Shown: positions 1 through 64,000 of the stretch, piece after piece | How positions within the stretch are numbered: the first letter of the stretch is position 1 | How the letters are laid out: the number at the start of each line of letters is the position of its first letter | Assembly: GCA_018817025.1 (NCBI GenBank) | Contig: JAHIUU010000007.1 | Span: 1-64,000 of the forward strand | Reading direction: 5' to 3' | Source: Candidatus Babelota bacterium | GTDB lineage: Bacteria; Babelota; Babeliae; Babelales; JAHIUU01 | Length of the DNA stretch: 64,000 nucleotides | Position numbers and translations under genes: made by a program | The notes under the pieces: model-generated | The model's database searches: none | The model's input: the letters and a program-made list of their open reading frames with translations, nothing else | Told to the model about the DNA's origin: nothing

Positions 1-156
1 GGGGTAAACGTATTATGGAAAATCAGGAATAAACTTGACGAATTCACCCATTTTTACAATACTTTTAGGCCCCACCAGCACTTGAATTATATGACGCCTA
101 TGCAATACTCTATCCAGATAAGCCAGTTGGAGGGCAAAAAGTCTCATATGTACTGA
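1..156 (+). CDS. 3' end of a DDE transposase (IS481/IS3-like integrase core), cut by window edge
   Basis: Frame 1 is open from the first base to a TGA ending at 156, giving 51 residues. It contains FYNTFRPHQHLNY followed by MTPMQY, the C-terminal hallmark of rve-type (IS481/IS3 family) transposase catalytic domains, in which an RPHQxLxYxTPxxY motif follows the catalytic Glu. The start and the rest of the DDE triad lie outside the window. I see no clear terminal inverted repeat just downstream, so the IS boundary is not placed. The family is recognised with good confidence from the motif; the exact IS family is not decided. Confidence 0.75.
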   Translation, partial: GVNVLWKIRNKLDEFTHFYNTFRPHQHLNYMTPMQYSIQISQLEGKKSHMY

Positions 157-517
157 GCCAGCACAGTGATTTGACTAAATGGACGATGCCTGCTATTATA
201 ATAGTTTCTTGTTTGTTAAATCAGGAAAATCGAGTGTTTGCTTGAGGCGAGTGACGCAAGAAGCTTGTCTGGGGGCTTTCTTTAAGGATTAAGAATCTCA
301 AATAAAGTGATTTATCATGATATCCAGAGGTTTTTGTAGGAAGTATAACTAATAATGTGCTTCCCTTTTTATTTGCTTATTAAAATTGAGCAGGTCGACC
401 TTAAGTGTGAGAGCCAAATTAGCGAGAGCGCTAGTAGGAAAACGCTTGGCGAGGCGGTGTTTAATTTAAATGAGTAAGTGTTTAAGCTTACAAAAACCAA
501 AAGGTTGTATAGTCATT
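157..517. other. Intergenic, no gene seen
   Basis: About 360 bases separate the transposase remnant from the helicase. There is no supported reading frame. The stretch probably holds the right end of the insertion sequence and the helicase promoter, but I could not fix either. An in-frame upstream ATG at 470 exists, but the 16 extra residues it would add do not resemble helicase sequence. Confidence 0.4.
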
Positions 518-1888
518 ATGAGTAAAATAAAATTTGAAGAATTGAATTTATCAAAAGAGCTTTTAAAAGCAGTATCATCTATGGGGTTTGAGGAAATGAC
601 CCCAATTCAGGCGGAAGCTATTCCAGCAATTATTTTAGGTGAGGACATTGTAGGCCAGGCTTCCACAGGAACTGGTAAAACTGCAGCATTCGGTCTTCCT
701 GCAATTGAAAAAATCGATGAAACATTACGAGCCGTTCAGGTAATCGTTTTATGTCCAACAAGAGAACTTGCCATCCAGGTTTCGTCTGAGATGAATAGAT
801 TTCTAAAGTATAAAAAAAATATTTCGGCATTGGCTGTGTACGGTGGTCAACCAATTCAGAGGCAGCTTTTCGGTTTGAGAAGGGGGCCTCAAATTGTTGT
901 TGGGACACCTGGCCGAACACTGGATCACATTAGGCGTGGAAGTTTGGAGCTCGACACCGTGAAGATGGTTGTTTTAGATGAAGCCGATGAGATGCTTGAT
1001 ATGGGATTTCGAGTTGATATTCAGCAGATTTTGAAAAGTACACCAAAGACTAGGCAGACCGTTCTGTTCTCTGCAACGATGTCTCGTGAGATTTTAGAGT
1101 TAACAAAGAAGTTTCAAAAAGATCCAAAAGTAATTAAAGTTTCAGGCAAAAACATCAGTGCCGAGTTGGTTGAGCAGTCTTATTTTGATGTTGAGCCGTC
1201 AAGAAAGACTAAGCTGCTTGCACAGCTGCTTACTGAGCACAACCCAAGACTGTCTATTGTTTTTTGCAATACTCAAAGAAAAGTTGATGATGTTGGTCGT
1301 GATTTGCGCGCTCATGGCTTCTCTTCTGCGGCCATTCATGGTGGCATAAGGCAGGGAAAGCGTGATTCCATTATGCAAAAATTCAGAAGTGAAAGAGTTA
1401 ATGTTTTGGTTGCGACTGACGTTGCTGCTCGCGGTCTCGATGTTTCAAACGTAGAAGTTGTTTTTAATTATGGCATTCCAAGAGAAACCGAATCATATGT
1501 TCACAGAATTGGAAGAACAGGGCGAGCTGGGAGAACAGGTAAGGCAATAAGCTTGGTATCAAGAGGTGAGTTTGGAAAGTTGCGTGACATTATGAGATAT
1601 ACAAAAACTGAGATTGAACGTAAAATGGTCAGCAATCTTCCAGATTTAGAATTTGTTGATACAGGTAGAGAAAAAAGAAGTGAAGAGCCTGATGAGCTTG
1701 TTGGAAGAATCCATAGCCGTATTAAAAAAGTAAAAAGAGGCGAGTTGTCGAGATATTTGCTCATGATGAGCGAACTGGTTGATAATGATCGTTCTTTAGA
1801 AGATGTTTCTGCAGCGCTTCTTAAAATCGTTATTGAAGGTGATGATAGGGACAGAACAAAAAGACCCCCAAGAAGACGCTTTAGATAA
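518..1888 (+). CDS. DEAD-box ATP-dependent RNA helicase
   Basis: Cytoplasmic RNA helicase of the DeaD/CshA/RhlE group, unwinding structured RNA in ribosome assembly or mRNA decay. Counting from the ATG at 518 (456 aa), it has the Q motif FEEMTPIQ (about 24-31), Walker A ASTGTGKT (48-55), PTRELA (80-85), the DEAD box (154-157), SAT (185-187), ARGLD, and the HRIGRTGRAGR motif VI. After the helicase core comes a short linker and a basic Arg-rich tail. An ATG at 470 is in frame, but the residues it adds look non-conserved, so 518 is preferred. Paralogue-level assignment is not possible from sequence alone. Confidence 0.93.
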   Translation: MSKIKFEELNLSKELLKAVSSMGFEEMTPIQAEAIPAIILGEDIVGQASTGTGKTAAFGLPAIEKIDETLRAVQVIVLCPTRELAIQVSSEMNRFLKYKKNISALAVYGGQPIQRQLFGLRRGPQIVVGTPGRTLDHIRRGSLELDTVKMVVLDEADEMLDMGFRVDIQQILKSTPKTRQTVLFSATMSREILELTKKFQKDPKVIKVSGKNISAELVEQSYFDVEPSRKTKLLAQLLTEHNPRLSIVFCNTQRKVDDVGRDLRAHGFSSAAIHGGIRQGKRDSIMQKFRSERVNVLVATDVAARGLDVSNVEVVFNYGIPRETESYVHRIGRTGRAGRTGKAISLVSRGEFGKLRDIMRYTKTEIERKMVSNLPDLEFVDTGREKRSEEPDELVGRIHSRIKKVKRGELSRYLLMMSELVDNDRSLEDVSAALLKIVIEGDDRDRTKRPPRRRFR

Positions 1889-1932
1889 GAGTCGTTTTCT
1901 GTGGTGAAAAGTAAGTGTAGGGGAGTTTTGTC

Positions 1933-3186
1933 ATGGCAAGATCTTTTGTGCTTGTTTTGTCTTTTCTTTTGCCTCAGTCTCATGTTTTTTCATGGTCGTT
2001 CGAAGAAATAAACTCTTGGATTGGTAGCTATAGCGCTAGAAATATTAATTTGACAGAATCTGAGAGGGAGTCTCTTCCGTATATCTTGAAAAAACTTCCT
2101 GCGCTACAAACAAAAATCCCATACATATCGCTTAGTAATGCTCCAACTCCTGTAAAAAAACTCTCACGTTTAGGTGAAAATATTGGGGTAGGAGCATTGT
2201 ACTTTAAGGACGACGGGCTTAATGCTCAACCATTTGGTGGAAACAAGATTAGAAAACTTGAATTCTTGTTTGCCGATGCCATATACAGTGGGGCAAAGTC
2301 TGTTATTACGATCGGTGATGCCGGCTCAAATTGCGTGCTGGCAACGTTAGCACAGGCAAAACGAGTTGGATTTGAAGATGTTTATTGCTTATTGGGACCC
2401 CAATTAAATACGTCATATGTACGACGAAATTTACTTTTAGACCTGTCTTACGGCGGGATTATAAAATATTATGAGTCAGAAGCAACGCAGTCAAAGGCTA
2501 TTGTAAAGCTTAGCGAGACATTGCGTGAAAAGAAGCAGTTTCCCTACATTGTTAGTTGGGGAGCGACCTGTCCTATTGGTTTTCTTGGTTATATGAATGC
2601 CGCGATTGAGTTGAAAGAGCAAATTGCTCGAGGAGAACTACCTGAGCCGGATTATATTTATGTTCCTTTGGGGAGCGCAGGGACTGCCGGAGGACTGATT
2701 TTGGGTGCTCAGTTAGCGGGCTTGAAGTGTAAGGTTATTCCGGTGGCAATAAGTGGTTTGGGTGGGAGCGCTTATTATCGAACTGAGCGGTTGGCCGAGA
2801 GGATAAACGAGGCGATCGATTTTTTTGTCAAGCTTGATCCAACGTTTCCCATTAAGAACGTTTTGCCCTCAGAATTAGAACATAGAGAAAATTTTGCTAA
2901 TTATGTTTACGCTGAAGTTATTGAAGACGTATCAAAAGAATTGCGAAAGCTATTTGATTTTGAGGGTATAAAGCTTGAGGGCACCTATACAGGTAAAGCC
3001 TTGGCTGTAATGCTTTCTGATATAGCAGGTGACGAGAGTTTGCGAAACAAAAACATTTTATTCTGGAACACTTTTTGTTACGGAACGTTTGAAGATGTAA
3101 CGAAAAAAATTTCCTATAAGGATCTACCCAAAGGGCTGCATAAATATTTTGAAGAAGATGTGCAAAAGTATGATGGAGGTCTTTGA
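1933..3186 (+). CDS. PLP-dependent D-cysteine desulfhydrase / ACC deaminase family protein, exported
   Basis: Fold-type II PLP enzyme resembling D-cysteine desulfhydrase and 1-aminocyclopropane-1-carboxylate deaminase. The motif FGGNKIRKLEF holds the probable PLP-binding lysine (Lys105), and a Gly-rich phosphate cradle GSAGTAGG lies further on. At 417 aa it is longer than the usual family length of about 330 because it has an N-terminal hydrophobic segment (about 1-20) that looks like a signal peptide, plus a short spacer. Export of a PLP enzyme is unusual. The start is supported by GGGGAG seven bases before the ATG. The substrate is not determined; D-cysteine or another D-amino acid is an inference. 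Confidence 0.85.
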   Translation: MARSFVLVLSFLLPQSHVFSWSFEEINSWIGSYSARNINLTESERESLPYILKKLPALQTKIPYISLSNAPTPVKKLSRLGENIGVGALYFKDDGLNAQPFGGNKIRKLEFLFADAIYSGAKSVITIGDAGSNCVLATLAQAKRVGFEDVYCLLGPQLNTSYVRRNLLLDLSYGGIIKYYESEATQSKAIVKLSETLREKKQFPYIVSWGATCPIGFLGYMNAAIELKEQIARGELPEPDYIYVPLGSAGTAGGLILGAQLAGLKCKVIPVAISGLGGSAYYRTERLAERINEAIDFFVKLDPTFPIKNVLPSELEHRENFANYVYAEVIEDVSKELRKLFDFEGIKLEGTYTGKALAVMLSDIAGDESLRNKNILFWNTFCYGTFEDVTKKISYKDLPKGLHKYFEEDVQKYDGGL

Positions 3187-3224
3187 GATACTTAGAGTGA
3201 AGAGATTTGTTGTCGTTCATGCGA

Positions 3225-3356
3225 TGGCATGACTGGAGTCCGGGAACGGGCCGACTGCTAAGTTTGAAAGCGTGGCCGAGCCGAAAGGCGAGCCCTGCTG
3301 CCTATAAGAAAAAGATGATTTGGGAATGGCCTGCCGGCTGTAGCCTCGGCGAAAGC
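3225..3356. repeat. GC-rich palindromic spacer beside tRNA-Arg
   Basis: This stretch is much richer in G+C than its surroundings. It contains several short inverted repeats, such as GGCCGAGCC/GGCGAGCC-type pairs and a GCCGGC core. It abuts the CCA end of tRNA-Arg and holds no reading frame. It resembles the small mobile palindromes of intracellular bacteria, but only a genome-wide repeat search could confirm that. Confidence 0.35.
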
Positions 3357-3433
3357 TGGTGCGCCCGGTAGGACTCGAACCTACAACCTACGGATTCGAA
3401 GTCCGGCACTCTATCCAATTGAGCTACGGGCGC
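3357..3433 (-). tRNA. tRNA-Arg(TCG)
   Basis: On the minus strand the acceptor stem GCGCCCG pairs with CGGGCGC. The D arm reads GCTCAATTGGATAGAGT, the anticodon loop CTTCGAA gives anticodon TCG, the T arm holds GGTTCGAGTCC, and the 3' ACCA is encoded. It reads CGA and other CGN arginine codons. Its 3' end, read on the plus strand, begins TGGTGCGCC and is similar in part to the recombinase-end scars elsewhere in the window. Confidence 0.97.
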
Positions 3434-3563
3434 ATTCGATATCTAATTTGTACCAAAAAAACCGTGTTTTGACTAGGAAAAATTCTTTTTCTAGTGCTTT
3501 CTTTAGCGATATAATTTTTTATAAACTTCGTATAGCGGTATCTTGTTATGGCGAAGGTGTTTT

Positions 3564-4775
3564 ATGAAAAAATATGCGTTATTGTTTATAATTGTGGCGG
3601 CAATTTTTTTGGTTGCAAGTGCTGATTGGGCTGAGCAGGCGTTCGAACGATTGACTCTTGAAGAAAAAGTGGGTCAGCTGTTTATGATAGGGGCCGTGTC
3701 TGAGCCTGGAGTTGCCCTCGAAAAAAACGCTCTATGGGGCCACTATTTTGACCAAGAAGAGATTGAAAATCTTATAAAAAATTATTGTATAGGCGGGCTT
3801 GTTTTTTTTCAGGGGATTGCAGAAAAACAGGCTAATCTGACCAATTGGTTTCAGGGGATGAGTAAGCTTCCTCTTTTAATTTGTCAGGACTGTGAGTGGG
3901 GGTTGGGTATGCGCTTAAGAGATGGGCTATGTTTTCCTAAAAATCTTGCTCTGGGCACAGTTTCTGACGAATCGTTAATTTACGATCTTGGAAAGGAAAT
4001 TGGAAGGCAGTGTCAAGCTATTGGTGTGCATGTAAACTTTGCTCCTGTTGTTGATATCAACTCAAATCCGAAGAATCCAATTATTGGTGAGCGTTCATTT
4101 GGGGCTTGTAAAGAAGATGTTGCTCGTAAGGGAGCGCTTTTCGCTGGTGGTCTAAGGGATGCAGGAGTTATTGCCTGTGCAAAACATTTTCCCGGTCATG
4201 GTGATACTGATGTTGATTCTCATCTTGACCTTCCGGTTATTACTCATTCGATTGATAGATTAGAGCAAGAAGAACTTTATCCGTTCAGGGCGTTGATCGA
4301 CTCAGGTGTTGGGTCGATAATGACGGCGCATATGTCGGTTCCTGCACTTGATTCAAGCGGCCGGCCGGCCTCAATTTCGCGTTCTATTGTTACTGATTTA
4401 CTTAGGAATGAGTTGGGTTTTAAAGGACTTATTTTTTCTGATGCAATGAGTATGGGTGGTATCTCGAAGTTATTTAAGCCGGAAGAGGCTGCTTTTAAGG
4501 CTATTTGTGCCGGAAATGATATTCTGTTGTGCCCTCTCGAAGTTGAAAGTTCTATCAACTATATTGTGCGAGCGGTAAAAAGTGGACGAATTGATGGAGA
4601 AGAACTTAATGCGCATGTGCTTAAGATTTTAAAAACAAAAGAAAAGTTGGGTTTGCACAAGAATTGTCTGGTTAAAACGGGTGCTATTTATGAGCAACTG
4701 CATTCACAGTATGCAAAAGATTTGCAAAAGCGTTTATATGAATGTTCAAGCGCTATAACGTCAAGTGTTAATTAG
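3564..4775 (+). CDS. nagZ: Glycoside hydrolase family 3, beta-N-acetylhexosaminidase (NagZ-like), exported
   Basis: Removes N-acetylglucosamine from cell-wall muropeptides in the GH3/NagZ family. From the ATG at 3564 (403 aa) a hydrophobic signal segment spans about 5-18. The family signature [14 protein letters not shown] lies at 207-220, and the nucleophile Asp falls in FSDAMSMGG (Asp293). Only the TIM-barrel domain is present, as in NagZ. The start is chosen because GAAGGTG lies six bases upstream; an in-frame ATG at 3543 lacks such a site. Proteobacterial NagZ is cytoplasmic, so a signal peptide suggests periplasmic action here. It fits with the VanX-like peptidases in this window as wall-recycling or remodelling enzymes. 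Confidence 0.9.
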
Positions 4776-4955
4776 CGTTTTGTCAGTGTTGCCTCATAAG
4801 ATTTTTGATTTGATGAAAGATGCTGGGTTGGGACAGCGCGTCAGATGATGCGAAATTCAATAGTATATGGTTTTTTGGTTGTTCTTATCAGTATAATTAT
4901 ATTTTAGAGATTAAACTAAAAGGTTTGTGTTTTTATGGTAACGGGAGGGGCAATA

Positions 4956-5708
4956 ATGAGAAGAAGACATAGAAGTTTGTTTTTAGCGGCCATTGCTTTT
5001 TTAGGTGTGACGAGTGTGGTTTTTGTGCAAGGTGCGGTTAATACCCGTAACGTTGCAACATATCCCCTGAATGAAGCAGAAAATTTCACAAAAAATTTTA
5101 TTTTCAAGAATTTGTTTCCTAATTTTGCGGAGAATTACTCTCTGCTTCAAGAAAAATGCAGGGTGGCAAGAAATATTTCTCGTATAGACATGCCTGTCAT
5201 TCATATTGGCGATATTGCCGAATTTCAACGGAAACTAGAGAACGGTTTTATTGATATTTTGCCACCTTACTCTGATAAACACGAAAAAGATTCGAAGACA
5301 GGTGAACCAATTTATTTTCCAAAAGATTTGAAGGCCGATGAGAAGGGGCGTCAGTGGCTTGAGATGGGGAAAGCCGATGGTGATATAGATGATGATAAGG
5401 TTTTTGCTCAGATAGAATATATTATGGTGAAAGATCTTTTGCCAGTGCAATCGCAGATTTGGCTTGAGGTTATAAATAATTCAGTTGCTCGCTGGGGAGC
5501 CCCTAAAGAAGGGTCGTCGGGGCTTGAGGCCACGATCATTGTGTCGAAAGAGGGATATATTCTTGACGGGCATCATCGATTTGCAACAGCCCTGCTGGTC
5601 AATCCTAATCTTAAGACTAAGTGCTTGAAAATAAATCTTGATATTAAGACGTTGTTAAAAATGGGGCGCTCTTATGGCAATGCAATAGGTAATAAGCAAA
5701 ATCAGTAA
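4956..5708 (+). CDS. Exported protein with a ParB/sulfiredoxin-like C-terminal motif
   Basis: No specific function is recognised. The 250-aa protein starts with a basic, hydrophobic signal-like segment. A strong GGGAGGGG Shine-Dalgarno sits just before the ATG at 4956, which is why the upstream in-frame ATG at 4935 is rejected. The C-terminal third holds IIVSKEGYILDGHHRFATAL, matching the ParB/Srx-type fold in which DGHHR is the nucleotide- or phosphate-binding loop. Proteins with this motif and a signal peptide are plausibly secreted ATP-binding or phosphotransfer enzymes, but that is inference. It stands alone between NagZ and the arfB pair. Confidence 0.7.
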   Translation: MRRRHRSLFLAAIAFLGVTSVVFVQGAVNTRNVATYPLNEAENFTKNFIFKNLFPNFAENYSLLQEKCRVARNISRIDMPVIHIGDIAEFQRKLENGFIDILPPYSDKHEKDSKTGEPIYFPKDLKADEKGRQWLEMGKADGDIDDDKVFAQIEYIMVKDLLPVQSQIWLEVINNSVARWGAPKEGSSGLEATIIVSKEGYILDGHHRFATALLVNPNLKTKCLKINLDIKTLLKMGRSYGNAIGNKQNQ

Positions 5709-5738
5709 GAGTTCCATTTTAGAGGTGATTAAAATTTA

Positions 5739-6164
5739 TTATTCATCAAGCTTTTTGCTGCGTCCCTTCTTTATCTCTCCACGCCGCTTCTTTTCTTCCA
5801 ACCGTTTTTCTTTTGATTTTTTAGGCACCTTGGTTTTCATACGTTTTTTGGGAACATAAAGAGCTTTTCGAATTATGGTTGCAAGATGTGCGAGCGCATT
5901 CTTTTTGTTTTGCAGCTGAGATTTCGATTCACTATTGTGAATTATGAGATCTCCATCGGTAGTTAAACGTGATTCTAGATTTTTCAAAACCCGTTCTTTA
6001 AGATGCTCGGAAAGAGCTGAAGTTTTTTTTACATTCCAACGAACCGTGACACGAGTTTCCGTTTTGTTTACGTGTTGGCCTCCTGGGCCACCAGATCGAC
6101 TTGTGGTTATCTCTAGCTCTTGATACGGGATTGAGACGCCATTTTTGATGGAAATGTTATTCAT
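5739..6164 (-). CDS. arfB: Alternative ribosome-rescue factor ArfB (peptidyl-tRNA hydrolase)
   Basis: Hydrolyses peptidyl-tRNA on ribosomes stalled at mRNA ends. The 141-aa protein has the catalytic GGQ within SRSGGPGGQHVNK (GGQ at 28-30) and the basic Lys/Arg-rich C-terminal tail that occupies the empty mRNA channel in ArfB/YaeJ. Its length matches the family. The start overlaps the 3' end of the upstream VanX-like gene by eight bases, so the two are probably co-transcribed. The basic tail separates it from true release factors, which are longer. Confidence 0.93.
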   Translation of the reverse strand: MNNISIKNGVSIPYQELEITTSRSGGPGGQHVNKTETRVTVRWNVKKTSALSEHLKERVLKNLESRLTTDGDLIIHNSESKSQLQNKKNALAHLATIIRKALYVPKKRMKTKVPKKSKEKRLEEKKRRGEIKKGRSKKLDE

Positions 6165-6873
6165 ATTTAGACTCTTTGTTTAATGTTTTTTCTATTTCCT
6201 CAAATTCCAACGTAATAACGTGGTAAGCCTTCCAGGTATAATGATCGAAGTGCCACCACTCAGAGGCTAGCGGAATAAACCCATATTTTACCATTATTTG
6301 AGATAAAACTTCTCTGTTTTCTATCGCCTCTTTTGGAATGCCAGCTTTGTGTGCCCGGGATGCTTTTATTGTAGTATCATCAAAGTCTGTTGGCATTAAA
6401 ACTTCATTTCCCAATGTATCAACCAATGTCAGATCGACGGCCGTTCCCCTGGGGTGCTTGGCTCGTTCTGTGGTTGGTTTGGCGAAAAGGTTTGGAAATT
6501 TTTTGTAACCATCAACTTGTATTTGCCATGGGCGATAACCGTCAAAAATTTTTAGACCAAGCCCCATAGGCTCAAGCTTTTTTTGTATTTTGTCGAGCTC
6601 ATAGGCGACATGTTTTCTGAAGTAGCACTTTGCTGATCTATATAAAACTTTTTCTAGAATATTATTAGTGGTTGCGTAGCGAATATCTAAAATGATATTT
6701 GGATTAATTGTTTCTATATCTACAAGATCGAGTACTTCCTGGTTTTCTGTGGTTTTTTCAACGATAAGCTGCTTGTTTTGTAGCTTAAAGAATAATCTTT
6801 CTGTTGATAAAGCTGTATTGAAATAAGAAGTTGCTACTATCAGTGATAAGATAGAAAGAAATAATTTTCGCAT
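6157..6873 (-). CDS. D-alanyl-D-alanine dipeptidase, VanX/DdpX family (M15D), exported
   Basis: Zinc dipeptidase that cleaves D-Ala-D-Ala. It shows HPRGTAVDLTLVD (zinc His and Asp, about 140-147) and EWWHFDHY with the catalytic Glu and third zinc His, both diagnostic for VanX-type M15 peptidases. From the ATG at 6873 the protein is 238 aa and begins with a signal peptide (MRKLFLSILSLIVATSYF). The ORF extends upstream to 6900 without signal-like sequence. A second VanX-like gene lies at 22.9-23.7 kb but lacks a signal. Likely role: periplasmic peptidoglycan-dipeptide turnover or use of host-derived dipeptide, not vancomycin resistance, since no vanHA-type partners are present. Confidence 0.88.
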   Translation of the reverse strand: MRKLFLSILSLIVATSYFNTALSTERLFFKLQNKQLIVEKTTENQEVLDLVDIETINPNIILDIRYATTNNILEKVLYRSAKCYFRKHVAYELDKIQKKLEPMGLGLKIFDGYRPWQIQVDGYKKFPNLFAKPTTERAKHPRGTAVDLTLVDTLGNEVLMPTDFDDTTIKASRAHKAGIPKEAIENREVLSQIMVKYGFIPLASEWWHFDHYTWKAYHVITLEFEEIEKTLNKESKYE

Positions 6874-7136
6874 AGTTTGCCCCCACAAACGAATCTTCAT
6901 CTATTCCTACGCTTCTAATTTTACTTTATCTATGAGCACGGTTTGAAGGTTTTATAGTTTTTACTCCTACTTGGTATCGACATCTTATGTGAGAGGGTTT
7001 ACGTGACGGTGGCGTGCCTGAGTAATTTTTGATGAAGATGTCTCCTAACTTATCCTGTTAAAGGGATTTTGATATGCTTGGAAAAGTGCTGTTTATAAGT
7101 AAGTTGTTCTAGGGTTTTTAAAAAATTGGAGAAACG

Positions 7137-8321
7137 TTGCAGCCTAAAAAAAGCAAAAATAATAATTGGGTTGGTATGAATGTTCTTAGGTTGGGCTTAG
7201 CAAGTTTTCTTAATGATATAAGTAGTGAAATCATTTTGCCAATCATGCCAATGTTTATTCTCTCACTTGGCGGAAGCCCTGTAATAATAGGGTTACTTGC
7301 TGGATCGAGAAATGCTATTGAGAATTTATCAAATATCTTTATAGGTCATTGGTCTGATAAAATTGGATACCGAAAGATCTTCGTTTCATCCGGATATTTC
7401 CTCTCCTCCGGATGTAAATTTTTGCTTTCGCTTGCAAAATGGTGGCCAGCGGCCTTTGTTTTTGCAAGTGTTGAGAGAGTTGGAAAGGGTTTCCGCAAGA
7501 CACCTATTGATACTATTATAGCGGAATCTTCGCGGGGAAAAATTGGTTTAGGGTTCGGGGTTCATCGTGCTTTTGATACATGTGGGGCCGTTATTGGCTC
7601 TTTGGCTTCATTTGTTCTTCTTTCATATTTTCATTTTTCATATCACACAATTATTCTGGTAGCTGCCTTTATCGGTTTTTTTGCCCTATTGCCAATTAGA
7701 TGGGTTGCGGAGGTGTCGCGTATCCCTGTAAAGATCCCACTCTTAAAGAGGATAAAAGCCTTTTCTCCAGAACTTAAAAACTTCTTTTTTATTTCGGGCT
7801 TGTTTTCGTTAGGCTACTTTAGCTACATGTTTTTTCTGATGAAAATACATAGTGTCTTTATTGGAAAGCCATCGATTGTTATGCCTGTTTTTTTATATTT
7901 TATATCGAATGTTTTTTATGCAGCAGGTTCGATCCCGATAGGAATGCTTGGAGACAAAATTGGACGTAGTAGAATGCTAATTTGCGGTTATGTACTTTTC
8001 TCGATCATCTCGATAAGTTTTATAGTTTCCAGGACGATTTCGGTTTTTATTCTATTATTTGTGCTATATGGATTAGTTAGGGCTATTGTTGGGGTTAATC
8101 AGAGAGCATATGTTACTTCTATCGCAAATATTGAAGATAGGGCGGTTGTGCTTGGGGCTCTCCATACAATGACTGGAACAATAATGTTGCTTTCGAATTT
8201 TATTGCGGGAGTTTTATGGCAATATGCCCTGCCAGAAGCAACGTTTATGTTTGGGGCGATTGTAAGTATTCTTGCTGCATTATTATTATTTTTAAAAAAA
8301 GAGTTTTATTTTTTGTCCTGA
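7137..8321 (+). CDS. Major facilitator superfamily transporter
   Basis: Inner-membrane carrier of the MFS_1 family, 394 aa with about twelve hydrophobic segments. Loop 2-3 has GHWSDKIGYRK, the classical MFS motif A (GxLaDrxGrkr), and a second copy GMLGDKIGRSR occurs in loop 8-9. The start is a TTG preceded by GGAGA at short spacing; an internal ATG at residue 14 would remove little. The substrate is unknown. Similarity to drug/sugar-type MFS proteins is generic. It stands alone, with about 230 bases upstream that hold no other gene. Confidence 0.85.
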   Translation: MQPKKSKNNNWVGMNVLRLGLASFLNDISSEIILPIMPMFILSLGGSPVIIGLLAGSRNAIENLSNIFIGHWSDKIGYRKIFVSSGYFLSSGCKFLLSLAKWWPAAFVFASVERVGKGFRKTPIDTIIAESSRGKIGLGFGVHRAFDTCGAVIGSLASFVLLSYFHFSYHTIILVAAFIGFFALLPIRWVAEVSRIPVKIPLLKRIKAFSPELKNFFFISGLFSLGYFSYMFFLMKIHSVFIGKPSIVMPVFLYFISNVFYAAGSIPIGMLGDKIGRSRMLICGYVLFSIISISFIVSRTISVFILLFVLYGLVRAIVGVNQRAYVTSIANIEDRAVVLGALHTMTGTIMLLSNFIAGVLWQYALPEATFMFGAIVSILAALLLFLKKEFYFLS

Positions 8322-8483
8322 TAGCAGCCTGTTTCAAGGTTTCTGGATGGCGCTAAAGCGTGGTTATGAAAGGCGGGGTGTGGGGGGGCGGCTAATGGGG
8401 GTTAAATTGTTGTAGACAGCATTTGAATTTGGGAATAGAGTGCTATTGTTATAGCAGTTATAAAGGTTTTTTTTGAGGATAAA

Positions 8484-10400
8484 ATGAACAAGATCAATGT
8501 GGGAAAAGTTGTCAAAAAAGCAAAAAAAAACAACTTTGTAGGTCAAAGTCTGGGGCCAATATCTGATCTGGAGAAACATTTGCCAAGCGATTGGTGGAAG
8601 AAAATATTCAATTCTCTTTATTTGAAGACAGATGGAGATGTTGTAGAAAATAGTATGAACACCGTTAAAGAGGTGGATATTCTTCTTGAAAAGACTAACG
8701 TTAAGCCGTCTGATGTAATTCTAGATCTTTGTTGTGGGCAAGGGAGACATTCATTAGAACTCGCCAAAAGAGGTTTTTGCAATGTTTACGGGATTGATCG
8801 CTCTCGTTATTTAATTAGAATGGCTAGAAAAAGGGCAAAAGCGTTTGCTGATAATATTGTGATGCCAAAGTTCAGCGAGGGTGATGCAAGAAGAATTAAT
8901 CTAGAAGAGTGCTCTCAAGATTTGGTTATGCTAATGGGAAATTCGTTTGGGTATTTTGAAAAAAAGGAAGATGATAAAGCTCTTATCGGCCAGATAAAAA
9001 GGGTTTTGAAGTCCGAAGGAAAGCTTTTTTTGGATATTGTTGATGGCGAATGGATGAGAAGCAACTTTGAGCCAAGATCGTGGGAATGGATAGATCAAGA
9101 TCATCTCGTTTGTAGAGAAAGAAGCCTTGCTAAGAAAGATTCTAGAATTATTACCAGAGAAGTAATCGTAAATTCTTCGAGAGGAATAATAGCAGATCAA
9201 TTTTATGCGGAACGTTTGTATACCTATGCAGAAATTTTTTCATTGTTAGAAAGTGTTGGTTTTGAACAGATTTCAAATCAAGGTAATTTTCTCTCAGATT
9301 CAACTCGTAAGCAAGATCTCGGGATGATGGAAAACCGGTTGATTATTACAGCTTTTGCTCCAAAGAAAGCGAGTGTAGAAAAGGTTGTTGATGTTTTCAA
9401 GGTTGCGGTTGTTTTGGGTGACGAGAGTCTTCCTGATGAGGTTAAAAGGGATGGGAAATTTAATGACGAAGATCTGAATACTATATCCACATTTAAGGAT
9501 GCCCTAAAGAATATCGAAAAATTTGACTTTACTTGTGTCAGTAACCATAAGACTTTATTGAAGTCTTTAATGAATGACCCACCTTCTTTTGTTTTTAATT
9601 TGTGTGATGAAGGGTACTACAATGATGCTTTTAAAGAACTCCACATACCGGCATATTTAGATATGCTTGGAATTCCTTATACAGGGGCTGGTCCTGCGTG
9701 TTTGGCAATGTGCTATAACAAGTCACTTGTACGTGCACTTGCTTTTCAACTAGAAATTCCTGTTCCATTGGAAACGTATGTTGATTCAAGTGATCAGGTT
9801 GCGCATTTGCCATCCATTTTTCCTGCTCTAATTAAGCCAAATTTTGGTGATAGTTCTCTTGGTATTACTAAGGATGCTGTTGTTAACAATGCTGAGTCGT
9901 TAATTTCTTATTTGGAGGAAATGAGAAAAATTATTCCTGGTAGGCCTATGCTGATCCAAGAATATTTGAGTGGAGCTGAGTATAGTGTTGCTATTATTGG
10001 TAATCCTGGAAATTATACAGTTTTTCCTATTTTAGAAGTTGATTATTCTGGGTTGCCTTCCAATTTGGCTCCGATTCTATCCTATGAATCAAAGTGGTTG
10101 CCAGATTCTCCGTATTGGTCTGATATTAGCTATAAAAAAGCAAACATAAGCGAAAGCATCAGTCGACAGTTAATTGATCATTCGATTTTGCTTTTTGAGC
10201 GATTGGAATGTAGAGATTATGCCCGGTTTGATTTTAGAGAAAATAGTAAAAAAAAGATTTGCTTAATGGAGGTTAATCCAAATCCAGGGTGGTGTTGGGA
10301 TGGAAAAATGAACATCATGGCAGGATTTTATGGCTTGGATTATTCAGAGTTTTTAAAGCTTGTCTTAGAGGCTGCGAAAAAAAGAATTGGGATTCGATAG
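8484..10400 (+). CDS. SAM methyltransferase fused to a D-Ala-D-Ala-ligase-like ATP-grasp domain
   Basis: A 638-aa two-domain protein. Residues about 30-300 form a class I methyltransferase with SAM motif I VILDLCCGQGRHS (78-90) and the NSFGYF region seen in small-molecule methylases. Residues about 310-638 form an ATP-grasp ligase of the D-alanine-D-alanine ligase type, with a preATP-grasp domain (FNLCDEGYY), a central ATP-grasp region (PALIKPNFGDSSLGI) and the metal/ATP motif MEVNPNPGW near the C-terminus. Both halves keep key motifs, so both are probably active. The product could be a methylated dipeptide or a modified cell-wall or secondary-metabolite precursor; that is inference. A strong terminator follows. 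Confidence 0.85.
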   Translation: MNKINVGKVVKKAKKNNFVGQSLGPISDLEKHLPSDWWKKIFNSLYLKTDGDVVENSMNTVKEVDILLEKTNVKPSDVILDLCCGQGRHSLELAKRGFCNVYGIDRSRYLIRMARKRAKAFADNIVMPKFSEGDARRINLEECSQDLVMLMGNSFGYFEKKEDDKALIGQIKRVLKSEGKLFLDIVDGEWMRSNFEPRSWEWIDQDHLVCRERSLAKKDSRIITREVIVNSSRGIIADQFYAERLYTYAEIFSLLESVGFEQISNQGNFLSDSTRKQDLGMMENRLIITAFAPKKASVEKVVDVFKVAVVLGDESLPDEVKRDGKFNDEDLNTISTFKDALKNIEKFDFTCVSNHKTLLKSLMNDPPSFVFNLCDEGYYNDAFKELHIPAYLDMLGIPYTGAGPACLAMCYNKSLVRALAFQLEIPVPLETYVDSSDQVAHLPSIFPALIKPNFGDSSLGITKDAVVNNAESLISYLEEMRKIIPGRPMLIQEYLSGAEYSVAIIGNPGNYTVFPILEVDYSGLPSNLAPILSYESKWLPDSPYWSDISYKKANISESISRQLIDHSILLFERLECRDYARFDFRENSKKKICLMEVNPNPGWCWDGKMNIMAGFYGLDYSEFLKLVLEAAKKRIGIR

Positions 10401-10433
10401 TTTGTAAATATAACTTTGTGTATAAACCTTCCG

Positions 10434-10487
10434 AAAAAAGGGTGGCATATAGCGGGAAGTCTTCCCCTGTAGGACCACCCTTTTTTT
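10434..10487 (+). terminator. Rho-independent terminator
   Basis: An AAAAAAGGGTGG arm pairs with CCACCCTTTTTTT, with an inner CGGGAAG/CTTCCC pairing, 34 bases after the stop of the methyltransferase-ligase fusion. The A-rich left arm would let it work in both directions. Confidence 0.85.
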
Positions 10488-10727
10488 GGATTATGGTTTG
10501 GGCTGAGCAGGAGGGAGTTTTGATAGGCTGTTTCTTGGAAGCGCGCACCTGTTCAGTCCAAAAAAATATTTTTCTTGTGAATCTTGATGCGGTCGTTTTT
10601 TTGGAGGGAATTGTTTGAGTTTGTCTTCCAGGCGCGACATTAAGCGGGGGTATTTTTTTTGGTAAAATCGATTAAAATATTCGGGGATATATTTTTTTAG
10701 ATTTTTTGTAAGGGATTAGGTATAGGA
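10488..10727. other. Intergenic, no gene seen
   Basis: About 240 bases between the terminator and the FlaR-like kinase. A short open frame crosses the terminator and is rejected. The run just before 10728 is T-rich and probably carries the downstream promoter, which I could not pin down. Confidence 0.4.
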
Positions 10728-11303
10728 ATGAGAAGAATTATCATCGTTGGGCCAAACGGTGCAGGAAAAACGACCCTTGCTCAACTTTTGTCAAAAAAGC
10801 TTTTGCTTCCTCACGTTGAACTGGACCAACTTTGGTGGATGCCTGGTTGGGAAAAAAGACCAGCGGTGGAGTTTGCTGAAGTTGTTAAGCGGGAGTTTTC
10901 CAGTGGCGAGTGGGTCATGTGTGGTAACTATGCATTCATTCGAGATTTGCTTTGGTCAAATGCTGACACAATTATCTGGCTTGATTACCCGTTTTTGCTT
11001 TCATTTTGTCGCTGTCTTAGGCGAACCATCCAAAGGATTATCAGAAAAAGAGAGTGTTGCAATGGAAATTATGAAACATTTCGTAAAGTGTTTTTATCTC
11101 GTGAGTCTGTTCTGATTTGGATGATTAAAAACTATTTTATTCGGAAGAGAACTTACCCCTCATTGATGAGCAAAGAAAGTTATCCGCACCTCAAATTTAT
11201 TAGACTTCGATCACCAAGACAGACGAGATTGTGGCTTGATGAGTTATCCCTCAAGACTGATACAAATAGAAGATGTTCGGGCTGTGTTACGACCCTAATT
11301 TGA
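10728..11303 (+). CDS. P-loop nucleotide kinase-like protein (FlaR / DNA topology modulation protein family)
   Basis: Small cytoplasmic P-loop NTPase, 191 aa. Walker A GPNGAGKT is at residues 8-15. It is followed by HVELDQLWWMPGW and the WVMCGNY segment typical of the FlaR/adenylate-kinase-like group. An Arg-rich lid region (CRRTIQRIIRKRECC) follows the Walker B-like strand IIWLDYP. The biochemical substrate of this family is poorly known; the name topology modulation protein is historical. The C-terminal 15 residues (from about TDTNRRCSG) look unrelated to the family and may come from a junction with neighbouring DNA. Confidence 0.8.
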   Translation: MRRIIIVGPNGAGKTTLAQLLSKKLLLPHVELDQLWWMPGWEKRPAVEFAEVVKREFSSGEWVMCGNYAFIRDLLWSNADTIIWLDYPFLLSFCRCLRRTIQRIIRKRECCNGNYETFRKVFLSRESVLIWMIKNYFIRKRTYPSLMSKESYPHLKFIRLRSPRQTRLWLDELSLKTDTNRRCSGCVTTLI

Positions 11304-11418
11304 AAAACATGGCTTTCCGTTACCACTCTGAGCCTTCCGGCCATAGTTTGTAGAGCGACGGCTGGACGTACTTGGCTTTCTTAAGACGAGAATTGTTGGT
11401 ATAAAAAGCCTCTCCGGC

Positions 11419-11862
11419 ATGGGGACTAAACGGGCGCAAGATCCTTCTGTTTTATTGAGTTTTATAAATTTTTTAAGCAGATCAAATCATTTGCCATCTT
11501 GGTTGTTTGCTGGGTTGCGTTTTTACAAGACACATTCGCTTCCCAGTGCAGAAATAATAAAGCAGGATAAAAAACTGCCGGTTGTTGTTTTTCTGCCCGG
11601 TGACCCCGTTATGCCTCGGCAGTATTCATGGCTTTTGGAAGAGCTGGCTAGTCATGGTTTTGTGGTTGCGACAATTAACCAAACGGATTTGACAACAGAA
11701 ACGCATTTTCCTGATGAGCGAGTTGTGAAGTGGGTTGGTCCAAAAATGAAAAAAGAGAGAAGAAAGTTTACGGGCCAAAAGTTGGTGGACAGTCATATAG
11801 AATGGCTGTGGGAGAAAGTTGAGCATAACTGGGAAATGGTGTGCCTCGCCGGACGATCTTAG
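11419..11862 (+). pseudogene. Truncated alpha/beta hydrolase (PAF-acetylhydrolase-like), N-terminal half only
   Basis: 147-residue fragment. KLPVVVFLPGD, then EELASHGFVVATINQTD and FPDERVV align with the N-terminal half of the hydrolase domain of the 866-aa protein at 23.7-26.3 kb (FPVIIFSHGA, EELASHGYVVVGINHTY, FPDGRII). The nucleophile elbow GHSFGG and everything after it are missing. Sequence identity with the hydrolase stops at about residue 137, exactly where the recombinase-end scar begins, and the frame then ends in CLAGRS-stop. It therefore looks like a gene cut by insertion or recombination at the scar. It is probably inactive. Confidence 0.75.
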
Positions 11863-11929
11863 AACTTTTATCCCCTGCGGATTTCCCTTTGAAGTTGTGC
11901 GAGCAGTACTGATTTATGGGGAAATTTGA
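11837..11929 (+). repeat. Scar A: recombinase 3'-end remnant
   Basis: Read from TGG at 11837 it encodes WCASPDDLRTFIPCG, then FPFEVVRAVL and a stop at 11927-11929. It matches scars B and C closely and D and E more loosely. Its first 21 bases resemble the start of the tRNA-Arg(CCT) 3' end where the intact recombinase ends at 39.06 kb (TGGTGTGCCTxGCxGGAC). It truncates the hydrolase fragment on its left and lies eight bases from the 3' end of the convergent MutY-like gene on its right. Confidence 0.75.
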
Positions 11930-11937
11930 TGATAAAA

Positions 11938-12762
11938 TCAGTCGAAAGAGAAACTTTGTGACAAAATCTTTTCTTCGACAAGTTTGTTTATGATTTTTTC
12001 AATTTGGCTTGCTTTTATTTCTGTTCTTACCAGTTTGATTCTTTTTAATACTTGTTCTTTTGTAAGCGTTGTATCGCTCAGCAATAGCTTTATGATTTTT
12101 CCTCGAATTTGGCGGGTAGATCCTTCAAATTTTGATTGCTTTGTATAAGATTTGCTTTTGTTAATTGGATTAATGCCCTGAGACTTTAGATGGACTCCAT
12201 AGTCTGTAATGGCGTAGTACCAAATACGGGGATTTTTTTTATCAAGTGTCTGTTGTGCGAGGTATAAAAGTTTTTTGTCGGGGATGTTATCTTTATTTTG
12301 CAAAAAAAGATGTATTAAAACAGCTCGAATATTGGTTTCGACGAATACTGTCGGCTTATTGAATGCAAACGCGGCGATTGATCCAGCAGTGGCGGTTCCG
12401 ATACCAGGAAGCTTTCGCAAAAGGTTTACATCTTTTGGAATTTCTCCATCGTATGTTGAAATAATTTCTTTAGCGCTTTGGTGTAAGAATTTTGCCCTTC
12501 TATTGTATCCTAGACCTTGCCAGGCACGTAAAACGTCGAATAGCTCAGCCCTTGCAAGGGCATGAAAACTAGGGAATACATGTAAAAACGTATCGTATTT
12601 TTTTGCGACCCGAGACGTTTGTGTTTGTTGAAGCATGACTTCGGAGATAAAAATAGGGTATTGATCTGTTGTATTTCGCCAGGGGAAATCGCGCCCAAAC
12701 TTTTTGTAATGATCATATATGATTTTTTGAAAATCTCTAACTTGTTTTTCTGTGAGTTGCAT
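11938..12762 (-). CDS. MutY-like adenine DNA glycosylase (HhH-GPD) without an iron-sulfur cluster
   Basis: Base-excision repair glycosylase of the HhH-GPD superfamily. PWRNTTDQYPIFISEVMLQQTQ contains the MutY-type SEVMLQQTQ with the catalytic Glu. LRKLPGIGTATAGSI is the helix-hairpin-helix. The position of the usual catalytic Asp reads VETNIRAV, with Glu in place of Asp, and the C-terminal Cys-rich Fe-S loop is absent. The 8-oxoG-recognition domain of full MutY is also missing. The ATG at 12762 is preferred to the upstream one at 12840, which would overlap the divergent uvsE start at 12814. Similar short MutY-like proteins are common in candidate phyla. The substrate is inferred. Confidence 0.82.
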   Translation of the reverse strand: MQLTEKQVRDFQKIIYDHYKKFGRDFPWRNTTDQYPIFISEVMLQQTQTSRVAKKYDTFLHVFPSFHALARAELFDVLRAWQGLGYNRRAKFLHQSAKEIISTYDGEIPKDVNLLRKLPGIGTATAGSIAAFAFNKPTVFVETNIRAVLIHLFLQNKDNIPDKKLLYLAQQTLDKKNPRIWYYAITDYGVHLKSQGINPINKSKSYTKQSKFEGSTRQIRGKIIKLLLSDTTLTKEQVLKRIKLVRTEIKASQIEKIINKLVEEKILSQSFSFD

Positions 12763-12813
12763 TTGGGGAATATAACCCGATAGAATGGTATTTGCAAGTA
12801 TAAAGAGGTTTTT

Positions 12814-13722
12814 ATGAAAATAGGGTATCCGTGTATCCATACAGAAATTGGCTGCAAAGCAAGCTCCGGCTTTCGGCTTGCATCCTATTCAAAAGATCGT
12901 CTTATAGAAACTGTGCAACGAAATCTCGATTGTTTAGAAAAAATATTGTTGTTTAATCTAAAGCATAAGATTTTCTTTTTTCGTATCTCGTCAGATTTGG
13001 TCCCTTTTGCCTCTCATCCCATTTGTACATATGATTGGCAAGCCCACTTTTCTAAGCAATTAAAAAACATAGGTAATTTTATAAAAAAGCATGATATGAG
13101 AATATCAATGCACCCAGATCAATTTGTGCTTATTAATGCCAAAGACAAGCGTATTGTGAAAAATAGCATTCGAGAACTTGCCTATCATTGTCAGGTGCTT
13201 GATCTCATGATGTTAGACGAGACCGCAAAGATTCAGATTCATGTTGGTGGGCTTTATGGCGACAAAGTTGCTTCTGTTGATCGTTTTATTCGTGTGTACA
13301 AGGCGCTTCCTCTCGATATGAAAAAGCGCTTAGCCATTGAAAATGACGATTATAAGTACAGTGTCCAGGACTGTATAGACATACACAAAAAAATAAATGT
13401 TCCAGTTATCTTTGATTCCCTACATCACGATTGTTTGAATAATGGCGAAAGCTACAGAGAAGCGTTAAAGATATGTAGCAAGACCTGGACAAAAAAAGAT
13501 GGCATTCCAATAATTGATTATAGTACACAGGATAAAACAAAGCGTAAGGGGGCGCATACACTATCAATCGATATAAGGCACTTCAAAGCTTTTATAAAGG
13601 AAATCAAAGGCATTGATTGTGATATCATGCTTGAGATTAAAGACAAACAAAAAAGTGCATCTCGGGCGTTGGAAGTGTTGCGTGTTAAGGATAAAATACG
13701 TAGATTGTTAGTAGAAAGATGA
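12814..13722 (+). CDS. uvsE: UV damage endonuclease UvsE (UVDE)
   Basis: Mn2+-dependent nuclease that nicks DNA 5' to UV photoproducts. The 302-aa TIM-barrel protein has the family landmarks: MKIGYPC at the N-terminus, FFRISSDLVPFASHP, SMHPDQFVLINA, IHVGG, LAIENDDYKYS and VIFDSLHHDC, which supply metal-binding His/Glu/Asp residues. Its length fits UVDE. The start codon is preceded by AAGAGG. It is divergent from the MutY-like gene, with starts about 50 bases apart, forming a small DNA-repair pair. Its 3' end overlaps the convergent channel gene by 38 bases. Confidence 0.93.
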   Translation: MKIGYPCIHTEIGCKASSGFRLASYSKDRLIETVQRNLDCLEKILLFNLKHKIFFFRISSDLVPFASHPICTYDWQAHFSKQLKNIGNFIKKHDMRISMHPDQFVLINAKDKRIVKNSIRELAYHCQVLDLMMLDETAKIQIHVGGLYGDKVASVDRFIRVYKALPLDMKKRLAIENDDYKYSVQDCIDIHKKINVPVIFDSLHHDCLNNGESYREALKICSKTWTKKDGIPIIDYSTQDKTKRKGAHTLSIDIRHFKAFIKEIKGIDCDIMLEIKDKQKSASRALEVLRVKDKIRRLLVER

Positions 13723-14800
13723 TGAAAAGTGTAATCGGCCAAAACAACAATTTGGGAAGAAGATTTTCTTTGTAACGTAAAAAAGAGATTTTTCGTTTTG
13801 ATTTAAACCGATAAAATACGCTTAATGATGAGAGAACTACAAGTAAATAAGAGGCTAAATAAAAATATTCTAGATAAAAAATACCGGAAATGGGAAGCTT
13901 GTCTCTCAGGGATACATGGGAGAAGATTATACTGAGTATTAAGGCACTGTTGGCTGAAAATAATGTGACCATGTTGAGTCGATCTGCGACAAGTAGCAGT
14001 ATAAAAATCAAGAACAGAATTATTATCAGAGGTAAAATAATTGACAAGAGGGGTTGAACGATTCTTCTTTTAATAATGACATTGTAGCTGAAGAGAGGTT
14101 TGTTTTTTATCGTTTCTTCGTGTAGTCCATAAGTTACTTCAGAAAACTGTTTCCCGTAAGAAAAAAAGCTTTTTTGGAGATTCCAGCCTTTTAGTGATAT
14201 CCGGTTTGAAAGGCCTGGAAGAGAGCTTGGTGTTATAATTGAATATGCTCCAAAGTCTGGTGTTAAAACGGAGTTTCCCGTCCGATCTTTTGTTGTGAGC
14301 TGCAGGCTGATTTGTTGGTAATCAAAAGGATACTTACCATATTGCGTGACAACAGGGAGTACGCATTTAAAATTCATCTCTGCAATTTTTTTACCGTTTT
14401 GAATATAGATTTTTTTTACTTCAATATCAGAACTAACTGATTTTTCAATGGAAAATTTTGGAATCTCTTCATCTTTCGTTTCAGGTGGATATTTTTGCCA
14501 CAAGTAACCAGAGAAATGTACACTGTCGATGTCTAAGAATTCTATGTGATTTACTATGACTCCCGTGGGAATATAAACTGGTTGAGCGATATTGATTAGG
14601 CCTTTTTTAGACTTAAAGAACATTTGCATATCATGTTGACTTGTTATAACAGATTTATTTGGGTCGACTTGTAAGCCTTCATCAAAGCCGATACTACATA
14701 TCATCGATATCCCTGTTATTAGCAATAATGAACCCAGAGCTGAACAAAGCATCAGGGCATTTTTGCTTGAAGCATACCGGTATGCAAAACCCATAATCAT
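13685..14800 (-). CDS. Pentameric ligand-gated ion channel (pro-loop receptor) homologue
   Basis: 371-aa membrane protein. After a signal or anchor segment (about 14-38) comes a beta-rich extracellular region containing YPFDYQ (157-162), the FPFDxQ motif at the heart of the Cys/pro-loop of pentameric ligand-gated channels. Then come three closely spaced hydrophobic helices from about residue 245, with the M2-M3 linker carrying DKLPISG followed by YFYLASYL, as in GLIC/ELIC-type channels, and a fourth helix at the very C-terminus. No Cys-loop disulfide pair is seen, as usual in prokaryotes. Its start lies 33 bases downstream of a Cache sensor gene. Ligand and ion selectivity are unknown. The assignment rests on motif and topology, not on alignment. 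Confidence 0.7.
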   Translation of the reverse strand: MIMGFAYRYASSKNALMLCSALGSLLLITGISMICSIGFDEGLQVDPNKSVITSQHDMQMFFKSKKGLINIAQPVYIPTGVIVNHIEFLDIDSVHFSGYLWQKYPPETKDEEIPKFSIEKSVSSDIEVKKIYIQNGKKIAEMNFKCVLPVVTQYGKYPFDYQQISLQLTTKDRTGNSVLTPDFGAYSIITPSSLPGLSNRISLKGWNLQKSFFSYGKQFSEVTYGLHEETIKNKPLFSYNVIIKRRIVQPLLSIILPLIIILFLIFILLLVADRLNMVTLFSANSALILSIIFSHVSLRDKLPISGIFYLEYFYLASYLLVVLSSLSVFYRFKSKRKISFLRYKENLLPKLLFWPITLFIIFLLTIYVFYP

Positions 14801-14833
14801 AAAAAGCAGAAAAAATAAGATTGTAATAACTAC

Positions 14834-15800
14834 TCAAATTTTGTTTTGTTTAATTTTTTTGATGTGTTTTACAAAAACTTCTTCTTTATAGTAAATTGCA
14901 GCAAAATGCCACTCAGTAGGTGCTATTTGATATAAAAATGCCCAGCTATCTTTTTTGACTTCGTTACTAATGTAATCTGTATAATCAATAATGCCATCTT
15001 TACCAGTAAGCATGCGTTTTCCAAGAAGGACAAGGGATGGATTCTTAGCCTTCTTTTCTAGATCAGCAATTGTTTTTTTGTTCAGAAACATATTCATTCA
15101 TATAGTGAGATATAATTGTTCCTTTTTTAGATAGTAAGAAGCCATAACCCGTTTTTCCTAAATTGAGGTATGAGATTCGGTTTGTGATGGCGTTCAAATT
15201 GAAATTGACAAAAACTATGCCAAGAGGTTTTCCCTTAGGACCATTTCCTTTGTGAACCGCTATTGCATATTCCCCGATTACAGCTCTTTTCTTAGCAACA
15301 TAGTATGGGTCAGACCAAGCTTCTCCTTTGGATAGCGGAGTTGTATACCAATTGACATCAGGTTTGAATTTGCTTTTTGAAGGTTGAGTATAATCGTATG
15401 TTATTGGGGTGGAAAGAACTTTGTTATTTTCTATTTGATAGTATGGAGCGAATAATTTTGTTTTTTCGTCAATTATGGATGGCTCAAAGGCAGCACCTAC
15501 TCCAACCAAGTTTGGGTTTTGTTTTAAACTTTCTTGTAATAACTTTTCGATATCTCCCTTACTCATTTTTTCTGCACCCAACTTCTTTGCCAGGGAAACA
15601 GCAGTTTCTTTTATAGCTTTTAGAGTTTTTTCAATAGAAAGCAATTCTTCGGAGAGACTTTTTTTTATTTCTTCTTGGACCTTGTTTTCAATTTTGGCCT
15701 TGAATGATACATTTTTGTATGAGAAATATAATCCCAGGGCAAGCATGATAGCAGAAAACCCCCAAAAGATATGTTCCAGAGTTTTTTTCTTCAATCTCAT
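14834..15800 (-). pseudogene. Membrane-anchored Cache-domain sensor protein, frameshifted
   Basis: Two overlapping minus-strand frames together make one dCache_1-like sensor. The first (15800 to 15063) has an N-terminal transmembrane helix, a coiled stretch, and the Cache motifs VGVGAAFEP, APYYQ, WYTTPL, WSDPYY and GYGFLLSKKGTIISH. The second (from about 15080 to 14834) continues with TIADLEKK, LTGKDG, WAFLYQIAPTEWHFA. They join at a run of seven A residues on the minus strand near 15072-15078: removing one A restores a continuous frame. No signalling output domain follows, so the adjacent channel gene is the natural partner. It could be a true pseudogene, a sequencing indel, or a gene rescued by slippage. 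Confidence 0.75.
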
Positions 15801-16028
15801 ATCAAGCCTTTCCTAGTACATAGTTTCTAATATTTCTGTTTGAGAAATGTTTTTGTGCTCTTCTAGTTAATTAGCATAGATGTTGCGTGAATAACAAGAT
15901 ATTGCTGACAAGCGTATGCTAGCACTACAGAAGCTTTTTAAAGATGGTAGAGGCATCAAATCAAGATTTTGGGGGATATGTTTTTTGAAAATAGTAGCAA
16001 TAGTAAATCATAATGGTTGATACAGAGA
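15801..16028. other. Intergenic upstream of the Cache sensor
   Basis: No supported gene. This presumably contains the promoter of the minus-strand Cache-channel operon on its left side. It leads directly into scar B. Confidence 0.4.
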
Positions 16029-16147
16029 ATGTTTTGTTAACATGCCCCATGTCTATGGAGTGGTGTACCAAACTGGACGATCTTAGAACTTTTATTCCCC
16101 TAGGATTTCCTTTCGAAGATGTACGTACGATGCTTAGTTATGTGTGA
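16029..16147 (+). repeat. Scar B: left direct repeat flanking the toxin-antitoxin module
   Basis: Nearly identical to scar C over its whole length, starting at ATGTTTTGTTAACATG. From TGG at 16061 it encodes WCTKLDDLRTFIPLG, then FPFEDVRTMLSYV and stop. The part before TGG corresponds in position to the recombinase C-terminus but is not cleanly in frame, so it is decayed. It ends six bases before the hepT stop codon. Confidence 0.8.
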
Positions 16148-16153
16148 TTGTTA

Positions 16154-16609
16154 TTATTTAATTAGATTTGCTAATGAGTTTAGATAACACACGGTTTCTT
16201 GTCGCTTTATCTTATCAAAAACGTTTCTCAATCCAGTGATAGCTTCAAGAATATATTTTTTTTCGGAAGATTGTTTTAAAAGATTTAATACGCTTTTTTC
16301 AAGTTCAGGAATTTCTGTGATAGCAGTGTCAAAAATTATTTCTGGATTTATTCCAAAGTACCTGTGAACAACTATATTTCGAAAATCAACGACATCTTGC
16401 CATTCAATTCCTAATTGATGCCATGAACCAGGAGTGTTTTTAAGCTTCTTTGCAGATTCTCCTATTTCTTGCATTTCTCTTGTGACGAGAGCAAATGTTT
16501 TTTCGTCTGTTACAAAATCTACATATGGTAAGTCTTTAATATTTCTTCTAATTTTATCAATGGATATTAGAATATTTATAAATAATAATTCTGGCCGAGC
16601 TTTAGGCAT
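16154..16609 (-). CDS. hepT: HepT-like HEPN-domain ribonuclease toxin
   Basis: Toxin of the MntA-HepT type VII family (HEPN, formerly DUF86). The 151-aa helical protein contains RNIVVHRY, matching the catalytic Rx4HxY motif of HEPN RNases. It starts with ATG at 16609, overlapping the stop of the nucleotidyltransferase gene in ATGCCTAA, which is better than the in-frame ATG at 16627. The tight overlap with mntA is typical. Known HepT toxins are silenced by AMPylation of the tyrosine in this motif, and the tyrosine is present here. Confidence 0.9.
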   Translation of the reverse strand: MPKARPELLFINILISIDKIRRNIKDLPYVDFVTDEKTFALVTREMQEIGESAKKLKNTPGSWHQLGIEWQDVVDFRNIVVHRYFGINPEIIFDTAITEIPELEKSVLNLLKQSSEKKYILEAITGLRNVFDKIKRQETVCYLNSLANLIK

Positions 16610-16904
16610 ATACCCATTCCTTTTCAATGAGGTTTATTATGAAAGGATTTACAGAGTCCTTGTAAATTACATCAATTTTTTTATCAAATAGCTTTTCCAG
16701 GAATCGAAGGATATTTATATAGTTTCTGAAAGTTTTCTTTTCGCACTCAATGAGTATATCAATGTCACTTTTTTCTGTTGCCTCATTTCTTGCATATGAA
16801 CCAAATAAAATTATATTGTCTACGCTGAAATTCTTTTTAAGAAAGTCTTTATTATTTTTTAAGGTTTCAACAATTTGTTCTTTAGTTAGTTTTTCTTTTT
16901 CCAT
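16602..16904 (-). CDS. mntA: MntA-like minimal nucleotidyltransferase antitoxin
   Basis: 100-aa minimal nucleotidyltransferase. The signature GSYARNEATEKSDIDILIE carries GSx10DxD, the pol-beta-type catalytic motif. In characterised MntA-HepT pairs this enzyme AMPylates the toxin and neutralises it. It overlaps both neighbours: 23 bases with the AbrB-like gene upstream and eight with hepT downstream, so the three are translated as one operon. Length and order fit the family. Confidence 0.9.
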   Translation of the reverse strand: MEKEKLTKEQIVETLKNNKDFLKKNFSVDNIILFGSYARNEATEKSDIDILIECEKKTFRNYINILRFLEKLFDKKIDVIYKDSVNPFIINLIEKEWVYA

Positions 16905-17073
16905 TGTTTACCTTCTTTTTATTTGGGTCATCTTTTATTGGTGTTAGGATAAGACAATTTCCATCTGTTGTAATTTTAAATACTGTATTTTCATCTGCCC
17001 CAAGTAATGCCAGAATTGGCCTTTCAATAACTAGCGCCAGACTATTTCCATGTCGAACTAATTTTTTTATCAA
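16882..17073 (-). CDS. AbrB/MazE-like swapped-hairpin DNA-binding protein
   Basis: 63-aa protein. KKLVRHGNSLALVIERPILALLG followed by FKITTDGNCLILTPI is the SpoVT-AbrB/MazE fold, with the GNS(L)ALxI motif. It is the first gene of a three-gene minus-strand operon with mntA and hepT. AbrB-like proteins act as antitoxins or autorepressors. Here it probably represses the operon promoter just upstream (17074-17208), since mntA supplies the neutralising activity. That division of labour is inference. Confidence 0.85.
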   Translation of the reverse strand: MIKKLVRHGNSLALVIERPILALLGADENTVFKITTDGNCLILTPIKDDPNKKKVNNGKRKTN

Positions 17074-17208
17074 AGATTTGCTCCTTCTTTTCTTGGTGCG
17101 TTACTACGATGGTATACCGTCTAGGGATAAAAGTCAAGAATATGATTTTTGTGACAAGTTTTTTATAAAAGGTGGGGTAAAGAACGTGTTAAAGGTTTAA
17201 TTGAGAAA

Positions 17209-17327
17209 ATGTTTGTTAACATGTCTCATGCCTATGGAAATGGTGTACCAAACTGGACGATCTTAGAACTTTTATCCCCTACGGATTTCCGTTCGAAGAT
17301 GTCCGTGCGGTGCTCAGTTATTCGTGA
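17209..17327 (+). repeat. Scar C: right direct repeat flanking the toxin-antitoxin module
   Basis: Direct repeat of scar B, in the same orientation and offset by 1180 bases. From TGG at 17241 it encodes WCTKLDDLRTFIPYG, then FPFEDVRAVLSYS and stop. Together with scar B it brackets the AbrB-MntA-HepT operon. The copper oxidase gene ends 56 bases to the right. The region 17074-17208 between the operon and this repeat holds no gene, only the likely operon promoter. Confidence 0.8.
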
Positions 17328-17383
17328 TGTGGTAATGTCATTGTCAACGGTTATTTGTGCTATAAATGCGAAATTGTTGCGTC

Positions 17384-19438
17384 TCAAAACCTAAGTCTAA
17401 TTCCAACGCCCTCTTCAAAATAAGAATCATAAGCAGCGGTGAGTAGAATATTCTTATTAAATTCATATGAAAGTTGTAAACGATACTCTTTATCGGTATT
17501 TGCTAACCATTCAAATTTTATACGCTTAGTTAATTGTAGATTGGATTTTAACCCAAAGCGGACATGTCCTTTTGTGTCAATGCGTAGGTCTGATTCGATG
17601 AGCATTGGAAGCATATAATTTATGCCGAATACTCCAGTATTTTCGGGCCCTTCATCTTCACGCTCTAAATTGGCCCCTATATAGGCGCTGAAAAAGCGTG
17701 TAAAGCTTCTTTTATATGCGATATCAACATCATATTCTTTGCTATAGTTATAATCATACTCAACTTCAAAAGCGTTGCGGGTATTTGAAGCACGAAACAT
17801 TCCCATTGTCATGTTATATAAAGCTGATACGTCTAGTAAGAAATACCATGTGTCGTGCGACAGTTTATTAAATGTTTTAGGGGTTGCGGTTGTTGTTTTT
17901 TCATAAGAGACTGAACGGGCCATGCCGGCTTTCATATGATAAAGATTATGACAGTGGAAAAACCAGTCTTTTTCTTCGTTTGCTTCAAATTCTATTTCAA
18001 TCTTGCTCATTGCTGGAACATTAACCGTGTGTTTGAGAGGGCTTCTTTCTCCTTGCCCGTTAAGTACGCGAAAAAAGTGGCCATGTAGATGTATTGGATG
18101 ATGCATCATCGTTTTGTTATTGAGTAAGAATCTAACGTTTTCGCCTTTTCTTATCATGATTTTACTAGACTCAAGCAGTGTTTTATTATTGAACGACCAG
18201 ACATAACGCTCCATATTTCCAGTTAAGTTTATGGTTAATTTTCTTTCTGGCCTTTCAGGAGATAAACTTGTGTTTTTTGTTGCCCGAAGGGCTTTATAGT
18301 CTTTCATATACTCTATAGGCTGTTTCTGCATCGTCATTGCTTCATGATGCATCAAGTGTTTTTTGCCGTTACCGTTATGCATAATGTTAGAGCTACCATG
18401 CATACTGTTATGCATGCTGTGATGTAGTAAAAACAAGTTTGGTCTAGGAATGTATGGGGCAAGCACCTTTTTGCCCGAGCCTATAAAAGTAGAGCTATGG
18501 CCCACGCCATCTTCAGAGGTTGCACGAAACTCATAAGCTTTATCATCTGAAACTTTTACAATAACATCGTATGTTTCTGCTATTGCGATGAGGAGCCGTT
18601 TGCTTTTTTGGGGTTCAACGTCAACACCATCAGCAGAGACTATTTTCATAGGTCCACCTGCAAATTCAATCTTGAAATAACTTGAAGCCGCTGCGTTAAT
18701 AAGGCGTATTCGTATAGTTTCGCCTGGTTTTGCATCTAGGTGTGAGATTTGTTTGCCGTTGGTCAGAAACGCGTCATACCCTATGTCAGACAAGTCCATA
18801 GGACCCATACGAGTCCAGGCTCCGCGTAATCGATTTTTTATAGCTACTCGACCGTTTTGTAGTACTTTGTCCCAAGATTGAACAGAATTTTTCTTCAGGG
18901 CATAATAGTCTCCATCTTTTTTTAGATTTGCCAGAACATTCTCGGGTTTTTCATTTGTCCAGTCAGACAGCACTACAACATAGTCTCTGTCTGTTTTGAT
19001 GGTCTCACCTCCAATTGGATGAAAAATAAGAGAGCCGTACAAGCCTTGTTGTTCTTGTAAGTTTGTGTGAGAGTGGTACCAGTATGTACCTGAGTGCTTC
19101 ACTTTAAATTGATAGGTAAATGATGATTTTGACTTTATTGGTGGTGTTGTCAAATAGGGAACTCCGTCTTGGTTGTTTGGAAGGAGAACACCATGCCAAT
19201 GTATAGATGTTTCTTTATCCATTTTGTTATGGAAAGTAACCATGAGGGTGTCTCCAACTGTTGCCTCGATCGTTGGTGCTGGAATTTGTTTGTTTATGGC
19301 GAGAGCGGTTACGGGTTTTCCGGTAAAATTTACCTCTATCTCATCTATATCGAAGTGATATTCAACTGTTTTTGTATGAGCTATAAATGTTGCTGGTATT
19401 GCGATTGATAAACAAATAACTTTTTTGAATTTATTCAC
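17384..19438 (-). CDS. CopA-type multicopper oxidase with a C-terminal outer-membrane-barrel-like domain
   Basis: Periplasmic or surface copper oxidase, 684 aa with a signal peptide (about 1-22). Copper ligands are all present: IHWHG (80-82), YWYHSHT (122-124), HPIHLHGH and the T1/T3 site HCHNLYHMKAGM. A Met/His-rich loop (LLHHSMHNSMHG and following) resembles copper-binding inserts of CopA/PcoA. After about residue 530 the sequence changes to alternating aromatic/polar strands ending in RLRF, like CopB/PcoB-type barrels. CopA and CopB are normally separate genes, so this looks like a fusion. Likely role: Cu(I) oxidation and copper tolerance at the outer membrane. Confidence 0.88.
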   Translation of the reverse strand: MNKFKKVICLSIAIPATFIAHTKTVEYHFDIDEIEVNFTGKPVTALAINKQIPAPTIEATVGDTLMVTFHNKMDKETSIHWHGVLLPNNQDGVPYLTTPPIKSKSSFTYQFKVKHSGTYWYHSHTNLQEQQGLYGSLIFHPIGGETIKTDRDYVVVLSDWTNEKPENVLANLKKDGDYYALKKNSVQSWDKVLQNGRVAIKNRLRGAWTRMGPMDLSDIGYDAFLTNGKQISHLDAKPGETIRIRLINAAASSYFKIEFAGGPMKIVSADGVDVEPQKSKRLLIAIAETYDVIVKVSDDKAYEFRATSEDGVGHSSTFIGSGKKVLAPYIPRPNLFLLHHSMHNSMHGSSNIMHNGNGKKHLMHHEAMTMQKQPIEYMKDYKALRATKNTSLSPERPERKLTINLTGNMERYVWSFNNKTLLESSKIMIRKGENVRFLLNNKTMMHHPIHLHGHFFRVLNGQGERSPLKHTVNVPAMSKIEIEFEANEEKDWFFHCHNLYHMKAGMARSVSYEKTTTATPKTFNKLSHDTWYFLLDVSALYNMTMGMFRASNTRNAFEVEYDYNYSKEYDVDIAYKRSFTRFFSAYIGANLEREDEGPENTGVFGINYMLPMLIESDLRIDTKGHVRFGLKSNLQLTKRIKFEWLANTDKEYRLQLSYEFNKNILLTAAYDSYFEEGVGIRLRF

Positions 19439-19541
19439 GGACTATTCCAATTCGTTGTGAAATATAAGCATTTTATTACCATTTCAGTTTTAAACTAAAT
19501 TGGAGTTAATTATCAATAGATAGCGAGAGATTGCAGCAGAG

Positions 19542-19844
19542 ATGTCATCCAATGTAGATGCAGATGAATCCTGTCTTATTACGGCTAAAACCGTTCTGGA
19601 TTTGGCTAAAAGGGCTAAGGAGATTTTCTTGAGTTCGAGGATGGAGGAAAAACAGCAACTTTTGAATTTCGTATTCTCGAACTTACAGCTCGATCACGAT
19701 AAGCTGCTTGTAGAGCTTCGAGAGCCCTTCAATATGATAGTAAATTTAAGTGATCGACCTGAGTGGTGTGCCCATTTGGACGATTATCGAACTTTTTTGA
19801 CAGGTGGGGTTATTGTAGATGACATGCGGGCGGTGCTGGTTTGA
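19542..19844 (+). pseudogene. Scar D: C-terminal fragment of a large serine recombinase
   Basis: About 100 residues that align with the last 60-70 residues of the intact recombinase at 37.6-39.1 kb: AKTVLDLAKRAKEIF, then KQQLLNFVFSNL, then ELREPFNMIV and EWCA correspond to ADLILELAKNASQLF, HKILKLMVSNC, ELRLPFSLIL and KWCA. No catalytic or zinc domain is present. After WCA it continues with the scar signature HLDDYRTFL and a VDDMRAVLV ending. This copy shows most clearly what the other scars are. Confidence 0.8.
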
Positions 19845-20091
19845 AGTTATAATGTTGCTTCGGTTACTGTGCTAAGTTTTGGGCTAAAAGTTTTTTTGTT
19901 GCCTTTTTATTTGTGTTGAGTTCTATTTTTGTTGTTCAAGCTGAGAGGGGGCGTAGTTGACGCGTTTGATTTGCATGGGTGCAGGAACGTGGGTAGGCCA
20001 AATCTATTTCGCAACTGTTAAGTTGTTTTTGAGATTGGATTGAGTCATCTAGAGAGGATTTATTCAGAGCTGCATATGGGAGTGTTTATGG

Positions 20092-21168
20092 TTAGGAATG
20101 TTTAGGTAGAAGTTTCTTTTCAGGCGGTGTTTCGCGTAAGATTTTGATTGCATCCTTGAATTCTTGGGATTCAAAATTTTTGATGGCTTTATTAAACATG
20201 GCTCTTCCAAATTTTAATAGGGACTCTGGTTTATTCAAGGTAACGTTTTTTAACCACCATTCTTTTAAAAAAGCCTTATACGAAGGAATTTTTAATGTTT
20301 TGTAGAAAGGCATCTTTGGGTCAATCCTTCTTAAAAGGTTCGATCCAAAGTTTATTAAAGCTACTTGTTTCATTAGATACAATCGAGCTTTTTCTTTCAA
20401 GGTTGGTTTTCGTTCGAGGTAAGTTCTCAGTAAGATTTCTTCATGGTTGGAATCAAAACAATAAAAAAGACTTACTGTTGCAATGTCAAAATATGGATCT
20501 GATTGAGCCGCTGATTCATAATCAATGGCCTTGAGGCCATCTCCAAAAAAAATAAGATTATCTGGATTCAAACCAAGGTGACATGGGGCAGAGACAATGT
20601 ATGGTGTAACTGTTTTCTGTATAATGGCAAGGTTGTTTTCGATGCTTTCCAGGGGTATTATGGCTCCATGGGGAGTAATTTTATGTAGTTTTCTTCGGAC
20701 TCGATTAATAGCATCAGTGGTCTTTTGTAAGCTTTGGCTTGAGTGCATCTTTTTCAAAAGGTGCCCCAACATGCTGCATAATTCTTTAGACTGTAGTTGC
20801 TGATAGGTAATAGGCTGGGAAGAAATATATTCCATGATGATGACGGCGTCTTTTTCATCCATAAAATAGATGTGGGGTCCGTACCCATTTTCTGATGCGA
20901 TTCTGAATCCTCTCATTTCCTCTAGACATCTTTCTGGTGTTTCGTGTGCCATAAAACGAATAACATATTTTTTGGCACCATCAGTGACAGTAAAAAGTTT
21001 TGCGCCAGACATGCCACCTTTAAGCGCTTGTGCAGTAACAGTCCCAGGAAGCGATAATTTGTCTTTCACTACTGACGCTGCGTATTTTTCGTCGATGCGA
21101 CGTGTTTCACAAGAACAGAGAGCCAAAAGCATTGCTGTGATAGTGCAGAGTTTTATCGTGTTATTCAT
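20092..21168 (-). CDS. Exported lipoprotein with choline/aminoglycoside-kinase fold, catalytic Asp missing
   Basis: 358 aa. The N-terminus is a lipoprotein signal (LLALCSC, lipid-modified Cys near 20). The rest is an APH/choline-kinase fold: a Gly-rich GGMSGAKLF loop, KKYVIRFM with the ATP-binding Lys, IIMEYIS as hinge, the Brenner-like HLGLNPDNL, and AIDYESAAQSDPYFDIA matching the IDWE/D metal motif. In active members the loop reads HxDxxxxN; here the Asp is Gly, so catalysis is doubtful. Envelope location and missing base argue for a pseudokinase or a kinase with altered chemistry, since ATP is not expected in the periplasm. The 247 bases before it (19845-20091) hold no gene. Confidence 0.75.
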   Translation of the reverse strand: MNNTIKLCTITAMLLALCSCETRRIDEKYAASVVKDKLSLPGTVTAQALKGGMSGAKLFTVTDGAKKYVIRFMAHETPERCLEEMRGFRIASENGYGPHIYFMDEKDAVIIMEYISSQPITYQQLQSKELCSMLGHLLKKMHSSQSLQKTTDAINRVRRKLHKITPHGAIIPLESIENNLAIIQKTVTPYIVSAPCHLGLNPDNLIFFGDGLKAIDYESAAQSDPYFDIATVSLFYCFDSNHEEILLRTYLERKPTLKEKARLYLMKQVALINFGSNLLRRIDPKMPFYKTLKIPSYKAFLKEWWLKNVTLNKPESLLKFGRAMFNKAIKNFESQEFKDAIKILRETPPEKKLLPKHS

Positions 21169-21457
21169 AGGATTCCTCTTTTTGATGGTCTAATTGATGG
21201 TCTAAAACAAAACTACCAAAAAAATAGGTTTGAAATCAATGATGTTTGGGACCAAATGAGTGGTCCTTGTTGTTGTTATGGTGTATTATATTGTTAATTG
21301 TTGTAGATCATGGCGTGTTTTTTAAGAATTGGTTTTTTGATGTCTATAAATATGAGATTTGCTCCAGACTTGGTTTTAAGGAACTTTTCCGAGCATTTAT
21401 CTGGAGAAAAACACAAAGAAGAGTGTGTTCCGCAAGGTATGAAAGAAGGAGCATGCA

Positions 21458-22324
21458 ATGTTTGAATGGGTAAGTACTATGCTGAAAGCGTTCATTTTTT
21501 CTTTATTGGCTTCATTGGGGTTTGTTTCGAATACATCAGTGCAAAAGATTTCTTCAATTCACGAAATTAAAAGCCAACTAGAATCTGTTTCACAAGAGAC
21601 CTGGGTTATTTTTGATGTTGACGATACGCTTACTTACAAAGCTTCTAATATTCTTTTTCAGCCGTGGTTTCGTAAAACTGAAGTGGGTAAAAAATTTCGG
21701 GCTCAACTTATAAAGCATAGCAAATCTCAAGAAGATCCTCTAGTTTACAAAGGACATGTTTTAACCAAAAGAATGATTAATAATGTTGATCAACCAATTG
21801 AACCAGGTGTAGTCAGTCTTATTAAAACATTACAGGGGCGGGGACTTACTGTTATTGCCCTTACGCATTGTGTAACTGGTTTTTTAGGTGGCACTATTAT
21901 TCAAAAATTGCGGTATGAAAAGTTGCTTGAGGTTGGCATCGATTTTAGTTCAAGTTTTAAGCAACAAGAAATCATCTTTGATGATTTAACGTCTTCTCGA
22001 GGTCGTCATCCGATGTTTTACAAAGGCATTTTAATGACCGATATGTTTACCAAAGGCCAGGTGCTGGGCAAATTCTTAGATGTCATGAAGCTGAAACCTA
22101 AAAAAGTAATTTTTTTCGATGATAACGAATCCTATGTAAAATCTGTTCAGGAGGAAATGGAAAAGCGAGGGATTATTTTTAAAGGCTTTGTTTATCGAGC
22201 AATTGATACACTGCCTCCGAAAGACTTTGATCAAAAGATTCTTGATTATCAATTAAAATATCTTAAAGAACATGACGAAATTATTTCTGATAAAGAGGCT
22301 CGAGAGGCTGTTTACTCTGAATAA
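21458..22324 (+). CDS. Exported HAD-superfamily protein (DUF2608-like)
   Basis: 288 aa. WVIFDVDDTLTYKA is HAD motif I (nucleophile Asp and acid/base Asp), VIALTHC is motif II with Thr, and KKVIFFDDNESYVKSV is motif IV. The layout is that of DUF2608 proteins, found mostly in intracellular bacteria. The N-terminus is hydrophobic (AFIFSLLASLGFV) and probably directs export. The ATG at 21458 is supported by GAAGGAG seven bases upstream. Substrate unknown; phosphatase activity is likely because motifs I, II and IV are intact. About 290 gene-free bases precede it. Confidence 0.82.
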   Translation: MFEWVSTMLKAFIFSLLASLGFVSNTSVQKISSIHEIKSQLESVSQETWVIFDVDDTLTYKASNILFQPWFRKTEVGKKFRAQLIKHSKSQEDPLVYKGHVLTKRMINNVDQPIEPGVVSLIKTLQGRGLTVIALTHCVTGFLGGTIIQKLRYEKLLEVGIDFSSSFKQQEIIFDDLTSSRGRHPMFYKGILMTDMFTKGQVLGKFLDVMKLKPKKVIFFDDNESYVKSVQEEMEKRGIIFKGFVYRAIDTLPPKDFDQKILDYQLKYLKEHDEIISDKEAREAVYSE

Positions 22325-22340
22325 TTTTAATTTGGGTAAG

Positions 22341-22487
22341 GGGAGAAAGTGGCGCGTCCATTTGGACGATTTGCGAACTTTTTTGGGTGGTGGAGTTTAT
22401 CCTGATTGTTGGCATATTCCGGGTGGTGAAATAGATAAAGGTGAGCAAGCAAAAGATTCAGTAATTCGAGAGGTAAAAGAAAGGTAA
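22341..22487 (+). pseudogene. Scar E joined to a truncated Nudix hydrolase
   Basis: The frame reads RKWRVHLDDLRTFLGG, the scar signature, and then runs straight into CWHIPGGEIDKGEQAKDS and VIREVKER, a Nudix-box beginning that stops before the catalytic EExG. It thus fuses a recombinase-end scar to the 5' part of a broken Nudix gene, and it is followed at once by an intact Nudix gene at 22493. No start codon belongs to it. It is a relic of recombination at the scar. Confidence 0.7.
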
Positions 22488-22492
22488 AGCAA

Positions 22493-22930
22493 ATGTTTAA
22501 ATTGTCACCATTTGTTAACGTTATTCTAAAAAAAGAAAATCAAGTGTTGTTGATAAAAAGAGTTGATAGTGCGAAGTGGTACCCAGGCTTCTTTTCTTTC
22601 CCCGGCGGAAAAATCGACGGAAATGAAACGGTGCTGCTTGCCTCGATTCGAGAGGTAAGGGAAGAGTTGGGAGTTTCGCTTGATCCTAAGGGTTTGAGCG
22701 TCGTTCATGTTTGTCACTACAGAAAAGAAGATGGTTTTGAAGGGCTAGATTTTTTTCTCCAGGCTCAGGAGTCCTCCTGGTCTGGGGAGTTGCATAACAT
22801 GGAACCGGAAAAGCATGAGTGTATTGAGTGGATAAATTTAGATAAACTTCCTGATAATCTTATTCATATTCATAAACATGCGTTTCAGGAAATCAACAAG
22901 GGTTCTTTTTATTCAGAATTTGGTTGGTAA
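22493..22930 (+). CDS. Nudix hydrolase
   Basis: 145-aa pyrophosphohydrolase acting on a nucleoside-diphosphate-linked substrate. The Nudix box GGKIDGNETVLLASIREVREELG (positions about 39-61) keeps Gx5Ex7REUxEExG. The protein starts with FVNVILKKENQVLLIKR, the usual first strands. It begins six bases after the stop of the truncated Nudix relic, which may have been its duplicate. The specific substrate is not predictable. It may be translationally coupled to the relic frame, as AAGG lies just ahead of the ATG. Confidence 0.88.
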   Translation: MFKLSPFVNVILKKENQVLLIKRVDSAKWYPGFFSFPGGKIDGNETVLLASIREVREELGVSLDPKGLSVVHVCHYRKEDGFEGLDFFLQAQESSWSGELHNMEPEKHECIEWINLDKLPDNLIHIHKHAFQEINKGSFYSEFGW

Positions 22931-22937
22931 ATAGCAC

Positions 22938-23708
22938 TTAAGATTTAAATTTTTTAAAATACTCTTCTTTGCTGGTGGAAATATTTATCTTGTCTTTGTC
23001 AATCAAGCCATAGATTGCCTTTTCATTTTTCTCAACGTAAGCCCAAGCCCGATCGCCGTAACTATAATGCCACCACTCATAACCGTAATTGACCAGACCA
23101 ACTTTTGATGCGGCACTTAGGAGCAGAATTCTATTTTTGCGTTGCTTTTCGGTAATGTTCTCCGTTAGCGTTTGAGCTTGAAGATTTGGACCAATAGCAG
23201 TGTCATGCCTACCTAAGTCCAATAAGCTCTTGGTTCCATCATCATTAAAGATAAAGAGCGTAAAATCAATTGCAGCACCTGTGCAATGCACTGGAACATT
23301 GTCAATGTAGGGGGATACAAATATGCTGGCCTGCATATAAGCTTTTTCAAGATCACCATGATCAAACTGCCTTACCAGCTCTCTAAATTTTTTATCAAAA
23401 TATTCTTTTTGTTTCCACAATGGACGGTAGCCTTGGGCAAAGGCTATCCCAATATTTTTGGGAAGACGTTCAAGCAGCAACAGCAATCTTTCATAAAGTC
23501 CTATTCGAACTTTTCCATTATCTGGATGTCCAGCATCATATGTTTTATCGAATTCTGCAAATGGAATAATTCGCTCATTATTTACTTCTTTTAAATCAAC
23601 GAGGTCTTCGCCACATTCGTCGATATCTATGCTTTTTATCTCTGGACTAGCAATGGGTAAGCGCAAAATTTTAAACGAATTTTCTTGGATATTGAGTTTT
23701 TTTATCAT
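22938..23708 (-). CDS. VanX-like D-Ala-D-Ala dipeptidase, second copy, no signal peptide
   Basis: 256 aa, M15D family. HCTGAAIDFTLF supplies a zinc His and Asp, and EWWHYSYGDRAWAY the catalytic Glu and third His. IGIAFAQGYRPLWKQ matches the family's GYRP motif. Unlike the copy at 6.2-6.9 kb it has no signal peptide and longer loops, so it probably works in the cytoplasm, perhaps recycling D-Ala-D-Ala. Its start overlaps the end of the 866-aa fusion gene by four bases (ATGA-type), implying co-translation. Confidence 0.85.
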   Translation of the reverse strand: MIKKLNIQENSFKILRLPIASPEIKSIDIDECGEDLVDLKEVNNERIIPFAEFDKTYDAGHPDNGKVRIGLYERLLLLLERLPKNIGIAFAQGYRPLWKQKEYFDKKFRELVRQFDHGDLEKAYMQASIFVSPYIDNVPVHCTGAAIDFTLFIFNDDGTKSLLDLGRHDTAIGPNLQAQTLTENITEKQRKNRILLLSAASKVGLVNYGYEWWHYSYGDRAWAYVEKNEKAIYGLIDKDKINISTSKEEYFKKFKS

Positions 23709-40892: not shown

Positions 40893-41825
40893 TCAATCCA
40901 GCGCTAGTTTCTCAAGCGCACTCTTCATGTCGATGTAATTTTGGATAAGTAATAGTTCTCGCCGAAGTGTGTTTGCATGCTCAAATCCCTTCAGGTAACG
41001 AACCAGGTGAGATTTAAACGATTGCACGCCGCCTGGGCCATAAAATGAAACCGAAAGCTCCAGATGTTTAATCGCGAGCTGCACGACGTCTTGTGGTGAT
41101 ATGTTGAACGGTTCTCCTGATTCTTGACAACGAATCTCATGCATCTTCCAGGGCGCTCCCCAGAGCGCTCGTCCGATCATAAATCCATCAGCACCCGTCT
41201 TCTCATACGTTTCTTGAATGTCACGAAACGAATGGAGCTCTCCTGAAAAAATTATTGGGATGGAGAGCGATTTTTTTATTTCACTCACAAGATCAAAGTC
41301 GAGTGGGGTAGAAAAGCCGCCCGGTTGTGTGCGAGGATGAATAATAACCATAGTAATGCCACAGTCTTGAGCAAGCTTTGCTATGTCCAGTGCATTTTTT
41401 TCTTTATATCCCGCACGAATTTTTATCGTCAACGGTACTCTGCCAGCAACCGATTTGTGCAGCATAAGCAAGATCTCTCTCAGGAGCGTTGGGTTTGCCA
41501 TGAGCGCTGATCCTGAGCCAGACTTAATTACGTTTTTTGCGGGGCAGCTGGCGTTCAGGTTAAGCATGCTGAATTTGTTTTTAATGATCGCCTCGACAAC
41601 GATCTCGATTCGATCAGTACTGTTTGCCGAAACTTGAAATGCTAGCGGCTGTTCGATTGGGTTATAGTCCATGCATTTGCTACGTCCATTATTGGAAATG
41701 CTGTTGACATGTCTCATTTCGCCAAACAAAAGTTCATCTGGTGAAAACTGCCTGATCAGTTGGCGTGCTGGAGAGTCGAGGACCCCGTCGATCGGGGCCG
41801 ACATGAGTGTTAGTTTTTTATTCAT
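40893..41825 (-). CDS. tRNA-dihydrouridine synthase (Dus)
   Basis: 310 aa flavoenzyme that reduces uridines in tRNA D-loops. MSAPIDGVLDSPAR at the N-terminus, LNLNASCPAKNVIKSGSGSAL with the catalytic Cys, TIKIRAGYK, IIHPRT, and GADGFMIGRALWG are Dus/FMN-barrel signatures. It overlaps the end of gatA by eight bases. DusB-like by length; the subclass is not certain. Confidence 0.9.
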   Translation of the reverse strand: MNKKLTLMSAPIDGVLDSPARQLIRQFSPDELLFGEMRHVNSISNNGRSKCMDYNPIEQPLAFQVSANSTDRIEIVVEAIIKNKFSMLNLNASCPAKNVIKSGSGSALMANPTLLREILLMLHKSVAGRVPLTIKIRAGYKEKNALDIAKLAQDCGITMVIIHPRTQPGGFSTPLDFDLVSEIKKSLSIPIIFSGELHSFRDIQETYEKTGADGFMIGRALWGAPWKMHEIRCQESGEPFNISPQDVVQLAIKHLELSVSFYGPGGVQSFKSHLVRYLKGFEHANTLRRELLLIQNYIDMKSALEKLALD

Positions 41826-43260
41826 AGCCCCTTGGATTTTTTAAGTGAAAGTCAGTACTTTGTTCATACGCATATGCTGCTCGATAAATCTTCTCTTCGC
41901 TCAAGCGTGGCCCTATGAACTGAAATCCGATAGGCAGTTTTTCTTTTGTGTAGCCACATGGAAGTGAGAGAGCCGGCATGCCGGTAATGCAGTTTGGTAC
42001 CGTGAAATAATCGCTAAGATACATAGCGATTGGATCGTCACAAAGTTCGCCAAGCTTGAATGGTGGAGTTGCAACGGTTGGGCTTAATAGCAGGTCAACA
42101 TGTTCGAATGCATTATCAAATGCAGCGCGAATTGCCGATCGAATATGACTCGCTTTTTTATAATACGCTTCTTTATGGCTTGATGACAACACATAGTTTC
42201 CCATCAGAATCCGTCGTTTAACCTCAGATCCAAAGCCGTCATGACGAGTTTGAATATACATGTCTAAAAGCCCTTCAGTCCCTTGGGCTCGAGTGCCATA
42301 GAGCGTTCCGTCGAAGCGAGAAAGATTTGATGCTGCTTCAGCGTATGCGAGAATAAAGTAAACTTGGATTCCATACCTCATATCAGGGAGTTCGACCGTT
42401 TTAACGGTTGCGCCAAGATGTTCAAGATGTTTTATTGCTCTTTCAAAAGCGATCTTGACTTGGTTGTCGACCCCGTCAGATTTGAGTGAGTTTTTAATGA
42501 CACCAATAGTGAGGTTCTTAGGCAGTTTACCGTCAAGATTTTTTGTGAAGTCTCGTGCTGGCTCAGGTAACGACGAAGAGTCTTTGGGGTCGTGTCCCGA
42601 GAGCGCTGATGCAATCAGCGCATTGTCATACACCGTCTTGGTAAGTGGTGCCGGCTGATCGGTGCTCGAAGCGAAAGCAACAAGACCATATCGCGAAAAA
42701 AGACCATATGTCGGATACAAACCAACGAGCCCACAAAACGATGCTGGTTGTCTAATCGAACCCCCGGTTTCTGTTCCCAATGCCCAGGGAACAAGGCCTG
42801 CAGCAACCGCAGCGGCAGAACCGGAGCTTGAACCGCCTGGTGTTCGTTCGGTATCCCAGGGATTTTTAATTGCCCCATATGCAGAAAACTCTCCAGAGGC
42901 GCCCATCGCAAACTCATCCATGTTGGTGGTGCCAAGGATAATCGATCCTTCTTGGCGAAGCCGGTCGGTAACGGTGGCGCTGTATGGTGCTTTGTAATGT
43001 TGCAAAATTTTTGAACCGCAGGTTATTGTTCTGTTTTCGATTGAGATATTATTCTTAAGTGCACCAGGAATGCCCGCGAGCAAGCCCGATCCATACAATT
43101 CGGTCTTTATTGTTTCTGTTTCAAATTGTTCTAAGAATGCATTAAGTGTTGGATTGTATTTTTCGATTCGGTCTTGATAGAATTTTGTTATTTCTTCAGC
43201 TGAAAACTGCTTTGTTTCAAGCCCGTATAGCAGCTCTTTTATGGTCATAAATGGTTTCAT
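41818..43260 (-). CDS. gatA: Aspartyl/glutamyl-tRNA amidotransferase subunit A (GatA)
   Basis: 480 aa amidase-signature enzyme supplying ammonia for transamidation of Glu-tRNA(Gln) or Asp-tRNA(Asn). PGALKNNI holds the catalytic Lys, TPGGSSSGSAAAVAAG the Ser-cisSer, and LGTETGGSIRQPA the nucleophile Ser region. GatC lies immediately upstream; gatB is not in the window. Cytoplasmic. Typical length. Confidence 0.95.
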   Translation of the reverse strand: MKPFMTIKELLYGLETKQFSAEEITKFYQDRIEKYNPTLNAFLEQFETETIKTELYGSGLLAGIPGALKNNISIENRTITCGSKILQHYKAPYSATVTDRLRQEGSIILGTTNMDEFAMGASGEFSAYGAIKNPWDTERTPGGSSSGSAAAVAAGLVPWALGTETGGSIRQPASFCGLVGLYPTYGLFSRYGLVAFASSTDQPAPLTKTVYDNALIASALSGHDPKDSSSLPEPARDFTKNLDGKLPKNLTIGVIKNSLKSDGVDNQVKIAFERAIKHLEHLGATVKTVELPDMRYGIQVYFILAYAEAASNLSRFDGTLYGTRAQGTEGLLDMYIQTRHDGFGSEVKRRILMGNYVLSSSHKEAYYKKASHIRSAIRAAFDNAFEHVDLLLSPTVATPPFKLGELCDDPIAMYLSDYFTVPNCITGMPALSLPCGYTKEKLPIGFQFIGPRLSEEKIYRAAYAYEQSTDFHLKNPRGYE

Positions 43261-43263
43261 AAT

Positions 43264-43542
43264 TTAGTCCAGTATTTTTGGGACAACAAAGTAGGTTTCT
43301 TTTGTTGCGGGAGCTTGAGCGAGTAAGGGGGCAGAATCCTTTTGAATGGCTTTGTCCTCACGGAAAACGTTAATTGTTTTGACCGCTTCGTGTTCCAATT
43401 TCGTTTCGAACTGTGCAAGCTCTTCAGTGTAGTCGAGTGTTTTTTGAAGTTGTTCACGTAAGTATTCAATTTCGTCATCGTAGAGCTTAAGTGACGATAG
43501 TTGTGCTAATTTTAATAATTCTTCTTTTGAAAAGTCAATCAT
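43264..43542 (-). CDS. gatC: Aspartyl/glutamyl-tRNA amidotransferase subunit C (GatC)
   Basis: 92 aa. MIDFSKEELLKLAQLSSLKL, then EIEYLREQLQKTLDYTEEL and LREDKA-like FREDKA match GatC, which wraps around GatA/GatB. It ends three bases before gatA, confirming the gatCA operon. Confidence 0.93.
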   Translation of the reverse strand: MIDFSKEELLKLAQLSSLKLYDDEIEYLREQLQKTLDYTEELAQFETKLEHEAVKTINVFREDKAIQKDSAPLLAQAPATKETYFVVPKILD

Positions 43543-43557
43543 GGATGAGATCCCCTT

Positions 43558-44859
43558 TTAGAGTGAGTTTTTCAGTAATTCAGGTCGTTTAAAAGCAAGT
43601 ATAACAACACCAACAATGTTTGGGAGAGCGACTGGAACGATAAAATACCCGCCGATTGCCCAAAGCGTTTTGACATCGATGATTGCGCAAGCAAAAACCG
43701 TTATGAGCGTGACCCCATAATATCTACGGAGCCATCGGTTCTTTGTGGTATACAAAAAACACTGGCTTCCGTTGTAGCAGTTGCCGACGATTGAGGTGAA
43801 GGCAAACAAAATAACGGTAAATATTAGGATGGCTGGACCGAGCGTCGAGAAGTGAGTACGAAGCAGGTCCGCAACGGTGGTGATATCAAAAGAGGTTTGC
43901 GGTTTGAGCCAGAGGCCACTTGATAGAAGTGCGACGCCCGAAACGAGCGCTAAGAAGCCGCTTGTATAGACTGAGATCATCGAAAGTATTCCCTGATGGA
44001 CCGAACTTTCCGTTGCCGCCATCGAGTGCGGAATCGTAACCGTTCCAACACCGGCTTCACTCGCAAAAGTTCCTTCCGAGAGTCCCCATTGCAGTGCTTT
44101 CTGGATTCCTAGGCCGACTCCTGCGCCGGCAAGAGCGTGAGGAGTGAATGCCGACTGAAACATTACTTTGAACGCATACGGAACGTTGCCAATGTTCATG
44201 GCTATGATATACAGCATGGAGCCGGAGTAGACAAGAAACATGATAGGAATAACTTTTTCTGCAATCTGCCCGATTAACTTTATGCCGTAAACAAGAACAA
44301 TTGAGGTTGCGACGGCGACCACAAAGCCTGTCAAATATGTTGGGATATCGTAGGCGGCGAGCAACGAGGAAAGCGTGTTTGTCTGCTTCCCCGACCAAGC
44401 GATAAGCATGATGCAGCCAAACCCTGCGTACATAAGCGCGAGGTATGGGTGAATTCCCTCTTTCAAGTATTGCATCGGGCCGCCCATAATTTTGCCATTA
44501 GGCAACTTTTTTCTGTAAGCAAGTGCCAGTGAGACCTCAGCAAATACGGTTGCTGTTCCAAAAAACGAAGCTATGGCGAAGCCGAGTAACGCCCCAGGAC
44601 CACCGAATCCTATGGCAATAATTGGAGCAACAATGTTTCCGATACCAAATGTTGTTGCCATAGCAGTAAACAGTGCTCTGTGGGCTTTAATGGTGTGTTT
44701 GGTTGTATCGTCTTTCTCGAAGAGCGACTGGAAGAGAAGCTTGATCATGAGCGGGATGGCCCTGATCTGTACGAATCGCGTTTTGAACGTCAGGATCACG
44801 CTTCCCATGAGGAGGAATAGAAACGGAATGGTACTTAAAAGAAGACTGACGAGATCCAT
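43558..44859 (-). CDS. Sodium:alanine symporter (AGCS family)
   Basis: 433-aa inner-membrane carrier with about ten helices. RALFTAMATTFGIGNIVAPI, FGGPGALLGFAI, GGPMQYLKEG and EAGVGTVTIPHS are AGCS/AlsT signatures. Imports alanine or glycine with Na+. The ATG follows AGGAGTCGTTC. A host-dependent bacterium could use it for amino-acid uptake. Confidence 0.9.
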   Translation of the reverse strand: MDLVSLLLSTIPFLFLLMGSVILTFKTRFVQIRAIPLMIKLLFQSLFEKDDTTKHTIKAHRALFTAMATTFGIGNIVAPIIAIGFGGPGALLGFAIASFFGTATVFAEVSLALAYRKKLPNGKIMGGPMQYLKEGIHPYLALMYAGFGCIMLIAWSGKQTNTLSSLLAAYDIPTYLTGFVVAVATSIVLVYGIKLIGQIAEKVIPIMFLVYSGSMLYIIAMNIGNVPYAFKVMFQSAFTPHALAGAGVGLGIQKALQWGLSEGTFASEAGVGTVTIPHSMAATESSVHQGILSMISVYTSGFLALVSGVALLSSGLWLKPQTSFDITTVADLLRTHFSTLGPAILIFTVILFAFTSIVGNCYNGSQCFLYTTKNRWLRRYYGVTLITVFACAIIDVKTLWAIGGYFIVPVALPNIVGVVILAFKRPELLKNSL

Positions 44860-44901
44860 GAACGACTCCTGTTCTTCGTGAGGCTAATAAACAAAGCAAA
44901 A

Positions 44902-46296
44902 TTATACCTTAATTTTTTGCCATTTGCCACTTACGATTCGCCGCATGAAGAAGAAGCCTATTACGGCAGTGTTGAGATAGAAGGTGCCATAGATAAGGCC
45001 AAACCTGACGGCCAGATTGGTTATTGGCAGCTTGGATATTATGTAGGCTATAGGGGTGAAAAAAAGGAGACAAGAGAAGAATCTGACGATCATGACGGTT
45101 CGAACATCACCAGCGCCACGTAAGGCTCCGGCCAGGATAAGTTGGATAAAGTCGAAAACGACAAGAGCGCTAACTAAGACGAGTGCTGGGGCTGCTATAT
45201 GCCCAAAGCTGTTTGTTACATCTTTGTCGAAGAGTCCTATGAAAAAGCTTGCTTTCAGGCATAAGCCAAGTAAGCAGATTGAAGTTGCTACAAACGTCAT
45301 GAAGAGAACTTTTTTAATGTTAGATTTTGCCCCTTCTGGGTCGCCTGCCCCCAGTCGATTGCTTACCAAGAACGTTATAACTTGAGCAAACGCGATGGCT
45401 GGAAGAAGTGCAAATCGCTCAAGATTTTTAATTGCATCAAACGAAGCGATCGCTGCTGGTCCCATATGTGTAATCATTTTAAAGAGCCAGACATATGATA
45501 GGGCGAGAGAGGTTTTGTCGACCATAATCTGCCAGCTAAGATTAAGAAGGTGGAGCGATCGCTTGAGGGTGAAGTATCCAATAAAAAGAGAGGCGAAGTA
45601 TTTTTTATATGATTTGTTCGAGAGAATTAACCAGAGCGACAGAATCATAACGAAGCTATATTGAATGATGGTTGCGATTGCGGCGCCGTGAAGACCAAGT
45701 CGAGGACAGCCAAGCCTGCCGAGAACAAGTGCGTAATCAAAAAATGCAAACGAAAGGATCCCGGTGAGACTAATAATCATAGGGGTTTTTGTGTTTTTTA
45801 TGCCTCGCATAAAATAGAGCAATACTTGGGATAGAAACACAAGCATGATGCCGAACGATCTGAGTTGAAGAAATGGGGCGCCAATGCTGATCATCGATTC
45901 AGGCACTCCCAGGACCCGATAAATTTGTGTTGCGGCAAAGAATATAAGTATGAATTGGAGTACTCCAAAGAATGTGGATGTCCAGAATGTGTTGCCAAGT
46001 TCCTCACCACATTTGTTGTATTTCTTTGCGCCATTGAGTCGTCCAATGATTGCGACGGAGGCGATAGGGATCGCTTCAGAAAATTTTAGGAGAACATGTA
46101 TGAAGTTATTGGCGGTGCCAAGGGCACCATAGAGCGTTGTTGATTTTAGTCCTGCAACAATGTATGAGTCGAGAAGAAGAGGGAATACTATGAAAACGAA
46201 TTGAGAGATGACCTCAGGGAGCCAGAATTTGATGATGTCTTTGACCGAATCTCCAGATCTGACCATTCGCTTAACACTACCAATTCCTACGGCCAT
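44902..46296 (-). CDS. MATE-family efflux transporter
   Basis: 464-aa carrier with twelve predicted helices in two homologous halves (MatE domains). LGTANNFIHVL, AIPIASVAIIGRLNGA and SNRLGAGDPEGA are typical. It exchanges Na+ or H+ for a cationic compound. GGGAG precedes the ATG. Substrate unknown. Divergent from lpxL across about 67 bases. Confidence 0.88.
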   Translation of the reverse strand: MAVGIGSVKRMVRSGDSVKDIIKFWLPEVISQFVFIVFPLLLDSYIVAGLKSTTLYGALGTANNFIHVLLKFSEAIPIASVAIIGRLNGAKKYNKCGEELGNTFWTSTFFGVLQFILIFFAATQIYRVLGVPESMISIGAPFLQLRSFGIMLVFLSQVLLYFMRGIKNTKTPMIISLTGILSFAFFDYALVLGRLGCPRLGLHGAAIATIIQYSFVMILSLWLILSNKSYKKYFASLFIGYFTLKRSLHLLNLSWQIMVDKTSLALSYVWLFKMITHMGPAAIASFDAIKNLERFALLPAIAFAQVITFLVSNRLGAGDPEGAKSNIKKVLFMTFVATSICLLGLCLKASFFIGLFDKDVTNSFGHIAAPALVLVSALVVFDFIQLILAGALRGAGDVRTVMIVRFFSCLLFFTPIAYIISKLPITNLAVRFGLIYGTFYLNTAVIGFFFMRRIVSGKWQKIKV

Positions 46297-46363
46297 GGTA
46301 GACTCCCTTTTATTATGGGTTATATTATAAGCAAAAACATACAGACAACTTTAGAGTAAATAA

Positions 46364-47224
46364 ATGGTCTTTGCAACGTTGCGATTAATTTTAATTTTGT
46401 TCTTTCGCTCGATTGGTCGAGCGTTATTTTATTTCTTCAAAAAAAGAAGACAAGTAGCGCTTAAGAACGTAACGCGATGTTACTCGTTTATTTTCAAAAA
46501 CAAATCATATTCTCGAGGAAAGACCCGTCGGTTGGTCAAGCAAAGTTTTGCGGGGTTAGGGCATAATCTCGCAGATTTTTTATTGCTAGGTTGGTACACC
46601 CGTGACAACATCAATCGATATGTTTCGGCGCACAGTTTGCACCACCTCAAACAAGCTCAAGCAAAAGGTCGTGGAGTGATTATATCGACAGCACACTTTG
46701 GTTGCTGGGAATTGGCGGCGCACTATCTCGCCCTTAAGGGTTTTAAGAGCTTAATTATTTACAATAAGTTTAAAGGGGCCGATCAGCTTGATGGGTGCAT
46801 CAAACAACAGCGGGAACGAAGTGGGAACAGACTTATTGCGAAAAAAAACTCTTATCTTTCGCTTTACAAACATCTTAAACGAAATGGTTCGGTGATGCTG
46901 GTAACCGATCAGCATGCGTTTCCACCTGAGGGTGCAAAAGTGTCGTTTCTTGGTCAGGATGCATGGACGCATACCGCCTTTATTAAAATGAGTATAAAAA
47001 CAGGTGCGCCGATTGTTCCGGCGTATATGTTTGTGCAGGGGTATACAAAATATTTAATTGAGTTTAGTCGGCCAATTGACCCAGATGATTTTGTCTCTTG
47101 TCGTGACCCTATCTACGAGATGACACGGGCATGCAACGAAGCTCTTGAGCGATCAATTGTTGAGTCACCAGAACTTTGGATGTGGCAGCATCAGAGGTTT
47201 AAACAGGTTTCAAATTCCCGGTAA
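46364..47224 (+). CDS. lpxL: Lipid A biosynthesis acyltransferase (LpxL/HtrB family)
   Basis: 286 aa, N-terminal membrane helix. ISTAHFGCWELAAHYLA contains the Hx4(D/E) catalytic pair, MLVTDQHAFPPEGAKVSFLG the donor-binding region, and WMWQHQRFK the C-terminal motif of LABLAT proteins. It adds a secondary acyl chain to lipid A, so the organism makes LPS. Its 3' end overlaps the convergent phosphatase by 15 bases. Confidence 0.88.
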   Translation: MVFATLRLILILFFRSIGRALFYFFKKRRQVALKNVTRCYSFIFKNKSYSRGKTRRLVKQSFAGLGHNLADFLLLGWYTRDNINRYVSAHSLHHLKQAQAKGRGVIISTAHFGCWELAAHYLALKGFKSLIIYNKFKGADQLDGCIKQQRERSGNRLIAKKNSYLSLYKHLKRNGSVMLVTDQHAFPPEGAKVSFLGQDAWTHTAFIKMSIKTGAPIVPAYMFVQGYTKYLIEFSRPIDPDDFVSCRDPIYEMTRACNEALERSIVESPELWMWQHQRFKQVSNSR

Positions 47225-48811
47225 AGGTTCGCATGTTGATGCCGATGGCTTGGCGACGGCGAGCAGTTTTGCGAGCGTGTTGGCGACTTGTGTCATGAAA
47301 ACTTTTTTTTCGACAACTTTTTTTTGAAGAACATTTTTTTGGTGAAACACGAGCGGGACGTGCGTGTCGTATTCGTAGGGGGTTCGGTGATGGGTTCCGT
47401 GTGTGTGATCTGTGATTGCTGAGTAGGGCGAGCACTTGCAGGTAAACTCACCGCTTCTTCCTGGATAGAGTTGGTTTTTGAAATACCAATCGATATCACC
47501 GTGCTCGACCGGCATTTTACTTAGTTCATCATAGTTCCAGACGCGTACGATTCCTGGTTGGTCTTCCAAAAATGTTTTTATTGTTTTGGAGACAGATTTT
47601 CTTTTTTTGTTGGAGAGCTTAGCGAAGATCGTTTTGTCGACATAGAATTGTGGGGTTTGGTAGTCGATGATAAGTCTTTCGATGTTGTCGTCTTCTTTTA
47701 TTTTCTTGTTTAAATTGTCTAATAATTTTTTCTGATTGATTCGATGAATATTGGTCATACCTTTTTGTTGTAAAATTTCGATGATTGGCATAACGCCGTG
47801 ATCTGCCATCAGTACATACAAAATGTTTTTAGGGTCTGTTTTTTTTTCAATGGTTTCCATAAACTGTTCTATTTGCCAATCGATATGGTAGAGCATATCA
47901 ATCGCTTCTTGGCTATATGGCCCATAGTAGTGGCCAAGAGGATCGAGAGCGCTCATAGATATCCAGAGAATCATTCTATCACCTTTTTCTTTGTCAAAGT
48001 TGTTTTCTAAACATGTTTGTGCAAGGTCGAGCAGGTGCTGATTGGCGTGCGGTGTTTTAATATATAGTTCTCCGTACTCTCCCGAGAAGCCGTTTTTAAT
48101 CTCACCAAGCGGTATATCAATTAAGCTAAATGGATGGGTTGAGAACTGATAATTTTTTATATCATAAAAGTTGTATGCAAATCGGTTTTTTTTATAAAAA
48201 AGATTCCAGGTAAGTGTTTTTGGTGCTTTGCTAATATAATATTTTTTGTTAAACGCAGTCAGCCACTTAGGTGTCTTGTCAAAGTATGCTTTACTCGAAA
48301 CAAACTCTCGACTCTTTGGGTCAAACCAGATTGCTTTACCAAGTTTGCCTGCTATTCCTACGGCAGCCCGGCTTTTATGGGATAGGCCAAATACTTTGTG
48401 GTTTGTGTTTGGTTTTGAGCGGAGTACAAACTGGTCGGAGATTCCGTCGACCATAATTTTTTCAGGGCTAATTTCTTCTGTGTCTGTCTGCTCAAATCTT
48501 ATTTTTTTACCCTCTTTATTAATCCAGTAATTTCCAGTGACACCATGGTGTTTGGCAGGAACCCCCGTATTTATAGTAACATGGCCGGTTGCTGTTCCAG
48601 GGCTAGCGTGAGGCATATAGGCGTTTTTATAGATAACGCCATTGTCGAAGAAGAATTTTATGCCGCCAGTTAGATTGGGCTGTATTTTTTCGAGATAGTG
48701 ATAGGCAAACTGATCAACGACAAACGCTATGGTTAGTTGTGGTGGTGAACAGAATACTGTTGTGTGTATGAAAAGTATAATAAGAAAAGATGACACTAGA
48801 TTTTTTCTCAT
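47210..48811 (-). CDS. Exported alkaline-phosphatase-superfamily hydrolase (type I phosphodiesterase/PafA-like)
   Basis: 533 aa with signal peptide (LVSSFLIILFIHTTVFCS). MPHASPGTATGHVTINTGV carries the nucleophile Thr in the PGTATGH motif of phosphodiesterase/PafA-like enzymes. LWISMSALDPLGHYYGP and LMADHGVMP supply zinc Asp/His, and HGTHHRTPYEYDTHVPLVF completes the set. It cleaves phosphomonoesters or diesters in the periplasm. AGGAG lies close to the ATG. Confidence 0.88.
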   Translation of the reverse strand: MRKNLVSSFLIILFIHTTVFCSPPQLTIAFVVDQFAYHYLEKIQPNLTGGIKFFFDNGVIYKNAYMPHASPGTATGHVTINTGVPAKHHGVTGNYWINKEGKKIRFEQTDTEEISPEKIMVDGISDQFVLRSKPNTNHKVFGLSHKSRAAVGIAGKLGKAIWFDPKSREFVSSKAYFDKTPKWLTAFNKKYYISKAPKTLTWNLFYKKNRFAYNFYDIKNYQFSTHPFSLIDIPLGEIKNGFSGEYGELYIKTPHANQHLLDLAQTCLENNFDKEKGDRMILWISMSALDPLGHYYGPYSQEAIDMLYHIDWQIEQFMETIEKKTDPKNILYVLMADHGVMPIIEILQQKGMTNIHRINQKKLLDNLNKKIKEDDNIERLIIDYQTPQFYVDKTIFAKLSNKKRKSVSKTIKTFLEDQPGIVRVWNYDELSKMPVEHGDIDWYFKNQLYPGRSGEFTCKCSPYSAITDHTHGTHHRTPYEYDTHVPLVFHQKNVLQKKVVEKKVFMTQVANTLAKLLAVAKPSASTCEPLPGI

Positions 48812-48837
48812 GATTTCTCCTATAAATTTTTATTGGA

Positions 48838-50742
48838 CTACCAAACAACGCTGCCAACTTTTGCTAACCCACCACCTACAATAATATTACTTAACCCTCC
48901 AATTGAAAGCATACCGGGGTTGCCCTCCAAAATTCCGAGTTTGTCGGTGATAAGAACTCCTGTCTGAAGAATCAGGTTTTGAGTTGCAAGTAGCCTGGCG
49001 TTGTTGAGGTGAAATGTTGATGTGTCGTCCGTCATAACAAAAAGATTATTTTGGTTTGTGTCGTATTCAAGAGTTGTGTTTGGCATAAGCTTAAGAGTCG
49101 CATTTGATTTAATAGTAAGTTGTGCGATGTCTTCGAGTTTAAAAGTTTTCCCAGCGCCATCGATTACGCAGCTGCCGTAAATTTTTATTTCACCTTTGGT
49201 GAACGTGTAGTTAGCATCTTGGTTCCAGTTGACGTTCTTGAGTTCAAGTATCGAGTCATCATCTATACATCGAATGTTGTTGTTGTCAACCCCCTCAACA
49301 TCAAGATTATCGAGATGAAGCGTAACGCCGTCATCAATAACAATTTCTCCGTTAGGGCCTAAAACAATAGAATACCCGTTCCCCCAAATGGTTTTGTTAC
49401 ACGTGATTGTCCAAGTAAAATCGATGTCGAGTTGTTGTGTAAGTGTTAGGCTTGGGTCGCAACTGAATAGGCTTTGGTCTTTACAGGTGCCTTCAATAGT
49501 TGTTATGTTTCCGCTTATTCTCGCAAAATCTCCCGTAGATCCACCATTTAAGGTTATGATCCCCCCCTCCTCAGTGACTATGTTTGTATCGTAAGCTTCC
49601 AGTTCAGCCACACTTCCATCTCCACCAGCCCCACCAAGGCTAACGTTGCCTCCGTCAACGCCCCTGCTGCCTACGGTTCCACCATTCAAGGTTATGCTTC
49701 CCCTGTTCGAGACGGTTATGGTTGCATTTGAGGCTCCTATAACCGTCGTACTCCCTTTTCCACCAGCGCCACCATTCAAGTTTACACTTCCCCCGTTTTC
49801 GATGGTCATAGTTGCGTACAAAACCCCTATGCCGGTGCCGCCTGCATTTCCACCAGCGCCACCATTGTTGTAGTCAGCATCGCTTCCGCTGCCACCTCCG
49901 TTCCCACCGGTTCCACCATTGCCACCATGCAAGTTTATGTTTGTTCCACTATTAATATTTATGTTTGCATTCAAAATAGTTATGACAGAGTCACCCCCAT
50001 TTCCACCGGTTCCTCCACGGTTGTAGTCAGCATCATCTTCGCTGCCACCGCCGTTTCCCCCGTTTCCACCACTGCCAGCATTCAGGTTTATGCTAGTTTC
50101 CGTTTTGATGGTTATGGTTGTATTAGTTGCTGATCCTCCTACTCCGCCATTTCCGCCGCTGTTACCAGTGCCAGAAGGCCCCCCGTTTCCACCATTACCA
50201 CCAGTTCCACCAATCAAATTTAAAATTCCTCCCTCAGAAACAGAAATTGTTCCGTTGCCATCCAGGGTTGCCGATCCTCCTCTTCCGCCATTTCCGCCGC
50301 TGTTACCAGTGCCGCCCGCCCCGTCTCCGCCATTCCCACCGTCTCCACCGGTTGCAATTATTATTCCGTCAACCGTAATCGTTCCATTGTTTGTCAACAA
50401 AACATCTTTTCCGGCAACACCGTCAGCTCCACCGCTATCATAATCCTGACCGTTAGTTCCCCATCCCGCAGTTAGCGTAAGTACGCCGTCACTCTCAATT
50501 GTAATTTGGTACCCATCGTTGGCAAGCGCAACATTTTGAACTGTTGTCGCTAAAATTTTTAATGTTCCGGAAATTAATAGATCGTCGGTCAGCGAGTATG
50601 ACCAGTCGAGAGTGTAAGTGTAACCGTCGTCAGGGATTATGTAGGTTTGGCCCGGGTGCCATGGTTTGTCGCTAGCCTGCAAAGACAAAAAAATGGATAC
50701 ACAAGCCAATCCAACTAAAAAAATTTTTTTTATTGATTTCAT
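48838..50742 (-). CDS. Exported glycine-rich repeat protein, probable surface protein
   Basis: 634 aa. Signal peptide (IFLVGLACVSIFLSLQAS), then about 330 residues dominated by GGNGG/GGTGGNGG repeats alternating with short beta-strand units such as SINLNAGSGGNGG, then a C-terminal right-handed-beta-helix-like region with repeated LKLMPNTTL-type strands. No autotransporter barrel or LPXTG signal is present. The Gly-rich fold resembles mycobacterial PGRS or parallel-beta passenger proteins by analogy only. Start at 50742 with GGGAG upstream. DNA in the repeats is GC-rich because of GGN codons, not because it is a foreign element. Confidence 0.75.
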   Translation of the reverse strand: MKSIKKIFLVGLACVSIFLSLQASDKPWHPGQTYIIPDDGYTYTLDWSYSLTDDLLISGTLKILATTVQNVALANDGYQITIESDGVLTLTAGWGTNGQDYDSGGADGVAGKDVLLTNNGTITVDGIIIATGGDGGNGGDGAGGTGNSGGNGGRGGSATLDGNGTISVSEGGILNLIGGTGGNGGNGGPSGTGNSGGNGGVGGSATNTTITIKTETSINLNAGSGGNGGNGGGSEDDADYNRGGTGGNGGDSVITILNANININSGTNINLHGGNGGTGGNGGGSGSDADYNNGGAGGNAGGTGIGVLYATMTIENGGSVNLNGGAGGKGSTTVIGASNATITVSNRGSITLNGGTVGSRGVDGGNVSLGGAGGDGSVAELEAYDTNIVTEEGGIITLNGGSTGDFARISGNITTIEGTCKDQSLFSCDPSLTLTQQLDIDFTWTITCNKTIWGNGYSIVLGPNGEIVIDDGVTLHLDNLDVEGVDNNNIRCIDDDSILELKNVNWNQDANYTFTKGEIKIYGSCVIDGAGKTFKLEDIAQLTIKSNATLKLMPNTTLEYDTNQNNLFVMTDDTSTFHLNNARLLATQNLILQTGVLITDKLGILEGNPGMLSIGGLSNIIVGGGLAKVGSVVW

Positions 50743-50875
50743 TACAACTCCCAATGGATTTTTGGCAAAACAACTTTACTAATTATAGAGAGAGAAGAAA
50801 TGTCGAGGCAAGAGTTTTAAATTGTAGCCACGGTTGCTTTTTATGGTAAGGTCAAATATGTAAGATTTTGAAAAG

Positions 50876-51862
50876 ATGCTAAAATTTGCGTTAATTATGA
50901 TGAACAGAAGTCTTTTGATGAATTTTAATTCCCTAAAAGCCCCTCAGGGGCTGCCTGTTTTTACAAGCCCCGGCCTAGGCGCCTCTTTCCCCAGGCGCCG
51001 TTGCGCGGGGCACACGGGTGTATTATTTTTGTTTTTATTTTTTTTACAAATCACAACGTCTGTTTACTCGATTGATATATCGATTTGTAAAGACGTTTTA
51101 AACAAACAGGTGTTCTATCTGAACGTTTGCTTTGGGGAATCCCCCTCTGCCGTGATCACGAAAGAATCGATAAAGATTTCGGTTGATACACCAGATATTA
51201 TCATTCAGGAATGGTTTGTTGAAGATGGTTTGGGTGGGGCTGGGGAGGCCATTGAGGAGTATGTTGTTCCTCTTAAACTGCGTAAAAAAGTGTATAAAAA
51301 TTCTTTTCGAATAAAGATTGTGACGCGAGACGCGACTACTGAAAAAAAAACTGAAAAGAACTTTTCTTTTTGTTTTTCCTGTTTTGTTGTGGAGAGCGGT
51401 GAGAGTATTCGTTCTTTGTATAAAAAGGTTTCCTTTCAAAAAGCGAAGAAGAGAAGCTTCTCCGGATCACCAAAAGACAAAGGTTCTCGAAATTTATTTT
51501 TTGGCGCAAGAAAATTTTGTCACGATCGTCCCATTTGGCTAGTGAACGCTAAATATTTATTTTTTTTACTGATGGGTTTGATTTTTATTGGGTTTCTTAT
51601 TGTTGATGTCTTATCGTTTTTTGATGTGGCTTGTTTCCTGGGATTGGGGATATGGGCTTATTTTTCTCGATTTATAGTTTCCCATTTTCTTGTATTGTTT
51701 ATTTGTGCAATTTGGCTATTGGTGCTTGCTATTTGGTATCTTGTGATAGATCACTTAGCAAGCACCAGATTTTTGAAGATTACAAGGATAGTCCTTGGTT
51801 TGGCGTGTGCCAGTGGCGTGTTACCGTTGCTGGTTCAGGCGTACTTGTCGTTTTGCTTATGA
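50876..51862 (+). CDS. Membrane protein of unknown function with an internal palindromic insert
   Basis: 328 aa by the longest frame, but the start is uncertain. After a low-quality first 45 residues containing the palindrome comes a clear signal segment (VLFLFLFFLQITTSVYS). Then a roughly 150-residue exported domain with KESIKISVDTPDIIIQEW and ATTEKKTEKNFSF, and four to five C-terminal membrane helices. The exported part resembles a beta-sandwich followed by membrane anchor, as in BatD-like proteins, but I do not claim that. The 3' end meets hpf. Confidence 0.6.
   Translation: MLKFALIMMNRSLLMNFNSLKAPQGLPVFTSPGLGASFPRRRCAGHTGVLFLFLFFLQITTSVYSIDISICKDVLNKQVFYLNVCFGESPSAVITKESIKISVDTPDIIIQEWFVEDGLGGAGEAIEEYVVPLKLRKKVYKNSFRIKIVTRDATTEKKTEKNFSFCFSCFVVESGESIRSLYKKVSFQKAKKRSFSGSPKDKGSRNLFFGARKFCHDRPIWLVNAKYLFFLLMGLIFIGFLIVDVLSFFDVACFLGLGIWAYFSRFIVSHFLVLFICAIWLLVLAIWYLVIDHLASTRFLKITRIVLGLACASGVLPLLVQAYLSFCL
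50938..51011. repeat. GC-rich nested palindrome inside a reading frame
   Basis: AGCCCC-TCA-GGGGCT (50938-50952) followed by GCCTGTTTTT, then GCCCC (50967) pairing with GGGGC (51007) around AGGCGCC/AGGCGCC arms. It stands out sharply in AT-rich flanks. The first hairpin plus T-run could also work as a terminator. The reading frame stays open through it. Confidence 0.6.
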
Positions 51863-52228
51863 GAGCGTGTATTTGTCTTCGTTATTGGTAAAGTTTTTCT
51901 TTTCTGTGTCCGCTTTACGTTGTTTGTCTTTATTGATGTTCTTGTGTTTTGTGACAAGCTTGACCATTTTATCGATCGTATTGTCGATTGTAACGTACAT
52001 GTCCGGACTTTCGTCGTGAGCGTTAAGGTCTAAGATTGATGTTTTGAGGTGAAGCTCTACTTTGTGATGTGGGTGTGGCTTCTTTGCGGTGAGGCGCATG
52101 GTGACATGGAATGGGGGTTGGGCGTCATTTTTTTTGAGAAGTTCGTGGAGCCGATCGAGCTTTTGGCGGGTATGTTGTTCTATTGGATCAGAGTGAGGCA
52201 TGTTATGAAAGCTTAGTTTGATATCCAT
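51857..52228 (-). CDS. hpf: Ribosome hibernation-promoting factor, short form (HPF/RaiA)
   Basis: 123 aa. MDIKLSFHNMPHSDPIEQHTRQKLDRL and VTMRLTAKKPHPHHKVELHLK are the beta-alpha-beta core that sits in the mRNA/tRNA channel; SPDMYVTIDNTIDKMVKLV is the second helix. There is no long-HPF dimerisation domain. CAGGAGAAAATC lies before the ATG. Position after the LptB-like gene mirrors lptB-rpoN-hpf clusters of Gram-negatives. Confidence 0.88.
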   Translation of the reverse strand: MDIKLSFHNMPHSDPIEQHTRQKLDRLHELLKKNDAQPPFHVTMRLTAKKPHPHHKVELHLKTSILDLNAHDESPDMYVTIDNTIDKMVKLVTKHKNINKDKQRKADTEKKNFTNNEDKYTLS

Positions 52229-52242
52229 GATTTTCTCCTGAT

Positions 52243-52998
52243 TTAGTTCAAAAATCGCTGTGAAATTTCAGTATAAAACTGATTTCCAAAATATGCATCT
52301 TTTGTCTTTGTGTCGTCAAGAATTTCTTTTATTCCTCCCGATGTTACGATTTTTCCACCAATAACAACATAGATGAGATCGGCAATCGAAAGGAGTTGGT
52401 CAACGTTGTGATCGGACACAATAACCGCAGTATTTTGCTGCTTGGCCATGTTAGAAAATATTTCTTTTAGCTCATAGATTGATTTGGGGTCAACACCGGC
52501 GAATGGCTCATCAAACATAGCGATCTTGGGTTTCATCAAAATAGTTCTGATTACCTCAAGTTTTCGCTTTTGTCCACCAGAGAGGCTTTGTGCCTTCTGC
52601 TCAAAGGCGCAGGTAAGCCCTGTTTTTTGAAACCATTGTTTAACAGTTGATTCAAATTCGCTTTGCTTTTTTTCTTTCCAGTAGGGGTGATAGGTGTAGA
52701 TAAGCGTAAGGTTTTCGATCACGCTCAATTGCTGGAATAGCGATGTTTGTTGGGGAAGATAGACCAGTCCGTTAGCAACTCGTTTGCAGGTTGACCACAT
52801 GTTAATTGAATTTTGGTTCAGCATTATTGTGTTTTGATGGTTTGGCAATAGGCCGATAATAGTTCTAAGAAGCGTTGTTTTGCCAGCGCCGTTTGGGCCT
52901 AGGAAAGCGGTGACTTTACCTGGTTGTATCGAGAGAGAAACTGATTTAAGAATATGATGACCCTGGATAACCTGGTTAAGTTTTGTTACGAGTAGCAC
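52243..52998 (-). CDS. lptB: ABC transporter ATP-binding protein, LptB-like
   Basis: 251 aa from a GTG at 52998, eight bases after the der stop and preceded by AGGG. Walker A LGPNGAGKTTLL, Q-loop LPQQTSLF, signature LSGGQKRKLEV, Walker B KIAMFDEPFAGVDP, H-loop VSDHNV. The DEPFAGVDP and DHNVDQ sequences are typical of LptB, the ATPase driving LPS export. Neighbouring hpf supports this. The upstream 36 residues of the long frame overlap der and are not real. Confidence 0.82.
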   Translation of the reverse strand: MLLVTKLNQVIQGHHILKSVSLSIQPGKVTAFLGPNGAGKTTLLRTIIGLLPNHQNTIMLNQNSINMWSTCKRVANGLVYLPQQTSLFQQLSVIENLTLIYTYHPYWKEKKQSEFESTVKQWFQKTGLTCAFEQKAQSLSGGQKRKLEVIRTILMKPKIAMFDEPFAGVDPKSIYELKEIFSNMAKQQNTAVIVSDHNVDQLLSIADLIYVVIGGKIVTSGGIKEILDDTKTKDAYFGNQFYTEISQRFLN

Positions 52999-53006
52999 GA
53001 GGGACC

Positions 53007-54329
53007 CTATACCTTTTGACGGATCAACTGTACGGGGCACCCGACAAGATCGTAATGGCGGCGGAGTTGGTTTTCGACAAAGCCTAATTGAGTTGGCCCG
53101 AACCATTCTGGATAGTTGACGTATAAGACGAACGTTGGTGTGCCGTCCTGTGTTTTTATCGGTTTGACGTGCAAGACTTTAAGAAGTTGTGTTTTGTGAT
53201 ACATAGGCTTTCGAATAAACGCTTCTTTGATTATCTCGTTTATTTTCGTTTCATCAAATGTTTGGAGTCGGCGTTCGCGAGCCTTTTTGATTTGCTTAAA
53301 GATGTGCCCAATATTTTTTTCTGTTTTGCATGACACCCATAGGATTGGTATTTTTTTAAGAAAAAATTCGTAGCGAAGCATGTCATACTTAAGCCTGTCT
53401 TTTTGCTCTTGTTCTAGAATGTCTGTTTTGTTGAGCAGCAGAATAATTGATTTTCCGTTTTCGTGGGCGTAAAACAGAAGTTTGAGTTCTTGATCAGAAA
53501 GGTGTCCATCGGTACTATCGATCATCATTAAAATAATCGTTGCGTTTCGTAGTGTGTTGAGCGAGTTCTTGACCATGATTTGTTCGAGTAAATCCTCAAC
53601 GTTTTTTTTGCGTCGTACGCCAGGTGTATCGGTAATTTGTATGAGATCTCTATGAAAGGTAAGTGTTTCTGATATCGACTCTCGAGTTGTTCCTGCAACG
53701 TCAGAAACAATTACTCGTTGTTCGTTGAGTAGCAGGTTAAGCAGCGACGATTTACCAACATTCGGTTTTCCTAGAATCGCTACAGAGTAGACCGGTTCTT
53801 CAGCTGGAACTTCTGTTACGGTTTCGACGTTTTCTGCGATTGCATCAAGCAGCTCGCGCATGCCTGTGCCATGCAACGCTGACACATGAAAAACCTGTTT
53901 GAAGCCGAGAGATTGAAATTCATATGCATGCTCTTCAAACACACGGGTATTATCTGCTTTATTGATTAGTAAAAAAACAGGCTTTTTTGATTGGTGTAAC
54001 ATTTTTGCGAGCTGACGGTCTTGTTCGATGAGACCGTTTTTTCCGTCGCATACAAACAAAATGAGATCGGCTTTGTCAATTATCTCAAGAACGCTTTGTT
54101 TCACCTCTTCTAAGATGGCATCAGCCGTTTTCGTCAGAGGGAGCCCCCCGGTATCGATAAGATCAAAGTTTTTGTCATTCCACGATATGATGTTATGAAT
54201 ATAGTCACGCGTTACTTCTTCCCGTTCAAAAACGATGCTTGCTTTGGTACGGGTGAGCCTGTTGAAAAGGGTTGATTTTCCAACGTTTGTTCTTCCGATA
54301 ATTGCGACTTTAGGAAAGTTTTTTTTCAT
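53007..54329 (-). CDS. der: Ribosome-assembly GTPase Der (EngA)
   Basis: 440 aa with two tandem G domains and a C-terminal KH-like domain. G1 GRTNVGKST and GKPNVGKSS, G3 DTGG and DTPG, G4 NKAD and NKTD. It helps build the 50S subunit. The ATG at 54329 overlaps the dnaX stop (ATGA) and has CGGAG upstream. Confidence 0.95.
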   Translation of the reverse strand: MKKNFPKVAIIGRTNVGKSTLFNRLTRTKASIVFEREEVTRDYIHNIISWNDKNFDLIDTGGLPLTKTADAILEEVKQSVLEIIDKADLILFVCDGKNGLIEQDRQLAKMLHQSKKPVFLLINKADNTRVFEEHAYEFQSLGFKQVFHVSALHGTGMRELLDAIAENVETVTEVPAEEPVYSVAILGKPNVGKSSLLNLLLNEQRVIVSDVAGTTRESISETLTFHRDLIQITDTPGVRRKKNVEDLLEQIMVKNSLNTLRNATIILMMIDSTDGHLSDQELKLLFYAHENGKSIILLLNKTDILEQEQKDRLKYDMLRYEFFLKKIPILWVSCKTEKNIGHIFKQIKKARERRLQTFDETKINEIIKEAFIRKPMYHKTQLLKVLHVKPIKTQDGTPTFVLYVNYPEWFGPTQLGFVENQLRRHYDLVGCPVQLIRQKV

Positions 54330-55957
54330 GGTTTCTCCGAAGTTTTTTCCAGCCTGCCGGAGAACGCCTTGGTGAGCAAGGTCGCCTGGGGCCATTTTTT
54401 TGTATCAGTTATATCGACAGTTGTAAGAGAGGGATGAGCAGATTGTTTGCTATTGAGTACGGGTGCTCTGGGTGTTGTGACAGCTTTTTCCTCAAGAATT
54501 GTGAATGAAGTAAAGTCAGGAAAATGTTTTGTTAGGATTGATTTCCAGATTGTTTCGCTATCATCAATTTTTTCTTTGAGAAAAGGGCTGCTTGTTGAAA
54601 GTTTGATTTTGATCTCAGAGTTTTTTGCGCTGATGAAAACCGCCTGTTTAAAGATTGATAGAAGAACAGGGTCATTTGTTGCCTCCTGCAATTCATTAAC
54701 GAATGCGGTCCACGGACGCTTTTCGGAGTTGTCTTGTGGTGTCTGCGTCTGTGTGTGTGATTGGGCTGTGCTTTGTTGTGTTTGGTGGCTGGTTTGTTTT
54801 GGCTGAAGGAATGGTACCTGGTTTTGGCGAGACGAGTCAATTAGTTCTCGCAAATTGCTTATGTTAACCTGGCGACACATTGATAGGAGAACTGTCTCAA
54901 GGAAAAGATGTTTCTGTGGCGTCTGTAAGAAGAGCCCTTCTTGAGACCATATAATTTGCAAAAGCGCGTGAAGTTTATTAATAGAGCACTTTTCAGCAAG
55001 CTTTTTAAGCGACTCGTTGTCTTGATTGGTTGATGGTTTAACACCATATTTTATCCAGACAAGTTGACGAAGTAGGCCAACGGTCATGGACCAAAGACTT
55101 TGGGCAGAAAGCGTTTCGAATTGGATTTCCTGGAGTTGTTTAAGTAGCTCTTTAGGACTTTGATCAAGAATCGTATCGAAAATGGCGCAAAGTTTAGTGT
55201 CACTAATTTTTCCAAGAGATTTGAGAACGAGTTCCGTGGAAATTTTTTCTCCGGCAAATCGGACCTGCTCAAGTGTGTTAATAGCATCACGAACAGATCC
55301 ATCATTTTCGTTGATTAATAGCCTGAGGGCGTCGTCATCAGCATCGATTTGCTCTGATTGACAAATCTTTTTTAGGTGCACGAAGAGCGGGTTGTTATGA
55401 ACTGGATTAAAGATTACCTGGAAGCATCTTGATCGAACGGTATCAGGGATTTTCTGGATTTCGGTTGTTGCTAGTATGAATATGGTTGAGGCTGGCGGTT
55501 CTTCAAGAATTTTTAGAAATGCATTAAACGCTGCTCTGCTAAGCATATGTGCTTCATCGATGAGATATATTTTCTTTGATCCAGACAGCGGCATGTAGGT
55601 GCATGATTCAATAATTTGTCGAATGTTGTCAACGCCTGTATGAGATGCCGCGTCCATCTCGATGAAATCGGGATGATTTGATTCGATCATTGATTGACAT
55701 GATTCGCAGGTTAGGCATGGTACCGAGTTGTCTTGGGCGTTTGCTTGAAAATCTGAAAGATTATGGCAGTTGATTGCTGCGCCGAACACTCGAGCGGTTG
55801 ATGTTTTACCGCATCCGCGTTGACCAGAGAACAAATAGACGGGAAAGAGCTTTTTTACGAAGAGGCTGTTCTTGAGCATGCTGACAGACAGTTCTTGACC
55901 AATGATCTCGCTGAAATTTTTCGGACGAAGTTTTCTAGCTAAGTTAAGGTTGCTCAT
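54326..55957 (-). CDS. dnaX: DNA polymerase III subunit gamma/tau
   Basis: 543 aa clamp-loader ATPase. LARKLRPKNFSEIIGQ, Walker A SGQRGCGKTS, the zinc module (CLTCESCQ after CHNL), LIDEAHMLSRAAFNAFLKILEEPP and TVRSRCF are all present. C-terminal region is shorter than full tau. The ATG at 55957 has AGGGATCCT before it. The SRP RNA gene lies just upstream. Confidence 0.94.
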   Translation of the reverse strand: MSNLNLARKLRPKNFSEIIGQELSVSMLKNSLFVKKLFPVYLFSGQRGCGKTSTARVFGAAINCHNLSDFQANAQDNSVPCLTCESCQSMIESNHPDFIEMDAASHTGVDNIRQIIESCTYMPLSGSKKIYLIDEAHMLSRAAFNAFLKILEEPPASTIFILATTEIQKIPDTVRSRCFQVIFNPVHNNPLFVHLKKICQSEQIDADDDALRLLINENDGSVRDAINTLEQVRFAGEKISTELVLKSLGKISDTKLCAIFDTILDQSPKELLKQLQEIQFETLSAQSLWSMTVGLLRQLVWIKYGVKPSTNQDNESLKKLAEKCSINKLHALLQIIWSQEGLFLQTPQKHLFLETVLLSMCRQVNISNLRELIDSSRQNQVPFLQPKQTSHQTQQSTAQSHTQTQTPQDNSEKRPWTAFVNELQEATNDPVLLSIFKQAVFISAKNSEIKIKLSTSSPFLKEKIDDSETIWKSILTKHFPDFTSFTILEEKAVTTPRAPVLNSKQSAHPSLTTVDITDTKKWPQATLLTKAFSGRLEKTSEKP

Positions 55958-55975
55958 AGGATCCCTGAAAAATAC

Positions 55976-56056
55976 GGGAAGAGTACAGTCGAGCATCCCT
56001 TGGGCTGCTTCCTTCCGGACCTGACCCGATGAGAGACGTACAAACTTACTCTTCCC
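55976..56056 (-). ncRNA. ffs: 4.5S signal recognition particle RNA (small bacterial type)
   Basis: 81-base hairpin on the minus strand: GGGAAGAGTA pairs with TACTCTTCCC, and the apex carries GGTCAGGTCCGGAAGGAAGC followed by AGCC, the universally conserved SRP domain IV with GGAA tetraloop. It binds Ffh. The gene is only 19 bases upstream of dnaX, a recurrent bacterial arrangement. Confidence 0.95.
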
Positions 56057-56140
56057 AAATTTATATTCAAAATCTATTTAATTTGCCCAAGCTCAGGAAC
56101 ACGGGTAGGCTGCTATCAAATCCATCTGACTCTAACTTCT

Positions 56141-56232
56141 TGGTGGAGAGAGAGGGATTCGAACCCTCGATACCCCTTTCGAGATATACACGCTTTCCAA
56201 GCGTGCGCTTTCGACCGCTCAGCCATCTCTCC
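56141..56232 (-). tRNA. tRNA-Ser(GGA)
   Basis: Class II tRNA on the minus strand. Acceptor GGAGAGA/TCTCTCC, anticodon loop CTTGGAAA with GGA, a variable arm CTCGAAAGGGGTATCGAG, T arm GGTTCGAATCC and encoded CCA. It reads UCC/UCU. Confidence 0.95.
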
Positions 56233-56238
56233 TAGAAA

Positions 56239-57147
56239 CTATTTTTTAGTAGCAACCTTTTTCGTTTTAGCACTTTTCTTTTTTGCAACAGCTTTTGTTG
56301 CTACTTTCTTTTTAACTACTTTTTTTCTCTCTGGGGCGTGCTCTTTTTTCTTTTCAACTGTTTTTTTTACTTCTTCTTTCTCGACTGTTTTCTTTTGGAC
56401 TTTCTTCTCAACTACTTTCTTCTCACGAGCTTTCTTTTCAGCCTCTTCTTTTTGCTCGGCTTTTTTCGCCTCGGCAATCTCTTTTCCTTCGCCGGCGCAA
56501 GCAGCGAGAAACTCGACCACAAATTTAATTGATCGAGGGGAGTCGTCATTGCCTGGGACGACATAGCTGACATATGATGGGTCTGTGTTAGTATCAACAA
56601 GTGCGATTACCGGAATACCCATACCGAAGGCTTCTTTAACTGCCGAGTGCTCTTTCATCGCATCGACGACGACGATTGCTGCTGGTGGGAATGCAAGATC
56701 GATGATTCCACCTATGTTTTTTTCTAGGCGGTTGACCTGCTTTTGCAGCATGACGAGTTCTTTTTTTGTGTAATAGTTGGTCGATTTTTTTAAGACATCT
56801 TGCAGATGGAGTAGACGAGTGATTGCTTTTTTTACCTGTCCGTAGTTGCTGAGAGTTCCGCCAATCCAGCGATTGATAACGTAAGGCATGTTGAGGTCTG
56901 TGCTGACCTGCTCGATTATTTTTTGTGCCGGTTTTTTTGTTCCGATCCAGAGAATCTGTTTGTTTTCGCTAGCAAACTCTTTGAGCTTTTTGCCGGCAAG
57001 CTCAAGAAGAATCGCCGTTTTTGACACATCGATTAAGTGAATTCGGTTTTTTGCTCCCCAGACATAGGAACGCATCTTTGGGTTGCCGAATGACGTTTTG
57101 TGTCCGAAGTGGACCCCTGCTTTGAGCAAATCTTTGAAATCAACCAT
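56239..57147 (-). CDS. rpsB: Ribosomal protein S2 with long lysine-rich C-terminal tail
   Basis: 302 aa. MVDFKDLLKAGVHFGHKTSF, NPKMRSYVWGAKNRIHLIDVS, WIGGTLSNYGQV, VNRLEKNIGGI and PVIALVDTNTDPS identify S2. The last 75 or so residues are Lys/Glu/Val repeats (KKVVEKKVQKKTV-like, then KSAKTKKVATKK), absent from typical S2. Start at 57147 with AAAGGT upstream. Confidence 0.95.
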   Translation of the reverse strand: MVDFKDLLKAGVHFGHKTSFGNPKMRSYVWGAKNRIHLIDVSKTAILLELAGKKLKEFASENKQILWIGTKKPAQKIIEQVSTDLNMPYVINRWIGGTLSNYGQVKKAITRLLHLQDVLKKSTNYYTKKELVMLQKQVNRLEKNIGGIIDLAFPPAAIVVVDAMKEHSAVKEAFGMGIPVIALVDTNTDPSYVSYVVPGNDDSPRSIKFVVEFLAACAGEGKEIAEAKKAEQKEEAEKKAREKKVVEKKVQKKTVEKEEVKKTVEKKKEHAPERKKVVKKKVATKAVAKKKSAKTKKVATKK

Positions 57148-57269
57148 TATTTGACCTTTCTGGGTTATTGGCTGTTGTCCCCTAGGTGCTTTTCTCGAGA
57201 AAAGCTTAACCACCCGTGAATAAGGGACAAGTTCAACAAAGCATTATTATATTCTAGATGTGAAAAAAC

Positions 57270-58619
57270 TCAAGGTGTTTCACCCTCTCCTATGATTGTC
57301 TTGCTGGTAATCGTCTTTTCATATGACTTGCCTACGAAATAGGCCGTAAGGGCCCATGCGGAGGTGATTGCGAGTGAAAGTACTGCGTTAGCGGAGAAGA
57401 AAAACGATGGAGATGTTTGGTAGAAGAGCATGTTGATTGTTGAGCCAGAGGACTTCGAGATTGTGCGGCCAAACGAGTCGATCCAGGCTTTTGATTTGAA
57501 CTGGATTTCTCTGATGGTTGGGATGAAGAGCATTTCTCGGGCAGGAGAGTTAACGCTGAAGTGGATTGCGGGGAAAAGCGTCATAGCTGCAAGCATGGTG
57601 AGCAAATTTGGCGAAAGCAAGAGTACGGTTGAGAGTAGTAGAATGCTGGTTGGCATGATCATGAGCGTGTATTGGAGTGGTATTTTGCGAAGAAGTGTCG
57701 AAGTTGCGAAAATTGTGAGAGCGAGCCCTATAACCTGAGATATGGTTGCACATAAAAAAAGAACAGAGCTCATCGAAGTAACGGTGGTTGTGGTTTTTGC
57801 CAGCATAACGGTTGCTTGATATTCCACAACGGCGAAAAGTACCTCGTAAAAATAAAAGAGAAGAAATGTTCCGAAGACATAGGGCTTGGTGACAATGAAC
57901 ATCATACCTTCGAGCATTCCCAGTACGGTTTTTTTCTTTGTTGTTACCGTTTGTTTTTGCTCTGCCTGATATCCCAGGAGGTTTTCTTTAGGAACAGATT
58001 TGATTATTTTTGCGATAAAAAGTAACGAGATAAGCGTTGCGCATGATGCGGTGATAATCAGGCCCGGAACGATTGTATGGTTGCCTGTTGACGTTGCGTT
58101 GTGGAGGAGCAGAAAGCTTAGGCCGGTTGTCACAATGCTTCCGATTTTGATGCTACTGTAGATGAAAGCATAGCCGTTTTTTGCAAAGTGAGGGGTGCTT
58201 ACTGAATTTATGAACGACCAAAAAGTTCCGATAACGAAGGTTGGATAAAAATCCATAAAGACTGAATATGTCCATCCAAGAAGCCGATAGGGGCTGGCCT
58301 GAGTGTTGGCGAGTCCCATTGATGGATACATTAGGAAGGTGGCTAGTGTTAGACCGATAAAGAAGTAGATGGTGAAAGAGATGTACAGAATGGTATGTCG
58401 TTTAAAAAAGTCGACCAGCTTCGAATACCACGCAATGGTCGGTATTGCAACGACGAGCATGAGGATCTTGCTGAGTGGATAGTATTCTTCTCCAACAAGC
58501 TGGAAGAATAAAGAGATCTTAAGTGGTCGTAAGATTCCATATGATGCGGCAATAAAACAGGCTGATGTTGCAAGCAAGAGCGCCTTTTTTCGGTCATGGG
58601 GAGATAATGCCTGTAGCAT
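57270..58619 (-). CDS. ATP/ADP translocase (NTT family), copy 1
   Basis: 449-aa membrane protein with about twelve helices of the TLC/NTT family. GILRPLKISLFF, LLGWTYSVFMDFYPTF, FWSFINSVSTPHFAKNGYAF and LFIPTIREIQFKSKAWIDSFG match this family, which lets intracellular bacteria import host ATP. It starts two bases after the stop of copy 2, so the two are co-transcribed. Which nucleotide it moves cannot be told from sequence alone. Confidence 0.9.
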   Translation of the reverse strand: MLQALSPHDRKKALLLATSACFIAASYGILRPLKISLFFQLVGEEYYPLSKILMLVVAIPTIAWYSKLVDFFKRHTILYISFTIYFFIGLTLATFLMYPSMGLANTQASPYRLLGWTYSVFMDFYPTFVIGTFWSFINSVSTPHFAKNGYAFIYSSIKIGSIVTTGLSFLLLHNATSTGNHTIVPGLIITASCATLISLLFIAKIIKSVPKENLLGYQAEQKQTVTTKKKTVLGMLEGMMFIVTKPYVFGTFLLFYFYEVLFAVVEYQATVMLAKTTTTVTSMSSVLFLCATISQVIGLALTIFATSTLLRKIPLQYTLMIMPTSILLLSTVLLLSPNLLTMLAAMTLFPAIHFSVNSPAREMLFIPTIREIQFKSKAWIDSFGRTISKSSGSTINMLFYQTSPSFFFSANAVLSLAITSAWALTAYFVGKSYEKTITSKTIIGEGETP

Positions 58620-58621
58620 TC

Positions 58622-60034
58622 TTACGATTCAGATTCGTCTGCTCCGATTACTTCGTTGTTATCAACCGTTCGTTGGAATTTTTTACCCATGAAATAGGTG
58701 ATGCCTATCCATCCAGTAGAAAGAGCAATTGTGAACAGGGTGCTGCTCTGAATAACGCCGAGGAGGATTGATTTATTGAGCAGGGAGCCGGTAGCTTTTG
58801 CTATCCTAGATCCGAAGGCATCAGTCCAGGCCTTGGCCTTAAACTTGATCGATTTAGTGGTTGGTATGAATAGGGCCTCTCGTGTTGGGTGATTGAGGCC
58901 GTAGTTAAGGGCTCGTAGCACAATGAGTGAGGCAAAAATTACAGTAGGCGTTGGAAACAGCAATGCAATTGTAAGAATAATAAGGCTCAGAATTGGGCAG
59001 ACAAAGAGGGACAGTCGTATCCCTAAAAAACGTAGGAGTGGTGTTGTTCCAAACAGTGCGATAACCAGACCCACAGAATGCATGCAAAAGGTATAGATCG
59101 AGTAAAAGTTCGCGAGACCTGTTGCCGTTAGATGCTTGCTATCGGCGACGATGGCTACGAGGTAATCGAAGATGACTATTATTACTTCGTAAGAGAGGAT
59201 AAGCGAGAATATTCCAAATACATATGGGTTTTTTACAATTAAGATTATTCCATCGAGACTCTCTTTGAGCGATTGCATAACGGTTTTCGACCCTTTAGTT
59301 TCGTCTTTTTGTTTTTCAAACTGATAGGCTGCTTCATATCCATGCATGAGATAGCCCGGGACCAACCTCATCAAAAGGTATATCGCGGCAGCGGCGCCGA
59401 ATAGCAGGAGGCTTCCCACTAAGACGAATCTTGGAATAACAACTGTTTGATAGTTTGCAAGGTCGAAACTATAGGTTGCGAAAAAGAGTGTGCCGGCACC
59501 CATGATGCCACCAATTTTTGAGCCGCAAACGAACAGACTGTAGTGGTTTTTTGCATCCTTTGGGTTGTTGACGGAGTTGGCAAAGGACCAGAAGACGGCA
59601 GACATAAACGCTCCAAAGCTTTCCAGAAACAGATAGAAAGACCAGCCAAAGATACGAGATGGGCTTTGAAGAGTATTTGCCAGGCCATATACCGGATGAG
59701 AGAGGTAGTAGTACATTATAATGCCTACTAGGCCATGTGCGATAGTGAACCAGTAGAAAAGGTGGTGTCTGCGGAGCCAGTCAACCAGTTTTGAGTAAAG
59801 AATGATAAGAAGAATAAGAGGGAGCATGAGGAGAAGCTTTGCGTCAGGAATGTGTTTGACGCCGACTATCGAGATAAATACCGCACTTTTGAGAGGGCGC
59901 CAGATAGCCTGGCAGGCGGTAAGCATGAAAAACGCTAGTGTTAGAAAGAAGACTTTGAGGCGAAACTCTTTTTTGATGCCCCAGGTGGCGTCCAGTTTTG
60001 TTCCAATCTTGGAAAATAGTGGAAAGAGTTTCAA
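58622..60034 (-). CDS. ATP/ADP translocase (NTT family), copy 2
   Basis: 470 aa from a TTG at 60034 with AAAGGAGAC directly upstream; the longer frame lacks such a site. Same family landmarks as copy 1: WRPLKSAVF, IFGWSFYLFLESFGAF, FWSFANSVNNPKDAKNHY, LFIPTTKSIKFKAKAWTDAFG. First gene of a tandem pair. Diverged paralogues commonly take different nucleotides or run uptake versus exchange. Confidence 0.9.
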   Translation of the reverse strand: MKLFPLFSKIGTKLDATWGIKKEFRLKVFFLTLAFFMLTACQAIWRPLKSAVFISIVGVKHIPDAKLLLMLPLILLIILYSKLVDWLRRHHLFYWFTIAHGLVGIIMYYYLSHPVYGLANTLQSPSRIFGWSFYLFLESFGAFMSAVFWSFANSVNNPKDAKNHYSLFVCGSKIGGIMGAGTLFFATYSFDLANYQTVVIPRFVLVGSLLLFGAAAAIYLLMRLVPGYLMHGYEAAYQFEKQKDETKGSKTVMQSLKESLDGIILIVKNPYVFGIFSLILSYEVIIVIFDYLVAIVADSKHLTATGLANFYSIYTFCMHSVGLVIALFGTTPLLRFLGIRLSLFVCPILSLIILTIALLFPTPTVIFASLIVLRALNYGLNHPTREALFIPTTKSIKFKAKAWTDAFGSRIAKATGSLLNKSILLGVIQSSTLFTIALSTGWIGITYFMGKKFQRTVDNNEVIGADESES

Positions 60035-60252
60035 GTTGTCTCCTTTAGTATAATGAAATGTTTGAAAAACAGTGTCTTCTTCACAAAACAAAGGCAGAAA
60101 ATCTCTAAAAATGGTAAATATATTCTATATTTGGGTCCGGAAAAGTCAATTGTTGTAGTGAAAAAGTTTGTATTGCGACCAAATTTGCATAATGCTGCAT
60201 TCTAGGATAAAATTTAGGCATGAAATCAGTAGTTTGGGAAGGGTTTACCGAT

Positions 60253-62709
60253 ATGGAGGACGTAGTAAAAAATATGGAAAAAATGAAAAAAACTATGCAA
60301 GAATCACATCGAGAACCGCAGCTTTCTTTGTTGCCGGTTTTGCCACTTAAAAATGTTGTTGCGTTACCCAAAGGGATTATCCCTGTTATTGTTGGGCGAG
60401 ACATCTCAATCAAAGCGGTTGAGCATGCGCTCAAAAATGGCAAGGAGATTTTTGTTACAACGCAAAAAAAGGTTGATATTGAAAATCCAACGGCGTCCGA
60501 TCTATACCAGATTGGTACTCGAGCAACGATTCTTCAGGTTGCGCGTATGCCAAATGGAAGCCTAAAAATTCTTATCGAGGGAATCACTCGAGCGAAAGTT
60601 GTTGCGATTGAATCAGATACAAAGTTTATTGGGGTTAAGACATTTGATCTTCCTTCAATACCTATTGAAAAAGAGGCAGAGGTAAAGGCTCTCTGGCGTA
60701 ATCTCTACAATTTATTCAAAGAGTATGTTCGTTACAGCGACAAAGTTCCTCAAGATGTTCTTTCTATTTTCAAGGGGTCTCAGGATCTGGACTTTTTAAC
60801 CGATAGTATTGCGATACAGCTTCCGCTTGCTCTTCCGGAGCGCCAAGAGATGCTTGAGACACTCGATCTTCGTCAGCGAACGATTCGACTGAGCGCCATG
60901 CTTAAAGAAGAGGTTGAGATCCTAAAGACTGACAAGACGATTCGAAAAAGAATTCAAAGTCAGGTTGAGAAGCACCAAAAAGATTATTATTTAAACGAGC
61001 AAATGCGAGCTATTCAGCAGGAGCTTGGTCGAGGTGATTATCAGCAGGAAATTGAAAAGTTACGGGCACGAGCCAAGAAGGTACATTTGTCAAAAGAGGC
61101 CAAGGCAAAAGTTGAATCTGAATGTAAGCGCCTTGAGCAGATGCAGCCAACCTCCCCTGAGGCTGCGGTCAGCAGGAACTATGTCGACTGGCTTTTAACG
61201 GTGCCATGGAATAAAAAGACGAAAGATTCGGTTAGCATTGAGAAGGCAGAAGAGATCTTAAACGCCTCTCATGCAGGCATGACGAAGCCAAAAGAGCGAA
61301 TTCTTGAGTTTTTAGCAACAAAAAAATTTGCAGGCGAAAAGTTAAAACGCACACCAATTATCTGTCTGGTTGGTCCTCCAGGAACGGGAAAGACGTCGTT
61401 AGCATTATCGGTTGCGAAGTCTCTTGGAAGAGAGATGATACGAATTTCGCTTGGTGGCATGCGTGATGAAGCGGAGATTCGTGGGCATCGTCGTACGTAC
61501 ATTGGTGCGATGCCAGGAAAAGTTATTCAAGCGATGAAAAAAGCTGGTGTAACCAACCCGGTTATTGTTCTTGATGAGATCGACAAGATGTCGATGGATT
61601 TTCGTGGTGATCCGGCATCGGCATTGTTAGAGGTTCTCGATCCGGAACAAAACAAGACGTTTGCAGACTACTTTTTAGAAGTCGATTATGATCTTTCAAA
61701 AGTGATGTTTATCACGACGGCAAATGTTATGGATGCGATACCGTATCCGCTCCTTGATCGAATGGAACTTATTCAGCTGTCAGGATATACCGAGGAAGAA
61801 AAGATTAAGATAGCCCAAAACTTCTTGCTGCCAAAATTATTAAAAGAACACGCACTTGAAAAATCGCAAATCGTGATTTCTCAGAAAGTTTTTGAAGCAA
61901 TGGTTGAGTTTTATACAAAAGAGGCTGGTGTTCGCCAGCTTGAGCAGACGCTTGCAAAGATTTTACGCAAATCGATTCAGGAGTTGCAGAAGGATAAAAA
62001 ACTTAAGAGCGTTACCGTTACGGAGAAAAAACTTGAGCAGTGGCTTGGCGTTTCGAAGTACCGTCGTTCTGATAAGAAGCTTGAAAAAGAAATTGGTCTC
62101 GCAACCGGTTTGGCGTGGACCGAGGTTGGAGGCGACATTCTTGATATCGAAGTTGCCGTTCTTGGCGGAAAGGGAAGCCTATCGCTTACCGGTCAACTTG
62201 GCGAGGTGATGCAGGAATCGGCGCAGGCAGCTCTCAGCTATATTCGTTCACGAGCAAAAGAGCTTGGCCTGAAAGAAGATTTTTATGCGGACAAAGATAT
62301 TCACGTTCATATTCCAGAGGGTGCGATTCCAAAAGATGGTCCTTCTGCAGGGATTACCATGGGCGTTGCCCTTATCTCTGCACTTACCAAAAGTGAGATC
62401 AAGCCGAAGGTTGCCATGACCGGTGAGGCGACGTTACGGGGGCGAGTGTTGGCTGTCGGCGGCTTGAAGGAAAAGCTTCTTGCTGCAACACGATATGGTT
62501 TCGAGGCTGTCATTGCGCCCAAAGAGAATGAGCCTGATATTTCTGAGTTTGCAAAAGAGCTTGATAAAGACTTGAAGATTATCTATGTCGAGACCATGGA
62601 CGAGGTTTTGGAACATGCGTTTGTGACCTCACCGCTCAAGAAAAAACGAACGAAGAAAGTTGCAAAGAAGAAAGCCGTTAAAAAACGTGTCGCTAAAAAG
62701 AAGCGATAA
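60253..62709 (+). CDS. lon: ATP-dependent protease Lon with lysine-rich C-terminal tail
   Basis: 818 aa. N-terminal Lon domain (LPVLPLKNVVALPKGIIPV), AAA+ module with Walker A GPPGTGKTS and Walker B VIVLDEIDKM, and the proteolytic domain with the Ser in KDGPSAGI and Lys in GLKEKLLAA. The protein ends in about 23 mostly Lys/Ala/Val residues, like the rpsB tail. ATG 60253 follows GGAAGGG; 60220 is an in-frame alternative. The 3' end overlaps convergent waaA by 17 bases. Confidence 0.93.
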   Translation: MEDVVKNMEKMKKTMQESHREPQLSLLPVLPLKNVVALPKGIIPVIVGRDISIKAVEHALKNGKEIFVTTQKKVDIENPTASDLYQIGTRATILQVARMPNGSLKILIEGITRAKVVAIESDTKFIGVKTFDLPSIPIEKEAEVKALWRNLYNLFKEYVRYSDKVPQDVLSIFKGSQDLDFLTDSIAIQLPLALPERQEMLETLDLRQRTIRLSAMLKEEVEILKTDKTIRKRIQSQVEKHQKDYYLNEQMRAIQQELGRGDYQQEIEKLRARAKKVHLSKEAKAKVESECKRLEQMQPTSPEAAVSRNYVDWLLTVPWNKKTKDSVSIEKAEEILNASHAGMTKPKERILEFLATKKFAGEKLKRTPIICLVGPPGTGKTSLALSVAKSLGREMIRISLGGMRDEAEIRGHRRTYIGAMPGKVIQAMKKAGVTNPVIVLDEIDKMSMDFRGDPASALLEVLDPEQNKTFADYFLEVDYDLSKVMFITTANVMDAIPYPLLDRMELIQLSGYTEEEKIKIAQNFLLPKLLKEHALEKSQIVISQKVFEAMVEFYTKEAGVRQLEQTLAKILRKSIQELQKDKKLKSVTVTEKKLEQWLGVSKYRRSDKKLEKEIGLATGLAWTEVGGDILDIEVAVLGGKGSLSLTGQLGEVMQESAQAALSYIRSRAKELGLKEDFYADKDIHVHIPEGAIPKDGPSAGITMGVALISALTKSEIKPKVAMTGEATLRGRVLAVGGLKEKLLAATRYGFEAVIAPKENEPDISEFAKELDKDLKIIYVETMDEVLEHAFVTSPLKKKRTKKVAKKKAVKKRVAKKKR

Positions 62710-64000
62710 GCGAGTCTAGTTTTTTTTCGACCAGCGCTCCCTCACGCTCGAGCCATAGTCTGGCGTTATTTCCCATGGATTTTATTTTTTCGGGGCTGTT
62801 AAACAGCCCCGTTACTATTTCAAGAAGTTTTTGCTCGCTTTGTACTGTTATCGCTCCTGTGTGTTCTATTAATTCTTTTGCGATAACTCGACAGTTGTGA
62901 TTGTAGGGGCCAATAATACTCGGTTTACCCCATACTGCCGGTTCGAGTAGGTTATGGCCGCCAACAGGCACGAATGTACCGCCCAAAAAATATATTGTTG
63001 CTTGTTGATAGAGGGTAAACAGCTCACCAAGCTTACAGACAAGTAAGATATCATAAGAGTCTATGTTCGCGGGCTTTCTCTCGTTATCCCAAACTATATA
63101 CGAGTATCCCATCGCTTTCGTCTTACTTATTAACTCTCGTTTCCAATGAAAATGTCGAGGGGCCAGAGTGAGCTTGAGATTTGGGTATTTAGGCTTGAGC
63201 GCCTGATAAAGCTTGAGATAGACGTCCAGCTCGCCGGGGTGTATCGACCCCACCAAAAGCCGCCCATTAGTCCCGAGTCCGCCTGCCCCGTGTGTCCTCC
63301 GTAGCTCGAAGAGCGAAGGGGGATGTATCGAGGGGTCGAGGGATTCGAACGGCGCGCACTTCCTCTTCTTTTCCAAAACATTATACGCTTTAATATCCCC
63401 TAACACTTCTAACTTATCTGTATCGACCCCTAGGGCCTCAAATTCATGTTTATCATGATTGCTTTGTGTATAGATCTTCTCGAATAAATTAAGCAGCCTT
63501 GCTAACACCAACTTAAACTTGTGATACCTGTCACGAGAGCGTTTGCTGATTCGTGCGTTAATTAGAGAGAGTGGTATTTTTTTGAAGTGAGCAAGCATGA
63601 TGAGATTGGGCCAGACTTCGGCCTCGATGATAATAAGCCTCTTGGGTTTTATTCGTTTGTAGGCAAGCATGATTAATGGCAAAAAGTCGTACGGGAGAAA
63701 GCTGACGACGTCAGCTTGTAACTTTTCCTGGGCAATCTTTTTCCCCGTCGGGGTCCCGACCGTCAGGTAACAGACAGTATCGGGATTTTCTTTCTTGATT
63801 TTTTCGATAAAACTCTGGAGCGAGAGCGCCTCTCCAACGGATACAGCGTGAATCCAAACAACGTTTTTATTTGATCGAGGTTTGGGAACAAACCCAACTC
63901 TTTCTGATAATTTGCCAAAAATAGGCTTATTTTTGATTTTTCTTATGATTATGTAGAGTAGAAATAATGGAAGCGAGAAGATCTGTAAAAATTGGTAAAA
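62693..64000 (-). CDS. waaA: 3-deoxy-D-manno-octulosonic acid transferase WaaA (KdtA), 5' end off window
   Basis: The minus-strand frame is open from 62693 through the window edge (436 codons, last one ending at 64000), so only the extreme N-terminus is missing. VVWIHAVSVGEA, TVGTPTG, IEAEVWPNLI, ISKRS, GSIHPGELD, APRHFHW, GGTFVPVGGHNLLEP mark KdtA (GT30). It transfers Kdo to lipid A. Between KAYNVLEKKRK and GRLLVGSIHPGE sits a roughly 27-residue insert not expected in the family. Confidence 0.92.
   Translation of the reverse strand, partial: FYQFLQIFSLPLFLLYIIIRKIKNKPIFGKLSERVGFVPKPRSNKNVVWIHAVSVGEALSLQSFIEKIKKENPDTVCYLTVGTPTGKKIAQEKLQADVVSFLPYDFLPLIMLAYKRIKPKRLIIIEAEVWPNLIMLAHFKKIPLSLINARISKRSRDRYHKFKLVLARLLNLFEKIYTQSNHDKHEFEALGVDTDKLEVLGDIKAYNVLEKKRKCAPFESLDPSIHPPSLFELRRTHGAGGLGTNGRLLVGSIHPGELDVYLKLYQALKPKYPNLKLTLAPRHFHWKRELISKTKAMGYSYIVWDNERKPANIDSYDILLVCKLGELFTLYQQATIYFLGGTFVPVGGHNLLEPAVWGKPSIIGPYNHNCRVIAKELIEHTGAITVQSEQKLLEIVTGLFNSPEKIKSMGNNARLWLEREGALVEKKLDSLIASF
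63265..63345. repeat. GC-rich in-frame insert within waaA, possible palindromic element
   Basis: Within waaA a GC-rich segment encodes ESLDPSIHPPSLFELRRTHG and then AGGLGTNG. It contains small inverted repeats (GCTC-TTC-GAGC) and a repeated CCTCGA. It falls between conserved blocks and keeps the frame. The composition differs from the flanking gene. Confidence 0.5.

Follow-up and report, generated by a model that had tools for sequence, protein, structure and literature searches.

Why do five short, related sequences, all on the plus strand, lie between unrelated genes in one part of the window (the whole 64-kb stretch of DNA analysed here)? A sequence-only reading of the locus had taken them for scars left by the accretion of small islands at a single attachment site, in effect a cassette array. 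The explanation that we favour, and consider probable, is that a tandem array of mobile units was put at the 3' end of a tRNA-Arg(CCT) gene by tRNA-targeting large serine recombinases (LSRs).

Five related sequences in the window

The five sequences, called scars A to E, are as follows.

11837..11929, plus strand: scar A, putative attP' half-site TGGTGTGCCTCGCCGGACGATCTTAGAACTTT; tail reads WCASPDDLRTFIPCGFPFEVVRAVLIYGEI, then stop
16061..16147, plus strand: scar B, putative attP' half-site; tail WCTKLDDLRTFIPLGFPFEDVRTMLSYV, then stop
17241..17327, plus strand: scar C, putative attP' half-site; tail WCTKLDDLRTFIPYGFPFEDVRAVLSYS, then stop
19764..19844, plus strand: scar D, putative attP' half-site; tail WCAHLDDYRTFLTGGVIVDDMRAVLV, then stop; in frame with the preceding LSR remnant
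22350..22394, plus strand: scar E, putative attP' half-site; core TGGCGCGTCC; tail lost after GGGV

Three pattern searches of the window bear out these positions. A 35-base pattern with at most 3 mismatches matched scars A-D only (0 expected), and a 20-base core pattern matched all five scars and nothing else (0.17 expected; no shuffle reached 5). The motif common to the scar DNA, TGG followed by 18 bases and then YNNMGAAC, likewise occurs in the 64 kb only at the five scars (1.5 expected; 5 reached in 2 of 100 shuffles). A profile built solely from the sites of other genomes recovered B, C and A (E-values of 0.002-0.02) and found D and E at noise level only (E-values of about 1-2.5), so that the assignment of D and E rests on the shared motif and, for D, also on its LSR remnant. 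The scar DNA that spells LDDxRTF has one further copy in the genome (C4:29051, minus strand, 3.5 kb from tRNA-Arg(TCT)); elsewhere in the phylum this DNA type was not found, save for one weak match in genome G010.

The 3' end of a minus-strand gene had been noted close after most scars. This is true of A-D, where it lies 93-328 bp away, and not of E, which is followed by a plus-strand gene. Scar A lies at the end of a PAF-acetylhydrolase fragment and has its left arm inside it; this fragment may be either a secondary target or a piece of cargo that an earlier event interrupted.

A 5-bp shift between tRNA ends and scars

The window also holds an intact LSR gene that overlaps a tRNA gene.

37608..39074, plus strand: intact LSR, clade I; the last element has its right end at the 3' end of this gene
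39063..39139, minus strand: tRNA-Arg(CCT); its CCA end, TGGTGTGCC on the plus strand, is the proposed attB core

The comparison of this kind of tRNA end with the scars is informative because both carry a GAAC-like motif at a fixed distance from TGG. In 158 of 165 distinct tRNAs, the GAAY of the antisense T-loop starts 20 bases from TGG, and in scars and tails the offset of GAAC is 25. Rutherford et al. 2013 (PMC3783163) showed for a serine integrase that attB carries the zinc-domain motif 5 bp nearer to its centre, compared with attP. The offsets of 20 and 25 match this published shift, and the tRNA end thus fits attB while the scar fits the attP' side. These sites therefore look like an attB/attP pair, showing the 5-bp outward displacement of the zinc-domain motif on the attP side, and recombination between them is predicted. 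When the gap was left variable in a search of 72 genomes, the predicted one was found in 13 of the 19 TCGAAC matches, among the matches listed (P about 1e-11, a value that holds for this sample of listed matches, in which related sites are not independent).

As in tRNA-anchored genomic islands, the 3' end of the tRNA recurs at the opposite side of the element, over 6-10 matching bases in A-D and only 3 in E, whose core differs from tRNA-Arg(CCT) at base 4. Since the scars equal the tRNA over 6-10 bases and are specific thereafter, we infer that the crossover would fall within TGGNNN.

The resemblance between scars and tRNA, which share TGGTGTGCC and GGAC...GAAC, could also mean that islands with tyrosine integrases duplicated tRNA 3' ends, which then decayed into the scars. 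We consider this highly improbable. Past the 6-10 matching bases, the scars continue into a different conserved sequence in which GAAC is displaced by exactly 5 bp, and this shift and divergence led us to reject the idea. Moreover, the conserved scar sequence is common to units lying at different tRNAs, and the recombinase fused to scar-type tails is of the serine type.

LSR genes that end on tRNA genes

The genome apparently belongs to Candidatus Dependentiae (Babeliales), and LSR genes ending on tRNA 3' ends are widespread in that order. Among its long LSR reading frames, 34 of 38 end on an antisense tRNA, three run into scar-like tails (L045 1217, L046 7669, and L053 4462), and the remaining one is that of L059. 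In a set of GTDB contigs, which includes some of the same genomes, tRNA overlap was found in 58 of 71 analysable LSRs. The antisense tRNAs of the 34 are those for Arg (CCT, TCT, and TCG), Glu, Asp, Asn, Gln, and Met. LSRs that overlap a tRNA have C-termini such as WLPGTDSNQRPSG, encoded by the T-arm read in antisense. The bases of the core track the type of tRNA: TGGCGG at Asp, TGGCTGG at Gln, TGGCTCC at Asn, and TGGTGT at Arg. The LSR tree requires 15 changes of tRNA target, even if the target label is still clustered, which indicates that targets were switched repeatedly.

The intact LSR of the window follows the same layout: its C-terminus ends in ...SGKWCA and a stop, and the codons at this end are complementary to the CCA terminus of tRNA-Arg(CCT). 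It has the domains expected of an LSR, in LSR order and all above cut-off (PF00239 Resolvase, PF07508 Recombinase, and PF13408 zinc-ribbon). Residues R9, S11, Q25, D80, R81, and R84 are invariant in an eight-row LSR alignment, where the catalytic serine and the active-site residues were assigned by position from known LSRs.

We found no support for this enzyme as the author of the scars, since it differs from them in clade and in tail type: it belongs to clade I, and the tail type of the scars and of the remnant at D is that of the clade holding L045 1217. A pattern search allowing at most 3 mismatches found no left end for it. With another clade, another tail type, and its own left end not found, the intact LSR is not established as the builder of the array, and the site seems to have served more than one LSR.

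The C-terminal tail of the integrases

The sequence that follows RTF is conserved at the codon level in the frame of the LSR. Over 45 sites, stop codons make up 10 of 630 codons in this frame and 52 of 585 and 35 of 585 in the other two. Differences between pairs of scars, counted at first, second, and third codon positions, show an excess at the third (3, 2, and 9 for A and B; 0, 2, and 7 for A and C; 3, 1, and 5 for B and C), and scar D differs from the C4 copy at 1, 3, and 9 positions. Tails were found in L045, L046, L053, L111, and L287. Their types (DYFxNFxxEDxxLF in clade I; a distinct L045/D type; and RTF[NR]WxxIxxxL in the clade of L046 and L053) appear to go with the LSR clades, judging from one or two direct cases per clade.

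Codon conservation in a single frame is what one would see if LDDxRTF were a conserved domain of its own, or a small gene family, that happens to lie next to breaks. The sequence-only reading had itself considered an ordinary domain as what would overturn its proposal. We find this extremely improbable and discarded it: the motif always stands at a constant DNA distance behind a tRNA-type core, it shares the reading frame of any LSR gene that accompanies it, and it is absent as a free-standing gene. In addition, different tail types have only the DNA half-site in common. LDDxRTF is thus best described as a putative DNA attachment half-site, a zinc-domain half-site, that is read as protein.

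The codon conservation after RTF suggests instead that selection acts on the tailed LSR as the product made by the free or tandem form. Joining to the tRNA would replace the C-terminal tail of the integrase, and a tail present in free or tandem forms, lost when joined to a tRNA, and under selection is the pattern found, in line with a predicted switch. In viral contigs of the wider family, 21 of 29 free forms end in A or V (as LAA, LVA, IAA, or KAA), against 9 of 84 tRNA-joined forms (P = 8e-10, too optimistic because many of the viral free rows are related phages); at least three of these nine joined rows were placed by a loose text filter and look free. The ends of the viral free forms resemble ssrA degrons. 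Degron-like ends were not found in the tails of Dependentiae, and we thus claim no degron for the window.

Units between the scars

The scars delimit units with the following arms, remnant, and cargo.

11938..15800, both strands: cargo A-B, HhH-GPD glycosylase (minus), UvdE (plus), 371-aa protein (minus), dCache-type sensor (minus)
16025..16060, plus strand: right arm of unit A-B, GAGAATGTTTTGTTAACATGCCCCATGTCTATGGAG
16154..17073, minus strand: cargo B-C, HepT-like, MNT nucleotidyltransferase, 63-aa ORF
17205..17240, plus strand: right arm of unit B-C, almost identical to that of A-B
17384..19438, minus strand: cargo C-D, multicopper oxidase
19521..19763, plus strand: LSR C-terminus remnant with one internal TAG, nearest the L045/G059 subfamily; right arm of unit C-D
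20092..22324, both strands: cargo D-E, APH-like kinase (minus), DUF2608 HAD-like protein (plus)

The cargo is essentially as previously described, with family names that rest on profile matches only: Pfam supports HhH-GPD (MutY-like) with UvdE, the HepT/MNT pair, the multicopper oxidase, and the kinase with the HAD-like protein, but not the 'channel' proposed at 13685-14800. A gene resembling the DUF2608 HAD-type gene in sequence also occurs in the array of genome G024 (L219 8548-9420).

The earlier proposal that each island left its integrase end behind is not borne out by most scars. Only D keeps an LSR C-terminus; upstream of A, B, C, and E we looked for such a remnant and found none. These four are the putative opposite (left, attP') end of each unit rather than its integrase end. 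The alignment reported between scar D and the C-terminus of the intact LSR is real (phmmer 3e-9), but the nearest relative of the remnant is in another subfamily, L045 of genome G059. Junctions B and C are alike over about 120 bp, which include the right arm and the attP' side, and have a 36-bp arm in common; a search of the rest of the genome found no other copy of this arm.

Arrays in other genomes

Other genomes of the phylum have similar arrays. With a strict pattern, 38 sites were detected in 27 of 101 phylum genomes, against 7 for the reversed control. Five scars lie within 7.4 kb in G024, with a tRNA-Gln 3 kb beyond; the long genes between the scars are on the tRNA strand. In G043, three scars precede an LSR that lies at tRNA-Asp; in G094 and in G022, two scars share one contig; and G059 carries three intact tandem LSRs before tRNA-Asn. 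In G071, G049, and G041, scars are present and no LSR was detected. Some scars in other genomes lie a long way from the nearest tRNA. The same-genus sites read (in G043/G061 and G028/G036/G065) were all occupied, with no empty one among them.

Units without a recombinase

Several units lack a recombinase altogether. Unit B-C spans 1.18 kb and encodes the HepT/MNT pair, and G052 has a unit of 943 bp, with a single YaiI/YqxD gene, at tRNA-Arg(CCT). Some units are flanked on each side by near-identical arms: in G028, a 6.2-kb unit has a 61-bp arm next to the scar and again next to tRNA-Asp, and in G041 a 34-bp arm is placed likewise. In 32 of 43 cases, the first gene after the scar is opposite to it in strand, and thus on the tRNA strand. 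The window, G024, G052, and G028 all contain units that lack a recombinase, have common ends, and show this orientation bias. Lacking a recombinase, with repeated right arms and cargo mostly on the tRNA strand, these units look like non-autonomous cassettes, which would have moved in trans.

The foot of a hairpin arm, GCGAAGnnTGG, occurs 28 times in 958 kb of partly overlapping loci, against 2 in a Markov control, and 19 of these occurrences are directly before an attP' or a tRNA. We considered a general intergenic repeat and discarded it given this concentration at att junctions. Some arms form intrinsic-terminator-like hairpins beside the tRNA, an observation that bears on read-through from the tRNA promoter into cargo.

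A simpler account of the same loci is that of plain tandem islands in decay: all units were once autonomous LSR elements, deletions left their attP' ends, and there were no cassettes moved in trans. The part of an LSR retained at scar D, the intact tandem LSRs of G059, and the tails that are still codon-conserved, as if inherited from LSR-bearing elements, all agree with this, and we regard it as a serious possibility. However, random deletion should yield varied LSR stubs, whereas A, B, C, E, and the five units of G024 have none or a common short arm. Decay also fits poorly with the same 36-bp arm at B and C, with hairpin arms concentrated at att junctions, and with the scars of G071, G049, and G041.

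Proposed assembly of the array

Accretion by tRNA-targeting LSRs would proceed as follows. The attachment core, TGGNNN, would be the complement of the tRNA CCA end with its adjoining bases. On the attB side, the T-arm of the tRNA would supply the zinc-domain motif, with GAAC 20 bases from TGG; on the side of the element (attP), this motif would lie 5 bp further out and spell LDDxRTF in the LSR frame. Integration would create a left junction, with the host or the previous arm, TGG, and the attP' half, and a right junction, with the right arm of the element, TGG, and the tRNA. As the next unit would enter the same core, attP' scars would accumulate, all facing the same way and separated by unrelated cargo. 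An autonomous unit would end in an LSR gene, whose 3' end serves as right arm, and the others in a short LSR-less arm, either because they moved in trans or because they are deletion derivatives. We infer that the junctions arose by recombination, that every scar had tRNA-Arg(CCT) as its site, that some units moved in trans, and that events in the array took this order.

In favour of accretion we counted the LSR-tRNA overlap, the 5-bp offset, the cores that track the tRNA, the arrays elsewhere, the remnant at D, and the repeated arms. Against it we counted that neither an empty site nor a circular form was seen, the four scars without LSR remnant, the clade mismatch of the intact LSR and the failure to find its left end, base 4 of scar E, the position of scar A in the hydrolase fragment, the failure of the profile to recover D and E, and the scars distant from tRNAs elsewhere. 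The original idea of cassette-like accretion at one site thus stands in part: a tRNA 3' end is the likely site and the same layout occurs elsewhere, but most scars carry no integrase end, and the array is not attributed to the intact LSR.

One may go further and see here a serine-recombinase counterpart of the integron. LSR-less units bounded by attP half-sites would be captured in trans at tRNA 3' ends, in biased orientation, by integrases that lose their own C-terminal tail on tRNA joining (a degron-like end in the viral relatives). The enzyme would then differ by design between its free and its integrated form. We advance this tentatively, as a possibility that we rather doubt.

Relation to known systems

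SCC elements of staphylococci, mobilised by the LSRs CcrA/B/C, are likewise inserted by a serine recombinase at the 3' end of a conserved gene. In composite SCC arrays, several elements stack at one site and leave repeated att sites. The window differs in that its intact LSR has CcrB as best NCBIfam match with only 100 bits, against a cut-off of 900, in that the site is tRNA-Arg(CCT) instead of rlmH, and in that many units have no recombinase. The window LSR thus has neither the Ccr match above the curated cut-off nor the insertion at rlmH that characterise SCC.

Integrons resemble these arrays in their units of one to few genes, a recombination site at a fixed end, biased orientation, and growth of the array from a single anchor. 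They rely, however, on the tyrosine recombinase IntI, on attC hairpins, and on attI, whereas here a serine recombinase is fused to the sites, these are of the double-strand attP/attB type, the anchor is the end of a tRNA, and capture in trans is presumed. Among the titles and abstracts listed in literature searches, none matched an integron-like serine system.

Serine integrases have been reported at tRNA genes in phiRSM1 (tRNA-Ser), AICEs of Mycobacterium (tRNA-Leu), and the Paracoccus phage Pami6 (tRNA-Met) (PMC3218068, PMC6536676). Those elements are described there as rare and as single, in contrast with the broad LSR family, the gene ends that are tRNA ends, and the LSR-less arrays described here. 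In the integration-dependent immunity of mycobacteriophages, attP lies in a coding gene and joining to the tRNA removes an ssrA-like C-terminal tail (PMC9262239). There, a repressor is tagged and truncated, and the integrase is a tyrosine recombinase; here, the serine integrase itself would be truncated, and degron-like ends are found in the viral relatives and not in Dependentiae.

An earlier study regards tRNA genes as rare targets of serine integrases (PMC3218068), but such integration is the rule for the broad LSR family studied here. As the natural comparison of tRNA and attP repeats the published 5-bp shift, attB and attP become predictable for many uncharacterised integrases, which would be useful for genome-engineering tools. 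Integration may also act as a switch that alters the integrase's own C-terminus, a prediction open to experiment. For reduced, host-dependent bacteria, these arrays suggest a concrete route by which cargo may be gathered in cassette-like form.

LSR gene ends at tRNA genes

The 3' end of a tRNA gene was overlapped by 58 of the 71 analysable large serine recombinase (LSR) genes in loci L078-L156, which come from many phyla, and common C-termini of these proteins, exemplified by WLPGTDSNQRPSG, are encoded by the antisense strand of the tRNA T-arm. At scar A, the first of five attP' half-sites in the window, the flanking gene is truncated:

Window 11419-11862, + strand: PAF-acetylhydrolase fragment, cut at scar A

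Immediately 5' of scar A, the bases ACTGGGAAATGG look much like the ends of LSR genes in clade I, so the fragment may represent either an LSR remnant of minimal length or a target of secondary integration. Elsewhere in the window are two fusion ORFs: in one (23705-26305, - strand) a PAF-acetylhydrolase domain precedes a pair of GNAT acetyltransferase domains, and in the other (8484-10400, + strand) a methyltransferase domain precedes an ATP-grasp domain of the D-Ala-D-Ala-ligase type.

A hairpin arm at att junctions

The hairpin arm GCCAnnCGAAGC..GCGAAGnnTGG is enriched at att junctions, directly 5' of the core TGG (L225, L236-L239, L243, L246 and other loci). It is a candidate tRNA trailer or terminator, or a candidate recombinase site. 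A similar arm is present in the window:

Window 3325-3433: tRNA-Arg(TCG) with hairpin arm GGCGAAAGCTGG at the tRNA 3' end

Its position beside this 3' end suggests that a second unit once ended at tRNA-Arg(TCG). A palindrome-like intergenic repeat of ~50 bp, with more than 30 copies in G043, a genome of the same phylum (e.g., L222 12804-12853), is unrelated to the att hairpin.

C-termini of free and tRNA-joined integrases

Free-form LSR genes, which carry their own tail instead of a tRNA-derived end, were found in viral contigs, and one has the predicted attP' half-site, at offset 25:

L287 4459-4492, viral contig: free-form LSR end with attP' half-site, reading WGTRWDELRTFLQQHSVTIQAIHKALCA*

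Among viral contigs, the last residue is A or V in 21 of 29 free-form serine integrases vs 9 of 84 tRNA-joined relatives, counts in which at least 3 of the 9 look free (the text filter was loose) and many free forms belong to related phages. The free forms bear ssrA-like endings (LAA, LVA, IAA, KAA; L269-L276, L280, L284, L285, L297, L299, L340, L352-L365) that their tRNA-joined relatives lack. Integration would remove a degron-like end from the integrase itself.

Follow-up and report, generated by a model that had tools for sequence, protein, structure and literature searches.

The window analysed here is a 64,000-nucleotide stretch of contig JAHIUU010000007.1 from a Candidatus Babelota bacterium. 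On its minus strand, at 13685-15800, three coding pieces follow one another: a Cache ORF (15800-15063), an 87-aa fragment (15097-14834) and a channel ORF (14800-13685). The Cache ORF encodes 245 aa, comprising a membrane helix and most of a dCache domain, and its start is preceded by a purine-rich stretch resembling a Shine-Dalgarno sequence. The fragment carries the C-terminal part of the Cache domain in 87 codons (14837-15097, or 14834-15097 with the terminal TGA). The channel ORF encodes 371 aa, starting with what was the third membrane helix in the ancestral protein and continuing through the extracellular beta-sandwich of a pentameric ligand-gated ion channel (pLGIC), with its Pro-loop YPFD (in the motif KYPFDYQ), to four membrane helices. 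An earlier note on this DNA had located the Cache and channel ORFs correctly, and had read them as a sensor and a ligand-gated channel encoded 33 bp apart. That gap in fact runs from the channel ATG to the 87-codon fragment, which had been assigned to the Cache gene; the ORF of 245 aa itself ends 262 bp before the channel start.

The reading frames relate these pieces to each other. The frame of the 245-aa Cache ORF differs from that of the fragment and channel, which share one: translation of 15097-13685 yields the Cache end, a TGA, a helix and the channel, the TGA being the sole internal stop. Two lesions separate the pieces. The first is an A7 tract at 15073-15079 (A6 in the paralogue), where the frame shifts inside the second Cache lobe, leaving the Cache ORF without the remainder of that lobe and without the second membrane helix. 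The second is an in-frame TGA (14834-14836) in place of a Leu codon of the paralogue. From there to the channel ATG, 11 codons (14801-14833) still encode the second membrane helix, recognisable as VVITILFFLLF against VIIAILFFLLF in the paralogue, and inspection of the sequence before the channel ATG revealed no Shine-Dalgarno-like ribosome-binding site. The locus thus does not hold an entire stand-alone Cache gene next to an entire channel gene. TGA terminates 17 of the 47 window ORFs with 150 aa or more and acts as a normal stop codon in this genome, which rules out its reading as Trp.

Several other features lie nearby. Three copies of an 88-nt direct repeat (11837-11924, 16061-16148 and 17241-17328; 73-100% identity) flank the locus; the translated repeat resembles the end of ORF 19542-19844, and the copies are possibly remnants of one mobile gene. 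A truncated PAF-acetylhydrolase-like gene (11419-11862) runs into one of the repeats, and a PAF-acetylhydrolase-like domain is also joined to GNAT acetyltransferase domains in an 866-aa protein (23705-26305). A HepT-like/nucleotidyltransferase gene pair of the HEPN-MNT type (16154-16627 and 16602-16904) adjoins the locus, and the multicopper oxidase encoded at 17384-19438, with a weak C-terminal CopB match (E 4.8e-4), is a possible CopA-CopB fusion. Two adjoining TLC-type ATP/ADP transporter genes (57270-58619 and 58622-60091) are consistent with energy-parasitic intracellular life; together with the 1.1 Mb genome they make the intracellular lifestyle suggested in the earlier note plausible.

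Predicted folds of the channel and Cache parts

The AlphaFold2 model of the window channel (pLDDT 73, pTM 0.65) contains the beta-sandwich and four membrane helices of a pLGIC; their absence had been named beforehand as the outcome that would overturn the channel assignment, and it did not occur. Foldseek comparison with the PDB placed GLIC first (E 3.4e-13), with GABA-A and glycine receptors next, at moderate TM-scores (about 0.5-0.65) and identities of 12-19%. A profile built from 16 family members also matches GLIC (E 2.5e-5), aligning the YPFD columns with RYPFD of GLIC, and the Pro-loop signature (YP-F/L-D) is present as KYPFDYQ, whose Y and P are conserved in 90% or more of the relatives. 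A Pfam scan of the window channel gave no pLGIC match, and phmmer gave only marginal matches to DeCLIC (E 0.7-0.8). A genome search with PF02931 (Neur_chan_LBD) found no match, but the control also matched no genome, and the model may miss this branch. Judged by its modelled fold, the window channel is a pLGIC homologue.

The Cache ORF scores 43.5 bits with MCP-like_PDC_1 (cut-off 27) and, as a truncated fragment, 33.5 bits with dCache_1 (cut-off 45). No output domain was found on it by Pfam scan, and it derives from a dCache sensor. The earlier description of a Cache sensor next to a pLGIC homologue stands. In a profile of fused family members, one half matches GLIC (E 5e-4) and the other matches crystal structures of dCache domains (3lib, E 1e-20). 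A model of one fused relative (L004) resembles dCache histidine-kinase sensors (3lic, E 4e-13) together with sTeLIC and GLIC (E 4e-9 to 6e-9); at a pTM of 0.48, the relative placement of its domains is unreliable.

Among characterised channels, GLIC, the Gloeobacter proton-gated channel, is the best match by both fold and profile, sharing the beta-sandwich, four-helix layout and Pro-loop, but it lacks an N-terminal sensor and is 16-19% identical to the window channel in structural alignment. DeCLIC, from Desulfofustis, is a pLGIC that carries a sizeable additional N-terminal region in the periplasm; homology of the lobes of this region to calcium-binding regulatory domains has been described, without mention of Cache (PMC12664993); the window family differs from it in having a dCache domain with membrane helices on both sides.

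An intact paralogue and the nature of the break

A search of the genome to which the window belongs (26 contigs, 1.10 Mb) gave a second copy on contig C20 (L035:4971-7085). It is a single ORF of 704 aa with zero internal stops, carrying dCache and channel in one frame, whereas in the window copy the frameshift and TGA interrupt that frame. Its dCache_1 score is 50.1 bits (cut-off 45). Seven membrane helices are predicted, at residues 8-26, 321-339 and 349-367 and four at the C-terminus, so that the two-lobed extracytoplasmic domain has helices on both sides. The two copies are 72% identical in DNA over 1,963 bp, in an alignment that crosses both lesions, and tblastn of the paralogue protein places residues 1-243 in one frame of the window and 239-703 in the other. 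The Cache N-terminal ORF is 63% identical to residues 1-243 of the paralogue and the channel part 75% identical to its counterpart. An Nramp-type metal transporter gene (L035:7114-8403) starts 28 bp after the paralogue on the same strand; it is not common to the other receptor loci compared, and no neighbour that might hint at the ligand is common to most of the 13 loci, except the receptor itself.

The alignment through both lesions, the helix remnant and the ribosome-binding pattern together indicate that the ancestor of the window copy was a single gene, and because the frameshift and TGA interrupt the fused frame we class the window copy as broken. The locus is thus very likely one duplicate of a fused sensor-channel gene, broken in this assembly by a +1 frameshift at A7 and an in-frame TGA. 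The reading frames and the paralogue rule out a two-gene operon at the window locus. The operon partnership of sensor and channel proposed earlier does not survive the alignment with a single-frame paralogue, nor does a two-component channel at this site, where the fragment and channel share a frame with only the TGA between them and the Cache ORF is frameshifted and truncated.

How old, and how real, the break is can be gauged from substitutions between the copies. Values of pN are 0.149 for the channel and 0.21-0.22 for the Cache part, with pS at 0.63-0.80 and mostly saturated. Conservation among relatives reaches at least 90% at 21 columns; both copies keep the residue at 20 of these and differ alike at the remaining one. 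By these measures no decay of the window copy beyond the two lesions was seen. Since pN is low, pS saturated and the conserved residues are kept, both copies have long been under selection, with the break either very recent or an assembly error. The lack of further decay would also be expected if one or both lesions were assembly errors or were bypassed in the cell.

The first of these possibilities is that sequencing or assembly errors created both lesions and that the organism has a second intact fused Cache-pLGIC gene. This shares the fused-gene core of our interpretation and differs on whether the break is real. It agrees with the lack of any sign of relaxed selection, and one of the lesions belongs to the commonest class of sequencing error, a homopolymer indel. 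The TGA, however, needs a substitution rather than a homopolymer error. The explanation would also put two errors into a single gene of 2.1 kb, whereas almost every other long ORF in the window appears uninterrupted, which counts against poor assembly. We consider this explanation unlikely.

The second is that full-length protein is still made, through transcript slippage at A7 combined with read-through of the TGA. The A7 tract does sit at the frameshift, and AT-rich symbionts are known to show slippage at poly(A) tracts, which counts in its favour. It nevertheless demands two independent recoding events, one of them at an ordinary stop of this genome, and a shift of +1 rather than the common -1 at A AAA AAC. 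That heptamer is present in frame as a classical -1 slippery site, but is unhelpful when the needed change is +1. Such bypass is highly improbable, and a single fused gene, a duplicate interrupted in this assembly, remains our preferred reading.

Fused, split and double-Cache relatives

The comparison was extended to 101 genomes of the same order, 35 of which contain family members. Most relatives are fused: open frames of 680-1,061 aa account for 27 copies in 23 of the 101 genomes, so the fused homologues that the earlier note had proposed looking for do exist. Fused relatives also occur in Acidobacteria, Elusimicrobia, Syntrophus, Aminicenantes and other MAGs. Forms of about 1,000 aa have an extra helix pair and a second Cache-sized region; six such pLGIC relatives (L036, L037, L038, L039, L040 and L041) carry, ahead of the channel, two membrane-flanked Cache-sized regions in succession, and in L037 two dCache_1 stretches score above threshold. 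Beside Cache-less copies of about 453-461 aa (G016, G045 and G097), no Cache gene was found in the adjoining DNA examined. Further interrupted copies were seen in G039, L008 (an in-frame TAA), L005 (its second copy) and L013; among the interrupted fused members L008:4933-7125, L005:4919-7074, L013:5004-7134 and L044:553-2669, the break lies within the Cache part in three of four.

Paired homologues, which had likewise been proposed as a check, are absent at the window locus but present in two genomes of one genus in the same order (G098 and G099). In G098, a stand-alone dCache gene (L069:2235-3611, 458 aa) is followed after 10 bp by a separate pLGIC gene (L069:3622-4725, 367 aa); in G099, the corresponding genes are L068:3220-4572 (450 aa) and L068:1967-3184 (405 aa), 35 bp apart and again with the Cache gene upstream. 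Both stand-alone Cache proteins have helices at both ends. Comparison of G098 with G099 gives 61% identity for the Cache proteins and 66% for the channels, with saturated synonymous sites, so both genes are maintained. The L069 protein matches dCache_1 at 29.1 bits, short of the 45-bit cut-off, and the Pfam scan returned nothing for L068; the Cache call for the pair therefore rests on L069 and homology. The two genomes hold a genuine two-gene Cache and pLGIC pair, the arrangement that the earlier note had imagined.

These pairs, a Rhodopseudomonas case (PMC549065) and the conserved residues kept in both parts lend some support to the idea that separate Cache and channel proteins from the window locus cooperate as a two-component receptor. 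That idea is nonetheless very hard to reconcile with a Cache ORF cut within its second lobe and lacking its second membrane helix, a channel ORF without a ribosome-binding site, a helix code that continues across the gap and a paralogue that is a single chain, and we give it very little weight. A functional split, in which the fused receptor recently became a separately translated but still-assembling Cache and channel beside the intact fused paralogue, is similarly remote.

Neither the fused nor the operon architecture is new, as Tasneem et al. 2005 (PMC549065) reported bacterial pLGICs fused to Cache domains as well as a single predicted operon of Cache and pLGIC genes, in Rhodopseudomonas. 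Their ART-LGICs (for example in Methanosarcina, Cytophaga and Microbulbifer) likewise join an N-terminal Cache domain to a pLGIC core in one chain, but have MCP-N plus Cache, whereas here a dCache domain is flanked by membrane helices and the window copy is interrupted. The Rhodopseudomonas operon also sets Cache and channel side by side, but with a stand-alone Cache gene, where the window holds fragments of one fused gene. The window locus is therefore a broken representative of an already known kind of Cache-pLGIC fusion. A literature search for studied Cache-pLGICs returned only Tasneem et al. 2005, and found no experimental test of Cache gating.

Proposed receptor and its significance

The fused protein runs from a membrane helix through a periplasmic dCache domain, a helix hairpin and the pLGIC extracellular domain to the four-helix channel domain. 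By homology, the intact receptor would sit in the inner membrane as a homopentamer. Its dCache domain would bind a small molecule, perhaps with a second ligand at the pLGIC subunit interface, and binding would move the beta-sandwich and open the pore. The C20 copy would do the receptor's job, and the window copy most likely gives no working receptor.

The case illustrates how a fused receptor can come to resemble a two-gene system through a one-base shift plus a stop codon, a question settled here by the paralogue in the same genome. The double-Cache form and the two-gene pair of G098 and G099 may merit a separate look. The intact paralogue offers a compact, expressible candidate for the question, raised in 2005, of whether a Cache domain gates a pLGIC.
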